A stretch of DNA of 64,000 nucleotides from an uncultured Alsobacter sp. (GTDB lineage: Bacteria; Pseudomonadota; Alphaproteobacteria; Rhizobiales; Beijerinckiaceae). The notes beneath the pieces are model-generated. The model saw nothing but the letters and a program-made list of their open reading frames with translations, was not told where the DNA came from and did not search any database. Of this stretch, positions 1-64,000 are shown piece after piece. Within the stretch, counting starts at the first letter, position 1. Each line of letters opens with the position of its first letter. The stretch spans positions 1 to 64,000 of the forward strand of contig NZ_CAMFHB010000023.1 of the NCBI RefSeq assembly GCF_945952055.1. Reading direction: 5' to 3'. A program made the translations under genes and the position numbers.

Positions 1-90
1 TCAGCCGCTTTGCGGCTGCCACCCTCCCCTGCAGGGGAGGGAGAGCGCCCTTCCTAAGGGCTCGAGTGAGATGTGTGAATCGCGAAGGGT
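1..90 (-). repeat. Composite palindromic repeat A, truncated copy 1
   Basis: This is the left-edge copy of a repeat also found at 6654-6872 and 12396-12615. Read on the minus strand it has the same order as those copies: GATTCACACATCTCACTCGAG-like start, GAAGGGCGCTCTCC, the palindrome CCCTCCCCTGCAGGGGAGGG at about 32-52, and an inverted GCAGCCGCAAAGCGGCTG stem at about 3-20. The copy is cut by the window edge. Its boundary touches the stop codon of the helicase gene at 91. Confidence 0.75.
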
Positions 91-1554
91 TCAACCCCGG
101 GCGGGCCGCAAGGCCGGGTCCGTCACGTCGTCCTCATCGCCCGCGCCCTCCTCGATGGCGCGGGCGATGTCGTCCAGCGCGCGGGTGTCGTCGCCGGCCA
201 TGCCGTCCATGGCCGCCATGCGCTCCACCGCCCGCACCGCGATTGTCTCCTCCACGGTCCCTTCCGCGAAGGCGTAATAGATGATGGCCCGCTGCCCGTC
301 GCGGTGCGCCCGGCCCTCCACCTGCGCGAGCTCGACGGCGCTGTGGCGCATGTCGTGGACGATGAGGGAGCGCTCGCGCTCGCCGCCCGGCAGTTCGCCC
401 CGGTGCAGCGAGATGCTCTCGGTGACGGTGAACACCACGGCGTCGAGCTGGCCCGTCTGGAAGGCGACCCGGGTGGCCTCGTTCTCGCCGCCCTTGCGCT
501 CGCCATTGATCTCGCCGACCCGCCAGCCGCGGCCGCGCAAACCCTCAGCGAGCAGCGCGCTCGTCTCCAGGAAGGCGACCGAGACCGCGACCTGCTGGTC
601 CTCGTCCAACAGCATCTGGGCGAAATCGATCGTCCCTGGCACGCGCAAAAGGCTCGCCTTCTGGCGAAACCGCAGATCCGCCGCCCAGCCCCGCGGCGTC
701 CGCGTGCTGCCGCCGGCCAGGCCCAGCTCGCGCCGGAACTCCCGCCAGGTCGCCTCGTAGAGCCGCTGGCCCTCGCCATCGAGGGACACGGGCGCGACCT
801 CGCGCTGGACCTCCGGCCACCCCGCGATCTCCTCCGGCCGCCGGCGCAGGCCGATGGCGGACGGTCCCTTGTAGAGAAGGTCCGACAGGGTCCTGCGGTC
901 GTCCTCGTTGCGCACCCAGGTCCAGTTCTTCCACCGCCCCTTCGGCCGGCCGATGCCGATGCGCTTCATGAGCGCGCGGAACCCGTCGAGGCCGCCATCG
1001 GCCAGCCCCAGCGCCGAGGCCAGCAGCCGGCCGAGATAGGACAGCTCGAACGGCGTCTGCCCCGCGGTGGCGCTGAGGAACACCGTGAACCGCGCCGCCT
1101 CGATCAGCTTGCGGCAGATCAGGCCCTGCTGCGAGTTGGGGTTGCGGATGCGGTGCGCCTCGTCGATCACCACGAGGTCCCAGTGCCGCTTGAGCGAGCC
1201 GAGCTTCGCCAGCTCGTTGTTCTTGCCCCGCACGGAGCGCCGCGTGCTGACCTGCGGCGGCGCCATGAGCGACTTGGTGCGCTCGAAGTTCAGGATGGTG
1301 ACCGCCTTCCCCGTCGGCCGCCACCGCGCGATCGTGCGCCGCCACTGCGGAATGGCCCCCTTCGGGCACAGGATCAGCACCTCGCCCTCCGGCATGTCGG
1401 ACACCGCCGACCACGCCGACAGCGTCTTGCCCAGCCCCGTCAAATCCCCCAGCAAAAACCCCGGCCGCCCACGCTCCCGGGCTCCCAAGATCGCAGCCCG
1501 CGCCTCATCCTGATGCGGCCGCGGGATGAAGGGGTCGGTGGATTCGTGGGACAT
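91..1554 (-). CDS. SNF2-type DEAD/DEAH-box helicase-like ATPase
   Basis: The 487-residue protein is a superfamily 2 helicase/translocase of SNF2 type, expected to use ATP to move on double-stranded DNA. Visible motifs in order are Walker A GDLTGLGKT (36-44), motif Ia CPKGAIPQW (63-71), DEAH (131-134), SAT (161-163) and motif VI QVEGRAHRDGQ (411-421). No nuclease or DNA-binding domain is attached, so it resembles the compact stand-alone helicases found in phages and mobile elements. The start at 1554 is chosen because the frame upstream is a low-complexity Pro/Ser run with no conserved look. The last codons lie against repeat A. It diverges from an AT-rich nuclease gene 396 bp away. A role in defence or mobile-element maintenance is inference only. 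Confidence 0.85.
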   Translation of the reverse strand: MSHESTDPFIPRPHQDEARAAILGARERGRPGFLLGDLTGLGKTLSAWSAVSDMPEGEVLILCPKGAIPQWRRTIARWRPTGKAVTILNFERTKSLMAPPQVSTRRSVRGKNNELAKLGSLKRHWDLVVIDEAHRIRNPNSQQGLICRKLIEAARFTVFLSATAGQTPFELSYLGRLLASALGLADGGLDGFRALMKRIGIGRPKGRWKNWTWVRNEDDRRTLSDLLYKGPSAIGLRRRPEEIAGWPEVQREVAPVSLDGEGQRLYEATWREFRRELGLAGGSTRTPRGWAADLRFRQKASLLRVPGTIDFAQMLLDEDQQVAVSVAFLETSALLAEGLRGRGWRVGEINGERKGGENEATRVAFQTGQLDAVVFTVTESISLHRGELPGGERERSLIVHDMRHSAVELAQVEGRAHRDGQRAIIYYAFAEGTVEETIAVRAVERMAAMDGMAGDDTRALDDIARAIEEGAGDEDDVTDPALRPARG

Positions 1555-1949
1555 GAGCGGAGGGTAGCATGGGGGGTGGGGGTGGGGCGAAGGGGGAGAG
1601 GCGGGTTGAGGGGTGGAACGGCAAGTTCCGCTTTGCGCCATGAGCGGGCCCTCGGCATTGCCGCAGAAGCGGACCTGCGCTGTAACAAGAAGCTTCTGTC
1701 AATACACGCAGTCTATCGAACAATTTGCTGGAGTTCGGTGCCGGAAGTGGGGCCATCCCTCCATTTTGGACGACGGAAAACCTAGCAATTACAATCACGA
1801 AAAGCAAAGCTACGTTGCGAGTGTATCACCTGCTGTATCACGCGAACGACGAAGAAAGAGACTTTAACCGCGTTTTCGAGCAGGCTACAGCTGAACGGCG
1901 GATGCGACCGATTTATGGGACGCGTTAGAAGCGGTAAAGAGGATGAGCT
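1555..1949. other. Intergenic region between helicase and nuclease genes
   Basis: This 395-bp divergent spacer changes from GC-rich to AT-richer at about 1680. Short frames exist (for example 1725-1928 with a TTG start, 67 residues), but none carries a recognisable domain. At about 1615 there is a small inverted repeat, GGAAC-GGCAA-GTTCC. The segment at 1640-1685 encodes, in one frame, SALPQKRTCAV, which resembles short repeated hypothetical peptides often annotated in Hyphomicrobiales. I regard it as repeat debris, not a gene. Confidence 0.4.
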
Positions 1950-2825
1950 ATGCCGAAGCGAACCGATGATTTTCAAAAGGTTGTCAGATCTTTGTATGAG
2001 GCAATCGTCCCGGCAGGCGGAACTGTCACAGAGTCGGCTATGGTTCCAGAGCGGATTGGAGGTGCAATGCGCGAGATTGATATTCTTGTGAATTTTCCAG
2101 CTATAGGTCACTCGCATTCGGTTGCAATAGAATGTCGCAAACGCGGGCGAGAGCAAACGATTGAGTGGATCGATGGCTTGATTGGTAAATACTCAAACTT
2201 GCCGGTTGATAAGGTAATCGCAATATCCGCTTCACCGTTTACAAAAGCGGCTCGTGTAAAGGCACGCGCTCGCAATATTGAACTCATTACCGTCAATGAA
2301 GCTTTGACTGGCGATTGGAAGGCGAGAATCGAACAGTTCGAGATGATGACACAATCCCATACGCTACAATACATTGGCTGCTGGGACAAAGAAGGCCGTG
2401 AGATTTGCAAGACAGAGTTGGACCGAGAAGGAACCCTAATCCGCCACGTTGGCGAGCTCGCTTCGAAAATCTATCCGTTTCTGTCGCACCATTTCATGTC
2501 CACCCGCAGCGCACACTGTGCTAATTTGATACAAGATTTGATCGGGCAAAACTGGCAGATGTATTTCGAAGACAGGTCTCCACGATGGATTGAATTCGGA
2601 TGGGATAGCCCAGAACTGCCCTCCGAGTTCATTGGCGAAAATATCACGTCTATCAAGTTTGGCGTCGGAACATATTTTCACTTTGCTAAGCCTACTCAGC
2701 ATTTCGCGCTAAAGAAGTTTGCGATTTCGACGGGGAAGATGGACTTGGTTTCCCATTCCGGTGACCTTCAACTAGTCACAAACGAACACGGCGAGCTGGT
2801 CAACGTAAAATTCAAGATCAGCTAG
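1950..2825 (+). CDS. PD-(D/E)XK nuclease-like protein (Mrr-like restriction endonuclease fold)
   Basis: The 291-residue protein has an N-terminal half that looks like a PD-(D/E)XK restriction-endonuclease core. REIDILV (41-47) supplies the Asp (D44). AIECRKRG (59-66) supplies the Glu (E61) with Arg63/Lys64 near the usual Lys site. VIAISASPFTKAARVKA (89-105) matches the strand-helix after the active site in Mrr-type enzymes. The C-terminal half is unrecognised and may recognise DNA or act as a sensor. An AGAGGA ribosome site lies about 8 bases before the ATG. Two lines that I counted are 47-50 percent GC, against about 72 percent in a sampled line of the kinase gene, so recent transfer is likely. 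Restriction or defence is inferred from fold and context, not shown. Confidence 0.65.
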   Translation: MPKRTDDFQKVVRSLYEAIVPAGGTVTESAMVPERIGGAMREIDILVNFPAIGHSHSVAIECRKRGREQTIEWIDGLIGKYSNLPVDKVIAISASPFTKAARVKARARNIELITVNEALTGDWKARIEQFEMMTQSHTLQYIGCWDKEGREICKTELDREGTLIRHVGELASKIYPFLSHHFMSTRSAHCANLIQDLIGQNWQMYFEDRSPRWIEFGWDSPELPSEFIGENITSIKFGVGTYFHFAKPTQHFALKKFAISTGKMDLVSHSGDLQLVTNEHGELVNVKFKIS

Positions 2826-3201
2826 AATTGTCTTTGAATCCCACCCTAGTGGCAGCCGTTCACGTTCTCAGAACGCCACATCCGCTGAAGGCTAACAGTA
2901 TAAACTGTGCGCCGCTGAGCGCGCTGGGCTCAATAGTAGCGGTTTTGGATAAGCTTCGTCCGCCGCTTGGCTCAGTGGCTATTCGGAAATGACCTCATTC
3001 CAACACGCATTCAACCTTATCACAGGAAATACTCCTACGACCCATCGCACGGTTCGCGACAAGGAGTTCGTGCGGAAAATGTGTCCGACAGCTTGCCCCT
3101 GAATATTTGCTGACCCGAAGCAGAACTGTTCGACTTCCGCTCCGAGTCAGCAGTAATCCGTGCCAGCCAAAGCCCTACCCGCCGCCCTGTTGCTCTTCTC
3201 G
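2826..3201. other. Intergenic region after the nuclease gene
   Basis: This stretch of 376 bp has mixed, lower GC between the nuclease stop and the LysR stop. I see no convincing coding frame, no tRNA and no terminator with a T-run. A GTTC-N7-GCTC pattern at 3128-3142 is one base from the alphaproteobacterial LexA consensus but lies downstream of both genes. The composition suggests this is the right flank of the transferred islet that holds the nuclease. Confidence 0.4.
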
Positions 3202-4122
3202 TCAGCCAGGGTCAAACGGGAACCCGACCGGCACCAGCGCGGCGCGGCGAGCAACCACGACGTCGCTGATGAAGGATGCGCCGGCCTGCACCCTCGGGCT
3301 TCGCCGAAGGTCTTCGTGGTAGGCGAGCCAGAGGGGGACGGGCGCCAGGTGCCGGGGTGCGGGCACCCTGCGCAGCCGGCCCGTGGCGTCGGCCATGAAG
3401 CAGGGCAGCAGGGCGCATCCGAGACCCGCTGCGGCAGCCTCCATCAGGGCTTGCAGGGAGTTGGATCGCATCGCGATCCGTCCGGGGTCGGCGAGGTCCG
3501 CGAGAAACTGCTGGAGGGTGACACTTCCGCCCGTGTCGTCGTAGGCCAGGAAGTGCTGGGCGTGGAACGGGCGATCGTCGTCGGTTGATGCGTAGAAGGC
3601 GAACGCCATCTCGCCGAGGCGCCGGACGAGCAGACCCGGCATCTCGGGCCGCGCCAGCCGGACCGCAAGGTCCGCTTCGCGCCGCGACAGGTCCAGGCTC
3701 CGATCGAGCCCGATCAGTTCGACCTGCAGTTCAGGATGCCGGCGCCGCAGATCGCCCAGCGCCGGCGCGAAGAACAGGTTGGCAAGGATCGGGACGGTGG
3801 TGATGCGCACGGTGCCCGACAATCCGGGCGCGGCTCCCTGCAGGCGCCGCAGGAGCCCCTCGGTCGCATCCTCCATCTGCCTCGCCGTGGTCAGCACCTC
3901 TTCCCCCAGCAGCGTCGCCGAGAAGCCCCGCGGCCCCCGCTCGAACAAGGGCGCACCGAAGTCTCGCTCGAGGCTCTCCAGTTGCCGCGCGACGGTGGTG
4001 TGGTCCACACCGAGCAGGCGCCCGGCGGCCGACAGGGAGCCGCCCGCCTCCAAAGCGAGGACGATCCGCAGGCGGTCCCAATCCAGCAGGGAACCGCTGG
4101 CTGTGTGTCTTCGCGCAGGCAT
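3202..4122 (-). CDS. LysR-family transcriptional regulator
   Basis: This 306-residue LysR-type regulator has an N-terminal winged helix-turn-helix at about residues 15-74 (GSLSAAGRLLGVDHTTVARQ is the recognition region). A substrate-binding domain follows, starting with the GTVRITTVP linker. Length and layout are normal for the family. It diverges from the metallo-beta-lactamase-fold gene at 4201 with 78 bp between starts, the usual geometry for a LysR protein controlling its neighbour. The effector is unknown. A second LysR divergon follows at once (5105/6100). Confidence 0.9.
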   Translation of the reverse strand: MPARRHTASGSLLDWDRLRIVLALEAGGSLSAAGRLLGVDHTTVARQLESLERDFGAPLFERGPRGFSATLLGEEVLTTARQMEDATEGLLRRLQGAAPGLSGTVRITTVPILANLFFAPALGDLRRRHPELQVELIGLDRSLDLSRREADLAVRLARPEMPGLLVRRLGEMAFAFYASTDDDRPFHAQHFLAYDDTGGSVTLQQFLADLADPGRIAMRSNSLQALMEAAAAGLGCALLPCFMADATGRLRRVPAPRHLAPVPLWLAYHEDLRRSPRVQAGASFISDVVVARRAALVPVGFPFDPG

Positions 4123-4200
4123 TGCGAAAACTTACGCGTAGCCTGCGAACAATTCCACCACCATACAAGGCCGGAGAACGCGATCCGAGAGGAGCCCACC

Positions 4201-4971
4201 ATGAAGATCACCCAGGTTCGCAACGCGACGTTGATCGTGGAGTTTGCAGGCCTTCGCTTTCTGATCGACCCGATGCTGGCGCCGAAGGGCTCCTTCCCCG
4301 CCTTCGCGGGGACCCTGAACAGCGACCGGTCGAACCCGCTGGTCGACCTGCCGGTCGCCATCGACGAGCTCGTCGACGTCGACGCGGTGATCGTGACCCA
4401 CATGCACCGTGACCATTGGGACGACACGGCGAAGGAGAGCCTTCCGAAGTCCCTGCCGCTCTTCGTGCAAGACGAGCGCGATGCCGCGGCGATGCAGGCC
4501 GCCGGGTTCACCTCCGTGCGCATCCTCTCGGACCATGGCGGCTTCGAGGACGTCTCGCTGACGAAGACCGCCGGGCAGCATGGCAGCGACGAGGCCATGG
4601 AGAAGATCGGGGCGCGCCTCGGTTCGGTCTGCGGCGTGGTGATGCGACACCCCGAAGAGAAGACCCTCTACATCGCCGGCGACACGATCTGGAACGAACA
4701 CGTGGCCGCCGCGCTGCGGACGCACGCACCGGACGTCATCGTTCTGAACTGCGGAGACGCCCGGATAAACGGCGTGGGATCGATCATCATGGGACAGCAC
4801 GACGTCCTCGAGGTCTGCCGGGCCGCACCAAACGCGATGGTCGTCGCGAGCCACATGGAAGCCGTGAACCACGCAATGCTGTCCCGCCATGCGCTGCGGC
4901 TGTTCCTGGAGGAGACGGGCTTGGCGGCCCGCGTTCTCGTTCCTGCGGATGGAGAAACGATCGCGGCATGA
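4201..4971 (+). CDS. MBL-fold metallo-hydrolase (UlaG-like)
   Basis: The 256-residue protein has the metallo-beta-lactamase fold. The metal signature THMHRDHWDD places H67, H69, D71 and H72. D161 (AGDTIW) and H218/H224 (SHMEAVNH) are the likely remaining ligands. The opening MKITQVRNATLIVEFAG is typical of UlaG-like or cyclic-phosphate/lactone hydrolase members. The start at 4201 follows a GAGAGGAG ribosome site; an in-frame extension upstream runs antisense through the LysR gene and is rejected. It is probably regulated by the divergent LysR protein. The substrate is not predictable from sequence. It is soluble, with no signal peptide. Confidence 0.85.
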   Translation: MKITQVRNATLIVEFAGLRFLIDPMLAPKGSFPAFAGTLNSDRSNPLVDLPVAIDELVDVDAVIVTHMHRDHWDDTAKESLPKSLPLFVQDERDAAAMQAAGFTSVRILSDHGGFEDVSLTKTAGQHGSDEAMEKIGARLGSVCGVVMRHPEEKTLYIAGDTIWNEHVAAALRTHAPDVIVLNCGDARINGVGSIIMGQHDVLEVCRAAPNAMVVASHMEAVNHAMLSRHALRLFLEETGLAARVLVPADGETIAA

Positions 4972-5104
4972 GCCGAGGCAAGGCCCGACTGCGCTCCGAT
5001 GCACCCGTGCCGAGCGGGCAGGCCGGCGTGGGAGGCGATGTGGCCGCTGGCCGCAGAGGCTTTCATCGTCCGCCCAGGGTCAGCAGCCGCTCCCCTGCTC
5101 CCCC

Positions 5105-6007
5105 CTACCCCACCAACGCCGCCCGCAACGCCGCCACATCGTCCAGCACGCAATCCACGAACGCCGCGATGCGCGGTGATTTTCTGAGCGCGGCCGGCGT
5201 CAGGACGTACCAGGCTCGCGTGAGTTCGGGCACGGGCGGCAGCACCTGGACGAGCGTCTCCTCCGCGTCGCCCAGGGTGGTCGGGAGCGGTGCGATGCCG
5301 ACGCCGGCTTTCACGGCGGAGACGACGCCGAGCATGCTGGAGTTGCGGCTGACGATGGTGGCGTCGGGAACGGCGCGGGGGAGCCAGGTGGCGACGCGGT
5401 GGTTCTGCATGATGCCGTCGAAGCCGATGAGCCGGTGCTCGCGGAGGTCGGCGAGCGTGGCCGGCCGGCCGTGCTGCTGGACATAGGCCTGGCTCGCGTA
5501 GATCGCCCAGACGGAGTCGCAGATCTTGCGGCCCACGAGCCGCTCGTCCACGGGCTCGCCCGAGCGGAAGGCCACGTCGGCCTCTCCGGCGGTGAGGTCC
5601 AGGTAGCGGTCGCTCGTCACGAAGGACACGGTGAGGCCCGGGTGGCGGGCGTGGAAGCGGTCGAGCAGGCCGGAGGCCGCGATGCGCGGCACGGTGGGCT
5701 CGGGGCAGGTCAGCCGGATGGTCCCCGTAAGGTCGCGCTTCAGCGCCTCGATCCGGCGGACCAGCGCGTCGACGGCCCCTTCGACCGCGAGCACCTCGTC
5801 GATGAGCGCCTCGCCGAGCTCCGACAGCCGGTAGCCGGCGGTCTGGCGCCGCACGAGAGCGAGCCCGACCTGGCGTTCGAGTTCGGCGATGCGGCGGTGC
5901 ACGGTCGACTGGTTCACGCCCAGCGCCCGCGCCGCGGCCAGCGTGCTGCCGTGCCGCGAGACGGCGATGAGATGACGCAGGTCGTCCCAGGTGAACATGC
6001 CGGCCAT
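5105..6007 (-). CDS. LysR-family transcriptional regulator
   Basis: This 300-residue LysR-type regulator has its winged helix-turn-helix at residues 5-63 (STLAAARALGVNQSTVHRRI), followed by the effector domain starting at GTIRLTCPE. It is related only distantly to the LysR protein at 3202. It diverges from the cupin gene at 6100 with 92 bp between starts, so the shared spacer probably holds its operator. The protein is complete and typical in length. The inducer is unknown. Confidence 0.9.
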   Translation of the reverse strand: MAGMFTWDDLRHLIAVSRHGSTLAAARALGVNQSTVHRRIAELERQVGLALVRRQTAGYRLSELGEALIDEVLAVEGAVDALVRRIEALKRDLTGTIRLTCPEPTVPRIAASGLLDRFHARHPGLTVSFVTSDRYLDLTAGEADVAFRSGEPVDERLVGRKICDSVWAIYASQAYVQQHGRPATLADLREHRLIGFDGIMQNHRVATWLPRAVPDATIVSRNSSMLGVVSAVKAGVGIAPLPTTLGDAEETLVQVLPPVPELTRAWYVLTPAALRKSPRIAAFVDCVLDDVAALRAALVG

Positions 6008-6099
6008 TATGCACTTTTGCGCGCCCCTCGCGCAGTCCTGCGGCTCCTGCCGGGGCCCGGCGGCCGCTAGCCTCCCGGTGTCTGCAACAGGAGGTCGGG

Positions 6100-6516
6100 A
6101 TGCACGAGACGACGGACGTTGGAACCATGACCGCCGGCCTGGCGGTCGGCGTCACCCGCAGCGCGCAGGACAGCGGGATGGCCAAGCTCACCCCGCTCCA
6201 CCGCGAGACCGTGGACGGCATGCCCCCGGCCGACGACGTGGAGGTCAGGGTGCTGGACGCCGTGCTCCTGCCGGGCGACGTGACGCCCCGGCACTCCCAC
6301 CGCCACCCGGTGACGGTGTACGTGCTGGAAGGCACCTTCACGCTCGACCTGGACGGGAGGGACCCCGTCAGCATCGAGACCGGCCAGGTGTTCGTCGAGC
6401 CGAGCGGCGTGGCGATGACCGGCCGCAACCGCGGCGAGGTCCCTGCCCGCACCCTGCTGTTCTACGTGTGCAGGCCGGGCGAACCCTTCGCGGATCCCGC
6501 CCCCGCCGCCGGCTGA
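6100..6516 (+). CDS. Cupin-domain protein
   Basis: The 138-residue small beta-barrel cupin has motif 1 in PRHSHRHPVTVYVLEG, giving H65, H67, H69 and E77 as metal-ligand candidates. Motif 2 (EPSGVAMTGRN) has Met106 where the usual third His stands, so metal binding may be altered or use H69 instead. A strong AGGAGG ribosome site precedes the ATG. The gene diverges from a LysR gene, its likely regulator. Small cupins of this type often act on small oxidised molecules or serve as quorum/drug-inactivation proteins; no substrate can be assigned. Confidence 0.8.
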   Translation: MHETTDVGTMTAGLAVGVTRSAQDSGMAKLTPLHRETVDGMPPADDVEVRVLDAVLLPGDVTPRHSHRHPVTVYVLEGTFTLDLDGRDPVSIETGQVFVEPSGVAMTGRNRGEVPARTLLFYVCRPGEPFADPAPAAG

Positions 6517-6653
6517 GGGAGCCGGGCCCGGGTTCGGCGAGCGTGACCCTTGCGGCCGTGCGGTTCGCACCTCCCTCTCAGCGTCATGGCCGGGTCGTTC
6601 TCCGCTGATCCGAGCCCACCTCTCCGCCGTCCCGCCCGGGCTCGGCCCTTCGG

Positions 6654-6872
6654 GATTCACACATCTCACTCGAGCCCGAGGAAGGGCGCTCTCCCTCCCC
6701 TGCAGGGGAGGGGGGCAGCCGCAAAGCGGCTGACGGGTGGGGACGCCGGTAAAGAAAGAGGCGCATATGCCGGGGCCGGCCCAGTCGTCGCGCCAAGTCC
6801 TGCCGCACCGCCCCCACCCGTCTCGCGCTTCGCGCGATCCACCCTCCCCTGCAGGGGAGGGAAAGCGCGCTC
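6654..6872 (+). repeat. Composite palindromic repeat A, copy 2
   Basis: This unit of about 219 bp shares its order with the 220-bp unit at 12396-12615. It starts GATTCACACATCTCACTCGAG, then GAAGGGCGCTCTCC, palindrome CCCTCCCCTGCAGGGGAGGG, the GCAGCCGCAAAGCGGCTG stem and GACGGGTGGGG. A less conserved middle follows, then CGCCCCCACCCGTCTCGCGC, the TCGCGCTTCGCGCGA stem, and a second CCCTCCCCTGCAGGGGAGGG. The two ends are inverted relative to each other, so the whole can fold into a long hairpin. It has no coding capacity. Confidence 0.8.
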
Positions 6873-6889
6873 TGTGTGCATGTCGAAGG

Positions 6890-6976
6890 GCTCGGCCCGG
6901 GCATCCACGACTTTGCCGGGGACGTGCCGAAGTCGTGGCTGGCCGGGTCAGGCCCGGCCATGACGCTGAGAGGGGG
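6890..6976. repeat. Palindromic repeat B (GGCCGGGC..CCACGACTT type), copy 1
   Basis: An inverted repeat with arms around CCACGACTTTGCC and AAGTCGTGG, flanked by GGCCCGGGC/GGCCGGG blocks and closed by CATGACGCTGAGAGGG. Further copies lie at 18111, 23676, 54680 and 61450, and a diverged one near 27390. It abuts repeat A copy 2, so the spacer before the kinase gene is almost entirely repeat DNA. Confidence 0.8.
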
Positions 6977-7136
6977 TGCAATGGTCGCGCACGCCGCGAC
7001 GCCCTGCCCCGTCGTGATCGGCATGGTCCCGATTGAACCAAAACGCCTCGGCGGCGTTGCCGCTTTGGGTGGAGTTGCGTCCGGCCGGTCACGCAGACGA
7101 TCGGGCGCCCGGGGGCCGAGCCATGGAACGACGGGC

Positions 7137-7961
7137 GTGAGAGGGAGTGTCGAGATCGGCCAGCCTTCTTCAGGACGATGGGACCCGGGCGTGCCGTCCG
7201 GGGACGCCGACCTGCTCGATGAGATCGCCCGCCTCCGGTCCGAGCTCGCCGCGCGCGACGCGTTCCTGTCGGTGGTCGGGCACGAGCTTCGCAATCCCAT
7301 CACGCCAATCCTCATGCACGTCCAGAAGCTGCGGCGGCAGGACCAGCGACGGCAGCTGACCCCCGAGCAGCTCGGCCCGGCCCTTGAGTCGCTGGAAGCG
7401 CACATCCTTCATTTCGTCCGGCGCGCGACGACGCTTCTCGACGTGAGCCGGGCCCGGGCCGGCGCCTTCGCGGTGGATCCGCGGTGGATCGACGTGGGGC
7501 AGACCGTGCGCGCCAGCGTCGACCACTGCCTGCCGGCCGCCGAGTTCGCCCGCTGCGCGATCACCTGCCTGGCGCCCGCCGGCACGATCGGATGGGCCGA
7601 TCCCCTCGTGGTCGAGCAGATCGCCGAGAACCTCGTCACCAACGCCATCAAGTACGGCCGCGGCGCGCCGATCCGCGTCACGGTCGCGGAGGACGGCGAC
7701 GGCTGGGACCTGCGCGTCGAGGACGGCGGCCCCGGGATCGCCGAGGCGGACCGGGAGCGCGTCTTCGCGCGGTTCGAGCGGCTTCTGGACGGAGGCGTGC
7801 CGGTCGAGGGCTTCGGCATCGGCCTGTGGCTGGTGCGCGAACTGGTCCATGCGATGGGCGGGTCGATCGATGTGGGGACATCGGACCTGGGCGGGGCGGA
7901 GGTGAGGGTCCATGCGCCCTGGCACCTCGCCGGCCACGCGAACACGACGACCGAGGATTGA
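7137..7961 (+). CDS. Soluble sensor histidine kinase, first gene of the kinase-KaiC-receiver operon
   Basis: This is a compact histidine kinase of about 274 residues. Visible parts are a short N-terminus with a coiled-coil stretch, the H-box SVVGHELRNP with phosphoacceptor H49, the N-box QIAENLVTNAIKYG (161-174), G1 EDGGPGIAEAD (195-205) and G2 GFGIGLWLVRELVHAMGG. There is no membrane segment or PAS/GAF sensor, so input must come from a partner protein. The start is uncertain: GTG 7137 is used, GTG 7191 is possible, and an ATG at 6981 would extend into repeat-derived sequence. The KaiC-like gene starts 2 bases after its stop, so the two are surely co-transcribed. Confidence 0.88.
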   Translation: MRGSVEIGQPSSGRWDPGVPSGDADLLDEIARLRSELAARDAFLSVVGHELRNPITPILMHVQKLRRQDQRRQLTPEQLGPALESLEAHILHFVRRATTLLDVSRARAGAFAVDPRWIDVGQTVRASVDHCLPAAEFARCAITCLAPAGTIGWADPLVVEQIAENLVTNAIKYGRGAPIRVTVAEDGDGWDLRVEDGGPGIAEADRERVFARFERLLDGGVPVEGFGIGLWLVRELVHAMGGSIDVGTSDLGGAEVRVHAPWHLAGHANTTTED

Positions 7962-7963
7962 CC

Positions 7964-9445
7964 ATGGAGAGACTGACGACCGGCATACCCGGCCTCGACA
8001 CGCTGCTGCGCGGAGGCGTGTTCAAGGGCGGCATCTACATGATCCAGGGCGCCCCCGGCGCCGGCAAGACCATCCTCGCCAACCAGTTGTGCTTCGCCCA
8101 CGCCGCCGGCGGCGGAAAGGCGCTCTACGTCACCCTGCTCGCCGAGAACCATTCCCGGCTCATCGGCCACCTGCAGTCCTTCGCGTTCTTCGACGATACG
8201 GCCGTGCCGTCGCTCGTCTCCTACATCAGCGCCTTCAACATCCTCGAGGAGCAGGGGCTCGAGGGCCTGCTGGAGACGCTCCGGCGCGAAATCCGCAAGT
8301 CGGGGATCTCGCTGCTCATCCTGGACGGCCTCGTCTCGGCCGAGGAGACGGCCAACACGCCGCGCGAGCTGAAGAAGTTCATCAACGAGCTGCAGACCCA
8401 GGCGGGCCTCACCAACTGCACCATCTTCATGCTGACCAGCGCCTATATGAGCCAGCGCCTCGTCGCGGCCGAGCACACCATGGTGGACGGGCTGATCGAG
8501 CTGCGCGGTCGGCCGATCGGGCGGCGGGCCGAGCGCGGCATCGAGATCCAGAAGTTCCGCGGCAGCGCGACGCTGCCGGGCCTCCACGCCTTCGCCATCT
8601 CGGATGCCGGGGTCGAGATCTATCCGCGCATCGAATCCCTCTTCGCCTGGCCTTCGATCCCGTCCGGTTTCGACGGCGAAGCGACCTCGACCGGTATCGA
8701 CAGCCTCGACGCACTGTTCGAGGGAGGGCCGGCGCGCCATTCCGGCACCTTGCTGCTGGGCCCGGCGGGGATCGGCAAGACGACGTTCGGCCTGCATTTC
8801 CTCGGCCCGGAACCGGGCGTGTGCCTGAGCTTCAGCGAGATGGGCGAGGCGCTGCGCGACAAGGCGGCCCGCATGAAGCTGCCGGCCGCGGAGCGGTTCG
8901 ACAGGGGCGAGCTCGAGGTGATCTGGCAGCCGGTGACGGAAGCGAGCGTGGACGAGCTGTGCCACCGCCTCCTGCGCACCATCGAAACGACCCGCGCCAA
9001 GCGCCTCTTCATCGACGGTCTCGACGGCTTCCAGAAGATCGCGGGCGAGACCGACCGCATCGGCCCGCTGCTCACGGCCCTCATGAACCAGCTGCGGGGG
9101 ATGGGCGTCACGACGCTGGCCTCCACGGAAACCGACATCGCCGGCATCGTCCCCGGCCAGCCCCTCGCCGGCCTGGCGCTGCGCGACCTCTCGCCGGTCG
9201 CCGACAACATCGTCGTGATGCGGATGGCCTCGGCCGGGAGTTCGCTCCAGCGCCTGCTCACCGTCCTCAAGTCGCGAGACAACCGAACCGATCTCCGCTT
9301 TCGCCGTTTTGATATCCGGGATGATGGCGTCTTCATCGAAGACCAACCCGAAAACGCGGCGCTGCTGATGTCGGGCACTCCTGCCACTCTCCCTCCGCTG
9401 AGCGGTGCCGCAGAGCCGCCTGACGAGCTCGGTCGCGGAGGCTGA
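7964..9445 (+). CDS. Double-domain KaiC-like RecA-fold ATPase
   Basis: The 493-residue protein has two KaiC/RadA-type P-loop domains. Walker A sites are GAPGAGKT (29-36) and GPAGIGKT (266-273); Walker B regions are LLILDG (117-122) and RLFIDG (347-352). By alignment, KaiC's catalytic Glu pairs appear here as LAEN (59-62) and FSEM (290-293), so one Glu of each pair is kept. In domain II the KaiC Ser431-Thr432 phosphosite aligns with Ser410-Pro411, leaving a single possible site. No kaiB or kaiA is nearby. It lies between a histidine kinase and a receiver protein, so an ATP-driven signalling role is likely. A circadian function cannot be claimed. Confidence 0.9.
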   Translation: MERLTTGIPGLDTLLRGGVFKGGIYMIQGAPGAGKTILANQLCFAHAAGGGKALYVTLLAENHSRLIGHLQSFAFFDDTAVPSLVSYISAFNILEEQGLEGLLETLRREIRKSGISLLILDGLVSAEETANTPRELKKFINELQTQAGLTNCTIFMLTSAYMSQRLVAAEHTMVDGLIELRGRPIGRRAERGIEIQKFRGSATLPGLHAFAISDAGVEIYPRIESLFAWPSIPSGFDGEATSTGIDSLDALFEGGPARHSGTLLLGPAGIGKTTFGLHFLGPEPGVCLSFSEMGEALRDKAARMKLPAAERFDRGELEVIWQPVTEASVDELCHRLLRTIETTRAKRLFIDGLDGFQKIAGETDRIGPLLTALMNQLRGMGVTTLASTETDIAGIVPGQPLAGLALRDLSPVADNIVVMRMASAGSSLQRLLTVLKSRDNRTDLRFRRFDIRDDGVFIEDQPENAALLMSGTPATLPPLSGAAEPPDELGRGG

Positions 9446-9447
9446 TC

Positions 9448-9825
9448 TTGCGACAGGTGCTGGTCGTCGACGATGAGTGGGCCATAGCCGCGGTCCTGGC
9501 GGACCTCCTCACCGATGAAGGGTATGGCGTGCTGTCGGCCAGCAACGGGCGGGACGCGCTCGCCATGCTGGAGGCGCATCCCGACGTCGTGCTGGTGGTG
9601 CTCGACTACATGATGCCGATCATGGACGGCGTCGCGACCCTGGCGGCCATCCGCGCGCGCCCGCAATTCGCCGACCTGCCCGTCATCATGATGACGTCGC
9701 TCCCCCAGAGCAGCCTGCAGGTCGACCCGGACAGCTACGATGCGTTCCTGCGCAAGCCGTTCCTGATCGACGACATCCTGCGAGCGATCGAGCTGGTGTT
9801 CGCCCGGCGCCGGCCGCGATCCTGA
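9448..9825 (+). CDS. Single-domain response regulator (REC only)
   Basis: The 125-residue stand-alone receiver domain has acidic pocket D8-D9, phosphoacceptor D53 (VLDYMMP), T83 (MMTS) and K103 (RKPF). There is no output domain, so it works by protein contact or as a phosphate shuttle. The start codon is TTG at 9448, with GCGGAGG 6-12 bases upstream as ribosome site. The gene begins 2 bases after the KaiC-like gene, completing a three-gene operon. Its kinase is probably the one at 7137. Confidence 0.9.
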   Translation: MRQVLVVDDEWAIAAVLADLLTDEGYGVLSASNGRDALAMLEAHPDVVLVVLDYMMPIMDGVATLAAIRARPQFADLPVIMMTSLPQSSLQVDPDSYDAFLRKPFLIDDILRAIELVFARRRPRS

Positions 9826-9981
9826 CGCCCTCCCTCCCCTGCGGGGGCGGGACACCGCGCCCGGCCTGCGAGACCCACTCGGGTGCGCGCGGCATCGCCG
9901 GCCTACCCCGCTCGGGCCGTTGACGCGCGGGCGTCCCGCCGGGATCATCGGGCAGCAAGCCTGCCCGCTCCGGGGGATCCG

Positions 9982-10446
9982 ATGACCCGCGCCTTCCGTC
10001 TCCGGCTGTCCGCTCTCGGCCTCGCCGTCGTGTGTGGCTGGTCGGCCGCCCTGGCGGCGGAGCCGGTCCGCCTCATCACGCCCGAGGAGGCGCGGCTGCC
10101 GCCGGGCGACCCCGTGCCCGGCGAGGAACGGGCGGTGACGCGCGGTCCCGGGATCGACGCGGTCGCGCCCTCCCCGGTCGGCGTGAGCGGGCCGTTCCGC
10201 CTGGCGGTGAAGTTCAAGCCGCGCAACACGGTAGCGATCGATCCCGACAGCGTACGCGTCACCTATCGGCGCCAGCCCGAGGTCGACCTCACGGCACGGC
10301 TGAAGCCCTTCGTGACCCCGACGGGCATCGAGGCGCCGGCCGTCGTCGTGCCGCCGGGCCGGCACGTCCTCGTCATCGAGGCGCTGGACCTGCAGGGCCG
10401 GATGGGCCGCAGCCTGATGACCCTCACGGTCACCGAGCCGAAATAG
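9982..10446 (+). CDS. Exported hypothetical protein
   Basis: The 154-residue protein has an N-terminal signal peptide (MTRAFRLRL, then a hydrophobic run ending AALAAEP), so it is likely periplasmic. The mature part is beta-rich and Pro-rich (about 70-150: FRLAVKFKPRN, DSVRVTYRRQP, PPGRHVLVIEALDLQGR) and looks like a single immunoglobulin-like sandwich. I do not recognise the family. It runs convergent with the caspase-fold gene at 10468, only 21 bp apart. Confidence 0.7.
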   Translation: MTRAFRLRLSALGLAVVCGWSAALAAEPVRLITPEEARLPPGDPVPGEERAVTRGPGIDAVAPSPVGVSGPFRLAVKFKPRNTVAIDPDSVRVTYRRQPEVDLTARLKPFVTPTGIEAPAVVVPPGRHVLVIEALDLQGRMGRSLMTLTVTEPK

Positions 10447-10467
10447 CCCGGCGCGCGGCGGTCCTGT

Positions 10468-12363
10468 TCAGCGCGCAGCGATTTTGGGCAGCAGCGCCAC
10501 GGCCGGCGCCGCGCCATAGGCGGCGGGCACCTGCCGCCCGGCGGTGGTTTCCGACGTGCGGGCCGTGGTGTCGCGCACGACGGCCTCGAGGCTCTTGCCG
10601 GGCGACGACAGCGTTTCCAGCAGCGCCCGCACGAAGGGGCTGTCGAGGCCATCGCCGTCCAGCGCGGTCCTGCCGGGCTGCGTCGAGTGCAGCACCACGC
10701 TGTTGGGCGCGGGCGGCGGTGCCGCCGCCAGGCCGGCATGGATGCGTTGCGGCAGCGCCGCGGGCTGCCGGCCGGCCGCGCCCTGCGAGGCCGCCACCGC
10801 CTGCGCCTCGGCGAAAGGGTCGTCCCGGCAGGCATCGACGATCACCAGGGCCCCGCGTCGCGCGCCGGCCGCGGCGGCGATCAGCTCGCGCAAGGCCAGG
10901 GCCTCGGTCTCCAGGGTCTTGTCGCTGTCCAGCGTCGCATCGGTCGGCACGAGGTAGTTGACCCCGCCCGTCTCGATGCCGTGCCCGGCATAGAACACCA
11001 GCACCACGTCGGCCCGGGCGGCCTCCTCGGCGACAGCGGCGGGCACCCGCCGCAGGTCGGCCCGCGACAGGTTCTCGGCGATCTGGATGGCGTCGAAGCC
11101 CATGTCGGCGAGCGCGTTCGCCATCACCGCCGCGTCGCGCCGCGCATTGGGCAGGCTGGAGAGCTCGGCATAGTCGCTGGAGCCGATCACGAAGGCGACC
11201 CGCCGCAGGCCGTCCGGAGACGCCTTGGGCGGGGCGATGCCGGCATCGAGGCCGCTGCGGAACGGCCCGGCGCCCCGCGGGGCGGGCTGCGACAGCTGCT
11301 TCAGCCGCCAGGACGCGAGGATCCGCTCGAGCAGCTTCGGGGTGGACCGCGTGCCGGCCAGGATGCGCCTGTAGAGGGCCTCGGCCCTGGCCTTGTCGCC
11401 CCGGGCCTCCGCCACCCGCGCCAGGCCGAGGGTCGCCGCCCAGGCTTTCGGCGCCAGCGCCTCGGCCTCGCGGAACAGCGTCTCGGCGGTGTCGGGGTCC
11501 TTCAGCGTGTCGAGCGCCAGCCCGCCCGCCTTCACGAACAGGTCCGCGCTCGCCAGCGCCGCGTCGGCCTTCGGCATGTCGCCGGCTTCGCGCGAGGCCG
11601 CGACGAGGTCGTCGTGGGCCGCCTGCAGGTCGCCGGCCCGCAGTTCCAGCTCCGACTTGCGCATGAGCGCCAGCCGACGGTAGGGCGGCCCCAGCGCCGC
11701 GGCGGCCTCCAGGTCGGGCCGCGCCCGCTGCAGGTGGCCCAGCCGGCGCAGCAGGTCGCCCCGCGCGGACAGCGCCGTGCCGGCCTTCGGGTCGCGCTCC
11801 AGCGCCCGGTCGAGATCGGCCAGGGCGGCCGCCACGTCACCGTTGCGCTCGTGCTCGAGCGCCCGCTGCACGAAGGGCGTCGCGCCCTGCGGGTCGGCCT
11901 TCATGGCGTCGGCGACGTCCGCGCTCGCCTCGGCGCTGCGCCCGATGGTCTGGTTGATCGTCGCGCGCAGGCTCAGCGCGTCGGCCTTCATCGGCCCGTC
12001 GAGCCGGATCGCGGCCTCGGCATCGGCGAGCGCCGGCCGGACCTGCGCCAGGGTCGGCGGCGCATAGGCCACCGAACCGTCGGCCTTGCCGGCCTTCGCC
12101 GCACCCGCCTGCACCACCTGCAGGAAGCGCATCAGGCCGCGATAGAAGGACGCTTTCTGCCGGTCGGCGTCGCCGGCCTGGCCGGCGAGCACCCGCCCGC
12201 AGGCGGTCTCCGCCGCGGCGAGCTGCGCGGGGGTGAGCACCGCCGTCTTCACGCGCTCGTCCGCGCAGGCCGCCATGTCGCCCGCACGCGGAGCCTGCGC
12301 TACCGCCGGCGACGCCATGAGCCCCAGGGCCAGCCCGCATGCGGCGATGCGTCCGCGCGGCAT
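10468..12363 (-). CDS. Exported TPR protein with caspase-fold (peptidase C14) domain
   Basis: The 631-residue protein has a signal peptide (1-22, cleavage near AVAQA), then about 300 residues of TPR-like helical repeats (roughly 100-335). A C-terminal caspase/metacaspase p20 domain (388-515) begins RRVAFVIGSSDYAELSSLPN. The catalytic dyad is intact: His461 in FYAGHGIE and Cys512 in VIVDACRDDPF. The start at 12363 is supported by a GGAGG ribosome site. Bacterial TPR-caspases are commonly exported or envelope-linked; substrates are mostly unknown. The gene is monocistronic, with repeat A copy 3 directly upstream. Confidence 0.88.
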   Translation of the reverse strand: MPRGRIAACGLALGLMASPAVAQAPRAGDMAACADERVKTAVLTPAQLAAAETACGRVLAGQAGDADRQKASFYRGLMRFLQVVQAGAAKAGKADGSVAYAPPTLAQVRPALADAEAAIRLDGPMKADALSLRATINQTIGRSAEASADVADAMKADPQGATPFVQRALEHERNGDVAAALADLDRALERDPKAGTALSARGDLLRRLGHLQRARPDLEAAAALGPPYRRLALMRKSELELRAGDLQAAHDDLVAASREAGDMPKADAALASADLFVKAGGLALDTLKDPDTAETLFREAEALAPKAWAATLGLARVAEARGDKARAEALYRRILAGTRSTPKLLERILASWRLKQLSQPAPRGAGPFRSGLDAGIAPPKASPDGLRRVAFVIGSSDYAELSSLPNARRDAAVMANALADMGFDAIQIAENLSRADLRRVPAAVAEEAARADVVLVFYAGHGIETGGVNYLVPTDATLDSDKTLETEALALRELIAAAAGARRGALVIVDACRDDPFAEAQAVAASQGAAGRQPAALPQRIHAGLAAAPPPAPNSVVLHSTQPGRTALDGDGLDSPFVRALLETLSSPGKSLEAVVRDTTARTSETTAGRQVPAAYGAAPAVALLPKIAAR

Positions 12364-12395
12364 CGAACCTCCTCGCCGTGGTGTTCTACGTTCCG

Positions 12396-12615
12396 GATTC
12401 ACACACCTGACTCGAGGCGTGGCGTAGGGCGCTCTCCCTCCCCTGCAGGGGAGGGTGGCAGCCGCGAAGCGGCTGACGGGTGGGGGCCGCGGCGAAGAAC
12501 GAGGCGGCAAAGCAGGGGCCGGCGCCGGCGTCGTACCAGGTTCTGCGACATCGCCCCCACCCGTCTCGCGCTTCGCGCGATCCACCCTCCCCTCCAGGGG
12601 AGGGAGAACGCGCTC
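12396..12615 (+). repeat. Composite palindromic repeat A, copy 3
   Basis: A 220-bp copy co-linear with 6654-6872. It shows GATTCACACAC, the palindrome at about 12434-12458, the GGCAGCCGCGAAGCGGCTGA stem, a variable middle, CGCCCCCACCCGTCTCGCGC, the TCGCGCTTCGCGCGA stem, and an imperfect second palindrome CCCTCCCCTCCAGGGGAGGG. With flanks it fills the 337-bp spacer between the caspase-fold gene and the gene at 12701. No gene is seen in it. Confidence 0.8.
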
Positions 12616-12700
12616 AACCATCGAGCATCACGTGAGTGCATGCCGAAGGGCGTTCCCGGGGCAGAATGAAGCCAAAGGCGCGCGGCGTCGAGGCCGCGGC

Positions 12701-13258
12701 TCACACCAGGGCGGCCAGGACGGGCGCGGCCAGGACCCGGGCGACGAGCGCCTCCAGGTCCTCGCGTCCGTCCACCCGCAGCACGGGCTCGCGCCTGCGC
12801 CCCAGCCACGCCTCGTGGCGCGCCCGGCTGCGCCCGGAGAAGGCCGGGTCGTCGTAGTGCGACGCCCAATCCCGGAACGCCACGTGGATCTCGTGCATGT
12901 CGCCGCCGGGGTCGATGCGCGTGCCGAACCGCTCGCGCTCGCGGGTATCGAGGCGCTGCAGGCGCAGGAGCGTCGGGGTGTGGACGAAGACGACGAGGCT
13001 GGCCCCGTCCACGAGGGCGTCACCCCAGTCCATCAGCGAGCCGGACAGCACCCAGCCCCCGGCGCGCCGCTCCTGCGCGATCAGCCGCACGCGGTCCTCC
13101 GGCCGGCGCTTGGTGGTGAAGGGCGGATCGGTGGGCATCCAGAAATAGTCGTCGACGTCGAGATGCGGCACCGCGAGCCGCTCCGCCAGGCGGCGGCCCA
13201 GCGTGGTCACGCCCGCGCAGGAGGCGCCCGTGACGTGGAGGCGCGGAGCCGGTGTCAT
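12701..13258 (-). CDS. P-loop adenylate-kinase-like protein
   Basis: The 185-residue protein has an N-terminal P-loop GASCAGVTTLGRRLAERL (11-28), a variant GxxxxGxTT site, followed by PHLDVDDYFW (31-40). This pattern is typical of the AAA_17/AAA_18 shikimate- or adenylate-kinase-like family. It has no signal peptide or membrane segment. The natural substrate is unknown; such proteins are usually small nucleotide or metabolite kinases. It is transcribed away from the Rieske operon, with 261 bp between starts. Confidence 0.75.
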   Translation of the reverse strand: MTPAPRLHVTGASCAGVTTLGRRLAERLAVPHLDVDDYFWMPTDPPFTTKRRPEDRVRLIAQERRAGGWVLSGSLMDWGDALVDGASLVVFVHTPTLLRLQRLDTRERERFGTRIDPGGDMHEIHVAFRDWASHYDDPAFSGRSRARHEAWLGRRREPVLRVDGREDLEALVARVLAAPVLAALV

Positions 13259-13519
13259 CGCTGGGGCCTCCTTCTGGGTGGGTCCTCGCATCACGCTGCG
13301 GCGTGCGCATCGTCCGCGCAGAGTGGGCCACGCCGGCCATGGCGGCAACCGCGCCGACGCCCTCTTCACGGAGCAGGACGGAGCGCGCAACGTGGCGGTC
13401 ACGGCAAAGACATTTGGATGTGATCGGGATTTCGCCCAGGGTCCGGCGACGTCGGACATCGGAGACTCCATGACACGTGCCGGGGACGAGACGGACGGTC
13501 CGGCTGCCGCGAGGATGGA

Positions 13520-13744
13520 ATGCCGGTGACCGCAGCGAGCTGGAGCGACGGGGTGCTGGCCGTGGCGTGGGCCTATGGCGCGGCCGGAGCGCTCGTCGCG
13601 GTGGTGTTCCTCGCCGTCGGCATCGACCGCGTCATGCCCGCGGCGCGCGGGGCCTACGCGTTCCGCCCTCTCCTGCTCCCGGGGCTCGTCATGCTGTGGC
13701 CGGTCGTGCTGTGGCGCTGGTTCCGGCTCAACGGGGAGGCCTGA
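13520..13744 (+). CDS. Small two-helix membrane protein of the FRD-Rieske operon
   Basis: The 74-residue protein has two predicted membrane helices (about 12-36 and 49-67) joined by GIDRVMPAARGAYAFRP. The C-terminus LWPVVLWRWFRLNGEA is Trp/Arg rich. GAGG sits 5 bases before the ATG. It is the first gene of a tightly packed operon (13520-15976) around a ferric-reductase/Rieske fusion. Similar small proteins next to such enzymes suggest a structural subunit, but no function is established from this sequence. Confidence 0.72.
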   Translation: MPVTAASWSDGVLAVAWAYGAAGALVAVVFLAVGIDRVMPAARGAYAFRPLLLPGLVMLWPVVLWRWFRLNGEA

Positions 13745-13748
13745 CACC

Positions 13749-13889
13749 ATGCGCCTGGCCCATCGACGCGCCCACCTGCTCGCCTGGTCGGTTCTCGCGC
13801 TGCTCCTGCCCGCGCTGCTGGCGGCGGCGTGGAGCTTGCGCCCCGGCGTCGTGACGGCACCCACGTCGACGATGATCGCCCCGCCGTGA
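13749..13889 (+). CDS. Very small single-helix membrane protein
   Basis: This 46-residue protein starts 4 bases after the preceding stop. It has a basic N-terminus (MRLAHRRAH), one membrane helix (about 10-30) and a short Thr/Pro tail. It is too short for family recognition. Position and packing between operon members make it a probable small subunit of the membrane complex. The next gene starts 13 bases later. Confidence 0.6.
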   Translation: MRLAHRRAHLLAWSVLALLLPALLAAAWSLRPGVVTAPTSTMIAPP

Positions 13890-13902
13890 GGACAGCACGA
13901 CC

Positions 13903-14958
13903 ATGAGCGTCCGTTTCGTCCCCGTCAGCTGGACCCCTGCCAAGTGGGTGTACGACGCCGTGCTCGTCGCCGGCATCGTGGCCTACCTCGCCGCCTTCTT
14001 TCATTGGGGTGGACGGGCCGCGCCGGGCACATTGGACGACCAGACCCTGTCCATCCGGGCTTACGGAACCTGCGCCTTCATCCTGCTCACGCTGGTGCTG
14101 GCCATCGGGCCGCTGGCGCGCCTGGACCGTCGCTTCCTGCCGTGTCTCTACAACCGCCGGCACTTCGGCGTGCTCGTCTTCTTCATGGCCGCGGCGCACG
14201 CCACGGCCGTGCTCGACTGGTACTTCGCCTACAGCTCCCTCGACCCCTGGCGGGCCCTGCTCGTGGCCGACACGGGGTCGGGACACTGGCAGGGCTTTCC
14301 CTTCATCCCGCTCGGGGTCGCGGCCCTGCTGATCCTGGCGATCATGGCCGCCACCAGCCATGATTTCTGGCTGGCCTTTCTCGGCCCCGCCACGTGGAAG
14401 GCGCTGCACATGGCGGTCTATGCCGCCTATGGGCTCGTCGTGGCGCATGTCGGGCTCGGCGCCTTGCAGGATGCCCGGGAGACCGGCCTCGCGCTGGTCG
14501 TCGCGTCGTCATGCGCCGCCCTGCTGGGCCTGCATCTCGCCGCCGCGCTGTCGAGCCGGCGGCAGGACGAGGCGGCCCTGCGGCCCCCCGCGGACGATGC
14601 GCCCTGGATCGACGTCGGCGCGAGCGACGCCGTGCCCGCGGGCGGGTCGCTGGTGGTGAGGCCGGAGGGCGGAGAGGCCGTCGCGATCTTCAACGATGCC
14701 GGCCGCCTGTCGGCGATCAGCAACCTGTGCGCCCACCAGAACGGCCCGCTCGGCGAGGGCCGGCTCATCGACGGGTGTGTCGTGTGTCCGTGGCACGGCT
14801 ACCAGTACCGCGTGACGGACGGTTGCGCGCCGGCGCCGTTCACGGAGCGGATCGCCACCTACACCCTCGCCATCCGCGACGGCCGCCTCCTGCTCGACCC
14901 GCGAGCCCACCCGCCGGGCACCCCCGTGGCGCCCGTGACCGCCGGAGCGAACGCATGA
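13903..14958 (+). CDS. Ferric-reductase-like transmembrane protein fused to a Rieske [2Fe-2S] domain
   Basis: The 351-residue protein has an N-terminal multi-helix domain (about 15-215) of the ferric-reductase/MsrQ type. RRHFGVLVFFMAAAHA carries H99, and later His residues H153, H169 and H182 are heme-ligand candidates. The C-terminal Rieske domain (about 235-335) has CAH (C276, H278) and CPWH (C295, H298), a complete [2Fe-2S] ligand set. Fusion in one chain implies electron transfer between membrane heme and the iron-sulfur centre. No FAD/NAD-binding reductase domain is present, so the donor or acceptor is elsewhere. The stop overlaps the start of the next gene (ATGA). Confidence 0.88.
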   Translation: MSVRFVPVSWTPAKWVYDAVLVAGIVAYLAAFFHWGGRAAPGTLDDQTLSIRAYGTCAFILLTLVLAIGPLARLDRRFLPCLYNRRHFGVLVFFMAAAHATAVLDWYFAYSSLDPWRALLVADTGSGHWQGFPFIPLGVAALLILAIMAATSHDFWLAFLGPATWKALHMAVYAAYGLVVAHVGLGALQDARETGLALVVASSCAALLGLHLAAALSSRRQDEAALRPPADDAPWIDVGASDAVPAGGSLVVRPEGGEAVAIFNDAGRLSAISNLCAHQNGPLGEGRLIDGCVVCPWHGYQYRVTDGCAPAPFTERIATYTLAIRDGRLLLDPRAHPPGTPVAPVTAGANA

Positions 14959-15737
14959 GCGTGCCTGGCGAGCGGGAGCCCTTCTTCATCGGCTGGAGCC
15001 GTTCCGTGCCGCCGTCCCTGCTGCGGTTCTGCGGCGCGGTGGCCCTGGTGCTTCTGGCCCTTCTCGCCGGCCTGGGGCTGCTGCTCGGGCGGACGGTCGA
15101 GGATCCCGCGGCGCGCCTGCTCGCCTTCGCGCCGGCGGTGGAGGTGCGGCCGGAGCCCTGGGCGGCGGACCGCAGCCTGAAGGGCATCGTCACCGCCGAC
15201 CCCTACCCGGTCCTGCACCTGGCGCCGGACGCCGCGATGCCGTTCGGCCGGGCGGTGCTGCTGGTCGGCGACGGCAAGCGCGGGGCGGACGTCGCGGCCT
15301 CGACCACCCCCGTCGAGGTCTCGGGCGGGCTGCTGCGGCGCGGCGACGTCGCCATGCTGGTCCTCGACGGCCCGCCCCGTCCCGTGGCGGGCGAGCCTGC
15401 CCGGGAGGCGCCGGCGGTGCAGCGGCTGGGACGGTGGCGCGTGGCGGGCGAGATCTGCGACGGCAAGTGCTACGCCGGCGGCATGCGGCCCGGTTCCGGG
15501 CTGTCGCACCGGGCCTGCGCCGAGCTCTGCCTGCTCGGCGACGTGCCCGCCATCTTCGTCGCGGCGATGCCCGTGGCGGGCCGCCAGTTCCTGGTGCTGG
15601 CGGCGCAGGACGGCGGCAAGCCGCCGCCCGCGCTGCTGGACCTCACCGCCCTGCCCGTCGAGCTCGAGGGCGAGGTCGAGCGGCGGGGCGACATGCTGAT
15701 CTTCAAGGTCGATATGCGCCATGCGAGGCTGCTGTGA
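14955..15737 (+). CDS. Membrane-anchored Cys/His-motif protein of the FRD-Rieske operon
   Basis: The 260-residue protein has one N-terminal membrane helix (about 24-46), then a domain probably outside the cytoplasm. The striking signature is GEICDGKCY (165-173) followed by HRACAELCLLGDVPAIF (185-201), giving C168, C172, H185, C188 and C192. This is a possible metal or cofactor site or redox-active cysteine cluster. I recall similar GE-x-x-D-x-K-C-[YF] ... HRACA-x-x-C-[IL] sequences in proteins next to Rieske or cytochrome genes, but no function is known to me. It overlaps its neighbours by 4 bases on both sides, so it is translationally coupled. Confidence 0.75.
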   Translation: MSVPGEREPFFIGWSRSVPPSLLRFCGAVALVLLALLAGLGLLLGRTVEDPAARLLAFAPAVEVRPEPWAADRSLKGIVTADPYPVLHLAPDAAMPFGRAVLLVGDGKRGADVAASTTPVEVSGGLLRRGDVAMLVLDGPPRPVAGEPAREAPAVQRLGRWRVAGEICDGKCYAGGMRPGSGLSHRACAELCLLGDVPAIFVAAMPVAGRQFLVLAAQDGGKPPPALLDLTALPVELEGEVERRGDMLIFKVDMRHARLL

Positions 15738-15976
15738 CCCGGCACGGAACCGGCCCGCGCGGCCTCGCCTGGCCTCTGCTGGCCACCGCGGTCGCCGTCC
15801 TCGTGGCGTTCGCCGCCTGGAGGGGGGCGGCGATGCTGCTCGACGCCACCGGCCTCGAACCCCTGCGTCCGCTCGCCCCCGTCCTGGCCATCGCGCTGGC
15901 GCTGACGGCGCTGCAGGCCGCATGGGACAGGATCGAGGCCATCGTTCTTTCCACGTCCCGCCGCGGACGACCGTGA
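15734..15976 (+). CDS. Small two-helix membrane protein, last membrane gene of the FRD-Rieske operon
   Basis: This 80-residue protein starts at GTG 15734, which overlaps the previous stop (GTGA). Two membrane helices lie at about 12-30 and 46-64. I do not recognise the family. It resembles the first operon protein only in size and helix number. Tight coupling makes it a probable subunit. Confidence 0.62.
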   Translation: MTRHGTGPRGLAWPLLATAVAVLVAFAAWRGAAMLLDATGLEPLRPLAPVLAIALALTALQAAWDRIEAIVLSTSRRGRP

Positions 15977-15990
15977 CAAGGAAGCAAGAC

Positions 15991-16692
15991 ATGACCAGCC
16001 CCAGCGTCGTGATGGTGACCGGTGCCTCGGGAAATCTCGGACGCGCGGTTCTCGGCGAACTCGCGCAGCGCCCCGTCCGCATCGTCGCGGTAGACCGCGA
16101 GCATGCGGCTCTCGAGGCCGCGCTGTCGGGGGCCGGAGAGGGACACGCGCTGCATGCCGGCGTCGACCTGACCGACGCCGGGGCGGTGGCCACCGTCATC
16201 GAGGACACCCTGAAGGCGTACGGGCGCATCGACGGGGTCGTCCACACCGTCGGGGGCTTCGCCTACGCATCGCTCGCCGACAGCGACGCCGCGCTCTTCG
16301 AACGCATGTTCCGCCTCAACGTCGTGACCACGGTGAACGTCGTGCGCGCGGCGATGGCGCCCATGCGCGCGGCCAGGCGGGGCAGCATCGTGGCCGTCGC
16401 CGCGGGAGCGGCCGTCAAGGCGCCGGCCGGCCTGGCCGCCTATGCGGCGGCGAAGGCCGGGGTGCTGCGCCTCATGGAAAGCTTCGCGGACGAGGCGAAG
16501 GCCGACGCCGTGCGCATCAACTGCGTGCTGCCCAGCATCATCGACACGCCCCAGAACCGCGCGGACATGCCGGATGCCGACCCTGCCCGCTGGGTCCGGC
16601 CGGAGAAACTCGCCTCCGTGATCGGCTTCCTCCTCAGCGACGCGGCATCGGACGTCACCGGGGCGGCCATTTCGGTACCGGGGCGGGTGTGA
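15991..16692 (+). CDS. Short-chain dehydrogenase/reductase-like protein lacking the catalytic Ser
   Basis: The 233-residue protein has an SDR Rossmann fold: GASGNLGRA (11-19) binds NAD(P), and N110, Y151 and K155 (YAAAK) match the active site. The catalytic Ser, expected 13 residues before the Tyr, is Ala138 (VAVAAGAAV). The protein may therefore be non-catalytic or use a variant mechanism. It begins 14 bases after the FRD-Rieske operon and is probably its last gene, although a stand-alone role is possible. It is soluble. Confidence 0.82.
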   Translation: MTSPSVVMVTGASGNLGRAVLGELAQRPVRIVAVDREHAALEAALSGAGEGHALHAGVDLTDAGAVATVIEDTLKAYGRIDGVVHTVGGFAYASLADSDAALFERMFRLNVVTTVNVVRAAMAPMRAARRGSIVAVAAGAAVKAPAGLAAYAAAKAGVLRLMESFADEAKADAVRINCVLPSIIDTPQNRADMPDADPARWVRPEKLASVIGFLLSDAASDVTGAAISVPGRV

Positions 16693-16716
16693 GGCAACGT
16701 CGGAAAATGACGATCG

Positions 16717-17949
16717 TCAACTGCGCTTCGCAGGCCCGGCGGCGATGAGCCAGTTCAGGGCGGACGCGACGGCGAGGTAGATGGCGCAGCCGATGGCCAG
16801 GCTCGCCAACCCCACCTTCGCGTCGAGGACGAAGCCGAAAAGCCCCGGCGTGGAGGCCGAGCCGACGACGCCGATGGCGCCGGCGAGCGCCCGGATCGTG
16901 CCCAGCCGCTCCGTGCCGTAGAGCTCGGCCAGCACCGCCGGCACGACCACGCCATTGGCGGCGGAGCTCACGCCGAGCAGCGCGAAGAAGACGATGGGAT
17001 GCGGCGGGCCGTCCGGCGACATCATCGTCAGCGCCGCGATGGCCAGGAACACGAGGTGGAACCGGCACACGCGCACGGCGCGGAAGCGGTCGACCAGCCA
17101 GCCGATCACCATGTTGGTGCAGATGGCGGCCCCGGCATAGGCGGGAATGCCGAAGGCCAGCGCCTCCAGGCTCCAGCCGAAGATGTCGGCGAGCAGGCGC
17201 TGGTGGAAGAAGATGCCGGTGACGATGGCGCTCGGCGCGATCATCGACGGGATGAAGACGAGGAAGCGCCAGTCCTTCAGCACGTCGCGCCGGCCGATGA
17301 GCTTCACGGCCGGGGCCGGCGCGGCATCGGGCGCGGGGGCGGCGCCGGCGGCCGCCATGCGGCGGGCGCGGCGGTCGGCGAGCACCGTGGTGGTGAGGAC
17401 CACCGCCAGCACCGAAAACAGCACCAGCGCCGCGATGCGCCACTGGAACACCCAGCCCCAGGTCGCGATGACGAGCAGCACGAGGCCGGGCAGCAGGAAC
17501 TCGCCGCTGGAAAAGCCCAGCGCGACGATGCTCACCGCCCGTCCGCGGATGCCCTGGGGCAGCCGGGCGGCGGCGGTGACGGCGGCGTGCGCGATCATGC
17601 CCTGCCCGAAGAAGCGCAGGCCGAACAGGCACAGGCCGACCACCACGACGCTGGGCGCCAGCGACAGGCCCAGCGCGCAGAAGCCCAGCCCCGCCAGCGC
17701 CACGCCGGCATAGGCACGCGTCGACACCCGGTCGAGCACGCCGCCCGCCCAGATCATGATGAGGCCCGAGCACAGCGTCGCCAGCGAGTAGATGGAGCCG
17801 AACGCGCCGTTGGAGAGGCCGAAGGTGGCCCGGAGGTCCGGCCCAGACAGCGAGATGAAGAAGGTCTGCCCCACCGAGGAGAGGAACCCCAGGCCGTAAC
17901 CCAGCAGGACGATGCCGCCATGCTGGCGCAGAAGGTGGCGGTAGCTCAT
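16717..17949 (-). CDS. Major facilitator superfamily transporter
   Basis: This 410-residue membrane protein has twelve predicted helices and a central cytoplasmic loop rich in Ala/Pro (about 205-225). The loop GGVLDRVSTRA matches the MFS G-x-x-x-D-R-x-x-x-R pattern between helices 2 and 3. The start at 17949 gives an N-terminus directly before helix 1; longer frames are Pro-rich and unlikely. The substrate is unknown. It is convergent with the SDR gene. Confidence 0.88.
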   Translation of the reverse strand: MSYRHLLRQHGGIVLLGYGLGFLSSVGQTFFISLSGPDLRATFGLSNGAFGSIYSLATLCSGLIMIWAGGVLDRVSTRAYAGVALAGLGFCALGLSLAPSVVVVGLCLFGLRFFGQGMIAHAAVTAAARLPQGIRGRAVSIVALGFSSGEFLLPGLVLLVIATWGWVFQWRIAALVLFSVLAVVLTTTVLADRRARRMAAAGAAPAPDAAPAPAVKLIGRRDVLKDWRFLVFIPSMIAPSAIVTGIFFHQRLLADIFGWSLEALAFGIPAYAGAAICTNMVIGWLVDRFRAVRVCRFHLVFLAIAALTMMSPDGPPHPIVFFALLGVSSAANGVVVPAVLAELYGTERLGTIRALAGAIGVVGSASTPGLFGFVLDAKVGLASLAIGCAIYLAVASALNWLIAAGPAKRS

Positions 17950-18110
17950 CGCGGCAGGGGAAACGGGCGGCGGGACGGGCGGGCTCCCCCACCATAGCCC
18001 AATCCGTGGGCGGCTCACCTGCCAATTGCCGGATATTTGCGCGTGTGCGCCTTGCGTCGGGCGCATGAGGCAGGGGGCGGAGGGTTGCCTCTTCCACGCT
18101 CCCACCTTTC

Positions 18111-18209
18111 CGTCATGGCCGGGCTTGGCCCGGCCACCCACGACTTGGGCGCGGTCCCGGCAAAGTCGTGGATGGCCGGGCCAAGCCCGGCCAGGACGGC
18201 TGAGAGGGG
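18111..18209. repeat. Palindromic repeat B, copy 2
   Basis: Inverted repeat with outer arms CGTCATGGCCGGGCTTGGCC and GGCCGGGCCAAGCCCGGCCA, inner arms CCACGACTT and AAGTCGTGG, ending GACGGCTGAGAGGG. It lies between the MFS start and the end of the flavin-reductase-like gene. Confidence 0.85.
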
Positions 18210-18237
18210 GCGGCGTGTGACCTGGCGCAGCGCGCCC

Positions 18238-18846
18238 TCACGCCCGCGTCGGGCGCTCCAACGCGAAGGCGCTGTCCACCACCGCGTAGTCGGCGTAGCC
18301 GCAGCGGGCGATGGGCCTGGCCTTGAGCATGTCGAAGCGGCCCTCGGGGGTGATGTAGGCGTCGTCGATGAACACGCCGACCACCTGGCCGAGCACCAGG
18401 TGCGTGTCCATGGGCTCGCCCTGGTGGGTGCTGAGCTGCACGACCTGCACGAGCTTGCACTCCAGCGCCGCCGCGACGCCCTTGACGCGCGGGGGCTTCA
18501 CCAGGCGCGAGGGCTCCTGCTCCAGGCGGGCGTGCTCGAACTCGGACTTGCCGCGCGCGAGCGGCGCCGAGGTGGCGTTCATGGCGTCGCGCAGGTCCCA
18601 GGTCGCGAGGTTGCAGACGAACTCGCCCGTCTCCTCGACGAAGGTGACGCTGTCCTTCCGGCCCTCGCTGGAGAAGCCGACGATGGGCGGGCGCGAGGAG
18701 AAGGCGTTGAAGAAGCTGTAGGGCGCGAGGTTGAGCTCGCCGGCCTTGTTCAGCGACGAGATCCAGCCGATGGGCCGCGGGGCGACGATGGCCTTCAGCG
18801 GATCGTGCGGCAGGCCGTGGCCGTAGGTGACGGTGTCGTAGAACAT
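18238..18846 (-). CDS. Flavin reductase-like FMN-binding split-barrel protein
   Basis: The 202-residue protein belongs to the flavin-reductase-like/DIM6 group: IVAPRPIGWISSLNKAGELNLAPYS is the characteristic FMN-binding opening (PRPIGWISS at about 23-31), with SFFNAFSSRPPIVGFSS following. It probably binds FMN and acts as a flavin reductase or as the reductase partner of an oxygenase. The nitroreductase gene lies 16 bp upstream on the same strand, so the two flavoproteins form an operon. Confidence 0.85.
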   Translation of the reverse strand: MFYDTVTYGHGLPHDPLKAIVAPRPIGWISSLNKAGELNLAPYSFFNAFSSRPPIVGFSSEGRKDSVTFVEETGEFVCNLATWDLRDAMNATSAPLARGKSEFEHARLEQEPSRLVKPPRVKGVAAALECKLVQVVQLSTHQGEPMDTHLVLGQVVGVFIDDAYITPEGRFDMLKARPIARCGYADYAVVDSAFALERPTRA

Positions 18847-18862
18847 CGGGGGATCTCCGGTC

Positions 18863-19450
18863 TCAGGCCCAGCGCGTGACGATGTCGGCCATCACCGGCC
18901 GGACGCGATCCTCGGGGCGCTCGCCCCGGCCGATGTGGACGAAGCCGGCGACCACCTCGGTCTCGGCGAGGCCGAAGGCGGTCATGAAGGCCCGGTCATA
19001 GGCCATCCACTCGGTGAGCCAGGCGGTGACGAAGCCCATGGCCACGGCGGCCGTGGTCAGCGCCATGCACACAGCGCCGGCCGAGAGCTGCTGCTCCCAC
19101 ACGGGGATCTTGGGGTGCTGCGCGGCGCGGCTCACCACCGCCACCACCACGGGCGCGCGGGAGAAGCGGTTGCGCTCCAGCGCCACGCGCTCGGCATCCG
19201 CGCCGGGGTTGTTCGTCACGAAGATGTCGCCGGCGATGGCGCCCAGCCGGTCGCGGGCCGCGCCTTCCACGATCACGAAACGCCAGGGCGCGAGCTTGCC
19301 GTGGTCGGGCACGCGCGCGGCGATGGCCAGCATCGCCTCGAGCTCGGCCGCGGTCGGGCCGGGTCCGGTCATCAGGTGCGGCGCCAGGGACCGGCGCGTG
19401 CGCAGAAGCTCGATCGTGGCGGGCGAAGTCCAGGCGGAGGTGTCGGTCAT
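18863..19450 (-). CDS. Nitroreductase-family flavoprotein
   Basis: The 195-residue protein is of the small YdjA-like nitroreductase type. RTRRSLAPHLMTGPGPT (17-33) is the FMN phosphate/ribityl site, PDHGKLAPWRFVIVEG (48-63) the active-site strand, and the C-terminal HIGRGERPEDR the usual FMN-contact tail. It is expected to reduce nitro or quinone compounds with NAD(P)H. It is first in an operon with the FMN split-barrel gene. Confidence 0.88.
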   Translation of the reverse strand: MTDTSAWTSPATIELLRTRRSLAPHLMTGPGPTAAELEAMLAIAARVPDHGKLAPWRFVIVEGAARDRLGAIAGDIFVTNNPGADAERVALERNRFSRAPVVVAVVSRAAQHPKIPVWEQQLSAGAVCMALTTAAVAMGFVTAWLTEWMAYDRAFMTAFGLAETEVVAGFVHIGRGERPEDRVRPVMADIVTRWA

Positions 19451-19637
19451 GGTGTCCGTCGGCAGGATCTCGTGCGTCGGGCTGACGCATTCATGCGCCG
19501 TTCAGGGCGTCGCTGGCATATCCCGGGCCAAGGCCGGTGATGGCCCCCCGGGCGCGCAGGGCTACCGAGCTAAGGCGGTGGCCGACGTCCGTCAAGGCCG
19601 CTTCCCCTCCCCCCGCGCCCGCAGGACGCCCCAGCCC

Positions 19638-22118
19638 ATGCGCTTCCCCTTCGCCCAGCGCTCCCCGGCCCCGCCGGCGGCGAGCACTCAGGGTGGCTCC
19701 CACACCGTTCCCCCGCATACCTGGTCGCGCCGCGACGTGGGCGTGGCGGTCGCGGCCGTGTGCCTGTTCTGGACCGTGGCGGCCTCGCTGTGGTGGATCG
19801 CCGGCGGCGTGGTGCCCTGGGACAGCAAGAACCACTTCTATCCCATGCTGCGGCACCTGGGCGCCTCGCTCGCCCAGGGCGAGTGGCCGCTGTGGAACCC
19901 CTATCACTTCAGCGGGCATCCGGCGGTCGCCGACCCGCAGTCGCTGCTCTTCACGCCCACCATGGTGGCCTTCGCCTGGCTCGTGCCAGCGCCCTCCATG
20001 GAGCTCTTCGACACGGTGGTCTTCGCCCACCTGCTGCTGCCGGCCTTCGCCATCCTGGCGCTGTTCGCGCGCAAGGGCTGGCATCCCGCGGGCGCGGTGC
20101 TGGCGGCCATGATGATCGTGCTCGGCGGCTCGGCCGCGGCGCGCCTGCAGCACACGGGCATGATCTTCAGCTACGCCTTCTTCGTGCCGGCCTTCGTGTT
20201 CCTGGAGGGCGCCCTCACCGCGCCGGAGCGCCGCTCGCGCCTCTTGCAGGCCGCCGGCTTCGCGCTCAGCGCCGCGCTGATGGCGCTGGGCCGCGACCAG
20301 ATCGCCTTCCTCGGCACGCTGACGCTGGCCGGCCTCGTGCTGCACCTCACGCTCGGCCAGGACCGGCCACTGCGCTGGTTCGCCGGCCGCCTGCCCTTGC
20401 TCTTCGGCATGGGCCTCGCCGTGGTGGCGCTGCTCGCCGTGCCGGCGCTGCTGACGCTGCAGTTCCTGATGGATTCCAACCGGCCCGCCATCTCCTACGG
20501 CGTCGCGGCCATGAACTCGCTGCCACCCTCGAGCCTGGCCACCCTCGTCGCGCCCAACATCTTCGGCACGCTGAACCTGACCTACGACTACTGGGGTCCC
20601 ATGTGGGACACGGTTCCGGAAGGCACCTACACCGACCGCGCGGTGAACTACCTGTTCGCCGGCACGCTGCCGATGGTGATGATCTTCTGGCAGGGCATCG
20701 GCCGCCGCGCCCTCGCCGACCGCGAGGTCCGCTTCTTCGTGGCGCTGCTCGTGGCGGCGCTGATCTATTCCTTCGGGCGCTACACCCCGATCTTCGTGCG
20801 CCTGTTCGACCACGTGCCGGGCATCTCGCTGTACCGCCGCCCCGCGGACGCGACGTTCTACATCAACATCGCGCTCGCCGTGCTGGCCGGCTACAGCCTG
20901 CACCGCTACGTGCGCACGCCGCGCCGCGAGCGCACGCCGGGCGGGTTGGGCCGGGTGGCCTCCGGCCTCGCCGCATCCCTGCTGCCCGCCGGCCTGATCG
21001 CCGTCGGCGTGGGCTTCTCCCTGCGCGTGGGCCATGGCGAGGCCGCCTTCATCCAGGCGGCGCTGTTCCTCGGCATCGCGCTCATCGGCCTCAGCCTCGC
21101 CATGCCGCAGCCGAGCCCGGCCACGCGCGCCATGGCGGCGGCCGCCATCGTGGCGCTGACCGGAGGCGAGCTCGTGTGGCGCAACGCCGCCTCGGCGCTC
21201 AACATGGAGCCGGCCACCCGCTACGCCGTCTACAACGCGCTGAGCCCGTCCGACTATGCGGGCCTCGCCACCCTGAAGCGCGAGCTCGACGAGCGCCATG
21301 CCCGCGGCGAGCGGCCCCGGGTGGAGATCCTGGGCCTGGGCGGGGCCTGGCAGAACGCCTCGATGGTCCTCGGGCTGGAGGACACCGTGGGCTACAACGC
21401 GCTGCGCATCTCCGAGTACGAGCGCGCCGTCGGCTCGGGCGAGAACGCGGTGGAGCTCGGACTGCGCCAGTTCCCCGGCACGTTCCGCGGCTACCGCTGC
21501 AGCCTCGCCTCGCTGCTCGGCCTCGAATATCTCGTGCTCGACCGGCCCGCCGAGAAGCTGCCCACGCATTTCCCGCGGCTGCGCGGGGCCACCCTGCTGC
21601 ACGGCTCCGACACGCTGTGGATCTACCGGCTGGCGCCGGCGGCGCCGCGGGCCTACGTCGCGACGCTGCTGAAGCCGGTGGACGTGGACGAGGCCCTGGA
21701 CCAGGAGGAACTGCCCGAATTCGACCGCACCCAGGCCGCCCTCATCGACAAGTCGGACGTCGAGCTGCTCGACCGCAGCTACCCCGATCCCGACCGCACC
21801 ACGGGCACGCCGCCCTCCCACGCCACGGTCAGCATCCTCGCCTACAAGCGCAACAAGGTGACGCTGGAGGTGAGCACCGAACAGGCCGGGCTGCTCGTGC
21901 TGCACGACCTCTACTATCCGGGCTGGGACGTGACGGTGGACGGCGAGCCGATGACGGTGCTGCGCGCCAACCTGCTGTTCCGTGGCGTGGAGGTGCCCGC
22001 CGGCCATCACCGCGTGGAGTTCACGTTCCGGCCGCTTTCGCGCGACAATCTGCTGACGGCCGCCGCCGACCTCGTGAGAGGCCGCGAGGAGGCGGCACCC
22101 GTGGCAACTGCCCGTTGA
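19638..22118 (+). CDS. YfhO-like polytopic membrane protein
   Basis: The 826-residue protein has about twelve membrane helices over residues 35-520, then a large soluble C-terminal domain. Motifs early in the chain (WDSKNHFYPMLRHLG, WPLWNPYHFSGHPAVADPQS) match the YfhO/GT-C-like family, in which an acidic residue in the first outer loop is thought to bind a lipid-linked sugar. The C-terminus (DLYYPGWDVTVDGEP ... NLLFRGVEVPAGHHRVEFTFRP) is the typical YfhO ending. Envelope polysaccharide or lipid glycosylation is the family-level guess. It is followed by an exported beta-repeat protein. Confidence 0.82.
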   Translation: MRFPFAQRSPAPPAASTQGGSHTVPPHTWSRRDVGVAVAAVCLFWTVAASLWWIAGGVVPWDSKNHFYPMLRHLGASLAQGEWPLWNPYHFSGHPAVADPQSLLFTPTMVAFAWLVPAPSMELFDTVVFAHLLLPAFAILALFARKGWHPAGAVLAAMMIVLGGSAAARLQHTGMIFSYAFFVPAFVFLEGALTAPERRSRLLQAAGFALSAALMALGRDQIAFLGTLTLAGLVLHLTLGQDRPLRWFAGRLPLLFGMGLAVVALLAVPALLTLQFLMDSNRPAISYGVAAMNSLPPSSLATLVAPNIFGTLNLTYDYWGPMWDTVPEGTYTDRAVNYLFAGTLPMVMIFWQGIGRRALADREVRFFVALLVAALIYSFGRYTPIFVRLFDHVPGISLYRRPADATFYINIALAVLAGYSLHRYVRTPRRERTPGGLGRVASGLAASLLPAGLIAVGVGFSLRVGHGEAAFIQAALFLGIALIGLSLAMPQPSPATRAMAAAAIVALTGGELVWRNAASALNMEPATRYAVYNALSPSDYAGLATLKRELDERHARGERPRVEILGLGGAWQNASMVLGLEDTVGYNALRISEYERAVGSGENAVELGLRQFPGTFRGYRCSLASLLGLEYLVLDRPAEKLPTHFPRLRGATLLHGSDTLWIYRLAPAAPRAYVATLLKPVDVDEALDQEELPEFDRTQAALIDKSDVELLDRSYPDPDRTTGTPPSHATVSILAYKRNKVTLEVSTEQAGLLVLHDLYYPGWDVTVDGEPMTVLRANLLFRGVEVPAGHHRVEFTFRPLSRDNLLTAAADLVRGREEAAPVATAR

Positions 22119-22150
22119 CGTTCGTCACCGGGCGGCGCATTGGCAGATCC

Positions 22151-23116
22151 ATGACGTTGTTGACCGCATTCCGAACGGCCGTCGTCGCCCTCGCCCTCGC
22201 CGCCTCCGCGGCGGGCGCGGCGGCGCAGACCCTGCCGGCACCTACCCTGCCGGCACCGACGCTTCCCGCCCCCGCCTCCCCGGCGGACGGGCGTTCGGCC
22301 ACCACGCCGACCCCACCGCTCGCGCCCCCGACGCCCGGCCGCGACTCGAACGCGACCACCGGCCCGCGCGACACCGGCACGCTCAACATCTACGCCACCC
22401 TGCCAGGGCAATCGGGGCTCATCCGCAACGGGCTCGTCTGGCGCCTCTACCGGGACGCGGGGGACGAGCCGCAGCTGGTCCAGACCTCCCAGCAGCCGGC
22501 GCCGTCCTTCTCGCTGGAGCCCGGCGTCTACGTCGTGCACGTCACCTTCGGCCTGGCCAGCGCCACCAAGCGCATCGTCATGGGACCGACGGCGGTCAAC
22601 GAGAGCCTCGTCATCAACGCAGGCGCGCTGGTGCTGGGCGGCGTCATCGGCGACACGCCGATCCCGCCCGAGAAGCTGAAGTTCAACGTCTTCGTGCCGA
22701 TCGGCAACGACCCGGAAGCCCGCGTCGTGGTGTCGGACGTGAGCGGCGGCAAGCTCATCCGCCTGCCGGAGGGCACCTACCGCGTGGTCTCCACCTATGG
22801 CGACTCCAACGCCATCACCAATGCCGACCTGAAGGTCGAAAGCGGCCGCGTCACCGAGGCGACGCTGCGCCATCGCGCCGCCACCGTGACCCTGAAGCTG
22901 GTCATCGCCGCCGGCACCGAGGCGCTGGCCAACACCTCCTTCAGCGTGCTGACGCCCGGCGGCGACACCATCCGCGAGGCGATCGGCGCCTTTCCGTCGA
23001 TGACGCTGGCGGAAGGCGACTACGTCGTCATCGCCCGCAACGGCGGCAAGGTGTACACGCAGGAGTTCAACGTGAAGTCCGGCTTCGACAGGGACATCGA
23101 GGTCATCGTCAAATAG
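22151..23116 (+). CDS. Exported protein with three beta-sandwich repeats
   Basis: The 321-residue protein has a signal peptide (1-26), a short tandem Pro linker (LPAPTLPAPTLPAPASP, 28-44), then three related segments. Each contains a turn of the form L-x-x-G-x-Y-x-V: LEPGVYVVHVTFG, LPEGTYRVVSTYG and LAEGDYVVIARNGG. This pattern is typical of carboxypeptidase-regulatory-like or prealbumin-like sandwiches. It is probably periplasmic and possibly binds a ligand or surface polymer. It begins 32 bp after the YfhO-like gene and is likely co-transcribed. Confidence 0.75.
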   Translation: MTLLTAFRTAVVALALAASAAGAAAQTLPAPTLPAPTLPAPASPADGRSATTPTPPLAPPTPGRDSNATTGPRDTGTLNIYATLPGQSGLIRNGLVWRLYRDAGDEPQLVQTSQQPAPSFSLEPGVYVVHVTFGLASATKRIVMGPTAVNESLVINAGALVLGGVIGDTPIPPEKLKFNVFVPIGNDPEARVVVSDVSGGKLIRLPEGTYRVVSTYGDSNAITNADLKVESGRVTEATLRHRAATVTLKLVIAAGTEALANTSFSVLTPGGDTIREAIGAFPSMTLAEGDYVVIARNGGKVYTQEFNVKSGFDRDIEVIVK

Positions 23117-23208
23117 CCGGCCGGCATTGATCCATGTCGTTTGAACCCGGCGCGGAGCGTGGGAGTCTTCTCCGCAGACGCATTCCGCGCCGGCCCTGAG
23201 GATCGACC

Positions 23209-23583
23209 ATGGACCGCTCCCCCGCTTTCACGCTTCGCGTTCTGGCCCTGGGCCTCGTGACCGCCCTGGCCGTTCCGGCCGCCGCCCAGGTGGTGGCGCC
23301 GACGCCCCTGCCCCAGGAGCCCGCGGCCGCAGCCAGGAAGGGCGATCCGGCCAACGGCAAGGTCATCGCGCAGCGCTGGTGCGCGGAGTGCCACGTGGTC
23401 ACGCCCGAGCAGACGAGCGGCAAGGCCGACGTCCCGCCCTTCTCCGCTATCGCCGCCAAGGGCTACAAGGACGACAGCCTCCAGCGCTTCCTCATGAACC
23501 CGCATCCCAAGATGCCGGACATGCAGATCGGCCGGAACGAGGCCGCCGACCTGGTGGCCTGGATAGACCTGCAGAAGAAGTGA
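23209..23583 (+). CDS. Small periplasmic c-type cytochrome
   Basis: The 124-residue protein has a signal peptide (1-27), a single heme-attachment site CAECH (C58, C61, H62) and a likely axial Met in HPKMPDM (M102 or M105). It is a class I monoheme cytochrome c, soluble in the periplasm. The electron partners are unknown. Repeat DNA follows the gene and separates it from the convergent thrS. Confidence 0.9.
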   Translation: MDRSPAFTLRVLALGLVTALAVPAAAQVVAPTPLPQEPAAAARKGDPANGKVIAQRWCAECHVVTPEQTSGKADVPPFSAIAAKGYKDDSLQRFLMNPHPKMPDMQIGRNEAADLVAWIDLQKK

Positions 23584-23595
23584 GGTCGAGGGCGG

Positions 23596-23861
23596 TGCGT
23601 CCTTCGACACGGCCGCCATGCGGCTGCTCAGAGGATGGGAATCATTCAGCCGTCCAGCTTGCCTCACTCTCTCCGCGTCATGGCCGGGCTTGGCCCGGCC
23701 ACCCACGACTGCAGAATGGCGCAGGCAAAGTCGTAGTTCCCGGGCCAAGCCCGGGGATGACGGCTGAAAGGTCGGTTTGAGCTGGAGTATCGGTCCTTGG
23801 CTAAGAGGCTCACATGCTCTGAGCAGGCCGCGCAGCGGCCGTGTCGAAGGACGCAAGATTT
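23596..23861. repeat. Composite of repeats C-B-C between cytochrome c and thrS
   Basis: Two inverted C elements (TGCGTCCTTCGACACGGCCG at 23596 onward, and CGGCCGTGTCGAAGGACGCA ending near 23855) flank a B element (23676-23771: CGTCATGGCCGGGCTTGGCC ... ATGACGGCTGAAAGG). The whole can fold as nested hairpins between convergent genes and may stand in for a terminator. No gene is present. Confidence 0.8.
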
Positions 23862-23873
23862 CTCCGCCCGCTC

Positions 23874-25868
23874 CTACTCCGCTGCCTGCCGCATCGCCGC
23901 CTTGCGCTTCAGGTCCGGCGGCACGGCCTCGTCCACCAGGGCGGTCAAGGCTGCGTCGAGTCCCAGGACCTGCTGGGCCTGCGAGCCCAGGCGGCGGATC
24001 GACACGGTGCGCTCGGCGGCTTCCTTGCGGCCCACCGCGATGATGACCGGCACCTTGGCCAGCGAGTGCTCGCGGACCTTGTAGCTGATCTTCTCGTTGC
24101 GCAGGTCGAAGCGGGCCCGCAGCCCCGCGTCGAGCGCGGCGCGGGTGACCTCGCGGGCGTAGTCGTCGGCGTCGCTGGTGATCGGGCAGACCACGATCTG
24201 CTCGGGCGAGAGCCAGAGCGGGAAGTTGCCGGCATAGCTCTCGATCAGGATGCCGAGGAAGCGCTCCATCGAGCCGCAGATGGCACGATGCACCATCACG
24301 GGCCGCGTCTTCTCGCCGTCGGCGCCGATGTAGAACGCGCCGAAGCGTTCGGGCAGGTTGAAGTCGACCTGCGTGGTGCCGCACTGCCATTCGCGGCCGA
24401 TCGCGTCGCGCAGCGTGTACTCGAACTTCGGGCCGTAGAAGGTACCCTCGCCCTCGTTCACGCCCGTCTTGATGCGGTTCGAGTCGGCCGCCATCTTGCC
24501 GAGCACCTTCTTCAGGATGCCCTCGGCGTGGTCCCACATGGCATCGGTGCCGACGCGCTTCTCGGGACGGGTGGCGAGCTTCACCATCACCTCCTCGAAG
24601 CCGAAGTCGCGGTAGACTGACATCATCAGGTCGTTGATCGCCAGGCACTCTGCCTCGAGCTGCTCCTCCGTGCAGAAGATGTGCGCGTCGTCCTGCGTGA
24701 AGGCGCGCACGCGCATCAGCCCGTGCAGCGCGCCCGACGCCTCGTAGCGGTGCACCGCGCCGAATTCGGCAAGGCGGATCGGGAGGTCGCGGTAGCTCTT
24801 CAACCCATGCTTGAAGATCTGCACGTGGCCGGGGCAGTTCATCGGCTTGAGCGCGAAGATGCGCTGGTCGGCCTCCGGATCCTCGGGATGCGTGAAGGCA
24901 TGCGCGGATTTCACCGCGAACATGTTCTCCTGGTACCAGCCCCAATGGCCCGAGGTCTCCCACAGGCTCTTGTCGAGCACCTGCGGAGCGTTGACCTCGT
25001 CGTAGTCGCCGCGCAAGCGCCGGCGCATGTAGGCGATCAGGGTCTGGAACAGCGTCCAGCCCTTGGGATGCCAGAACACCGTGCCGGGCCCCTCCTCCTG
25101 GAAGTGGAAGAGGTCCATCTCGCGGCCGAGCCGGCGGTGGTCGCGCTTCTCGGCCTCCTCGAGCTGGGTGAGGTAGGCGTCCAGCTCCTCCTTCGTGGCG
25201 AAAGCGGTGGCGTAGATGCGGGTCAGCATCGGGTTGTTGCTGTCGCCGCGCCAATAGGCGCCGGCCACCTTCATGAGCTTGAAGTGCTGGCCGATCTTGC
25301 CCGTCGAGGTCATGTGCGGGCCGCGGCACAGGTCGAACCAGTCGCCCTGCCGGTAGATCTTGAGGTCCTGCCCCTCGGGGATCGCGTCCACGAGCTCGAC
25401 CTTGAAGGCCTCGCCCTTCTCGGCGAAGACGCGCCGGGCCTGCTCGCGGGACCACACCTCCTTGGTGAAGGGCTTGTCCCGCGCGATGATGGCCCGCATC
25501 TCCGCCTCGATCGCCGGGAAATCCTCGGGCGTGAAGGGCTCGTTGCGGGCGAAGTCGTAGTAGAAGCCGTTCTCGATCACCGGGCCGATGGTGACCTGCG
25601 TGCCCGGCCAGAGGTTCTGCACCGCCTCGGCCAGCACGTGGGCGGCGTCGTGGCGGATGAGCTCGAGCGCGCGGGGATCCTCCCGCGACACGAATTCGAG
25701 CTTCGCGTCCCTGGCGATCGGATCGGCGAGATCGGCGAGCGTGCCGTCGAGCGCCATGGCGACCGTGCGCTTGGCGAGCGAGGGCGAAATGCCCTTGGCG
25801 ATGTCGAGGCCGGTCGTTCCCTCGGGGAAGGACCGCACGGCGCCATCGGGAAAAGTGACGTTGATCAT
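23874..25868 (-). CDS. thrS: Threonyl-tRNA synthetase
   Basis: This 664-residue enzyme charges tRNA-Thr. Domains in order are the N-terminal TGS domain (1-60), the editing/SAD domain with [11 protein letters not shown] and YDFARNEPF, the class II core (about 245-545) with [12 protein letters not shown] and [12 protein letters not shown], and the HGTP_anticodon domain (about 550-650, [13 protein letters not shown]). Length and motif content are standard. The start at 25868 gives MINVTFPDG, the usual TGS beginning. It is convergent with the cytochrome gene. Confidence 0.98.
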
Positions 25869-25924
25869 GGCGGGTCTCCGGCTCACTCCTGCGCACGAAG
25901 CAGGTAAGCGATGGGGCGGACGGC

Positions 25925-26338
25925 TCAGGAGGAACGGCGCGGGGCCGCCCCGTCGCCCGGAACGACGGCCTCGCAGACGGGCGGCTCGGAGTTCGTCCCC
26001 CGCCAGCGCCCGTAGCGCCACGGTCTATACCACGCGCTTTGCGCGGGCAACGCGGCCGGGACGAAATCGAGTCCGTGGGTTCCCAAGGGGTTGCAGCGAC
26101 AGATCCGGGCGAATCCCATCCAGCCGCCGGCCCAGAAGCCGTGCCGCAGCATCGCCTCGTCCATGTACTCCGAACAGCTCGGGAGGTGGCGGCACTGACG
26201 CCCGATCAGCGACGAAGCCGTGACCTGATAGACACGCAGGACAAATCTCGCGACCGAAACCCCTGCGTGAGGTTGCAGCGACGCTCGAGCAGAGCCACAT
26301 TTGTGACTGCTTTGAGGGCGATCCGTGTCGTCAGGCAC
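25925..26338 (-). CDS. yidD: YidD-family membrane protein insertion factor
   Basis: The core [34 protein letters not shown] and [17 protein letters not shown] is diagnostic of YidD, a small membrane-associated protein that assists YidC-dependent insertion. No ATG, GTG or TTG lies close to the usual N-terminus. The nearest canonical in-frame start upstream is GTG 26338, which would add about 30 atypical residues. A non-canonical CTG start nearer the core, or a lost start, is possible. The C-terminal tail after FVP is longer than usual. It ends 56 bp before thrS begins on the same strand. Confidence 0.75.
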
Positions 26339-26435
26339 GTGGTTCGGTCGTCCTGTCGGTTTCGTCGAAGCGGGCCGTTCGGCCAGCGTCTCGTGCGTAC
26401 CCGCTGCGGCGTGGCGGGAGATCATTGGAGCTGGA

Positions 26436-27296
26436 ATGTCGTTCCCATATCGCGTTGCGTCTTCGTTTGCACGGTCCGTCGGTGTTCTGAGTTTCGGGGC
26501 CGCGCTGGTCGGTTCCGCCGGCACCTATGCCGCCGATACCGCACCGCGGACGGCCAAGGTCGCCGAGCAGCCCTATGGCTGGCTCCTCACGATCAAGGGC
26601 AACGTGGTCCTCTCGCCCAACTTCCCGGGCGCCAAGTCCTACGGCTTCATCGCCTATCCGTCGCTGAGCCTGCGCCGCGCCGGCACGCCGGACAACTACA
26701 GCGCGCCGGACGACGGCGTCAGCATCGCCCTCTTCGGCGACAGCCAGTGGGCGATCGGCTTCGTCGGCAAGTACCAGTCGGGCCGCTACCGCGAGAACGA
26801 CCGCCGCCTCTACGGCATCCGTGACGCCAAGTGGGCGCTCGAGCCCGGCCTGTACGGCGAGTTCTGGGCCCTGGCCGACACGCTGCGCGTGCGCGGCGAG
26901 ATGCGCTACGGCATCAACGGCTACAACGGCCTCGTCGGCACCCTCGCCCTCGACTACGTCCAGCGCGTCGGCAAGTTCGTGATCTCGGGCGGCCCGCGCG
27001 TGCAGTTCGCCGGCTCCGAGTACATGGACACCTATTTCGGCGTGACCGGCGTCGACGCCCTGCAGAACCGCAACGTCACGCAGTACAAGGCCGATCCCGG
27101 CGTGAAGTCGGTCGGCGTCGCCGCCGCGGCCACCTACCGGTGGAACGACCAGTGGTCGACGACGGTGCGTGGCGGCTACGACCGCCTGGTCGGCGGTGCG
27201 GCGGACAGCCCGATTGTCCGCAACCTCGGCTCCAAGGACCAGTTCACGCTGGGCGCGAGCGCGAGCTACACCTTCCCGCTCGGCTACGCGCCCTGA
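26436..27296 (+). CDS. MipA/OmpV-family outer membrane protein
   Basis: The 286-residue protein has a signal peptide (1-33, ending near TYAAD) and a beta-barrel-like body with alternating aromatic strands, ending in LGASASYTFPLGYAP with an aromatic-rich last strand. The pattern (VVLSPNFPGAKSYGFIAYPS, then R-Y-R/N-D and later GPRVQFAGSEYMDTYFGV) fits the MipA/OmpV scaffold. Members are outer-membrane barrels with scaffolding or adhesion roles; the function here is not determined. Convergent with the IscU-like gene across a repeat region. Confidence 0.83.
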   Translation: MSFPYRVASSFARSVGVLSFGAALVGSAGTYAADTAPRTAKVAEQPYGWLLTIKGNVVLSPNFPGAKSYGFIAYPSLSLRRAGTPDNYSAPDDGVSIALFGDSQWAIGFVGKYQSGRYRENDRRLYGIRDAKWALEPGLYGEFWALADTLRVRGEMRYGINGYNGLVGTLALDYVQRVGKFVISGGPRVQFAGSEYMDTYFGVTGVDALQNRNVTQYKADPGVKSVGVAAAATYRWNDQWSTTVRGGYDRLVGGAADSPIVRNLGSKDQFTLGASASYTFPLGYAP

Positions 27297-27329
27297 CGGC
27301 GCGTGGCTGATGGGTCCTGCGTTTGAAAC

Positions 27330-27534
27330 GGCCGTGCCGCGGCCTGCTCAGAGCGCATGAGTCTTTCGGCGGTTCAGCCTGCACCTCCCTCTCGGCGCCC
27401 TGGCAGGGCTTGGCCCGGGCAGGACGATGGAGAGGTGGCCGTGCGCTGGAGACGTCAGATGCAACGCCGCACCGGAACCTGATTCACACTCTCTGAGCCG
27501 CCGCAGGCAGCGTGTCGAAGGACGCAGAGTTTCC
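27330..27534. repeat. Diverged C-B-C composite repeat
   Basis: Between two convergent genes lie CGGCCGTGCCGCGGCCTGCTC at the left, a B-like core (GGCAGGGCTTGGCCCGGGCA, about 27401-27425) and a right C element ending GTGTCGAAGGACGCAG. The order is the same as at 23596-23861 but more diverged. No gene is seen. Confidence 0.65.
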
Positions 27535-27540
27535 GCTGCC

Positions 27541-27987
27541 CTACTCCGCGGCTTCCCGTGCCGCCTCGATCTTGCCGATCGCGTCGACCACCGCGTCGAA
27601 GGTGAGCAGGGTTGACGCGTGGCGCGCCTTGAAGTCGCGCACCGGCAGCAGCACCGCGATGTCCGCCCACTTGGGATCGGCCGGCGGATCACCGTTTTCC
27701 TTGAGCATCCGTCGCACGGTCTCGCGCAGCGCGCGCAGTTCGGCGGAGGTCGAGCCCACCACGTGGCGCGCCATGATCGACGACGAGGCCTGGCCGAGAG
27801 CGCAGGCCTTCACGTCGTGGGCGAAGTCCGCGACCGTGTCCCCGTCCATCGCCACGTCGACCGTCACGGTGGAGCCACACAGCTTCGAATGCGCGGTCGC
27901 GCTCGCCTGCGGGTGATCCAGACGTCCCAGCCGCGGGATGTCGGCCGCCAGCTCGAGGATCCGCTTGTTGTAGATGTCGTTCAGCAT
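27541..27987 (-). CDS. IscU/NifU-like iron-sulfur scaffold protein
   Basis: The 148-residue protein has the NifU N-terminal fold: LNDIYNKRILELA opening, C37 in SKLCGSTV and C62 in VKACALGQASSSIMA. The third scaffold Cys seen in IscU/SufU is absent; the region reads RDFKARHASTLLTFDAV. Cluster assembly could use another ligand, or the protein may be a divergent carrier. The start at 27987 gives the family N-terminus. It diverges from folE (163 bp between starts). Confidence 0.85.
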   Translation of the reverse strand: MLNDIYNKRILELAADIPRLGRLDHPQASATAHSKLCGSTVTVDVAMDGDTVADFAHDVKACALGQASSSIMARHVVGSTSAELRALRETVRRMLKENGDPPADPKWADIAVLLPVRDFKARHASTLLTFDAVVDAIGKIEAAREAAE

Positions 27988-28150
27988 GGCCCCAATATAA
28001 GGCCTTCGGACGCCGCTTGCGAGGTCCGCGAAATGATCGGTTGCACCCCCTTCCCGTGAACGTGATGGTGCTGCGTCCAAGCGCCGCGCCTATGGTCCAG
28101 GGCGCGGGGGCAAACGTATCAGACACGTAAATCAAGAGCGGAGGCTCCAC

Positions 28151-28789
28151 ATGGATGCCGTGGTTAAGCCCTTGTCCGCGCGACCGGCCCAGCCGATTGC
28201 CGACAAGTCGACGTTGAAGCGCCCCACGCGCGAGGAGGCTGAGGCGGCAGTTCGCACCCTCATCCGATGGGCCGGTGACGACCCGGAGCGCGAGGGACTG
28301 CTGGACACGCCCAAGCGTGTCGCCAAGGCCTACGACGAACTCTTCAAGGGCTACCGCGAGGACGCCTCCGAGGTTCTGGCGCGCGTGTTCGAGGACGTCG
28401 CCGGATACGACGACATGGTGCTGGTGCGGGACATCCCGTTCTACTCGCACTGCGAGCACCACATGGTGCCGTTCGTCGGCAAGGCCCATATCGGCTACTT
28501 CCCGGCCGAGGGCGTGGTGGGGCTCTCCAAGCTCGCCCGCGTGGTCGACGTGTTCTCCCGCCGCCTGCAGACGCAGGAGACCATGACGGCGCAGATCGTC
28601 GAGGCCATCGACGAGGCGCTGAAGCCGCGGGGCATCGCCGTGATCATCGAGGCCGAGCACATGTGCATGTCCATGCGCGGGGTGCAGAAGCAGGGCTCCT
28701 CGACCATGACCACCCAGTTCACCGGCATCTTCCGGGACGACCCGGCGGAGCAGGTCCGGTTCCTGACCATGGTGCGCGGCCTGCGCTGA
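28151..28789 (+). CDS. folE: GTP cyclohydrolase I
   Basis: This 212-residue enzyme converts GTP to dihydroneopterin triphosphate, the first step of folate synthesis. The zinc site is visible as [11 protein letters not shown] plus the later Cys in EHMCMSMRG. The core from [19 protein letters not shown] to TTQFTGIFR is typical. It starts after GCGGAGG. An intrinsic terminator lies at 28851-28880, between folE and hisI. Confidence 0.97.
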
Positions 28790-28850
28790 CACCATGGCCT
28801 GACGGGACGAGCGCGATTCTCTGGCCACCTCCGGAGATCATGCTATGGAA

Positions 28851-28880
28851 CCCCGCCCGCGACATCGCGGGCGGGGTTTT
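28851..28880 (+). terminator. Rho-independent terminator after folE
   Basis: Perfect stem CCCCGCCCGCGA (28851-28862) with TCGCGGGCGGGG (28865-28876), minimal loop, followed by TTTT and CATTT. It lies 61 bases after the folE stop and 19 bases before the hisI start, so hisI either has its own promoter within this short space or depends on read-through. Confidence 0.8.
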
Positions 28881-28899
28881 CATTTGCAGGGAGAGCCGC

Positions 28900-29316
28900 A
28901 TGGTGGCCGCCGCGTTTCCGCCGCCGGGCAGCAAGGCCGAGATCGAGGAAGGCACCGCCTTCACGCCCCGCTTCGACGCCAACGGCCTGATCACCGCCGT
29001 CGCCGTCGAGGCGACGACCGGCGAGGTGCTGATGGTCGCCCACATGAACACTGAAGCGCTCGCCCGCACCCTGGCGACGGGCCAGGCTTGGTACTGGTCG
29101 CGCTCCCGGGGCGAACTCTGGCTGAAGGGCGCGACGTCGGGCCAGATCCAGACCCTCGTCGAGATCCGCACCGACTGCGACCAGGACTGCCTGCTCCTGC
29201 GCGTGACGGTGGCCGGCGACGGCGGCTGCTGCCACACCGGCCGGCGCGCCTGCTTCTATCGCCGGGTCGAGACCGGGGCCGACGGCACGGTGACGCTCGC
29301 CTTCGCGGACCATTGA
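28900..29316 (+). CDS. hisI: Phosphoribosyl-AMP cyclohydrolase
   Basis: The 138-residue enzyme opens the adenine ring of phosphoribosyl-AMP in histidine synthesis. Motifs are [19 protein letters not shown], the metal sites D-C-D-Q-D-C ([11 protein letters not shown]), and [15 protein letters not shown] 28900 is chosen because GCAGGGAGAG lies 5 bases upstream and the resulting length fits the family. The longer frame would run through the folE terminator stem. There is no HisE fusion. Confidence 0.95.
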
Positions 29317-29401
29317 CGCGCGGATCGTCTCTTCCGAGGTAACCGATTGTCCGCGGCGCCCGACCGGCTAGAGTGCTGGCCGGCCCTCGCGCGGACCCGC
29401 C

Positions 29402-30364
29402 ATGCTGACTGACCTCCCCACCGATCGCCCCGGCCGCCCTCCCCGCATCGGGCTCGCCCTGGGTGGCGGCGCGGCCCGCGGCTGGGCCCATATCGGCGTC
29501 ATCCGGGCGCTCGAGCGGGCCGGCATCAAGGCCGACGTCATCACCGGCACGTCGATCGGCGCCGTGGTGGGCGGCTGCCACGCCGCCGGCAAGCTCGCCG
29601 AGTTGGAAGACTTCGCCCGCTCGCTGACCAAGAGCCGCGTGCTGTGGCTCATGGATTTCCACATCGGCTCGGGCCTGATCGGCGGAGAACGGCTGAAGAA
29701 GCTCCTCGTGCGCGACGTCGGCGGCCTCGCCATCGAGGACCTGCCGACCCGCTTCGCGGCCGTGGCCACCGAGTTGCGGACAGGCCACGAGATCTGGCTC
29801 ACCCGCGGGCACCTCGTGGAGGCGCTGCAGGCCTCCTATGCCCTGCCGGGCATCTTCGACCCGATCCGGCTCGGCGGCCGCTGGCTGTTCGACGGCGCGC
29901 TCGTGAACCCGATCCCGGTCACGACGGCGCGGGCGATGTCGGCGGACCTGATCATCGCGGTCAACCTCAACCACGATCTCTACGGCCGGGGCGCGGTGAT
30001 CCCGGACCATGGCAGCCTCGCCGAGCCGCCGACCGACGAAATGGCCGAGACGCTGGCCGAGGGGCTGTTCTCCCCCGTGATCGGCGCGGCGCGGTCTATT
30101 GGCCAGCGCATGACGCGCCGCTCCGTGACGGGGCCCGGCCTCGCCTCGGTGATGGTCGACGCCTTCAACATCACGCAGGACCGCATCGCGCGGTCGCGCC
30201 TGGCCGGCGACCCGCCGGACATTCACCTCAAGCCCAAGCTGGGCCGCGTCGGCCTGTTCGACTTCCACCGCGCCGAGGAATGCATCGCGCTGGGCGAGAA
30301 CGCCGTCGCGCATGCCCTCGACGAGATCCAGGCCGCTATGGAATCCCTCACGCAACCCGCGTGA
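29402..30364 (+). CDS. Patatin-like phospholipase (RssA-type)
   Basis: This 320-residue hydrolase has the patatin fold. The oxyanion loop is LALGGGAARGWAHIG (18-32), the nucleophile is Ser51 in GTSIG, and the dyad Asp is D164 in DGALVNP. Layout and length match the RssA/YchK group. It is a predicted lipid acyl hydrolase in the cytoplasm or at the inner membrane. It follows hisI by 85 bp on the same strand and has its own context. Confidence 0.9.
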   Translation: MLTDLPTDRPGRPPRIGLALGGGAARGWAHIGVIRALERAGIKADVITGTSIGAVVGGCHAAGKLAELEDFARSLTKSRVLWLMDFHIGSGLIGGERLKKLLVRDVGGLAIEDLPTRFAAVATELRTGHEIWLTRGHLVEALQASYALPGIFDPIRLGGRWLFDGALVNPIPVTTARAMSADLIIAVNLNHDLYGRGAVIPDHGSLAEPPTDEMAETLAEGLFSPVIGAARSIGQRMTRRSVTGPGLASVMVDAFNITQDRIARSRLAGDPPDIHLKPKLGRVGLFDFHRAEECIALGENAVAHALDEIQAAMESLTQPA

Positions 30365-30479
30365 GCGCGCCAGGCTCCATGGCCGGGCGTGCCCCTCACG
30401 TCGTCCCGAGAGCGTGCGGATCCATCTCCAGCGCGGCTTTGCACCTGGCTGGACCTTCGGGGCCTTCGGGACTGCGCCC

Positions 30480-30908
30480 TCACCCGACGGTGATGTATTC
30501 CTTCAGCGCCTCGGCCTCGTGCTGGAACTCCGCCAGGCGGAACTTGACCACGTCGCCGATGGAGATGATGCCCGCCAGGCGACCGCCCTCCACCACCGGC
30601 ATGTGACGGAAGCGGCCCGACGTCATGTCCTCCATGATGTCGCCGATGAGGCTGTCGGGACCGCAGGTGACGACCTTGCTGGTCATGTAGCGCGAGACCG
30701 GATCGCCCATCACGTGGCTGCCGGCGGCCAGGGCGCGCACGATGTCGCGCTCGGAGAGAATGCCCAGCACCTTGCCATCGGCACCGGCGACGATCACGGC
30801 GCCGATGCGCTTCTCGGCGAGAAGCTGCACGGCGTCGGTCAGCGTCCGGTGCGGCGGAATGGTGACGACGTCTCGCCCCTTCGAGGCGAGGATTAGACCC
30901 ACGGTCAT
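30480..30908 (-). CDS. Two-CBS-domain protein
   Basis: The 142-residue protein consists of a CBS pair: TLTDAVQLLAEKRIGAVIV ... GILSERDIVRAL (first) and LIGDIMEDMTSGRFRHMPVV ... GIISIGDVVKFRL (second). CBS pairs bind adenosyl ligands such as AMP, ATP or NAD and act as energy sensors. There is no attached effector domain, so it should act in trans. GGAGGG before ATG 30908 supports this start; an in-frame ATG 12 bases upstream is possible. The rhomboid gene lies upstream on the same strand. Confidence 0.92.
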   Translation of the reverse strand: MTVGLILASKGRDVVTIPPHRTLTDAVQLLAEKRIGAVIVAGADGKVLGILSERDIVRALAAGSHVMGDPVSRYMTSKVVTCGPDSLIGDIMEDMTSGRFRHMPVVEGGRLAGIISIGDVVKFRLAEFQHEAEALKEYITVG

Positions 30909-31063
30909 GCGTCCCTCCATTGGCGTTGCGGTTGTGGGGGACGATGCGGCGCGCGCCCGTCCCACCCGCGCGCCCTTCCAGGGTCTCCGCTGCGAGGCAG
31001 GCCGTGTGAACGGCGCCCGGGAGATTACAATGCGCCAATCGGCCGTTTGTCGCAACGAGCCCG

Positions 31064-31867
31064 TCAGGCCTGCGGGCCGCGCGGCACCGGATCCAGCAGC
31101 GGGAAGACGAGAAGGCCGGTGAGGAACCCGCCGATGTGGGCCTCCCAGGCGATCGAGGAATCGACCAGGCCGAGGCCGGGCGCGAGCAGGCCCGTCGCGA
31201 TGTTCAGGCCGAACCACACCAGCGCGAAGTTGAGGACGCGCCGGTCGGCGAAGACCGAGCCGAGCCCTAGGGCCGGCAGCCGGTAGGCGAGCGAGTCGTC
31301 CACCCGGAACACGCCCAGCGGGGCGCCCGGCTGGAAGGCGAATCGCATGGCGGCCGCCATGGCGCCGGAGACCGAGGCCGAGGCCCCCACCATGGGGATC
31401 ACCTCGGAGCTGTGGGTCGCGAAATGCGCCAGCGCGCCGCCCACGGCCGTCACGGCGAACAGCACCAGGAAGCGCACGGACCCGAAGCGGCGGGCGACGG
31501 CGGTGCCGAAGGCCACGAACCATACCGAGTTGAGCAGGACATGGGCCCAGCTGCCGTGCAGCAGCGCGTAGGTCACCAGGGTCCAGGGCTTCACCTCGCC
31601 GCGGATCGCGAACTCCTGCGCCAGCGAGGCAGCCAGGCGGTTGGCGTCGCTGGGGTTGGCCAGCACCCTCGCGTTCAGGACCGCTGCGGGATCCATCCCG
31701 AACAGGAGCCCCAGCCGGGCCGGGATGAAGGCGAAGTCGACGAACAGCGTCTCCTCGTCCAGCAGCGAATCGCCGAACCCGTAGATCAGCAGCATCACGG
31801 CGATGAGCCCGATGACGATGCCCGGCACGTTGAAGAGAGGTTCGCGTAGCTTGGGATCCATGCGCAT
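31064..31867 (-). CDS. Rhomboid-family intramembrane serine protease
   Basis: The 267-residue polytopic protein has the rhomboid landmarks HGSWAHVLLNSVWF (104-117), the catalytic Ser163 in GASAS, and His244 in EAHIGGFLTG. The usual GxSG motif reads G161-A-S163-A164. A long loop at about 35-95 is inserted after helix 1. It is predicted to cleave membrane-spanning substrates. ATG 31867 (or 31861) is taken as start. The open frame continues upstream but crosses a terminator-like hairpin at 31961-31995. Confidence 0.88.
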   Translation of the reverse strand: MRMDPKLREPLFNVPGIVIGLIAVMLLIYGFGDSLLDEETLFVDFAFIPARLGLLFGMDPAAVLNARVLANPSDANRLAASLAQEFAIRGEVKPWTLVTYALLHGSWAHVLLNSVWFVAFGTAVARRFGSVRFLVLFAVTAVGGALAHFATHSSEVIPMVGASASVSGAMAAAMRFAFQPGAPLGVFRVDDSLAYRLPALGLGSVFADRRVLNFALVWFGLNIATGLLAPGLGLVDSSIAWEAHIGGFLTGLLVFPLLDPVPRGPQA

Positions 31868-31960
31868 CCGGCCTTGAGCGCGCGGAGTGCGCCGCCTCGC
31901 GGCCACCATGGCCGTGGGCTTCCCCGGTTTCAAGCGTGGAGGTGCCGCATCGCGTGGCCA

Positions 31961-31995
31961 AAAAAAGAGGGGGAGAGCCTCGACTCTCCCCCTTT
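31961..31995 (-). terminator. Intrinsic-terminator-like hairpin, minus strand
   Basis: Stem GGGGGAGAG (31969-31977) pairs with CTCTCCCCC (31984-31992) with a 6-base loop. On the minus strand it is followed by TCTTTTTT; on the plus strand only by TTT. It lies about 100 bases upstream of the rhomboid start with no protein gene ending into it from the right on that strand. It may therefore end a small RNA or act as a leader attenuator. Confidence 0.7.
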
Positions 31996-32268
31996 GGACC
32001 GGGCGTGCGCGGTTGGAGGTCCGCGCCCGAGTTCGACGGTAACCGCACAGGAGCGACGCGGTGCCCGACAGGTCGAGAGCAAGGTCGCAGCGCGTGACTT
32101 CCCTCACAACGGGAACGTCTTCTTAAGGTTACCAAAGTGTTGGCACGCGGACTGCTGACTTTCCTCGGTTGTGACCTTTCCAAGGCTCCACAACGGGAAA
32201 CCGATGTGCCACGCGTACCAGATCAGGACGTTTGTCCCCAAACGGGACAACCGTCCGAGTGAGCCACG
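31996..32268. other. Intergenic region with possible minus-strand small RNA
   Basis: Together with the hairpin at 31961-31995 this makes a 401-bp gap between the rhomboid and PAS_5 genes. It contains no convincing protein gene. On the minus strand the sequence leading into the terminator is GC-rich and could form a transcript of about 100-170 bases. No promoter could be fixed with confidence. Confidence 0.35.
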
Positions 32269-32865
32269 ATGAGACACGCCACCACCTGCGCCCTGTTCGC
32301 CTACTGGGACCAGATCCGAGGCGACCGCCTGGCGCCCGAGCGCTCGGAGATCGAACCCGGCGCGATCCGCACCGCCCTCGCCGACACGTTCATGCTCGAC
32401 GTGGAGGCCGACGGCAGTCACCCGTTCCGCCTGGCGGGGACGCGCGTCTGCGCCCTGTTCGGCCGCGAGCTCAAGGACACGCCCTTCTCGCTCCTGTGGC
32501 GCAGTCCCGCCAATGCGGTGGGCGCCGAGGGGGCGGCCCTCGTGCGCGTGGTCTGCGACGAGGCTCGCCCGGCGGTGGCGGGGGTCGTCGGACAGACCGA
32601 GGACGGCGAGCAGATCGAGCTCGAGCTCCTGCTCCTCCCCCTGCGGCATCGGGGACGAACCCACGCAAGGGTGCTCGGCTGCCTGTCCGCGGCGACGCTG
32701 CCGCCATGGTTCGGCCTGACGCCGCTGCAGTCCCTGCACCTCGTCAGCATGCGAATCGTCCGCGGAACGCCGCGGGTCGCCCAGCAGCCCGTCCAGCAGG
32801 GCCCCACGGTGGTGGGAAGCCGACGCGGGCACCTGCGGGTGTTCGAGGGAGGCCTGACGACTTAA
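32269..32865 (+). CDS. PAS_5-family (DUF1488/PAS-like) protein
   Basis: The 198-residue protein has the pattern YWDQIRGDRLAPERSEIEPGAIRTAL ... FRLAGTRVCALFGRELKDTPF, matching the PAS_5 family, an alphaproteobacterial PAS-like fold of unknown ligand. There is no kinase, cyclase or DNA-binding part. It is followed after 116 bp by a tandem-PilZ gene on the same strand. A common pairing of the two suggests envelope or cell-cycle regulation, but this is inference. Confidence 0.78.
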   Translation: MRHATTCALFAYWDQIRGDRLAPERSEIEPGAIRTALADTFMLDVEADGSHPFRLAGTRVCALFGRELKDTPFSLLWRSPANAVGAEGAALVRVVCDEARPAVAGVVGQTEDGEQIELELLLLPLRHRGRTHARVLGCLSAATLPPWFGLTPLQSLHLVSMRIVRGTPRVAQQPVQQGPTVVGSRRGHLRVFEGGLTT

Positions 32866-32981
32866 CGCCGTGCAACGCGGCTGGGTAGAAATAAGTCAAA
32901 CGCGTTGACGCACGATAAAGGGGTGTTAACCACTGTGGCCGATCCTGCGGAGACCCTTCCGCTCTCTCGTCCGGCCATGGA

Positions 32982-33587
32982 ATGACCCAGGCACTCAAGC
33001 TGCGCGCCAGACCGCTCGAACGACGCCGCCACCAGCGGGTGAAAGTGGTCGTCCTCGGCCGGTTTATGTTGGAGAACCGCGAGGAATATCCCTGCCAGAC
33101 GATCAACATGTCGCCGGGCGGCATCGCGGTCATGGCCCCGATCAAGGGTCGCATCGGCGAGCGGATCGTGATGTACCTGGAGCACCTCGGGCGTCTCGAG
33201 GGCATCGTGGTGCGCCATCTGGAGCTCGGTTTCGCGGCCACCATCGTCGCCACCAAGCGCAAGCAGGACAAACTCGCCAACCAGCTCACCTGGCTCGCCA
33301 ACCGCCATGAGCTGGGCCTGCCGGAGGACCGCCGTCACGAGCGCATCACGCCGCGGCAGGTCAACGTGCTCATCCGCCTCGCCAACGGGCGCGAGGGCGC
33401 CGGCCGCATCATCGACCTGTCGATGTCGGGTGTCGCCATCACGACGAACTTCGCCGTTCCGCCTGGCACGGCCGTGACGATCGGCTCGACCCCGGCCCGC
33501 GTGGTGCGCCAGTTCGGCACCGGCATCGCCGTCGAGTTCGTCCGGCCCATTCCGGAAGACCTGTTCGACGAGGACCTCCAGCTCTGA
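32982..33587 (+). CDS. Tandem PilZ-domain protein
   Basis: The 201-residue protein contains two PilZ-like units. The first starts ERRRHQRVKVVVLGRF and has TINMSPGGIAV; the second starts DRRHERITPRQVNVLI and has IIDLSMSGVAIT. Both keep an R-rich start and the (D/N)-x-S-x-x-G element used to bind cyclic di-GMP. It is probably a c-di-GMP effector acting by protein contact. A GGDEF-EAL enzyme is encoded at 59169, but no direct link is shown. Confidence 0.88.
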   Translation: MTQALKLRARPLERRRHQRVKVVVLGRFMLENREEYPCQTINMSPGGIAVMAPIKGRIGERIVMYLEHLGRLEGIVVRHLELGFAATIVATKRKQDKLANQLTWLANRHELGLPEDRRHERITPRQVNVLIRLANGREGAGRIIDLSMSGVAITTNFAVPPGTAVTIGSTPARVVRQFGTGIAVEFVRPIPEDLFDEDLQL

Positions 33588-33793
33588 GCCTGGCGCGAAG
33601 GGCACTGCCCCTTCGCCGGCCGGCCTTGCGCAGGCGACCGGGCGCCCGGCCGCGTCGCCGTTCGGTCGCATTCGAGCTGTCCCGCTGAGCGCGCGGCAAC
33701 CGGTTCGCCCGGATGATGCCCAGCGTCACCCGCGCCCCGCGGAGGACCCGCGGTTCCGGTCCCGTCCCCATCCGTCCCACGACCGGCATCGCC

Positions 33794-33828
33794 GAGCCGG
33801 CTCCCCGCCCCGAGGAGCCGGCTCTTTA
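33794..33828 (+). terminator. Strong hairpin terminator between PilZ gene and convergent regulator
   Basis: GAGCCGGCTCC (33794-33804) pairs perfectly with GGAGCCGGCTC (33814-33824), loop of 9 bases, followed by TTTA on the plus strand. It lies 27 bases beyond the stop of the minus-strand regulator and 207 bases beyond the PilZ gene, so it may stop transcription from both sides although the T-run favours the plus direction. Confidence 0.65.
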
Positions 33829-33850
33829 CGTTTCAGGAGCCGGGACCACC

Positions 33851-35842
33851 TCAGGCGAGCCCGAGGCGCCTCCCGGCGTGCTGAAAGAGCTGGCGGCCCT
33901 CCGGCGCGAAGTGGAACGCCGCCAGGAAGTCGGACGTCAGGTAGGGTGGCGTCCCCGCCCTGAGACGGACCGCCAGCGGGGCCGCGTCCTCCAGCCGGCC
34001 CGCAAGGGCAAGGCAATGGGCGGCGATCGCCACGATGAGCCGGTGGGCGTTGGGCTGCGCCACCGCCAACAGGGCCCACTCGGCGGCCTGCGCGAATTGC
34101 TCGAGTCGCGCATGGGCCATGGCCAGCGCCCCGTACGTGCCGAAGAGCAGGGGGTCGAACGGACTGAGCTGGCGCGCCTGCTCCGCCGCTCGGATGGCCT
34201 CGACCGGGTCGCCGGACTGGGACTGCACGAAGGCGATCGCGTAATGGGCGAGCGACAGGCTCGGGCTGATGTCGATCGCCCGGCGCAGTTCCGCGAGGCT
34301 TTCGCCATGGCTGCCCTTGAGCCACAGGGCGCGGCCCATCGACCAGTGCGCGAGCGGATCGAGATCGTCGACGAGAAGGCTGCGGGAGGCCGCGGCGTAG
34401 GCCGCCGCGGTCTCCTGCACCGGGTCGCCCCAACGCTGGAAGGCGTTCTGCCAATGGGTGAACGAGATCCCAGCGTGGGCGCGCGCGAAGGTGGGATCGA
34501 GCCGGGCGGCCTCCTGGAATTCGGCCAGCGCCAGGCCGTTCTCCGCGACGGTGAACTGGTACATGTGCCACAGGCCGCGGTGGTAAGCCTCCCACGCCGT
34601 CAGGGAGCCGGCGGGCTTCACGAGCGCACGGTCGCGCTCCGCCAGTTCGACCGCGTGGCTCAGGGAGGCGACGACGGCGCTCCCCACCTCCTCGAGAAGC
34701 AAGAGGCCCTGCTCGCGCACGAGGTCGAAGGTCTCGCTCCACAGCAGCGTGCGCGTCGCCGCATCGACCAGATCGACGTCCAGCCGCGTGCGCCCGCTGA
34801 AGGACCGGGTGGAGAAGCCCGCCAAATAGTCGGCCGAAAGCGCCGTGGCCGCTTCTTCGGGCGAAAGCCCTCGACGGGCCAGGGCGCTCACCGAGCCCCA
34901 CGCGATCACCGCCAGGGACCGAAGCCGTGCCAGCCTGCCGATCACGTCATGGGCCACGGCGTCGGCGAGGCCGGTGGCGTCGGTCTGCGCGGTGGGCGGC
35001 ATGATCGCGACGCGCGGGCGCCGGCGCGCGCCACCCGCCCGCGCCAACGGGTCAGCCGCCCGGGCGAGGGGCACGGTCAGGGCCGGCGACGGCTGGACCC
35101 GCGGCGTCGCGCGCAGCGCCCGCCAGGCACTGCGCAGCGGCGCGGAGTCGAGTCCTTCGGCGGCGTAGACCTTCGCAGTGGCCGCGAGGTGCGCCTCGGC
35201 TCCGGCGAGATCTCCGTGGAGGGCGAGTTCCTCGAGCAGCGCGAGGTGCGCCGGGGTGTCCTCGGGCATCAGTCCGGCGCGGACCTCCAGGGCACGCAGT
35301 CGGCCCGGCGTGCCCGCCGGGTGCGCCTCGCACAGCCGGCCGACGACGTCCAGGTGAAGGGACCGGAACGATCGCCTCTGGCCCGACAACCAGGTCTCGA
35401 AGGCGGGGGCGCGGTCGGCCTGCACCCCGTCGAGGAAGGGCCCGGGAAAGCGCGCCGCAAGGTCCTCCAGGTCCGCCACGCCGAGCCGCGCCAACCCATC
35501 CCGCGTGGCGGCTTGCAGGGCCCAAACGTCCACGTCCGCATTGCCCAGCGCCAGGGCGACGTGGTCCGCCTTCGCCTCGATGGGATCGGCGTCACCCGAC
35601 GACAGCAGCCGCCGCAGCTTCGTGAGACACCAGCGCAGTTCGCCCCGCGGATCGTTGGGCCCGTCCCACAGCAGGTCACACAGCTGGCTTCGCGCGACGG
35701 GCCGGCTCGCCACCGCCAGGTAGGCCAACACCATCACCGCCTTGCGAGACGCGGGAAGCGGGCGTGGCACGCCGCCTGTCAGGACCTCGGGACGGCCCAG
35801 CAGCCTGACGCCGAGGCGTGGAGAGCCCGCCGACACGGCCAT
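33851..35842 (-). CDS. SARP/CadC-like regulator with OmpR-type wHTH, TolB-like domain and TPRs
   Basis: The protein is 663 residues from ATG 35842 (an ATG at 35938 would add 32). An N-terminal OmpR/SARP-type winged helix domain (about 8-85: RLLGRPEVLTGG, KAVMVLAYLAV, LRWCLTKLRRLL) is followed by a bacterial-activator-like helical region. A FlgO/TolB-like domain follows (VAIMPPTAQTDATGLADAVA ... LDVDLVDAATRTLLWSE), then about 270 residues of TPRs. No membrane helix is seen. It diverges from the cysteine-synthase-like/decarboxylase operon with about 117 bp between starts and is the obvious candidate to control it. Confidence 0.85.
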   Translation of the reverse strand: MAVSAGSPRLGVRLLGRPEVLTGGVPRPLPASRKAVMVLAYLAVASRPVARSQLCDLLWDGPNDPRGELRWCLTKLRRLLSSGDADPIEAKADHVALALGNADVDVWALQAATRDGLARLGVADLEDLAARFPGPFLDGVQADRAPAFETWLSGQRRSFRSLHLDVVGRLCEAHPAGTPGRLRALEVRAGLMPEDTPAHLALLEELALHGDLAGAEAHLAATAKVYAAEGLDSAPLRSAWRALRATPRVQPSPALTVPLARAADPLARAGGARRRPRVAIMPPTAQTDATGLADAVAHDVIGRLARLRSLAVIAWGSVSALARRGLSPEEAATALSADYLAGFSTRSFSGRTRLDVDLVDAATRTLLWSETFDLVREQGLLLLEEVGSAVVASLSHAVELAERDRALVKPAGSLTAWEAYHRGLWHMYQFTVAENGLALAEFQEAARLDPTFARAHAGISFTHWQNAFQRWGDPVQETAAAYAAASRSLLVDDLDPLAHWSMGRALWLKGSHGESLAELRRAIDISPSLSLAHYAIAFVQSQSGDPVEAIRAAEQARQLSPFDPLLFGTYGALAMAHARLEQFAQAAEWALLAVAQPNAHRLIVAIAAHCLALAGRLEDAAPLAVRLRAGTPPYLTSDFLAAFHFAPEGRQLFQHAGRRLGLA

Positions 35843-35959
35843 TTCCACGCGCCCCTCCACGCTCCCTCCCACGGCATCGCGGTCCACTCCTTCTACCACG
35901 AGCGAGGACCGGCTGCACCGAGGCAGCCGGAAAGTCATCCCATAGAGGACCAGAGACCC

Positions 35960-37060
35960 ATGATGAGCGCAAAGCCAGCCCTGGACCCCGCCATCCGCTC
36001 CACCGCCGGAAGGGGACGCCTGTTCGAATCCATTCTCGAGACCGTCGGCGATACCCCGACCGTGAGACTGAATCACGTCGGGCCGCGCCATGCGACCGTC
36101 TACGTGAAGGCGGAGTTCTTCAACCCTGGCGGCTCGGTGAAGGATCGGCTGGCGCTGGGCATCATCGAGGCGGCCGAGCGGACCGCCGCGCTACGCCCCG
36201 GCCAGACGGTGGTGGAGGCGACCAGCGGCAACACCGGCATCGGCCTCGCGATGGTCTGCGCGCAGAAGGGCTATCCTCTCGTCGTCACAATGGCCGACAG
36301 CTTCTCGATCGAGCGCCGCAAACTGATGCGCATGCTGGGCGCCAAGGTGGTGCTCACCCCGCGCGCGGAGAAGGGCACCGGCATGGTGCGCAAGGCCATC
36401 GAGCTCGCCGAGGCCAATGGGTGGTTCCTCGCCCGCCAGTTCGAAACGCCCGCCAATGCCGCCATCCACGAGACCACGACCGCCCGCGAGATCGTCGCCG
36501 ACTTCACCGGCCGCCGGCTCGACGCCGTGGTGATGGGCTACGGCACCGGTGGAACGGTGACCGGCGTCGGCCGCGTGCTGCGTCGCGAGCGGCCCGACAC
36601 CCGCATCATCCTCGCCGAGCCCGCCAATGCCGCGCTGCTGGCGAGCGGCCAGGCCCAGGCGCGCGGGTCGGACGGCGACCCCTCCGCGACCCATCCCGCC
36701 TTCCAGCCGCATCCGATTCAGGGCTGGACGCCAGACTTCATTCCTCTCGTCCTGCAGGAGGCCATGGACCGTGGCCACTACGACGAATTGGCGGCCGTCT
36801 CCGGCCAGGATGCCGTGGCCATGGCGCGCGCCCTGGCCCAGCGCGAAGGCATCCTGACCGGCATCTCCGGCGGCGCGTCGGCGGCGGTCGCGTGCCGGAT
36901 CGCGGAGAGCCTGCCGGCCGGCAGCACCGTCCTGGCAATGCTGCCGGACACCGGCGAGCGCTACATGTCGACGCCTCTCTTCGAGGGGATCGAGCCGGAG
37001 ATGACGCAGGAGGAAATCGCCCTCTCGCTCTCCACGCCCGCCTGCCGCTTCGCGGCTTGA
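35960..37060 (+). CDS. Cysteine synthase-like PLP enzyme (beta-replacement family)
   Basis: The 366-residue fold-type II PLP enzyme has Lys61 in NPGGSVKDR as Schiff-base residue, the substrate/phosphate loop TSGNTGIG, and GTGGTVTGVGR. It resembles CysK/CysM. It is longer than CysK at the C-terminus, where ERYMSTPLFEG is followed by MTQEEIALSLSTPACRFAA. It is encoded 12 bp before a PLP decarboxylase under a dedicated regulator, so it may make a special beta-substituted alanine and not ordinary cysteine. cysE lies about 5.5 kb away (42572). Confidence 0.88.
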   Translation: MMSAKPALDPAIRSTAGRGRLFESILETVGDTPTVRLNHVGPRHATVYVKAEFFNPGGSVKDRLALGIIEAAERTAALRPGQTVVEATSGNTGIGLAMVCAQKGYPLVVTMADSFSIERRKLMRMLGAKVVLTPRAEKGTGMVRKAIELAEANGWFLARQFETPANAAIHETTTAREIVADFTGRRLDAVVMGYGTGGTVTGVGRVLRRERPDTRIILAEPANAALLASGQAQARGSDGDPSATHPAFQPHPIQGWTPDFIPLVLQEAMDRGHYDELAAVSGQDAVAMARALAQREGILTGISGGASAAVACRIAESLPAGSTVLAMLPDTGERYMSTPLFEGIEPEMTQEEIALSLSTPACRFAA

Positions 37061-37072
37061 GGAGCGACCGCC

Positions 37073-38569
37073 ATGATCGAGAACACCGAGCGCGGGCTGG
37101 ATCCGCCGTCCTGGGACGAGGCGCGGGCGGTGGCCCACCGCATGGTCGACGACGCGATCGCCTATCTCCAGGGTGTGTCGGACCGACCGTCCTGGCGCGA
37201 TCCCTCTCCTGTCGAGGCCGTGTTCCGGGAGGCGCTTCCGCGCGGCCCCACGCCGCTGCCCGACCTCTATGCGACACTCTCCGAAAGCCTGATGCCCTAC
37301 CCGATGGGGAACGTCCATCCACGCTTCTTCGCCTGGTACATGGGCGCGGGAAACTTCACCGGCGCACTGGGCGAATTCCTGGCAGCCGTGCAGGGCTCCA
37401 ACCTCGGCGGCGGGCGGCACGCGGCGGCCATGATGGACCGGCAGGTCGTGGACTGGTTGCGCGAGGCGGTGGGGTTCCCGGCGGGGTCGAGCGGCGCCCT
37501 GGTGAGCGGCGGCTCCATGGCAAACCTCATGGCTCTGGCCGTCGCGCGCAACGCCAAGGCCGGCATCGATGTGCGCGCACTCGGGGTGGCCGCCCTGCCG
37601 CGCCCGCTGCGCTACTACGCGTCGGACCAGGTGCACAGCTGCCACCGCAAGGCGTTGGAGGCGCTGGGCCTCGGCGACGTGGCTCTGCGGCGCGTGCCAA
37701 GCGATGCCGGCCAGCGCATCGACCTCGACGCCCTGCGCGCGGCGATCGCCGAGGACCGTCGCGATGGGCTGCAGCCGGCCTGCATCATCGGCACGGCCGG
37801 AACGGTCAACACCGGGGCCGTGGACGACCTCCCCGCCCTTGCCGAGATCGCGCGACGGGAAGACCTGTGGTTCCACGTCGACGGGTGCATCGGCGCTTTG
37901 CTCGCGGTTTCCCCCGCCCATCGACACCTCGTCCGCGGCCTGGGCGACGCAGACTCGGTCGCTCTGGACCCGCACAAGTGGCTGCACGTGCCCTTCGAGG
38001 CGGGGTGCGTGATCGTGCGCGACGCGGCCGCGCACAGGAGGACTTTCGCCCTCACCCCCGAATATCTCCAGCAATCCCCCCGCGGGCTCGCCTCCGGGGA
38101 GTGGCTGCACGAATGGGGCCTGCAGACGTCGCGAGGGTTCAGGGCGCTAAAGATCTGGATGACGATCAAGGAGCACGGGATCGAAGCCTTCGGCCACCTG
38201 ATCGACCAGAACATCGCGCTGGCCCAGCACCTGCGCGGCATGGCGGACAGCGAGCCGGAACTGGAGGCCATCGGCACCGCGCAGATCAACATCGTCTGCT
38301 TCCGCTACCGCGCCGACGGATGGAACGAGGCAACGACGCGGGACGTGAACATGGAGATCCTGATGCGCCTGCAGGAAGAGGGAGAGGCTACGCTGTCCGA
38401 CACCGTCCTCGACGGCCGCCACTGTCTGCGCGCCGCGGTCGTCAGTCACCGGACCCGCCAGGCCGACATCGACCGGGTTGTTGCCGCCGTGCTGCGGATC
38501 GGCCGCGACGTGGTGCGCGAGCGCGGTGGCGGGGTGGACGGCGTCCGGGCGGGAGCGGGACTGCGTTAA
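37073..38569 (+). CDS. PLP-dependent group II amino-acid decarboxylase
   Basis: The 498-residue fold-type I enzyme of the aromatic-amino-acid/glutamate decarboxylase group has the Schiff-base Lys302 in DPHKWLHVP, the PLP-stacking His188 (QVHSCH) and Asp270 (FHVDGC). The N-terminal HPRFFAWYMGAG and C-terminal LRAAVVSHRTR are family typical. It is probably co-translated with the cysteine-synthase-like enzyme. The natural substrate may be that enzyme's product, giving a small amine (for example a taurine- or cysteamine-like compound). That route is a hypothesis. Confidence 0.88.
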   Translation: MIENTERGLDPPSWDEARAVAHRMVDDAIAYLQGVSDRPSWRDPSPVEAVFREALPRGPTPLPDLYATLSESLMPYPMGNVHPRFFAWYMGAGNFTGALGEFLAAVQGSNLGGGRHAAAMMDRQVVDWLREAVGFPAGSSGALVSGGSMANLMALAVARNAKAGIDVRALGVAALPRPLRYYASDQVHSCHRKALEALGLGDVALRRVPSDAGQRIDLDALRAAIAEDRRDGLQPACIIGTAGTVNTGAVDDLPALAEIARREDLWFHVDGCIGALLAVSPAHRHLVRGLGDADSVALDPHKWLHVPFEAGCVIVRDAAAHRRTFALTPEYLQQSPRGLASGEWLHEWGLQTSRGFRALKIWMTIKEHGIEAFGHLIDQNIALAQHLRGMADSEPELEAIGTAQINIVCFRYRADGWNEATTRDVNMEILMRLQEEGEATLSDTVLDGRHCLRAAVVSHRTRQADIDRVVAAVLRIGRDVVRERGGGVDGVRAGAGLR

Positions 38570-38804
38570 GCCGGACGCTCCGCAGCCCTGCGGGACACTG
38601 TTTCTGTGGACAAGCTCGCGCGATTCGAGGGGCGTTCGCGCCCATCGATTCCCGAGACGACAGCAGGACGGACCCGCCGGCGGCCCCGTTGACGGTGCCC
38701 CGGACGCTCTCTTTTTGCGCGAGACAGCGCACCCTCTTGCTTTCGTTCAATCTTTCACCTGAGGGCGAACACGATCACGCCGCAATTTCAGCAATTCGGC
38801 GCCG
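38570..38804. other. Intergenic region downstream of the decarboxylase
   Basis: No gene is recognised between the decarboxylase stop and the CtrA-like sites. GC falls towards the right. A short hairpin (CGCAGCCCTGCGG) lies just after the stop without a T-run. Confidence 0.4.
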
Positions 38805-38819
38805 TTAACCCTGTATTTA
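38805..38819 (+). promoter_or_regulatory. CtrA-like site, near match (TTAA-N7-TTTA)
   Basis: TTAA at 38805-38808, seven bases, then TTTA at 38816-38819. One base differs from the CtrA consensus TTAA-N7-TTAA. It lies 32 bases upstream of the perfect site at 38851, an arrangement often seen at CtrA-controlled promoters. Confidence 0.55.
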
Positions 38820-38850
38820 CCCTATCGTTGCAGCCAGCCCCCGCTTGCGA

Positions 38851-38865
38851 TTAACCTCCTGTTAA
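38851..38865 (+). promoter_or_regulatory. CtrA binding site (TTAA-N7-TTAA)
   Basis: TTAA (38851-38854), CCTCCTG, TTAA (38862-38865): a perfect match to the alphaproteobacterial cell-cycle regulator CtrA. It lies 19 bases before the ATG of the BTLCP-peptidase gene, so CtrA binding here would overlap the promoter or leader and could activate or repress. Confidence 0.7.
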
Positions 38866-38884
38866 CTTCTGGGGGCCAAGCGAG

Positions 38885-39526
38885 ATGCGGTATTTCGGCG
38901 CCTTTCTGGCGGGATTGATGGGGCTGGCCGCCATGGCCGGGACCGAACTGGCCGTTGCAGGCCAGCCGCAGCGCAACATCCTTCCGATCGCCACGACGGC
39001 CACGCCCATCCTCGACGAGGTGAAGCCTCCGGTCGGATGGATCGACTTCTGCCGCTCCGGCCACGACGCCGACTGCCGCGACGGGGATAAGTCCCCGACG
39101 GCCATCGCCATCACCGCCGCGACCTGGTCGGACATCGTCCGCGTCAACCGCTACGTGAACAACACCATCGAGCAGGTCGAGGACATAACGCTCTATGGAC
39201 GCCAGGAGTTCTGGACCTATCCGGACGCCGGCAAGGGCGACTGCGAGGACATCGCGCTCTTGAAGCGCCGCATCCTCATCCGCGAGGGATTTCCCCGACA
39301 GTCCCTGCTCATGACGGTCGTGCGCGACGAGACCGGCGCCGGCCATGCCGTGATCACCATCGTCACCGACCGCGGCGACTTCGTCCTCGACAGCAAGACC
39401 TCCCAGATCCTGCCCTGGAGCGCCACGGGCTACGGCTTCATCAAGCGCCAGTCGCAGGTGAACCCGAACGTGTGGGTGAAGCTGGGCGAGCCCGCGAGCC
39501 CCGGCCTGACGGTGGCGGGTCATTGA
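38885..39526 (+). CDS. Exported bacterial transglutaminase-like cysteine peptidase (BTLCP, LapG-like)
   Basis: The 213-residue protein has a signal peptide (1-26). The papain-like triad is C120 (GKGDCEDIALLK), H154 (GHAVITI) and D169 (VLDS). Length and motifs fit the BTLCP family, whose member LapG cleaves a surface adhesin under c-di-GMP control. No LapD or large adhesin is seen nearby. Two CtrA-like sites precede the gene. The role is probably envelope or surface proteolysis. Confidence 0.88.
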   Translation: MRYFGAFLAGLMGLAAMAGTELAVAGQPQRNILPIATTATPILDEVKPPVGWIDFCRSGHDADCRDGDKSPTAIAITAATWSDIVRVNRYVNNTIEQVEDITLYGRQEFWTYPDAGKGDCEDIALLKRRILIREGFPRQSLLMTVVRDETGAGHAVITIVTDRGDFVLDSKTSQILPWSATGYGFIKRQSQVNPNVWVKLGEPASPGLTVAGH

Positions 39527-39721
39527 ACCTGCCGACCCGGCGCGCCTGAGCCTTCCTTCCGACGCAGTCCGCAGGCCCGCGGGGTCCTTCACGGCCCCGT
39601 GTGCTCGCGCGTTTGTGCGCCATCCGGCGCGGACGCCGCCCTACACTGATCACATGGAGCCGCCGTGGAATCCGGACGGCTCCCTTCACGGAGCGCGGAT
39701 GCTCACGGGAGACGGCAAGTG

Positions 39722-40378
39722 ATGAAGACGGGCAGTTCCCCGGTACCGGACCACGGGTCCGCGCGAGGCGGCGAGCGCAGGGGGCCAGCCTGGCTTGCCT
39801 TGCTTCCGGCCACCGTCGCCGCTTTGGCCACGAGCCTTGCCCTGATGGTCGTGACGATGGGGATCCGGCCCGACCTCGGGCGCGCTCTTTCGGGCCTGGA
39901 GAGCGTCAAGCTCGCGGCCTGCGCAGTGCTGGCGCTGTGCGCGATCGGCGTCTGCCGCTCCTCCCTGCGCCGCGGCGCGGACGGGCTCGGCCTGGGCCTC
40001 GTCCTCGCCCTCCCCGCGATGGCCGTCTTCGCAGCTCCCGCCTGGCTGGAGTTCACCCTCCCCTCGGGCGACCGTCCCACCGTGCCGCTCACGATCGGCC
40101 TGCAGAGCTTCGGCGCCATCGTCGCTCTGGCCTTGCCGGCGCTCGGCCTGATCATCGTCGCCATGCGGCGCGCCCGGCCGGAGAGCCCCGCCTTCGCCGG
40201 CCTCGCGGCAGGGCTCCTGGCCGGCGGCGTGGGCAGCCTCGCCTATGCGTTCCACTGCACCGGCGACAACGCGATGATGATTTCGTTCTGGTATCCCGCC
40301 GCGATCGCCAGCGTCGCGGTCGCCGGGCTGGCGGCGGGCCGGCTGTGGCTCTCGGCCCCGGACCAGCGCAGACGCTGA
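39722..40378 (+). CDS. NrsF-family (DUF1109) anti-sigma-factor-like membrane protein
   Basis: The 218-residue protein has six predicted membrane helices and the signature AYAFHCTGDNAMMISFWYPAA near the C-terminus, close to the FHC-x-x-D-x-x-x-x-x-x-x-WY element of NrsF. NrsF proteins hold an ECF sigma factor (SigF type) inactive at the membrane. No ECF sigma gene lies on either side, so this one is an orphan. ATG 39722 fits the family N-terminus; 39665 is an alternative. Confidence 0.83.
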   Translation: MKTGSSPVPDHGSARGGERRGPAWLALLPATVAALATSLALMVVTMGIRPDLGRALSGLESVKLAACAVLALCAIGVCRSSLRRGADGLGLGLVLALPAMAVFAAPAWLEFTLPSGDRPTVPLTIGLQSFGAIVALALPALGLIIVAMRRARPESPAFAGLAAGLLAGGVGSLAYAFHCTGDNAMMISFWYPAAIASVAVAGLAAGRLWLSAPDQRRR

Positions 40379-40382
40379 CCCC

Positions 40383-40916
40383 TCAAGGGTCCAGGCGCTT
40401 CAGCCCGGTCGCGAACGCCTTCCAGCGGTTCACGTAGACATTGGCCGACGTCATCAGCCGCTCGACGATGTCGGGCTCGAAGGTGCGCACGACCTTGGCG
40501 GGCGAGCCGACGATCAGCGAATAGTCCGGGAAGCTCTTGCCCTCCGTCACCAGCGCATTGGCGCCGACGAGGCAGAAGCGTCCGATGGACGCGCCGTTGA
40601 GCACCGAGGCGCCCATCCCGATGAGGCTGCAATCGCCGACGGTGCAGCCATGCAGGATCGCGTGGTGGCCGACGGTGCAGTTCTCCCCCACCGTCAGCGG
40701 GAACGACGGGTCCGTGTGGAGCATGGCGTGCTCCTGGATGTTGCTGCGCGCACCCACCGCAATCAGCTCGTTGTCGCCCCGCAGCACGGCGCCGAACCAG
40801 ATCCCGACCTCCTCGGCCAGCCTCACCTTCCCGATCACGTGGGCGTCAGGCGCGATCCAGTAGGTCCCGGGCGCGGGCAGCTGGGGCGCGACGTCGTTGA
40901 GGGCGTAGACGGGCAT
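40383..40916 (-). CDS. Gamma-carbonic-anhydrase-like left-handed beta-helix protein
   Basis: The 177-residue hexapeptide-repeat protein has PDAHVIGKVRLAEEVGIWFGAVLRGD, NIQEHAMLHTD and VGHHAILHGCTVGD. It keeps the His residues that bind zinc in gamma carbonic anhydrases (QEHAMLH, GHHAILHG). It may be a carbonic anhydrase or a related acyl/bicarbonate protein. It is convergent with the nrsF gene, 4 bp apart. Confidence 0.92.
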   Translation of the reverse strand: MPVYALNDVAPQLPAPGTYWIAPDAHVIGKVRLAEEVGIWFGAVLRGDNELIAVGARSNIQEHAMLHTDPSFPLTVGENCTVGHHAILHGCTVGDCSLIGMGASVLNGASIGRFCLVGANALVTEGKSFPDYSLIVGSPAKVVRTFEPDIVERLMTSANVYVNRWKAFATGLKRLDP

Positions 40917-40967
40917 GGCGTGTCTCCTGGCAGGAGCACGCAGTCAGGCGGGCGGGGACGCCGCGCG

Positions 40968-41309
40968 TCAAGCCCCCAGAAGGACCAGCACCTTCGCCAT
41001 CAGGTCGAGAATGACCCTGCCGCACGCCAAGCCCCAGAGGCACGCGATGACCGTGGCGAGGGCCACGAACGGGATGGGCCGGCGCTCCAAACGGCGCCCG
41101 AGCACGGTGTTGCGCAGGATGATGAAGGGCGCGGTGAAGACGATCAGCGGCACGGAGGCCACGGCCTGCGGACCGCCGAGTTCAAGCAGGGCGAAGCTGG
41201 CCCGCCGGGACGTGAAGGCCTCGAATCCGGTCGCCAGGACGCCCGCGGCGGCGATGCCCAGCAGGAGCGACTGGAAGGCCTCGATCGTTCCCGGAGGGAG
41301 CTCACCCAT
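40968..41309 (-). CDS. Small membrane protein, unknown
   Basis: The 113-residue protein has three predicted membrane helices (about 12-32, 47-66 and 83-108) and no recognised motif. Two starts are possible, ATG 41309 (used, MGELPPGTIEAF) and ATG 41357. The latter would place the start 11 bases from a CtrA site. The gene diverges from 41438 across that CtrA box. Confidence 0.65.
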   Translation of the reverse strand: MGELPPGTIEAFQSLLLGIAAAGVLATGFEAFTSRRASFALLELGGPQAVASVPLIVFTAPFIILRNTVLGRRLERRPIPFVALATVIACLWGLACGRVILDLMAKVLVLLGA

Positions 41310-41367
41310 GACGCATGTCCGCAACACGACACGCGGCCACGCCGACCGCGGATCCACTATGGCAGGC

Positions 41368-41382
41368 TTAACGGAACCTTAA
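41368..41382. promoter_or_regulatory. CtrA binding site (TTAA-N7-TTAA) in a divergent spacer
   Basis: TTAA (41368-41371), CGGAACC, TTAA (41379-41382): a perfect CtrA consensus in the 128-bp spacer between two divergent genes of unknown function. It lies 55 bases before the right-hand start, a usual position for activation. Confidence 0.7.
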
Positions 41383-41437
41383 AGAACGTCGTTTCAGGAT
41401 AGTTAAGACCGTAGTCGTTCCTTGAGGATGCGCGCGT

Positions 41438-42151
41438 ATGTCGGCTTCCCTCCATCCGTCCCCGACCTTCGGACGGCGCGTCGCTGCCCACGAGCCGGAG
41501 GCGGCCGCCGCGGGCACCGGCCGGTTGACGGTGCTGCTCGCCATCGCAGCAGGCCTGGTCGTCGGCGGGCTCGCGTTCGGCCTTCGCCCTGCCCCGCCGC
41601 CCGCCCCCAAGGACGTGGTGGCCCGCATCGGCGCGCAGGTGCTGAACATCCCGGCCGGCCTCGTGCGCACGCACGACGGAGAAGGCCGGGTCGATCTGGC
41701 GGTTCGCTGGGCGGATCTCGGCCCCGCCGCGACGACGGGAACGTCCGACAAGACCGCGGCGCCGCGCATCGGCGACGTGCTGCTCGTGACGCTGTCGGCC
41801 GCGGATCCCGCCACGACCCGTCCGGATCGCCTCGGCAGCCTCTATGCTCGCTTCCTGGAGACGGCGGTGAAGGCAGGCCCCGCCAACCTGATCGAGCGCA
41901 AGTTCAAGGCGGGCACGCCCTACGAGAACCAGGAGCTCCTGTTCTCGCCGCCCGACGGCCGGCGCTTCCTGGCCGTCTGCGACGCCAAGCCTCGCGCAGG
42001 GGAAGTCCTGCCGCCCCTGTGCACCACGCGGTTCGAGCGCAACGGCATCGCCGTCCAGATCCGCTTCGAACCCCGTCTCGTCGAATCCTGGGAGCGCATC
42101 GAGAGCGGCCTGACGCCCCTCGTCGACCGCTGGATGCGACCGGCCGGCTGA
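41438..42151 (+). CDS. Membrane-anchored hypothetical protein
   Basis: The 237-residue protein has one membrane helix (about 30-50), a Pro-rich stretch PAPPPAPKDV, then a soluble domain with PDRLGSLYARFL and RRFLAVCDAKP. I do not recognise the family; orientation suggests the soluble part is periplasmic. A perfect CtrA site lies upstream, so cell-cycle control is possible. The gene is convergent with DUF3126. Confidence 0.68.
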   Translation: MSASLHPSPTFGRRVAAHEPEAAAAGTGRLTVLLAIAAGLVVGGLAFGLRPAPPPAPKDVVARIGAQVLNIPAGLVRTHDGEGRVDLAVRWADLGPAATTGTSDKTAAPRIGDVLLVTLSAADPATTRPDRLGSLYARFLETAVKAGPANLIERKFKAGTPYENQELLFSPPDGRRFLAVCDAKPRAGEVLPPLCTTRFERNGIAVQIRFEPRLVESWERIESGLTPLVDRWMRPAG

Positions 42152-42166
42152 CGCCGGCGCTGCCGA

Positions 42167-42379
42167 TCAATCCTCGAGATCGACGTCCAGGATCGACATG
42201 TTGAACGCGTAGGAGCGGTCGCCGTCCTCGTCGTCCAGCGAGATGATGCCCACGAACTCGTCGCCGATCATGACCTCGGCCGAGTCGGTCTTGCGGGGCC
42301 GCGGCACCACCTTGATGTTCGCGTTGTTGAACAGGCGGCGGAGATAGTTCTGCAGCTTCAGGAGTTCGGTCTTGTCCAT
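42167..42379 (-). CDS. DUF3126-family protein
   Basis: The 70-residue acidic-tailed protein has KLQNYLRRLFNNANIKVVPR and AEVMIGDEFVGIISLDDEDG, the whole of the DUF3126 pattern, a small conserved alphaproteobacterial protein of unknown function. It lies downstream of cysE on the same strand (192 bp apart), the position it often has in this group as I recall it. Confidence 0.85.
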   Translation of the reverse strand: MDKTELLKLQNYLRRLFNNANIKVVPRPRKTDSAEVMIGDEFVGIISLDDEDGDRSYAFNMSILDVDLED

Positions 42380-42571
42380 GGAAATCCGGCCTCTCGCGCA
42401 CGCCGTCGGGCGGTGCTCCCGGGTCGGACTTGCCACGGCTGAAGGCGCACCGCAAGCATGGGCGCCAGAGCACGCCCGGTTTCGGTGGAAACGCCGCCCG
42501 CCCCCGGCGGAGCCGCGTTGACGGGCCGTCCCGGCCGGCCTGGCGGCGGACCTTCGCGGCCCCCGCGGGCT

Positions 42572-43417
42572 TCACTCGCCGACGGGCGAGAGCTTCTCGG
42601 CGAGGAGCTGGTCCATGCTGCGGGCCGGCTCGGCGCAGCCGGCCGTTCCCACCACCTGCGCAGGCACGCCCGCGACCGTGCTGTTGCGCGGCACCGGCTT
42701 CAGCACGACCGATCCGGCGGCGACGCGGGCGCACTGCCCCACCTCGATGTTGCCGAGGATCTTGGCGCCGGCGCCGATGAGCACGCCCTGGCGGACCTTG
42801 GGATGCCGGTCGCCCCGCTCCTTGCCCGTCCCGCCGAGCGTGACGTCCTGGAGCATCGACACGTTGTCCTCGATGACGGCGGTGGCGCCGACGACGAGGC
42901 CGGTCGCGTGGTCGAGGAAGATGCCCCGGCCGATCCGCGCGGCCGGGTGGATGTCGGTCTGGAACACCTCGGACGAGCGGCTCTGCAGGTAGAGCGCGAA
43001 GTCGCGGCGCCCGGCCGTCCACAGGGCGTGGGCGAGCCGGTGCGTCTGGATGGCGTGGAAGCCCTTGAAGTAGAGCAGCGGCTCGACGAGTCGCTGGCAG
43101 GCCGGGTCGCGGTCCGTGACGGCCATGAGGTCGGCGCGGAACGCCTCCCCGATCGTCTTGTCGGCGGCAATGGCCTCGGTATAGGCGTGCACGATGAGTT
43201 CGCCCGGCACCGCCTCGTGGTCGAGGCGCGCGGCGACGCGGTGGATCACGGCCGATTCCAGCGTGCCCCGGTTCAGCACGGAGCCCATGATGAAGCCGCC
43301 GAGCGCCATGTCGCGCCGGATGATCTCGTCGGCCTCCTGCCGGATGCGGTCCCAGACGGGATCGACACGTCCCGCGACGGGGCCGCGCTGCAGAGGGGAA
43401 GAGCCGTGGGCGGTCAT
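42572..43417 (-). CDS. cysE: Serine O-acetyltransferase
   Basis: The 281-residue enzyme makes O-acetylserine for cysteine synthesis. An N-terminal helical SATase domain (about 15-130) leads into the left-handed beta-helix (about 150-250), with DIHPAARIGRGIFLDHATG, the catalytic His in DHATG, and VTLGGTGKERGDRHPKV. It is full length. The cysteine-synthase-like enzyme at 35960 could use its product. Confidence 0.95.
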   Translation of the reverse strand: MTAHGSSPLQRGPVAGRVDPVWDRIRQEADEIIRRDMALGGFIMGSVLNRGTLESAVIHRVAARLDHEAVPGELIVHAYTEAIAADKTIGEAFRADLMAVTDRDPACQRLVEPLLYFKGFHAIQTHRLAHALWTAGRRDFALYLQSRSSEVFQTDIHPAARIGRGIFLDHATGLVVGATAVIEDNVSMLQDVTLGGTGKERGDRHPKVRQGVLIGAGAKILGNIEVGQCARVAAGSVVLKPVPRNSTVAGVPAQVVGTAGCAEPARSMDQLLAEKLSPVGE

Positions 43418-43516
43418 GGGCGGCCTCGGGGCTTGACGCGGGAAGGCGGAGATTATCACAGCTAGGGTCCCCCACCCAGCGCTGCAAGTCTGCATCGACG
43501 CAAGGAGGCGCCACCC

Positions 43517-44332
43517 ATGAGCCCCCGTTCCACCGAACGACGTTTCGCTGATGGCCGGCTGCGCCTTGCCGGCCAAGGGCCTGTCTCCGTCCTGCTCATC
43601 GACAACGGCGCGCGCCGCAACGCCTTCGACCTTGCGATGTGGCAAGCGGTGCCCGACGCGGTGGCCGCCGTCGAGGCGGACGACGAGGCCCGGGTCCTGG
43701 TGATCCGGGGCGCGGGCGAGCTTCCGTTCGCGTCGGGGGCCGACATCAGCGAGTTCTCCACCGTGCGGGCCACGGCCGCCGGGGGCCTGGCCTACGAGGA
43801 GGCGAACGTCGCCGCCTTCGACGCGGTGGCGCGCTGCCGCAAGCCGGTGATCGCGATGATCCGGGGGTTCTGCCTGGGCGGCGGACTCGGCCTCGCGCTC
43901 GCCTGCGACCTGCGCGTCGCCGCCGAGGGAGCCCAGTTCGGCATCCCGGCCGGCCGCCTCGGCGTCGGCTACCCGCCCCAGGCCTATGCCTACGCGGTGG
44001 CGGCCATCGGGGCGATGCGCAGCAAGGAGCTGTTCTTCACGGCCCGGCGGCTGGGGACCGAGGACGCCTTCGCGGCCGGCTTCCTCACCCGCGTCGTCGC
44101 GCCCGAGGACCTGGAGGCCTCGGTCGCGGCGCTCGCCGCCACCGTCGCCAGCCAGGCGCCGCTGACGCTGGCGGCCGCCAAGGCGGGGATCGACGCGGCG
44201 GCGGGACTGCCCGGCGCCCCCGGTCCCGAGGCCCTGAAGGCCATGGCGGCGGCCTGCTTCGACAGCGACGACTACCGGGAGGGCCGCACGGCCTTCCTCG
44301 AAAAGCGCGACCCCCACTTCCGCGGGAGATGA
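43517..44332 (+). CDS. Enoyl-CoA hydratase/isomerase-family protein
   Basis: The 271-residue crotonase-fold protein has the oxyanion-hole strands FASGADISEFS and FCLGGGLGLALACDLRVAA. In the second active-site region it reads AAEGAQFGIPAGRLGVGYP, so the usual catalytic Glu pair is not obvious and the reaction (hydration, isomerisation or other) cannot be named. It runs divergent from cysE. Confidence 0.88.
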   Translation: MSPRSTERRFADGRLRLAGQGPVSVLLIDNGARRNAFDLAMWQAVPDAVAAVEADDEARVLVIRGAGELPFASGADISEFSTVRATAAGGLAYEEANVAAFDAVARCRKPVIAMIRGFCLGGGLGLALACDLRVAAEGAQFGIPAGRLGVGYPPQAYAYAVAAIGAMRSKELFFTARRLGTEDAFAAGFLTRVVAPEDLEASVAALAATVASQAPLTLAAAKAGIDAAAGLPGAPGPEALKAMAAACFDSDDYREGRTAFLEKRDPHFRGR

Positions 44333-44404
44333 GAGAAAACGGCCCGCTGAGGTTGAATAACCGTCTCAGCCGGCAGGCGTAGACCCCTGCCCGGACTCTA
44401 ACAT

Positions 44405-45295
44405 TCAGCCGCGGGCCGGCGCGACGCCCGGCCTGAAGTGACGCTCGACGAAGTCGACGATGGCGCGGGTGAAGACGTCGTTCTTGTCGCCCGCGACCAT
44501 GTGGCGGGCATCGGCCACGTCGACGAAGGCGCTGCCGGGGGCCAGGTCCAGGAACTCGCGCGCCTGCTCGGGCGAGACGAGTTCGCTGGAGGCGCCGCGC
44601 ACCAGCAGGCTCGGCACCCGCAGGGCGCGGGCCGCATCGCGCAGCCGCTCCACGACGTCGCCCGCGTCGGGATCGAACCGGTTGGCATGGTCCAGGAAGC
44701 GCGGGTCCCAATGCCAGTACCAGCGGCCGTCGGCGCGGTGGCGCAGGTTCTTGCGCAGCCCGTCCAGCGACTTCGGCCGCGGCCGATGCGGCAGGTAGGC
44801 GGCGATGGCGTCCGCCGCCTCCTCCACCGTCGCGAACCCCGTCTCGGCGTGTTCGCGCATGAAGCCGACGATGCGGGCCACCCCGTCCTCGCGGATCGAG
44901 GGCGTCACGTCGACCAGCACGAGGGCTGCGATGAGCGCCGGTTCGATGGAACTCGCCAGCAGCGACGCGATGCCGCCCATGGAGGCGCCGACGACCACCG
45001 GCGACTGGCCGCTCTCGGCCCGCAGCACGCGCGCCACGGCCAGCACGTCGGCGGCCATGGCGACGCTCTTGTAGTTCCCGTCGGGCGCCCAGTCGCTGTC
45101 GCCGTGGCCGCGCTGGTCGACCGTGACCGTCGAGAACCCGTCCCTGGCGAGATCGCGCGCCGTGCCCGCGAAGGCGTGGCGCGTCTGCCCGCCGCCATGC
45201 ATCAGCATCACCCAGGGCATGCCGGCTTCGTGGACGGTGGCGACCAGGCGGTTGCCGTCGGCGCCCGCGAAGGTGCGCGTCGCGCCACGGGTCAC
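44405..45295 (-). CDS. Alpha/beta hydrolase (second of an overlapping pair)
   Basis: The 296-residue protein starts at GTG 45295, overlapping the stop of the upstream hydrolase by 4 bases (GTGA). It has the oxyanion region LMHGGG, nucleophile elbow GASMGG, and a C-terminal DARHMVAGDKND giving the catalytic His. The substrate is unknown. It is similar in layout to its neighbour, so the pair may come from an old duplication or work on successive steps. Confidence 0.88.
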   Translation of the reverse strand: MTRGATRTFAGADGNRLVATVHEAGMPWVMLMHGGGQTRHAFAGTARDLARDGFSTVTVDQRGHGDSDWAPDGNYKSVAMAADVLAVARVLRAESGQSPVVVGASMGGIASLLASSIEPALIAALVLVDVTPSIREDGVARIVGFMREHAETGFATVEEAADAIAAYLPHRPRPKSLDGLRKNLRHRADGRWYWHWDPRFLDHANRFDPDAGDVVERLRDAARALRVPSLLVRGASSELVSPEQAREFLDLAPGSAFVDVADARHMVAGDKNDVFTRAIVDFVERHFRPGVAPARG

Positions 45296-46065
45296 GGACG
45301 CCTCTTCAGGTAGTCGAGCACCGCCTGCTTGTGGGCCTTGTCGCCCACCGCGAGGTTGTGGTCGCGGCCGGGAATGTCGAAGGCTTCCGCGCCCGGGATC
45401 AGGTCGGCCAGCGCGTGCGGATCCCCCGCGACGGGGTCCTTCGTGCCGACGCTGACGAGCACCGGCAGCCGGATGCTGCCCACCTGTTCCGGCGTGAGCG
45501 TCTGCCGGGAGCCGCGGATGCACGCGGCGAGCGCCTGCAGGTCGCTGCGATTCTGGTCGGCGAAGGCGCGGAACATGCGCTGCATCGGGTCCGTGAGGTC
45601 GGCGAGGGAGCTCGCCTCCATGGCGTCGGCGATGCCGAGCGGCAGCCCGACGCCCTGGACCAGGTGGATGCCGAGACCTCCGAGCAGGGCCGAGCGGACG
45701 CGCTCGGGATTGGCCAGGGCGAGATGGGCCGTGATCCGGGCTCCCATCGAGTAGCCCATCACGTCGGCCCGCGCGATGCCCAGGTGATCCATGAGCCGGC
45801 GGACGTCCTGCGCCATGACGTCGGAGGCGTAGGCGGCCGGATCGTGCGGCTTGTCGCTGGCGCCGTGGCCGCGGTTGTCGAGCGCGACGACGCGCCGCCC
45901 GTCGGCCAGCAGCGTCTTCACCCAGCCCGGATTGACCCAGTTGACCGCGTGGCTCGAGGCGAACCCGTGCACGAGCACGATCGGCTCCCCGGCGCCGGCG
46001 TCCGGACTCTCGTCGATGTAGGCGATGGAAACGTCGTCGGAGGAGAAGCGGTGCATCGGTCTCAT
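45292..46065 (-). CDS. Alpha/beta hydrolase (first of an overlapping pair)
   Basis: The 257-residue protein has LVHGFASSH (oxyanion), nucleophile elbow GYSMGA, and the C-terminal His in GRDHNLAVGDKAHKQ. It is soluble with no signal peptide. It is translationally coupled to the hydrolase at 44405. The reaction is not predictable beyond ester, thioester or lactone hydrolysis. Confidence 0.88.
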   Translation of the reverse strand: MRPMHRFSSDDVSIAYIDESPDAGAGEPIVLVHGFASSHAVNWVNPGWVKTLLADGRRVVALDNRGHGASDKPHDPAAYASDVMAQDVRRLMDHLGIARADVMGYSMGARITAHLALANPERVRSALLGGLGIHLVQGVGLPLGIADAMEASSLADLTDPMQRMFRAFADQNRSDLQALAACIRGSRQTLTPEQVGSIRLPVLVSVGTKDPVAGDPHALADLIPGAEAFDIPGRDHNLAVGDKAHKQAVLDYLKRRP

Positions 46066-46211
46066 GTCCTCTCCGCCGGGTTAAGCCACGCCGCGCCGGC
46101 CGGGGCAACCCCTGCGGCAGGCTGGCGAACTCGCCTTTTGGACCCTAGCGCGCGGCGCCCCGGGCCATTATGGTGCGCGCCGATTGTCCAGCTTCGCGCG
46201 GAGCCTTCCTG

Positions 46212-46472
46212 ATGGCCGACCACGGCACGCCTCACTTCCAGAACGACCGCGGTGCGCCCGGCATCCGCATCGGGGCGCGGGAATTCATGTGCATCGGGGC
46301 GACTCCGCCCTTCGACCATCCGCACGTGTTCCTCGACATGGGCTCGGACAGCGAGATCGTGTGCCCGTATTGCTCCACGCTCTACAGCTTCGATCCCACC
46401 CTGCACGGCTCCGAGACGATTCCGGCCGGCTGTTCCTGGGACGCCGCGGGCGCTCGCAAGTCCGCTGCCTGA
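46212..46472 (+). CDS. CHCC-type zinc-finger protein
   Basis: The 86-residue protein has EFMCIGATPPFDHPHVFLD and IVCPYCSTLY, a Cys-His-Cys-Cys zinc site (C27, H36 or H38, C51, C54). This is the bacterial relative of complex I subunit NDUFS6. In alphaproteobacteria it is a small conserved protein that may assist respiratory complex I. It precedes an FAD monooxygenase gene by 72 bp. Confidence 0.9.
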   Translation: MADHGTPHFQNDRGAPGIRIGAREFMCIGATPPFDHPHVFLDMGSDSEIVCPYCSTLYSFDPTLHGSETIPAGCSWDAAGARKSAA

Positions 46473-46544
46473 TTTCAGCCGGGTCCGTCGGGCCGTCCGG
46501 CCCGCGCCTTTCTCCGTGATCCCCCGCCCGAGGAGTTTTCCGTC

Positions 46545-47750
46545 GTGAGCGCCGCGCAGGCGGGATCCGACATGCCGATCCTGATCGCCGGCGCCGGCAT
46601 CGGAGGTCTCACGGCCGCGCTCCTGTTCGGACGCGCCGGACACCCCGTGACCGTGCTGGAAAAGCGCACGCGGATCGAGGAGGTGGGCGCCGGGATCCAG
46701 CTGTCTCCCAACGCATCGCAGGTGCTGGTGGGCCTGGGCCTCGGCCCGGCGCTGGGCCGTGCGGCGGGCGAGCCGGACCGCCTCCTGGTGCGCCGGGGCA
46801 TGAGCGGCGCCCGCCTGGTGGCGATGCCGCTCGGCAAGACCATGCGCGAACGCTTCGGCGCGCCCTACTACGTGGTGCACCGGGCCGACCTTCAGACCGT
46901 GCTGCTCGATGCGGTGCGCAGCCTGCCCAACGTCCGCCTCCTCTTCGGCCGCTCGGTGACGAGCGTGGACCAGGAAGGCGCCGAGGCGATCGTGTCGGTG
47001 ACGGAGGCGAACGGCCCCGAGACCTATCGCGGCGGCCTGCTGATCGGCGCGGACGGCCTGTGGTCGCGCGTCGCGGCGGCGATCGGCGACCAAAGCGAGC
47101 CCGACTTCACTGGCTTCGTAGCCTGGCGCGGCGTGGTCGATGCCGAGAAGGCCCCTCCCCCGTTTCGGCGCCAGGAGACCGGCCTCTGGCTCGGGCCGGG
47201 CGCCCACGTGGTCCATTACCCGCTGCGGGCCGGCAAGCTCGTGAACGTGGTCGCCGTGGTGAGCGACCGCAACGCCGAGCCCGGCTGGTCGCGCCCCGGC
47301 GCGTCCGACCAGCTGCGCCGCCGCTTCGGCAACTGGTCGCCCGAGCTCAAGGCGCTGTTCGACTCCGTGCCCGAGTGGCAGGTCTGGTCGCTGTTCGACC
47401 GGGCGCCGCGGACCTCCTGGACCAGCGGACGCACCGCCCTGCTCGGCGATGCCGCTCACCCGATCCTGCCGTTCCTGGCGCAGGGCGGCGCCTTCGCCAT
47501 CGAGGACGCCGCCGTCCTGGCCCACCACGTCAAGGGCAAGCCGGGCGACGTCCCGGCCGCGCTCGCGGCCTACGCGGCCGCGCGCCGCCCGCGCGCGGCG
47601 GCCATCCAGGCCGCGGCACGGCGCAACGGCACCATCTACCACATGCACGATCCCTTCGCCTTCGCCCGCGACCTGGTGATGAAGCGCATCGGGGGCGACG
47701 GCCTGATGAACCGCTACACCTGGCTCTACGATTGGGGCCCCACGCGCTGA
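46545..47750 (+). CDS. FAD-dependent aromatic-ring hydroxylase-like monooxygenase
   Basis: The 401-residue flavoprotein has the Rossmann start GAGIGGLTAALLFGRAGHPV with the chain end VLEKR, the middle DG-type segment LLIGADGLWSRVR-like (ADGLWSRV) and the C-terminal FAD site LLGDAAHPILPFLAQGG. It resembles salicylate or 3-hydroxybenzoate 6-hydroxylases. GAGGAG precedes GTG 46545; ATG 46572 is an alternative start. The substrate is unassigned. Confidence 0.88.
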   Translation: MSAAQAGSDMPILIAGAGIGGLTAALLFGRAGHPVTVLEKRTRIEEVGAGIQLSPNASQVLVGLGLGPALGRAAGEPDRLLVRRGMSGARLVAMPLGKTMRERFGAPYYVVHRADLQTVLLDAVRSLPNVRLLFGRSVTSVDQEGAEAIVSVTEANGPETYRGGLLIGADGLWSRVAAAIGDQSEPDFTGFVAWRGVVDAEKAPPPFRRQETGLWLGPGAHVVHYPLRAGKLVNVVAVVSDRNAEPGWSRPGASDQLRRRFGNWSPELKALFDSVPEWQVWSLFDRAPRTSWTSGRTALLGDAAHPILPFLAQGGAFAIEDAAVLAHHVKGKPGDVPAALAAYAAARRPRAAAIQAAARRNGTIYHMHDPFAFARDLVMKRIGGDGLMNRYTWLYDWGPTR

Positions 47751-47899
47751 CTCTGCGTCCCCGGGATGTAATCGGCCGCGAAACAATCACCGGCTGTTGC
47801 CGGTACGACACAGCCGACTCGAGCGCCCCGCGCTACATTCACATTCTCGCTGGCGTCTGGTGACCCTTCCCCGCCGGCGGGTCCTCCCTGAACTCAAAG

Positions 47900-47930
47900 G
47901 CCCCCAGGGCTCTGTCGCTGGGGGCTTTTT
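47900..47930 (+). terminator. Rho-independent terminator
   Basis: GCCCCCAG (47900-47907) pairs with CTGGGGGC (47918-47925) with a 10-base loop, followed by TTTTT. It is in the plus direction, about 150 bases after the monooxygenase stop. It also faces the 3' end of the minus-strand tRNA-Leu, where the tail is only CTTTG. Confidence 0.75.
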
Positions 47931-47942
47931 CTTGGCCCGTGC

Positions 47943-48027
47943 TGGTGCCCGCACCCGGACTCGAACCGGGACGCCCGAAGGCCCGAGATTTTAAGTCTCG
48001 TGCGGCTACCGATTTCGCCATGCGGGC
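47943..48027 (-). tRNA. tRNA-Leu (anticodon TAA)
   Basis: An 85-base tRNA read on the minus strand. Acceptor GCCCGCA pairs with TGCGGGC, the anticodon stem CGAGA/TCTCG holds loop CTTAAAA (anticodon TAA), a class II long variable arm is present (GGGCCTTCGGGCGTC), the T-arm is CCCGGTTCGAGTCCGGG, and CCA is encoded. It decodes UUA (and UUG by wobble). Confidence 0.96.
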
Positions 48028-48101
48028 CCGCGGAGCAGGCTTAGCCCGCCGCGGCGCGGGCGGCAACGGGGGTGGCGCCGCGACGGCCTGCGTCCGCGCT
48101 C

Positions 48102-49685
48102 CTAGAGCAGCGGGCGCATCGTGGCGGCGAGTTGCTGGGTGGCCGGATAGTCGATCTTGCCGGAGCCCAGCACCGGGATGCCGGCCGTCACCAGGATGGC
48201 GCGCGGCACCCAGAGTTCGGGGTATTGCTGCGCCTGGGCGTGGGCCAGGAGCGCGGGCCGCTCGGCGTCCGGCTTGTCGGTGACGAGCACGATCTGCTCG
48301 CCCTTGCGCGCGTCGGGCAGGGTGACCGCGACGTGGGTGGCGCCGGGCCACAGACCGGCGGCCAGCGTCTCGATGGCGGCGAGCGACACCATCTCGCCGC
48401 CGATCTTGGCGAAGCGCTTGGCCCGGCCCCGAATGCGCAGGAAGCCGTCCTCGTCGATGGCGACGATGTCGCCGGTGTCGTACCAGCCGTCCGGCAGGGA
48501 CGCCGGCCGGCCATCGCCGCCCGGCGCCAGGTAGCCGGCCATGACGTTGGGCCCGCGCACGACGAGGCGCCCTCCCCCTTCCTGCAGGCCTTCGACGGGA
48601 TCGAGACGGTGCTCGATGCCGGGCAGCAGCCTTCCGACCGTGCCGGCGCGATTGTCGAAGGTCTGGTTCACGGCGATGACCGGCGAGCACTCGGTCGCGC
48701 CGTAGCCTTCCAGGATGGTCGTGCCCGAGCGGTTCCAGGCCTCACGCGTCTGCTCGCGCACGCGCTCGGCCCCGGCCACCACCACCTTGACGCTGTCGAG
48801 GTCGCCGGGCTCGGCGGCGCGGGCCCAGCCCAGCAGGAACGTGTCGGTCCCGAACAGGATCGTCGCGCCCACCGCCTTGGCGAGCTTCGGCACCTGCCGG
48901 TAGTGGAGCGGGCTGGGATAGAGCACCGTCCGGATGCCGCACAGCAGCGGCAGCAGCAGCCCGCCGGTCAGCCCGTAGCTGTGGAACACGGGCAGCGGGT
49001 TCAGCATGACCTGCCCGGTCTCGAGCGGCGGCGAGCCGATATGGGCGAGGATCTGCCCCACATTGGCGAGGATGTTGGCGTTGCTGAGCGCCACGCCCTT
49101 GGGCTTGCCCTCCGACCCGGAGGTGAACAGCACCACGGCGGGATCGTCCGGCGCCAGCGCGTGGCGCGCGTGCAGGGAGGCGGCGAACCAGGACGCGACC
49201 AGCGCCAGGGCCTTGTCGAGGCTCGTCACCGAGGCGCGGACGTCCTCGAGGTAGACGATCGAGACTCCTGGCCCCTCCTCGTCGCCCGCGGCGAGCCCGG
49301 CGACGACCTCGTCGAGCTTGCCGCTGTCGACGAAGCGCCGGCTGGTGACGACGGTCCGGATGTGGCAGGTGCGCACGGCCGAGCGCAGGTTGGCGAGGCC
49401 GGCCGTGAAGTTGAGCATCGCGGCGACGCGCCCGTAGGCCGAGAGGCCGAACAGCACCAGCGCGACGGCGTTGACGTTGGGCAGCAGGATCCCCACCGCC
49501 TCGCGCCGCGCCGACAGGGCGGCGAGCTTGCGCCCGATGACGAGGGCGCCCAGCACCAGGCGCGCATAGCTCAGCGGGCTGCGCTCGGGATCCTCCAGGA
49601 TCGGCAGGTTCCGCCCGAACCTGCCCGCGGCGTCGATGAGCCCCTGGAACAGCGTGCGGCGGGTCGTGGAGACGTCGAAGGCCAT
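48102..49685 (-). CDS. AMP-binding acyl ligase, Aas-like
   Basis: The 527-residue ANL-superfamily enzyme has the P-loop LFTSGSEGKPKGVALSN, PVFHSYGLTGGL, EGYGATECSPVIAVN, WYDTGDIVAIDEDGFL and the catalytic Lys near GSGKIDYPAT. The segment LYPSPLHYRQVPKLAKAVGA and VVAGAERVREQTREAW are close to the C-terminal acyl-ACP synthetase half of Aas. The acyltransferase half of Aas is missing here. It probably activates fatty acids for lipid repair or recycling. ATG 49685 has GGGGA at good spacing; 49694 is an alternative. Confidence 0.88.
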   Translation of the reverse strand: MAFDVSTTRRTLFQGLIDAAGRFGRNLPILEDPERSPLSYARLVLGALVIGRKLAALSARREAVGILLPNVNAVALVLFGLSAYGRVAAMLNFTAGLANLRSAVRTCHIRTVVTSRRFVDSGKLDEVVAGLAAGDEEGPGVSIVYLEDVRASVTSLDKALALVASWFAASLHARHALAPDDPAVVLFTSGSEGKPKGVALSNANILANVGQILAHIGSPPLETGQVMLNPLPVFHSYGLTGGLLLPLLCGIRTVLYPSPLHYRQVPKLAKAVGATILFGTDTFLLGWARAAEPGDLDSVKVVVAGAERVREQTREAWNRSGTTILEGYGATECSPVIAVNQTFDNRAGTVGRLLPGIEHRLDPVEGLQEGGGRLVVRGPNVMAGYLAPGGDGRPASLPDGWYDTGDIVAIDEDGFLRIRGRAKRFAKIGGEMVSLAAIETLAAGLWPGATHVAVTLPDARKGEQIVLVTDKPDAERPALLAHAQAQQYPELWVPRAILVTAGIPVLGSGKIDYPATQQLAATMRPLL

Positions 49686-49722
49686 GCGGATCATTCCCCG
49701 AGGCTCAGACGCGGTTGGACTG

Positions 49723-49853
49723 ATGTGCGTCCTTCGACACGCCCGCTGCGCGGGCTGCTCAGGATGAGGAGCTTTGTAAGCGTTTGACTTGCCAGAAAGA
49801 TCCTCATCCTGAGCAGCCGCCATAGGCGGCGTGTCGAAGGACGCAGGATTTCG
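49723..49853. repeat. Palindromic repeat C pair (TCGACACGCC..GGCGTGTCGA)
   Basis: Left arm GTGCGTCCTTCGACACGCCC and GCTCAGGATGAGGA; right arm TCCTCATCCTGAGCAGCCGC and GGCGTGTCGAAGGACGCA. The arms are inverted over a loop of about 40 bases, so a long hairpin is possible. It fills the gap between the acyl ligase start and the gpt stop. Confidence 0.85.
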
Positions 49854-49860
49854 CCGCGGC

Positions 49861-50367
49861 TCAGCCCTTGTGGCCTTCGGCGATGGGGGCCTGGTAGGCC
49901 AGGCCCATGTCCCAGGGGAAGTAGATCCAGGTGTCCTGCGACACCTCGGTGACGAAGGTGTCGACCAGCGGCCGGCCGAGCGGCTTGGCGTAGACCGTGG
50001 CGAAGTGGGCGTTGGGCAGCATGTCGCGCACAACGCGCGCCGTCTTTCCGGTGTCGACGAGATCGTCGACCACGAGCACGCCCTTGCCGCCCTCGCCACC
50101 GAGGTTGAGCAGGTTGGGAGCGATGGTCTTCAGCACCCGGAGCTCACCCTGCGAGGTGTAGTCGTGGTAGCTCGCCACGCAGACCGTCTCGATGACGCGG
50201 GTGCCGAGTTCGCGCGACACGATCGCCGCCGGCACGAGCCCGCCGCGCGTGATGCAGACGATGGCTTCGAAGGGGCCGGAGTTCGCCAGGCGCCAGGCGA
50301 GCGCGCGGGCATCGCGATGGAACTGGTCCCACGACACGGGGAAGGCCTTGGGCTGCGGCTGCGACAT
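49861..50367 (-). CDS. gpt: Xanthine (xanthine-guanine) phosphoribosyltransferase
   Basis: This 168-residue type I phosphoribosyltransferase has the PRPP motif [14 protein letters not shown] and the start [17 protein letters not shown] typical of Gpt. It salvages xanthine and guanine to nucleotides. It lies 20 bp downstream of the CinA-like gene on the same strand. Confidence 0.95.
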
Positions 50368-50387
50368 GGTGTGTTTCCCCTCGGGCG

Positions 50388-51143
50388 TCAGGACGGACGG
50401 TTGGCGTGCAGTTCGACGAGCATGGCCTCGACGGCGACCTTCGCCGTCTCGAGCAGCTCGGGATCACGGGCCCGCACCACGATCTGGTTGCGGAAGCGCT
50501 GGCCGTCGAAGGACGGATAGGACCCGATGACGGTGCCCGGATGGGCCTTCTGGACGGTCGCCAGCGCCGAGCCGTAGGCGCCCTCGGGCAGGCCGCCGCT
50601 GTCGATCGACGTCGACAGCATCTTCACGCCGGTGCGCAGCGTGGGCGCCACCGCGTCGAACATGGCCTGCATGATGGAGGGCACGCCGGCCATCACGATC
50701 ACGTTGCCGATGCGAAAGCCCGGCGCCTTGGAGATCGGGTTGTCGACGAGGTCGGCCCCGTGCGGGATGCGGGCCATGCGCAGCCGCGCCTCGTTGAGGT
50801 CGGCCGGATTGGGGAAGCGCTCGCGCAGCATGGCGACGGCCCGATCGTCGTGCGAGATGCCGACCCCGAAGGCCTTCGCCACGGCGTCGGCCGTGATGTC
50901 GTCGTGGGTCGGGCCGATGCCGCCCGTGGTGAACACGTAGTCCCAGCGAGCGCGCAGGGCATTGAGCGCCGCGACGATCTCCTCCTCCACGTCGGGAACG
51001 ATCCGCACTTCGCGCAGGTCGATGCCGAGCGCGGTGCAGTAGTCGGCGATGGTGCCGATGTTCTTGTCCTTGGTGCGGCCGGACAGGATCTCGTCCCCGA
51101 TGACGAGGACGGCGGCGGTGACGACGGGCGCGGGCTCGGTCAT
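50388..51143 (-). CDS. CinA-like competence/damage-inducible protein A domain
   Basis: The 251-residue protein has the MoCF-biosynthesis-like fold: [40 protein letters not shown] and [14 protein letters not shown] are the CinA/MoaB motifs. Only the N-terminal CinA part is present; the C-terminal deamidase domain is absent. Family links are to NAD or ADP-ribose handling and to molybdopterin. It is first gene of an operon with gpt. Confidence 0.92.
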
Positions 51144-51284
51144 GGCAATCTCCGGAAGAGCCGGGATGTAGCGCGCCCGCCTCCCCCGCTCAAGGCGAAC
51201 GGCGGGGACGGCTGTTCATAAACGGTGTTGTTTTGGCCGAATCGCGCCAATTTGCCCCGGTCCCCACCCGCGAAGACAGGCCCC

Positions 51285-51998
51285 ATGCTCTTTCCCGCCC
51301 CTCTCGTGCCCGGGCGCCTCGTGCGCCGCTACAAGCGCTTCCTCGCCGACGTGGTGCTCGATGCCACGGGCGAGACCATCGTGGCGCACTGCGCCAATCC
51401 GGGTTCGATGATGGGGCTGCAGGGCGAGGGTAACCGGGTCTGGCTGTCGCGCTCCGACAACCCGGCGCGCAAGCTCGCCCATTCCTGGGAGATCGTGGAA
51501 GCCGATTTCGGGCGCGGGCTCGAACTCGTGGGCATCAACACGGCCCATCCCAACTCCATCGCGGCCGAGGCCGTGGCGTCGGCGGTCATTCCCGAACTCG
51601 CCGGCTATGCGGTCCTGCGCCGCGAGGTGAAGTACGGCAAGAACAGCCGGGTCGACCTGCTGCTCGAGGATCCCGGCCGCCCGCCCTGCTTCGTGGAGGT
51701 CAAGAACGTCCACCTGATGCGCACCCCGGGCCTGGCCGAATTCCCCGATTCCGTGACGTCGCGGGGCGCCAAGCACCTCGACGAGCTGGGCGACCGGGTG
51801 GAGGCAGGCGACCGGGCGGTGATGCTCTTCGTCGTGCAGATGGCCGCCGACCGCTTTGCGCTCGCCGGTGACATCGACCCCGGCTACGCCGCCGCCTTCG
51901 CCCGCGCCAAGGCACGAGGCGTCGAGGCGCTGGCCTGGTGCTGCCGGATCACGCCCGAGGGGATCTGGCTCGACAGGCCGGTGCCGGTGGAGGCGTGA
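51285..51998 (+). CDS. sfsA: SfsA-family DNA/sugar-fermentation-stimulation protein
   Basis: The 237-residue protein has [47 protein letters not shown] and [10 protein letters not shown], which are standard SfsA signatures with a nuclease-like D-x-x-L/E-x-K site (VDLLLE, VEVK). The start at 51285 avoids an upstream extension. sfsA, map and radC in one area is common in Hyphomicrobiales. Confidence 0.95.
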
Positions 51999-52029
51999 GG
52001 CGCTGACAGGCGCGAGACCAGCCGCGCGG

Positions 52030-52902
52030 TCAGCCCCGCTCGAAGGCGAGGTTCACGCGGGTCTTCGCGATGAGCTTGTAGCCGCGGCCCGCCAGCAGCT
52101 TGGGCAGGTCGACCTGCCAGCGGCCGGTGCCGTTCTCGATGAGGAAGAGGCGCGGCAGCAGGCTGTCGGGCGCGAGCCTCAGGAAGGGTTCCAGGATCAG
52201 GTCCTCGGCCCCCTCGACGTCGAGCTTGATGGCGTCGACGTGATCGAAGCCCTCGTCGGCGAGAAGATCCATCAGGGTCTTGGCGGCGACGCGAACCGAG
52301 GGTCCGTTGGCGGTGCCGACGTATTTCACACTCGATTCGCCGTGGTTCTTCTCGTCCACGAAGAGCGTCACCTCGCCGGCCTTGTCGGCGACGGCGCAAT
52401 CGACGGCCTTCACGGTGCCGAGCGGGTTCTGGCGGATGTTGTAGACCAGCCGCTCGAACACCTTGGGCTGCGGCTCCACCGCGAGCACCCGGCCACGGGT
52501 CCCGGCGCGGGTGGCCACGAAGAGGGCGTAGCCACCCACGTTGGCGCCGATGTCGACGAACACGAAGCCGTCCGTGATGCGGGCCTCGAGGATGGCACGC
52601 TCGTCGGCGTCGAAATACTGCGGCGTGAAGAGGAGCCGCTTCTCGCAGACATTGTTGTAGGGGTAGAGCCGCATGCGCGCGCCCATCGACTCCATGTCGA
52701 TCGGCCGGCCGTCGAGCGTCCACAACGCGATCTGGCGCGTGGCGTAGGCCAGCCGGCGCCCCAGCCAGCTGCGCGGCATGCGCCGCGTGAAGGCGATGAG
52801 CCGCTCCAGCATGGGCGAGGGACGATACGCGCCGAAGGGGCGGGTCTCGTTGCCCGGGGTGTTCTGCGCCTGCGCGGCGGATCTGGCCTGAAGGTCCGTC
52901 AT
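52030..52902 (-). CDS. FkbM-family SAM-dependent methyltransferase
   Basis: The 290-residue protein has the SAM-binding motif FVFVDIGANVGGYALFVA, the acidic VLAVEPQPKVFERL, and AIKLDVEGAEDLILEPF, all diagnostic of FkbM. These enzymes methylate hydroxyl groups on sugars or polyketides. It sits between sfsA and map but on the opposite strand, breaking that conserved order. Confidence 0.9.
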   Translation of the reverse strand: MTDLQARSAAQAQNTPGNETRPFGAYRPSPMLERLIAFTRRMPRSWLGRRLAYATRQIALWTLDGRPIDMESMGARMRLYPYNNVCEKRLLFTPQYFDADERAILEARITDGFVFVDIGANVGGYALFVATRAGTRGRVLAVEPQPKVFERLVYNIRQNPLGTVKAVDCAVADKAGEVTLFVDEKNHGESSVKYVGTANGPSVRVAAKTLMDLLADEGFDHVDAIKLDVEGAEDLILEPFLRLAPDSLLPRLFLIENGTGRWQVDLPKLLAGRGYKLIAKTRVNLAFERG

Positions 52903-53062
52903 GGGCGCGACGAGTAGCGCGTCACGCCCGCGAAAGCCAGCGGCAAGCGCCGGGACGCCATGGCGGCGCTTGCATGCGCGCGCGGTTTGTCCCATGTGAG
53001 AGGCCGGGTGCCGGAAGGGGCCTGGCCGTCCATCCTGACGGCGCGAGACGCGGGACACTGCG

Positions 53063-53887
53063 ATGACGTTCGTCGACGCGAGCCATGCTGCCGGGCGCAA
53101 GACCGGCGAGATCAAGCTCCACGGCCCTGAAGGCTTCGAGGGCATGCGCCGCGCCGGCCAGCTCACGGCCCAGGCGCTCGACCTGCTGGTGCCTCTGGTG
53201 AAGCCGGGCGTCACCACGGAAGTGCTCGACGACGCCATCTTCGAGTTTGCCATGGACCACGGCGCCTACCCGGCGCCGCTGATGTACCGCGGCTACCGCA
53301 AGGGCATCTGCACCTCCATCAACCACGTGGTCTGCCACGGCATCCCCAACGACAAGCCGCTGCGCGACGGCGACATCGTCAACATCGACGTGACGCTGGT
53401 GCTGGACGGCTGGCACGGCGACAGCTCGCGCATGTACCTGGTGGGTGACGTGCCGCGCCGGGCCGTGCGGCTCGTCGAGGTGACCTACGAGGCGCTGATG
53501 CGCGGCATCGCCGCCGTGAAGCCGGGCGCCACGACGGGCGACATCGGCGCCGCGATCCAGGAGTTCGCCGAAGCCGAGCGCTGCTCGGTGGTGCGCGATT
53601 TCTGCGGCCACGGCCTCGGCCGGCTGTTCCACGACGAGCCGAACATCCTGCACTACGGCCGCCGCGGCGAGGGCGTGCCGCTGAAGGCCGGGATGTTCTT
53701 CACCATCGAGCCGATGATCAATCTCGGCCGCCCCCACGTGAAGGTGCTCGGCGACGGCTGGACGGCCGTGACGCGCGACCGCTCGCTCTCGGCGCAGTTC
53801 GAGCACTCCATCGGTGTGACCGAGACCGGCTGCGAGATCTTCACGCTGTCCCCCAAGGGCTGGGACCAGCCCCCCGCGCAAACCTAG
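53063..53887 (+). CDS. map: Methionine aminopeptidase, type I
   Basis: The 274-residue metalloprotease removes N-terminal Met from new proteins. Metal ligands are in VNIDVTLVLDGWHGDSS (two Asp), DFCGHGLGRLFH (His), FFTIEPMI (Glu) and QFEHSIGVTE (Glu). It is full length, with radC 15 bp downstream. Confidence 0.97.
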   Translation: MTFVDASHAAGRKTGEIKLHGPEGFEGMRRAGQLTAQALDLLVPLVKPGVTTEVLDDAIFEFAMDHGAYPAPLMYRGYRKGICTSINHVVCHGIPNDKPLRDGDIVNIDVTLVLDGWHGDSSRMYLVGDVPRRAVRLVEVTYEALMRGIAAVKPGATTGDIGAAIQEFAEAERCSVVRDFCGHGLGRLFHDEPNILHYGRRGEGVPLKAGMFFTIEPMINLGRPHVKVLGDGWTAVTRDRSLSAQFEHSIGVTETGCEIFTLSPKGWDQPPAQT

Positions 53888-53902
53888 GGCCTGAGGCTTC
53901 CC

Positions 53903-54610
53903 ATGGACGATCCGGTGCTCCCCGACCACGACGGCGGGGAGGACCACCGCCATGGCCACCGCCAGAGGTTGAGAAAGCGCTTCCTCCGCGCCGGCGCAGC
54001 CGCGCTGGAGGACTACGAACTCCTGGAACTCGTCCTGGCCCGGTCGATCCCGCGCCGCGACGTGAAGGGCCTGGCCAAGGACCTGCTCACCCGCTTCGGC
54101 AGCCTCGCCGAGGTGCTCGGCGCCCCGATGGGTCGTCTCATGGAGGTGAAGGGGGTGGCGGAAGCGACCGCCGTCGACGTCAAGGTGGTCGAGGCCGCCG
54201 GACTGGCGCTGGCCAAGGGGGCAGTGGCCAAGCGCATGGTGCTCTCCTCCTGGGCCGCCGTGATCGACTACTGCCGCGCCGCCATGGCCTTCGCCGACAA
54301 GGAGCAGTTCCGCATCCTGTTCCTCGACAAGCGCAACGGCCTCCTGGCCGACGAGGTGCAGCAGACGGGAACGGTGGACCACACGCCCGTCTACCCGCGG
54401 GAGGTGATCAAGCGGGCGCTGGAGCTCTCCGCCTCCGCCGTGATCCTCGTTCACAATCATCCGAGCGGAGACCCCACCCCCTCCCAGGCCGACATCCGCA
54501 TGACCCGCGAGATCGCCGACCTCGCCAAGCCGATGGGCATCTCCGTCCACGACCACATCATCGTGGGCCGCCAGGGCCATGCCAGCATGAAGGGGCTGGG
54601 ACTGATTTGA
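53903..54610 (+). CDS. radC: RadC-family JAMM-domain protein
   Basis: The 235-residue protein has an N-terminal helix-hairpin-helix-like part (about 20-95) and the C-terminal JAMM/MPN domain with [14 protein letters not shown], a complete His-His-Asp metal site. RadC's role in repair is doubtful in the literature. It is co-directional with map. Repeat B copy 4 lies downstream. Confidence 0.95.
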
Positions 54611-54961
54611 GACTTGCCAGTGCAATTGCCCAAAGAGCAGGCACTCCACTCCTGCCGGTCGCGGTAGCACCCACTCTCGGCGTCCTGCCCGGGCTCGGCC
54701 CGGGCATCCACGACTTTGCCAGGGACGAGCGACATGGCCCCAGCAAAGTCGTGGATGGCCGGGCCAAGCCCGGCCAGGACGGCTGAGGGAGGCAGCAGGC
54801 CAGAAATCAACGAGGAGGCCCCGTCTGAGCAGGCATGATCGGGCCACCGACCGACATAGGCTCGGATCCATGCGCAATTTTCTTCGCTGGCACGCCCTTT
54901 GCGGTTAGCTTGACCATGGAACCGGTATCGTGAACCCGCGAACCGGCTGAGGGGGACCTGA
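54611..54961. repeat. Intergenic region with palindromic repeat B, copy 4
   Basis: The repeat runs about 54680-54790: GGCGTCCTGCCCGGGCTCGG, then CCACGACTTTGCC, AAGTCGTGGATGGCCGGGCC and CCAGGACGGCTGAGGGA. The remaining 170 bases before the ATP-grasp gene should hold the promoter of the Anbu cluster, but no clear -35/-10 pair is evident. No gene is seen. Confidence 0.75.
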
Positions 54962-56380
54962 ATGGCGTCGGCGTTCGACGAAATGAATGGCACGGGGGGA
55001 TCCGTCCGCGAGGCCTATGAAGGGCTGAAGCGATGGCTCGACACCGTGCCGGCCGATCACATCGCCTTGCGGCGCAGCCAGGCTGAACTGTTCTTCCGCC
55101 GCATCGGCATCACCTTCGCGGTCTACGGAGATGCCGAGGCCACGGAGCGCCTGATCCCCTTCGACATCATTCCGCGCGTCATCACCAAGCCCGAGTGGCA
55201 GAAGCTGGAGAAGGGTCTCGTCCAACGGGTGACCGCCCTCAACGCCTTCCTGGCCGACGTCTACGGCCCGCGCGAGTGCCTGAAGGCGGGCGTCATCCCC
55301 GAGGACCTCGTCTACCGCAACCCGGGCTTCCGGCCCGAGATGGCGGGCCGCAAGGTTCCGCACGACATCTACGTGCACATCGCGGGCATCGACATCGTCC
55401 GCGTCGACCAGGACGACTTCTACGTCCTCGAGGACAATGCCCGCACGCCGTCCGGGGTCTCCTACATGCTGGAGAACCGCGAGGTGATGATGCGGCTCTT
55501 CCCGGAGCTGTTCGCCGATCACCGCGTGGCGCCGGTCGAGAACTACCCCGACAGCCTGCTCGCCACGCTGCGCTCGGTGGCGCCGAACTCGGCCTCGCGC
55601 GATCCGGTGTGCGTGCTGCTGACCCCCGGCCAGTTCAACTCCGCCTTCTACGAACACTCGTTCCTGGCCGACAAGCTCGGCATCGAGCTCGTCGAAGGCT
55701 CGGATCTCTTCGTGCGCGACGACATCGTCTACATGCGCACGACGCAGGGGCCCAAGCGCGTCGACGTCATCTACCGGCGCATCGACGACGACTTCCTGGA
55801 TCCCCTCGCCTTCCGCCCGGACTCGATCCTCGGCGTGCCCGGCCTCATGAGCGCCTACCAGTCGGGCAACGTGACGCTGGCCAACGCGGTGGGCACGGGC
55901 GTGGCGGACGACAAGGCCGTCTACACCTACATGCCGGAGATCATCCGCTTCTTCACCGGCGAGGAGCCGATCCTCAAGAACGTGCCGACCTGGCGCTGCC
56001 GCGAGAAAGAGGCCCTCAGCTACGTGATGGACCACCTGCCCGAACTGGTGGTGAAGGAGGTCAGCGGCTCCGGCGGCTACGGCATGCTGGTCGGACCGCA
56101 CGCCTCGCGCCAGCAGATCGAGGAGTTCCGCCGCAAGCTGAAGCAGGCGCCGGACGGCTTTATCGCCCAGCCGACGCTGGCGCTCTCCACCTGCCCCACC
56201 TTCGTGGCCTCGGGCGTCGCGCCCCGCCACGTCGACCTGCGGCCGTTCGTGCTGTCGGGCTCCGACAAGGTGCGCATCGTGCCCGGCGGGCTCACCCGCG
56301 TGGCGCTGAAGGAAGGCTCGCTCGTCGTCAATTCCAGCCAGGGCGGCGGCACGAAAGACACCTGGGTGCTCGATGCTTAG
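54962..56380 (+). CDS. Circularly permuted ATP-grasp protein (type 2), Anbu cluster
   Basis: The 472-residue protein of the DUF404/DUF407 kind has YRNPGFRPEMAG, IDIVRVDQDDFYVLEDNART, SYMLENREVMMRLFPELF and VVKEVSGSGGYGMLVGPHAS in the permuted ATP-grasp order. It is a predicted peptide-bond-forming ligase that may tag or build a short peptide. It is first gene of the cluster, and its end overlaps the alpha-E gene by 8 bases. This gene set is known as a conserved cluster, but its biochemical product is not. Confidence 0.92.
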   Translation: MASAFDEMNGTGGSVREAYEGLKRWLDTVPADHIALRRSQAELFFRRIGITFAVYGDAEATERLIPFDIIPRVITKPEWQKLEKGLVQRVTALNAFLADVYGPRECLKAGVIPEDLVYRNPGFRPEMAGRKVPHDIYVHIAGIDIVRVDQDDFYVLEDNARTPSGVSYMLENREVMMRLFPELFADHRVAPVENYPDSLLATLRSVAPNSASRDPVCVLLTPGQFNSAFYEHSFLADKLGIELVEGSDLFVRDDIVYMRTTQGPKRVDVIYRRIDDDFLDPLAFRPDSILGVPGLMSAYQSGNVTLANAVGTGVADDKAVYTYMPEIIRFFTGEEPILKNVPTWRCREKEALSYVMDHLPELVVKEVSGSGGYGMLVGPHASRQQIEEFRRKLKQAPDGFIAQPTLALSTCPTFVASGVAPRHVDLRPFVLSGSDKVRIVPGGLTRVALKEGSLVVNSSQGGGTKDTWVLDA

Positions 56381-57314
56381 CCGCACTGCCGACAACCTCT
56401 ACTGGGTGTCCCGCTACGTGGAGCGGGCCGAGTTCATCGCGCGGGTGCTCGACGCAACGCAGCGGCTGTCGACCCTGCCCGCCGCCTATGGCGGCGTGGG
56501 CAACGAATGGCGGACGGCGCTGCTGACGGTGGGCGCCAGCGAGGCCTACGACGAGAGCTTCACGGAGGTGAACGAGCGCAACGTCACCACCTTCCTGGCC
56601 TTCTCCTCGGACAACCGGTCCTCGATCCGCAGCTGCATCGAGATCGCCCGCCAGAACGCCCGCGCCGTGCGCACCGCGATCACGGCGGAGATGTGGGAGG
56701 CCATCAACGGCGCCTACCTGGAACTGCGCAAATACGACAGCGTCAGCATGAGCCGGGAACAGACCGGCCGGTTCCTGGAGTGGGTGAAGTCGGTGTCGCT
56801 CGCCTTCGACGGCTCCGCCTACCGCTCGATGCTGCGCAGCGACAGCTACTGGTTCTCGCGCCTGGGCGTCTACATCGAGCGCGCCGACAACACGGCCCGC
56901 ATCCTGGACGTCAAGTACCACCTGCTGCTGCCGGAATCGGAGCGGGTCGGCAGCAGCCTCGACTATTTCCAGTGGTCGACGATCCTGCGCGAGGTGTCCG
57001 CGCTGACGGCCTATCACTGGGTCTACCGCGAGAGCCTGAAGCCCTGGCTCGTGGCCGACCTGCTGATCCTGAATCGCCAGATGCCGCGCTCGCTGGCGTC
57101 GTCCTACGAGAACATCGTGCGCTTCCTCGACGATCTCGGCCAGCGCTACGGGCGGCAGGGCGTGTCGCAGCGCCTGTCGCGCAGCATCCTGACGCGGCTG
57201 GAGAACACCACCATCAACGAGGTGTTCAAGACCGGCCTGCACGAGTTCATCGACAACTTCATCGTCGACAACAACAAGCTGGGCTCCGCCATCACGGACC
57301 AGTATCTGGTGTGA
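56373..57314 (+). CDS. Alpha-E domain protein, Anbu cluster
   Basis: The 313-residue all-helical protein starts MLSRTADNLYWVSRYVERAE, which is the family signature, and contains WFSRLGVYIERADNTARILD. Alpha-E proteins occur with permuted ATP-grasp and transglutaminase-like genes and are thought to assist amide-ligase chemistry. The start lies inside the previous gene, so translation is coupled. Confidence 0.93.
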   Translation: MLSRTADNLYWVSRYVERAEFIARVLDATQRLSTLPAAYGGVGNEWRTALLTVGASEAYDESFTEVNERNVTTFLAFSSDNRSSIRSCIEIARQNARAVRTAITAEMWEAINGAYLELRKYDSVSMSREQTGRFLEWVKSVSLAFDGSAYRSMLRSDSYWFSRLGVYIERADNTARILDVKYHLLLPESERVGSSLDYFQWSTILREVSALTAYHWVYRESLKPWLVADLLILNRQMPRSLASSYENIVRFLDDLGQRYGRQGVSQRLSRSILTRLENTTINEVFKTGLHEFIDNFIVDNNKLGSAITDQYLV

Positions 57315-57372
57315 CGACCCGGCCGGCTGCGCCCTCCCCGGTCGCCGCCGGCCCGCTCCGCAAGGCTCTTCG

Positions 57373-58185
57373 ATGCGCATCCACGTCTCGCACCAGACCA
57401 CCTACGACTACGCGCTGCCGGCGAAGTCCCTGATCCAGACTTTGCGGCTGACGCCCAGGAACCACGACGGCCAGTTCGTGGTGCACTGGCGCATCGACGT
57501 GGACCTGGACAGCCGGCTGAAGCCGGGCGAGGACGCGTTCGGCAACGTGACCCACCTGCTCAGCGTCGGGGGACCTCTGACCCGGCTCGTCGTCACGGTG
57601 GACGGCGAGGTCCAGACCCACGACACGGCGGGCATCGTGCGCGGCACGGTGGAGCGCTTCCCACCCCCGCTCTTCCTGCGCGACACGCCGCTGACCACCG
57701 CCGACGACGCGGTGCGCGCGCTGGCCGACGACGTCGCCGGCGCGTCGGGCCCGGAAGCGCTGTCGCGCCTGCACGGGCTGATGGCCAAGGTCGGCGACAC
57801 GCTCGCCATCGCCGCCGACGGCCCGCAGGAGGCCGCACAGGCCCTCGCCGAAGGGAGGGCCGACAGCGCCGGTCACGCGCACCTCTTCGTCGCGGCGGCC
57901 CGCCACCTGGGCATTCCCGCCCGGACGATCAGCGGCTACCTGTGGCAGGAGGTCCCCGGCGCGGGCTCCGGCGTCCATTTCTGGTCCGAGGCCCATGTGG
58001 AGGGTCTCGGCTGGGTCGCCTTCGACACCGCCAACCGCACCTGCCCGTCCACCGCCCATGTGCGGGTCGCCATGGGGCTGGACTGCGCCGGCGCCGCTCC
58101 CGTTCGCGGGTCCCACCACGGCGGTGGCGACGAAAGGCAGGCCAGCGCGGTGCGCGTCATGGCCCAGAGCCAGAGCCAGAACTGA
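57373..58185 (+). CDS. Transglutaminase-like protein with Ser in place of the catalytic Cys
   Basis: The 270-residue protein has an N-terminal transglutaminase beta domain (MRIHVSHQTTYDYALP) and a core with HLFVAAARHLGIPARTISGYL (170-190) and VHFWSEAHVEGLGWVAFD (201-218). His202 and Asp218 of the triad are present. The Cys of the usual VCQDFAH motif aligns with Ser165 (ADSAGHAH), so normal thiol catalysis is not expected. It may be a pseudo-enzyme or a Ser variant. It starts 58 bp after the alpha-E gene. Confidence 0.88.
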   Translation: MRIHVSHQTTYDYALPAKSLIQTLRLTPRNHDGQFVVHWRIDVDLDSRLKPGEDAFGNVTHLLSVGGPLTRLVVTVDGEVQTHDTAGIVRGTVERFPPPLFLRDTPLTTADDAVRALADDVAGASGPEALSRLHGLMAKVGDTLAIAADGPQEAAQALAEGRADSAGHAHLFVAAARHLGIPARTISGYLWQEVPGAGSGVHFWSEAHVEGLGWVAFDTANRTCPSTAHVRVAMGLDCAGAAPVRGSHHGGGDERQASAVRVMAQSQSQN

Positions 58186-58307
58186 GACGGTCCGCGGGGC
58201 CGCGCGCGCAACGGCGTAAACGCGCCGGAAAGTGCTTGTCCTGCAACGGTATCGCTGGCCGGTTCCACCGGCTATAACGGCGGCCATATGGAAGACGGGC
58301 AAACGCC

Positions 58308-59063
58308 ATGACCTATTGTGCGGGCATCCTCGTGCGCGAGGGCCTCGTGATGATCGCCGACACCCGCACCAATGCGGGCCTCGACAACATCTCGACGTTT
58401 CGCAAGCTCCACGTGTTCGAGAAGCCCGGCGAGCGGATCATCGCGCTGGCCACGGCGGGCAACCTGTCGATCTCCCAATCGGTCGTGAGCTTCGTGTCCG
58501 AGGGAATCGAGAACCCCAACACCGGGGAGGTCGAGACGCTGTACGACGCGCCGTCCATGTTCCGGGCGGCGCAGCTCGTGGGCCGGGCGATCCACCGCGT
58601 GCGGGAGGTGGACGGGCGCAGCCTCGACGAGGCCGGTATCAAATTCGACGTGTCGATTCTGATCGGCGGGCAGATCAAGGGCAGCCCTGCGCGTCTCTTC
58701 ATGATGTATGCCGCCGGCAACTTCATCGAATGCGGCGTCGAGACGCCCTATCTGCAGATCGGCGAACACAAATACGGCAAGCCCATCCTCGACCGCGCCG
58801 TCACCTTCAACACCAGCCTGGGCGATGCGCTCAAGCTCGGGCTGATTTCCATGGACTCGACGATGCGCTCGAATCTGGGGGTCGGCCTGCCCATCGACGT
58901 GGTGACCATGCGTCGCGACGCGCTGGAACCCGACCTTTTGCATCGAATCGAGGCCGGGGAGCCCTATTTTCACGACCTGCGCGAGCGCTGGTCGGCGGCG
59001 CTGCGGGCGGCCCACATCGCCATCCCGCCCCCGCCCTACAAGCCCCGCGACCCGGCGGACTGA
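58308..59063 (+). CDS. Anbu-type proteasome-like peptidase
   Basis: The 251-residue Ntn-hydrolase opens MTYCAGILVREGLVMIADTR. Removal of Met would expose Thr2 as N-terminal nucleophile. The body (NISTFRKLHVFEKPGERII, ATAGNLSISQSVV and SILIGGQIKGSPARLFMMYAAGN) is typical of Anbu, the bacterial 'ancestral beta subunit' related to HslV. It lacks an ATPase partner in the operon. It follows the ATP-grasp, alpha-E and transglutaminase-like genes, as in other Anbu clusters. Confidence 0.94.
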   Translation: MTYCAGILVREGLVMIADTRTNAGLDNISTFRKLHVFEKPGERIIALATAGNLSISQSVVSFVSEGIENPNTGEVETLYDAPSMFRAAQLVGRAIHRVREVDGRSLDEAGIKFDVSILIGGQIKGSPARLFMMYAAGNFIECGVETPYLQIGEHKYGKPILDRAVTFNTSLGDALKLGLISMDSTMRSNLGVGLPIDVVTMRRDALEPDLLHRIEAGEPYFHDLRERWSAALRAAHIAIPPPPYKPRDPAD

Positions 59064-59168
59064 AGTCGCTCAAACCTTCCCGCATCGTTCACGTTAAGGG
59101 TCAAGCGGCTGGTAACAGTTCCCGGCTTATCCCTGTGCGGTCGGGGATGACCCCGCCGGATTCCATGG

Positions 59169-61400
59169 ATGACCTGGAGCCAGTCCCGAACGAGCCCCAG
59201 CTCCGCAACCGCGCGCATCGTGTGGCCGGTCGCGGCCGTGTTGCTGTCGCTCCTGGCTCTGGCGGTCGGCGGACTGGTCTGGACCGGCCAGCGCACCAAT
59301 GAGCTGGCCGCCGACCAGCAGCTCGCCACGCTGAGCGCATCCCTCGACACGGAAAAGCGGCAGACGCTGCAGCGCTTCGCGCGGGTCGTCGGCACGCCCG
59401 CGGCCGTCACGGCACTCACCCACCCCATTTCGCCCCGCGCGGCCCAGGCGGCCATCGGCGAGCCCCTGGAGCAGGTGCTGGGCTTCGAAGCCAGCTTCGT
59501 GGTCACGCCGGAGAACATCGTGGTCACGGGCCGCGCCGGCGCGGAGCCGGCCGACCAGCGACGGTTCGACGCGCGGCTGCACCTGCTGGCCCCCGCACTC
59601 GCCGAGCTGCGCGACAAGCTCGGACAACTCGCGCTGCGCCGCGACCCGATCTTCACCTCCGGGGCCGATCCGGCGACGGTCGCGCGCAAGGCAGGCGTGT
59701 CCCGCCTGGCCTTCGACGGCGGGATGCTCCGGATCCTGGTGGCGGTGCCGATGCTCGGCGAGCAGGACGATCCGACGGGCGGCCTCGTCGCGGTCGGCAT
59801 CCGCCCGCTTTCGCTCGCGTCGCTGCGCGAGGACATCCTGCGCGGCAACTATGCCGACCTGCACATCGAGGAGGTCACCGCCGGCGGCCCCATCGCGCCC
59901 TGGGCGCTGCCCGTGCTGGATGGGCAGAGCATGATGCGCGCGACGCTCGTGTGGCGCCCGGTCCGGCCGGGCGACCAGGTGCTCGAGCGCGTGCTGCCCT
60001 CCATCGTCATCGCCCTCCTGGCCATCGGGCTGTTCTCGGCCTTCATGTTCGCCCATGTGCGTTTCGTGACGACCGATCTCGTCAACCGGGAGGCGCGGGC
60101 CACGCACCTCGCCCTGCACGACCCGCTTTCGGGCCTGCCCAACCGCAGCCTCTTCGCGGCCCGGCTCGACGCGGCGCTGGCCCGCCTTGACGACCACACC
60201 GACGGCGTCGCCGTGCTGTTCATCGATCTCGACCGGTTCAAGGACGTCAACGACACGCATGGTCACGAGGCCGGCGACGTGCTGCTGCGCATCGTGGCGC
60301 GCCGGCTCACGGACGCGCTGCGCGGGGCCGATCTCCTGGCCCGGTTCGGCGGCGACGAGTTCGCGATCATGCAGACGCATGTCCGCTCGGCCCATGACTG
60401 CGCCGCCCTGGCCCATCGAATCCTGGAGGCGATGCGCGAGCCCTTCGACGTCGGCGCCGCCAACGTGATGGTGGGCGCGACCATCGGCATCGCGATCGCG
60501 CCGGAGAACGGGCGCGAGCGCGACACGCTGATGAAGCTCGCCGACCAGGCGCTCTACCGGGCCAAGAACGACGGCCGCAACCGCTACGCCTTCTTCCAGA
60601 TCGGCATGGACCACGCCCTGATCATGCGCCAGGCCGTGGACGAGGACCTCGCCGCGGCCATCGCCGCCAACGAACTGAGGGTCCACTACCAGCCGCAATA
60701 CTCGCCCGACGGGCGCACGATCCTGGGCGTCGAGGCCCTGGTGCGCTGGCCCCATCCCGTGCACGGCATGATCCCGCCCTCCACCTTCGTGCCGATGGCC
60801 GAGGAACGGGGCCTCATCACCCAGCTCAGCGAATGGGTGCTGCGCCAGGCCTGCCGCGACGGCCGGCATTGGCCCGGCATCAGCGTCGCCGTGAACGTGT
60901 CGCCCATCCAGTTCCGTCAGGCCGACTTCGTGGCGCGCACGGCGCACATCGTGGACGAGGAGGGCATGGATCCGACCCGGGTGGAGCTGGAACTGACCGA
61001 GGGCGTCATCGTCGACGACGCCGACGTGGCCGAGCACGCCATGGTGGAGCTGCGCTCGCTCGGCTTCCGCTTCGCCCTGGACGATTTCGGGACCGGCTAT
61101 TCCTCGCTGATCTACCTGCGGCGCTTCGCCTTCGACAAGATCAAGATCGATCGGTCCTTCCTGGAGGCCATGGAGACGACCGGCGAAAGCGCGATCCTCG
61201 TGCACTCCGTCGTCCATCTCGGCCGGGCTCTCGGCCTGACGGTGACCGCCGAAGGCGTGGAAACGGCCGAGCAGCAGCGCTTCCTGCAGGCCGTGGGCTG
61301 CCACCAGCTCCAGGGCTACCTGCTCAGCAGGCCCCTCCCAGCCGCCGAGATCGACGCGATGCTCGGCGTCGCCCGCAGCGCCGAACGGCTGTCCGCCTGA
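59169..61400 (+). CDS. Membrane GGDEF-EAL cyclic-di-GMP enzyme with periplasmic sensor
   Basis: The 743-residue protein has an N-terminal membrane helix (about 17-40), a periplasmic CHASE4-like sensor (about 42-275) and a second helix (about 280-300). The GGDEF domain is intact (FGGDEFAIM, with the RxxD inhibitory site RGAD five residues before). The EAL domain is intact (EALVRWPHP, NVSPIQF, ELTEGV, DDFGTGYSS, KIKIDRSF). It could make or degrade c-di-GMP, and the balance is not predictable. It lies 105 bp after Anbu, on the same strand. Confidence 0.93.
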   Translation: MTWSQSRTSPSSATARIVWPVAAVLLSLLALAVGGLVWTGQRTNELAADQQLATLSASLDTEKRQTLQRFARVVGTPAAVTALTHPISPRAAQAAIGEPLEQVLGFEASFVVTPENIVVTGRAGAEPADQRRFDARLHLLAPALAELRDKLGQLALRRDPIFTSGADPATVARKAGVSRLAFDGGMLRILVAVPMLGEQDDPTGGLVAVGIRPLSLASLREDILRGNYADLHIEEVTAGGPIAPWALPVLDGQSMMRATLVWRPVRPGDQVLERVLPSIVIALLAIGLFSAFMFAHVRFVTTDLVNREARATHLALHDPLSGLPNRSLFAARLDAALARLDDHTDGVAVLFIDLDRFKDVNDTHGHEAGDVLLRIVARRLTDALRGADLLARFGGDEFAIMQTHVRSAHDCAALAHRILEAMREPFDVGAANVMVGATIGIAIAPENGRERDTLMKLADQALYRAKNDGRNRYAFFQIGMDHALIMRQAVDEDLAAAIAANELRVHYQPQYSPDGRTILGVEALVRWPHPVHGMIPPSTFVPMAEERGLITQLSEWVLRQACRDGRHWPGISVAVNVSPIQFRQADFVARTAHIVDEEGMDPTRVELELTEGVIVDDADVAEHAMVELRSLGFRFALDDFGTGYSSLIYLRRFAFDKIKIDRSFLEAMETTGESAILVHSVVHLGRALGLTVTAEGVETAEQQRFLQAVGCHQLQGYLLSRPLPAAEIDAMLGVARSAERLSA

Positions 61401-61449
61401 GGCTCACGGCGCGCTGCATCTGACGTCGCGAGCGCGCGACCACCCCTCC

Positions 61450-61622
61450 GCCGTCCTGCCCGGGCCTGGCCCGGGCAACCACGACTCTGCCGGGGCCACG
61501 CGTCAGTCGTGGGTGGCCGGGCCAGGCCCGGCCATGACGCGGAGAGGGAGGTGCCAGCTGGACCACCGAAAGGGCCACAAGCTCTGAGCAGCGGCCGAAA
61601 GCGCGTGTGCCGAGGGCTGAGC
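61450..61622. repeat. Palindromic repeat B, copy 5, with partial repeat C
   Basis: B element at about 61450-61549 (CCGTCCTGCCCGGGCCTGGC ... CCGGCCATGACGCGGAGAGG) followed by a decayed C element (AAGCTCTGAGCAGCGG ... GTGTGCCGAGGG). It fills the convergent gap between the GGDEF-EAL gene and exoD-like gene. Confidence 0.75.
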
Positions 61623-61623
61623 G

Positions 61624-62226
61624 TCAGAAGATCGCCGTCGCGCTGGCCACGAGCGCGATCACGAAGCCCAGCGACAGACTGGTGCCGAAAGCCCCGATGC
61701 ACAGGCCGCCGATGACGACATAGCCGTCCCGCTCGACGAGGCCGATGCCGACGAGCGCGATGGCGATCCCGAGCGGGATCTGGCCAATGAACGGCGCGGC
61801 GAAGATCAGCGCCATGCTGAAGGCGAGCAGCGCGATGGCGATGAGCCGCAGCGCCAGGGACGAGGCGAGCACGAGGAATCGCGGGCGCGCGACGCGCTCC
61901 AGCGAGCGCAGCCACGGCACCGCGCGTTCGGCCGCCTTCTCCACGTCCTTGCGCGCCAGGGTGCGGTCGAGGAGGGTCTTGGGCAGCCACGGCGCGGGCA
62001 TGCCGAGGAAGATCTGCAGGGCGACGAAGCACAGGAGCAGGCCGCAGATCAGCGGGATGGGCGGCGGCATGGGCAGGCAATTGGGCAGCGCCAGCACCAC
62101 GATGAGCAGGGCGTGCGCGCGCTCGCCGAGCGCGCCGACGATGCTGCGCACGGTCACGCGGTCGCCCGTCGCATCGCGAACGAGGCCGGCCAGAAGGTCG
62201 GAAGTACGAGACGCAGCCGCCGGCAT
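61624..62226 (-). CDS. ExoD-family membrane protein
   Basis: The 200-residue protein has three to four membrane helices in the C-terminal part and the family start of helices around SIVGALGERAHALLIVVLALPNCLPMPPP. ExoD proteins were first linked to exopolysaccharide synthesis in rhizobia; the exact role is not known. The gene is monocistronic and ends against repeat DNA. Confidence 0.88.
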   Translation of the reverse strand: MPAAASRTSDLLAGLVRDATGDRVTVRSIVGALGERAHALLIVVLALPNCLPMPPPIPLICGLLLCFVALQIFLGMPAPWLPKTLLDRTLARKDVEKAAERAVPWLRSLERVARPRFLVLASSLALRLIAIALLAFSMALIFAAPFIGQIPLGIAIALVGIGLVERDGYVVIGGLCIGAFGTSLSLGFVIALVASATAIF

Positions 62227-62326
62227 GGGTACCAGAACGTCATCCTCACTGGCCCCGGGCGGGACCGGCGCTTTGCATAACGCACAGGATCAATGCGGCC
62301 AAGCCGTGTCGATGCCGTGACGGCGA

Positions 62327-63085
62327 TCAGAGTGCGGCGGATTCCGCGGCGAGTTCGGCCCGCAGGGCCTGGGCAGCCTCCCGCAGCAGAGCATCCCCGC
62401 GCTTGCGCGGACGCGGCAGGACGATGGACTGGCTGACCTGCAGCATCCCCGGCGTACCCGCCAGCCCGATCACGCGATCGGCCAGATACACGGCTTCCTC
62501 GATATCGTGGGTGACGAACAGGACCGTCTTGCCGGTCTCCACGGCGATGCGCTGCAACTCATCCTGCAACGTCTCGCGCGTCATGGCGTCGAGCGCGCTG
62601 AAGGGTTCGTCCATGAGCAGGATCTCGGGATCGACTGCCAGGGCGCGCGCCAGCGCGACACGCTGACGCTGCCCGCCGGAAAGCTCGTGGGGATAGCGAT
62701 CGCCGTAGGCGGCGAGGCCGACGAGGGTGAGCGCCGCATCCGCCCTCGCCCGGCGCGCCTCGGCGTTCATGGACGAGCGCTCGAGGCCGAACGAGACGTT
62801 GGAGCGCACCTTGCGCCAGGGCAGCAGCCGGCCGTCCTGGAAGACGAGGCCCACCGGGAGCACGCAGTCGGGCGCGGGCGGCGCCACGGCGACCGAGCCC
62901 GCGGTCGGGCGCGCCAGGCCGGCGATGACGCGCAGCAGGGTGGACTTGCCCACCCCGGAGGGGCCGACGATCGCGACGAACTCGCCGCGGTTGACGGTGA
63001 GGTCGAGGCCACGCAGGACCTCGGTCGCGCGCCCGTCGCGCGTGAAGGTGAGCCCGATGCCGGTGAGGGTGACGGCGGCCGTCAT
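62327..63085 (-). CDS. ABC transporter ATP-binding protein (nitrate/sulfonate/taurine type)
   Basis: The 252-residue ATPase has Walker [10 protein letters not shown] (41-49), Q-loop [13 protein letters not shown], signature LSGGQRQRV, Walker B ILLMDEP and the switch His in [15 protein letters not shown]. It belongs to the SsuB/TauB/NrtD group. Its start lies just after the permease stop (63087-63089), so the two are coupled. The substrate is not fixed. Confidence 0.93.
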
Positions 63086-63086
63086 G

Positions 63087-63854
63087 TCAGGCCTTCCACG
63101 CGAGAACACGGTTCTGGACGATCACGAAGACCGTGTCGACGAGGCCGTAGAGGGCGGCCATGGTGATCATGTAGACGACCACGATGTCGGTCGCGAGCAG
63201 GCTGGAGGCCTGCATCATGCGCTGGCCCAACCCCGCCACGCCGAAGATCTCCGCCGCGACGACGGCCATCCAGGCCTGGCCCAGCGCCGTGCGCAGCCCG
63301 GCCAGGATGCCCGGCGCGGCGGCCGGTAGCACGATCTTCACGAGCTTCTGCGGCATGGACCGGAAGCCGTAGGCGTCGGCGACCTCCAGGAGGTCGCGGT
63401 CCACGGCCCGAACCGCCGAGAGCGTGGCGAAGTAGCAGATCCAGAACACGCCCACGCCGACGATGAACACGGCCGCTGCCGTCGACACGCCGAACCAGAT
63501 GATGGCGAAGGGCACCCAGGCGAGGCCGGGGATGGGGCGCAGCAGGCGCACGACCCACGACACGCTCTCCTCGGCCACCCGGCTCTGGCCCGTCATGAGG
63601 CCGCTGGCGATCCCCAGGGCGGCCCCGAGCACGAGACCGCCGAGGTAGTGGCCCAGGCTGTTCTGGATGGAGGACAACCAGAAGCCCGACCGGAGTTCCT
63701 TGAGGAACGCGGGAGGGATGTCGGAGGGCGCGGGCAGGAAGGCCCGGGGCACGAGCCCCGTGACCACGGCCGCCTGCCACAGCATCAGGAACACCGCCAG
63801 GCCGGCGGCGCCGAGGGCCAGGGGACGCCCGGCGCGCAGGGTGAGCCGAGCCAT
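63087..63854 (-). CDS. ABC transporter permease (nitrate/sulfonate/taurine type)
   Basis: This 255-residue BPD-type permease has about six helices and the EAA-type loop [37 protein letters not shown] (split here over residues about 150-190). It belongs to the SsuC/TauC family. The gene lies between the ATPase and the partial binding-protein gene, completing an importer. Confidence 0.92.
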
Positions 63855-63905
63855 GTCAGGCGCCGGCGGCCAGAACGGGGGATCCGCTCGAGACGTGGTG
63901 AGGCT

Positions 63906-64000
63906 TCAAGACTTGGGTGCCTTCTGGAAGAAGGACGGGTCGAACAGGCCCTCCAGCGGATACTCCTTGTCGAGCGACCCGAGCTTCACCTGGTAGGCCT
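63906..64000 (-). CDS. ABC transporter substrate-binding protein, C-terminal fragment
   Basis: Only the last 31 codons are in the window, ending LFDPSFFQKAPKS and stop TGA at 63906-63908. Co-direction with the permease and ATPase and the 51-bp spacing support its being the periplasmic binding protein of the same importer. Family and ligand cannot be judged from this fragment. Confidence 0.6.
   Translation of the reverse strand, partial: AYQVKLGSLDKEYPLEGLFDPSFFQKAPKS

Follow-up and report, generated by a model that had tools for sequence, protein, structure and literature searches.

Haem proteins of the FRD family carry electrons from the cytosol to the outside, according to the available part of PMC11031084. 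Within this superfamily, an architecture furnished with both Rieske and FMN modules has been drawn as model M4 (Zhang et al. 2013, PMC3591440), the sole mention of an FRD protein combined with a Rieske domain that we found in the literature; in the accessible portion of that paper the FMN module is added in the legend, and neither an operon nor a partner or function is described. A further precedent is provided by the type 5 CISD proteins, in which CDGSH is fused to the FMN domain of glutamate synthase (PMC3174974, partial text). The locus described here lies in a window of 64,000 nucleotides, the whole stretch of DNA analysed, from an uncultured Alsobacter sp.

Working from the upstream end, ORF translations place five tightly packed plus-strand genes at 13520–15976, with products of 74, 46, 351, 260 and 80 amino acids in that order, intergenic gaps of 4 and 13 bp, and two overlaps of 4 bases; the compact five-gene operon set out in our preliminary description therefore stands. 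Its downstream boundary does not: the gene for a FabG-like short-chain dehydrogenase (SDR; 15991–16692, plus strand) starts just 14 bp past the end of the fifth gene, so that the unit probably comprises six genes, the SDR included.

The third gene (13903–14958, plus strand) encodes P0002, a 351-residue, six-TM FRD/MsrQ-like haem protein that ends in a C-terminal Rieske domain. Both parts score above their Pfam cut-offs (Ferric_reduct PF01794, 42.3 bits against 28; Rieske PF00355, 54.6 bits against 20.3) and the same search lists neither a flavin nor an NAD(P) domain, bearing out the earlier claim of a haem domain and a complete Rieske site fused in one chain that lacks a flavin reductase domain. 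The putative haem ligands H99 (TM3; codon at 14197–14199, plus strand), H169 and H182 (TM5), together with the Rieske site C276-x-H278 ... C295-x2-H298 (14728–14796, plus strand; part of the PF00355 match), are identical in 81/81 aligned rows—that is, 83 loci plus the window, less three rows covering under 70% of the query length. Further histidines are also kept, H87 and H153 in all 81 rows and H211 in 80 of them. By sequence and by fold, the Rieske domain is of the dioxygenase-ferredoxin type. A plasmid search with P0002 returned 87 records, 5 of them covering 80% of the query; among the 40 matches listed, 37 are not full length and correspond to the Rieske part only.

With MsrQ/YedZ, P0002 shares a six-TM FRD core, three identically spaced histidines and, probably, a cytosol-to-periplasm direction for the system to which it belongs; H99 corresponds in a spacing alignment to H91 of MsrQ, which we take to be E. 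coli numbering. It differs in carrying the fused Rieske domain and in having no MsrP beside it: no MsrP molybdoenzyme was seen among the ORFs at 11000–19000 (by eye, with Pfam run on part of them), and a separate MsrP-MsrQ-like pair, again recognised by eye, is located on another contig of the same genome. The NCBIfam score against MsrQ itself (NF003831, 40.7 bits with a cut-off of 130) led us to reject that assignment. P0002 contains an RR-x-[LF]-G-x9-H motif, its spacing as in the genome's own MsrQ-like protein (by eye); on the basis of this spacing and of the six TM helices in the structure model, both termini are predicted to be cytosolic, the positive-inside signal in the loops being weak. 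In bacterial NOX and FRE proteins, too, electrons cross the membrane by way of an FRD haem domain, but P0002 cannot be counted among them, as it carries a Rieske domain instead of their C-terminal FAD/NADPH domains and, at the first of the four canonical histidines (H-x13-H in TM3, H-x12-H in TM5), has R85, located 14 positions before H99 and invariant in the alignment. Since Arg85 replaces the cytosol-proximal ligand of NOX (His101 equivalent), the presence of a second haem is uncertain. Two other identities were discarded: cytochrome bc1/b6f, the P0002 Rieske domain being nearest to dioxygenase ferredoxins and its membrane part an FRD, and MamZ (NCBIfam NF040998, 48.6 bits against a cut-off of 650, FRD part only).

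P0003, the 260-residue product of the fourth gene (14955–15737, plus strand), has an N-terminal TM anchor (20–47) followed by two small beta (OB-like) domains, which we infer to be periplasmic. It belongs to no Pfam family: nothing exceeded the Pfam or NCBIfam cut-offs, the best Pfam E-value amongst its 63 members being 0.014; comparison with PDB sequences gave no match of note; and a Foldseek search with the model found nothing at E ≤ 0.001, with weak, OB-like fold matches only. Matches to insect defensins (E 1.3–3.1) were taken as chance. Its signature is the Cys/His/Met motif GEICDGKCYAGGM...H-x2-CA-x2-C (15447–15530, plus strand), in which C168, C172, M177, H185, C188 and C192 are identical in 84/84 locus rows and 63/63 members; the Cys5/His motif originally proposed (C168, C172, H185, C188, C192) is thus retained in every row. 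H185 is the only invariant histidine of the 84-row alignment.

The C-terminal Cys domain is homologous to small, presumed periplasmic proteins encoded in SCO1 operons, whose gene accompanies a SCO1/SenC-like gene in 8/8 examined loci (L108–L115; SCO1/SenC identity Pfam-confirmed for the one locus run). These proteins possess equivalents of C172, M177, H185, C188 and C192, but lack a P0003-like first domain and, in all 8 cases, C168; their gene trio also comes without an FRD-Rieske gene. Equating the first beta domain of P0003 with protein B, the second of the SCO operon, was abandoned when profile comparison gave this a probability of 8%, and a plasmid search with SCO-operon protein A gave no matches. 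The invariant C188-x3-C192, M177 and H185 recall a CuA site, a resemblance of motif only, in which H185 as the sole invariant histidine leaves the second His ligand absent. As regards the cupredoxin fold of CuA domains, the structural matches obtained for P0003 were weak and OB-like.

On balance, we lean towards a transmembrane electron conduit running from Rieske-containing donors through the Rieske domain and haem b of P0002 to the periplasmic Cys/His/Met site of P0003. Electrons from cytosolic redox enzymes would enter at a cytosolic Rieske [2Fe-2S] domain and be carried across the membrane by haem b in the FRD, with H99 and H182 near the outer face and a possible second haem site near H87/H169; they would then pass to the C-terminal centre of P0003, which may hold a redox metal (copper being favoured) or a reducible disulfide. 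The sequences themselves show the genes with their order and co-conservation, the natural P0002–P0003 fusions, the domains, the invariant residues and the alternative partners; complex formation, topology, the direction and order of electron flow, the cofactors and the acceptor are what we infer.

The most serious competing explanation, which we nevertheless think improbable, makes P0003 a periplasmic thiol reductase, the complex delivering reductant to periplasmic disulfides or to methionine-type repair as DsbD and MsrPQ do by other means. Such a role would suit the two C-x3-C pairs (C168/C172 and C188/C192), whose four cysteines are all invariant, as well as the presence in P0003 of a C168 that the 8 SCO-operon homologues lack; an FRD protein, MsrQ, does supply a repair enzyme (PMC11031084, in the part available), and a DsbD_TM-domain gene lies upstream in one locus. 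M177 and H185 are, however, equally invariant and also present in the SCO-operon proteins, a pattern indicative of metal ligation, and no thioredoxin fold is present among the listed PDB matches of the P0003 model. Poorer still are the prospects of a NOX-like oxidase that reduces extracellular O2 (or an Fe3+/Cu2+ complex), with P0003 and the small proteins only capping or assembling the haem protein. Whilst O2 or metals are the acceptors of the FRD proteins NOX, FRE and STEAP (PMC3591440, in the part available), P0002 has no FAD/NADPH domain, and the motif of P0003 is conserved more strictly than a cap would require.

In the proposed conduit, the remaining three proteins would be small structural subunits. 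P0001 (74 aa; 13520–13744, plus strand), with two predicted TM helices, has a homologue upstream of P0002 in 77/83 loci and conserves G23, F30, R49, P54, W60, P61 and R66 across 75 rows. The 46-aa protein (13749–13889, plus strand) has one TM helix and is matched by tblastn at E ≤ 0.1 in 28/83 loci; in 29 of the 77 relatives it and P0001 form one fused chain, mostly of 110–130 aa (two rows of this survey, L038 and L039, were mis-started at 9 aa), of which the 46-aa protein is the counterpart of the C-terminal third. P0004 (80 aa, GTG start; 15734–15976, plus strand), again with two predicted TM helices, is fast-evolving, matched in sequence in only 1/83 loci and known in relatives by its position: the place right after P0003 is occupied in 71/82 loci by an ORF of 45–130 aa that has one or more hydrophobic segments, a count made without a shuffled control. 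The small ORF at L061, one of these 71, looks spurious. None of the three proteins reaches any Pfam or NCBIfam cut-off; their helix predictions agree with the two-helix and one-helix flanking proteins first described.

Candidate donors are found amongst the neighbours. Rieske-fused enzymes are encoded near the complex in 32/83 loci and would be its likely electron donors there: Rieske-GltB, by domain searches an FMN glutamate-synthase-like enzyme, in 26/83 and Rieske-ThDP, pyruvate-oxidase-like, in 17/83. The partner enzyme at L137 has the same FMN domain as the type 5 CISD proteins, likewise preceded on the N-terminal side by small [2Fe-2S] domains, a Rieske domain taking the place of the CDGSH pair (compared with the available part of PMC3174974). 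At E ≤ 1e-150, Rieske-ThDP occurs in 4/398 genomes, all within the 7 that bear the complex and adjoining it; Rieske-GltB is also present in genomes that lack the complex, 5 of them with a full-length copy and 2 with fragments, some rows of this survey containing an internal stop (G124, G248). Both genome surveys scored the best 3–6 candidates per genome, and weak matches may be missed. Two plasmid matches to the P0002 Rieske part, from Halorubrum and Mycobacteroides, fall in genes annotated as thiamine pyrophosphate-binding, and Rieske-ThDP-like genes may exist outside this system. Patatin, 3-hydroxybutyrate dehydrogenase, CoA transferase, OpgC, CopD and other neighbours appear in some lineages only.

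The SDR of the window type has an adjacent homologue in 24/83 loci and never shares a locus with a Rieske enzyme; 27/83 loci have neither. With more SDR queries and a less strict threshold (E ≤ 1e-5), an SDR of any kind is adjacent in 28/83 loci, and at three of these (L032, L077 and L079) a different SDR is paired with a Rieske enzyme (3/28; Fisher 2.5e-4, the Fisher values ignoring phylogeny apart from one 70% collapse for the window-type count), so that strict exclusion is limited to window-type SDRs. The window belongs to a subtype that has no such Rieske enzymes and carries an SDR in their position in the operon; as SDRs move hydride and are not normally reductants of Rieske centres, this subtype is without an evident donor.

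Flow could conceivably run the other way, from a periplasmic reductant through P0003 and inward to Rieske-GltB and Rieske-ThDP for synthesis, perhaps driven by an ion gradient; the synthesis envisaged is glutamate-synthase-like or carboxylating chemistry. Glutamate synthases do consume electrons, and a Na+/H+-exchanger-family gene (Pfam) is present in 7/83 loci, mostly right before Rieske-GltB. We consider this reversal very unlikely, given that the two ThDP proteins scanned best fit the pyruvate oxidase model of NCBIfam (384 and 396 bits, below its cut-off of 742), an oxidase type that releases electrons, and that FRD proteins are described as running outward (PMC11031084, in the part available).

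Full-length P0002 and full-length P0003 share one set of genomes, 7/398 across the phylum (the best 3–6 candidates per genome were scored, and weak matches may be missed), and in 78/83 loci the interval between their genes is −7 to +14 bp. At L015 and at L053 of Falsiroseomonas tokyonensis (2/83) they form one stop-free frame, the Rieske end running into the P0003 N-terminus; these natural fusions argue for direct contact between the two proteins, and for the Rieske end and the P0003 N-terminus lying on the same side of the membrane. As order and spacing persist in relatives only 37–53% identical in P0003, the conservation is far beyond chance. The gene order that the preliminary description proposed to follow across Hyphomicrobiales is conserved there and in three more orders: Rhodobacterales, Acetobacterales and Rhodospirillales. 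The set of 83 loci combines 3 plasmid loci with the 80 best among 262 stretches that gave a match, and is biased to relatives of the window protein; several loci finish close to a contig end, and L088 and later loci stand outside the 83-locus counts. Alignments A1 and A2 hold 63 and 48 sequences, window included, drawn from 76 and 71 references, from which rows of aberrant length and six near-duplicates had already been taken out. Its own genome aside, full-length P0003 was found in none of 39 relatives; three of these are of the same genus, and a transfer of the block into this genome is suggested solely by its absence from them, the composition of the block being not unusual. That the genes are neighbours through shared regulation, as in a stress island, and form no single complex would fit this patchy spread, but is scarcely credible given a gene order and overlaps shared by members of four orders, the identical phyletic sets of P0002 and P0003 and their two natural fusions.

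The view of the locus as an unassigned membrane electron-transfer complex, with which we began, gains support from this co-conservation and from the fusions; the proteins would form one physical complex and carry electrons. Nor did the system prove to be already characterised, P0001, the 46-aa protein, P0003 and P0004 matching no Pfam or NCBIfam family above cut-off, and no published description being found in the open-licence literature. More tentatively, and as a possibility that we would not yet press, the locus may exemplify a modular, respiratory-type class in which Rieske-tagged cytosolic oxidoreductases feed a Rieske-haem b hub that reduces a novel periplasmic Cys4-His-Met copper domain for electron transfer, one of a family that accompanies SCO1 copper chaperones as well and gave no Pfam match above cut-off. 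With candidate donors in the Rieske-tagged enzymes and a candidate acceptor in P0003, the operon makes donor, wire and acceptor separately testable; if the proposal is true, P0003 would establish periplasmic Cys/His/Met domains tied to SCO1 as a new family.

Working along the window from its first gene, translation confirms the five packed genes of the preliminary description, all on the + strand: P0001 (74 aa, two predicted transmembrane helices; 13520-13744), a 46-aa protein (13749-13889), P0002 (351 aa; 13903-14958), the Cys-motif protein P0003 (260 aa, with a transmembrane anchor; 14955-15737) and the small membrane protein P0004 (80 aa, GTG start; 15734-15976). A gene for a short-chain dehydrogenase (SDR, 233 aa; 15991-16692, +) follows 14 bp after P0004 and is preceded by AAGGAAG, so that the transcription unit probably comprises six genes; the packing of the five is real, and "six genes, with two main subtypes of partner" fits the operon better. 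P0002 joins a ferric-reductase domain (FRD; Ferric_reduct) to a Rieske domain, both above cut-off, and has neither a flavin domain, as originally stated, nor an NAD(P) domain; Pfam and NCBIfam return nothing above cut-off for P0001, the 46-aa protein, P0003 or P0004. A divergent gene (10468-12240, -) encodes a protein that combines TPR repeats with a caspase domain (Peptidase_C14), and TPR proteins are also found near the complex in Rhizobium loci. Dispersed repeats, each with >20 copies in the genome, flank the block (12391-12651 and 18110-18215), and the window contains 4 copies of a palindromic core, TGGCCGGGCTTGGCCCGGCCA.

Scanning species genomes of bacteria and archaea yielded 262 coding stretches related to P0003, the best 80 of which, together with three annotated Rhizobium plasmids, make up the 83 loci compared here. 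Of the kept 80, 76 carry an alphaproteobacterial class label, and to two, Bosea sp. and 'Alpha proteobacterium', the taxonomy assigns no class; the remaining two, labelled Solirubrobacterales and Nitrosovibrio, may be mislabelled bins. P0002 and P0003 are matched in 83/83 loci and P0001 in 76/83 (77/83 at a looser cut-off); in 29 of those 77 the 74-aa and 46-aa proteins are fused into one. Immediately 3' of P0003, 71/82 loci have a small ORF that encodes a hydrophobic segment. The proposed order and coupling of P0002 and P0003 recur with a spacing of -7 to +14 bp in 78/83 loci and, beyond these, the two form one open frame without a stop in L015 (8747-10750) and in L053 (8930-10741), the latter from an isolate, Falsiroseomonas tokyonensis. 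Across a phylum-wide sample of 398 genomes, full-length P0003 and full-length P0002 share an identical set of 7, with weaker, partial matches in 3 more for P0003 and 8 more for P0002. The operon finding is real, and its conservation is wider than first claimed; the distribution is patchy, since among the 40 nearest relatives (own genome counted) the window genome alone has full-length P0003.

In P0002, the histidines first picked out as haem ligands (H99, H169, H182) and the four Rieske ligands are identical in 81/81 aligned rows, as are R85, R86, H87 and H153. By eye, the MsrQ-like protein of the same genome shares the RR-x-[LF]-G-x9-H and H-x12-H spacing; its gene pairs, again by eye, with an MsrP-like gene apart from the operon (L001, G000:C25:87142). 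P0002 is likely to hold one haem, judging from its sequence, because Arg85 occupies the position of the cytosol-side haem ligand of NOX, where arginine is reported for short FRD forms (section 12 of the FRD survey, PMC3591440); a second haem would be possible. Sequence and fold both assign the Rieske part to the dioxygenase-ferredoxin kind.

The Cys/His motif noted earlier in P0003 (C168, C172, H185, C188, C192) is invariant in 84/84 sequences, and M177 likewise. The predicted model (mean pLDDT 88) has a single long helix (20-47) followed by beta-rich domains, with weak, OB-like matches in the PDB. Profile searches led to shorter proteins (ORFs of 121-194 aa) in which the Cys domain alone is matched (profile comparison: probability 97, E 1e-10, 30% identity). 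All partial P0003 matches from the 398-genome sample and the 40-relative search fall in eight loci (L108-L115), and in 8/8 the shorter protein (A) is followed by a second Cys-rich protein (B) and then by a SCO1-like protein, the one tested scoring 150.7 bits against Pfam SCO1-SenC; for A and B of L109 and L115, no Pfam family exceeds its cut-off. The A proteins keep the equivalents of C172, M177, H185, C188 and C192 in 8/8 but lack that of C168. The three genes possibly form a copper-handling module. SCO1 serves the CuA site as a chaperone, and since homologues of the Cys domain of P0003 are encoded near a SCO1-like protein, a putative copper site in P0003 is, by analogy with the Cys/His/Met ligands of CuA, a reasonable idea. 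CuA is ligated by two Cys, two His and one Met (PMC6696091); in P0003, H185 is the sole invariant His.

Neighbour clustering places two enzymes with N-terminal Rieske domains beside the complex: an FMN glutamate-synthase-like enzyme (Glu_synthase; Rieske-GltB) in 26/83 loci and a ThDP enzyme (Rieske-ThDP), whose best NCBIfam model is pyruvate oxidase, below that model's cut-off, in 17/83; one or the other is present in 32/83. An SDR like that of the window adjoins the complex in 24/83 loci, never together with a Rieske enzyme (0/83, Fisher 6e-7; 0/59 groups after collapsing P0003 at 70% identity, 8e-4), and 27/83 have neither. Three loci (L032, L077, L079) count against strict exclusion, however, pairing a Rieske enzyme with an SDR once other SDR kinds are counted (3/83; Fisher then 2.5e-4). 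In a 78-row tree, each partner type turns up in more than one distinct branch. The window genome belongs to the SDR subtype, as neither Rieske-GltB nor Rieske-ThDP was found there. Among the 398 genomes, Rieske-ThDP (E<=1e-150) is present in 4, all with the complex; Rieske-GltB occurs in the same 4 and in 7 without the complex (5 full length, 2 fragments), all of one other family. Comparison of four stretches with Rieske-GltB but no FRD complex (L133-L136, family f38 of the phylum sample) brought out no further neighbour that they clearly share. Sister enzymes in which a CDGSH pair replaces Rieske, as at L137, correspond to the type 5 CISDs (PMC3174974). Rieske-like stretches also lie within genes annotated as thiamine pyrophosphate-binding protein on Halorubrum (H36) and Mycobacteroides (H42) plasmids; there is a hint that Rieske-ThDP-type fusions may extend beyond the complex-bearing system.

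The most economical reading is an outward flow, in which electrons would pass from the Rieske-tagged enzyme to the Rieske domain of P0002, then to haem b and on to the P0003 site, the direction being taken from the FRD family, which runs so (in the available part of PMC11031084). The topology proposed for P0002 and P0003 follows from homology to MsrQ, from the six-helix model and from the natural fusions, as the last require the C-terminus of P0002 and the N-terminus of P0003 to lie on the same side. The SDR subtype has no evident donor; its SDR may make or recycle a substrate and would not have to contact the electron path.

By its title, the YedZ family paper of von Rozycki et al. (2004) deals with proteins fused to electron carriers and transporters, and it may already list FRD-Rieske-type fusions. 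In the open-licence literature, as far as its accessible parts go, the only mention we found of an FRD with Rieske is model M4 of the 2013 FRD survey (PMC3591440), which differs in carrying FMN besides. Judged at the level of sequence, the operon would represent FRD-based transmembrane electron transfer in a new form, with an undescribed candidate acceptor domain.
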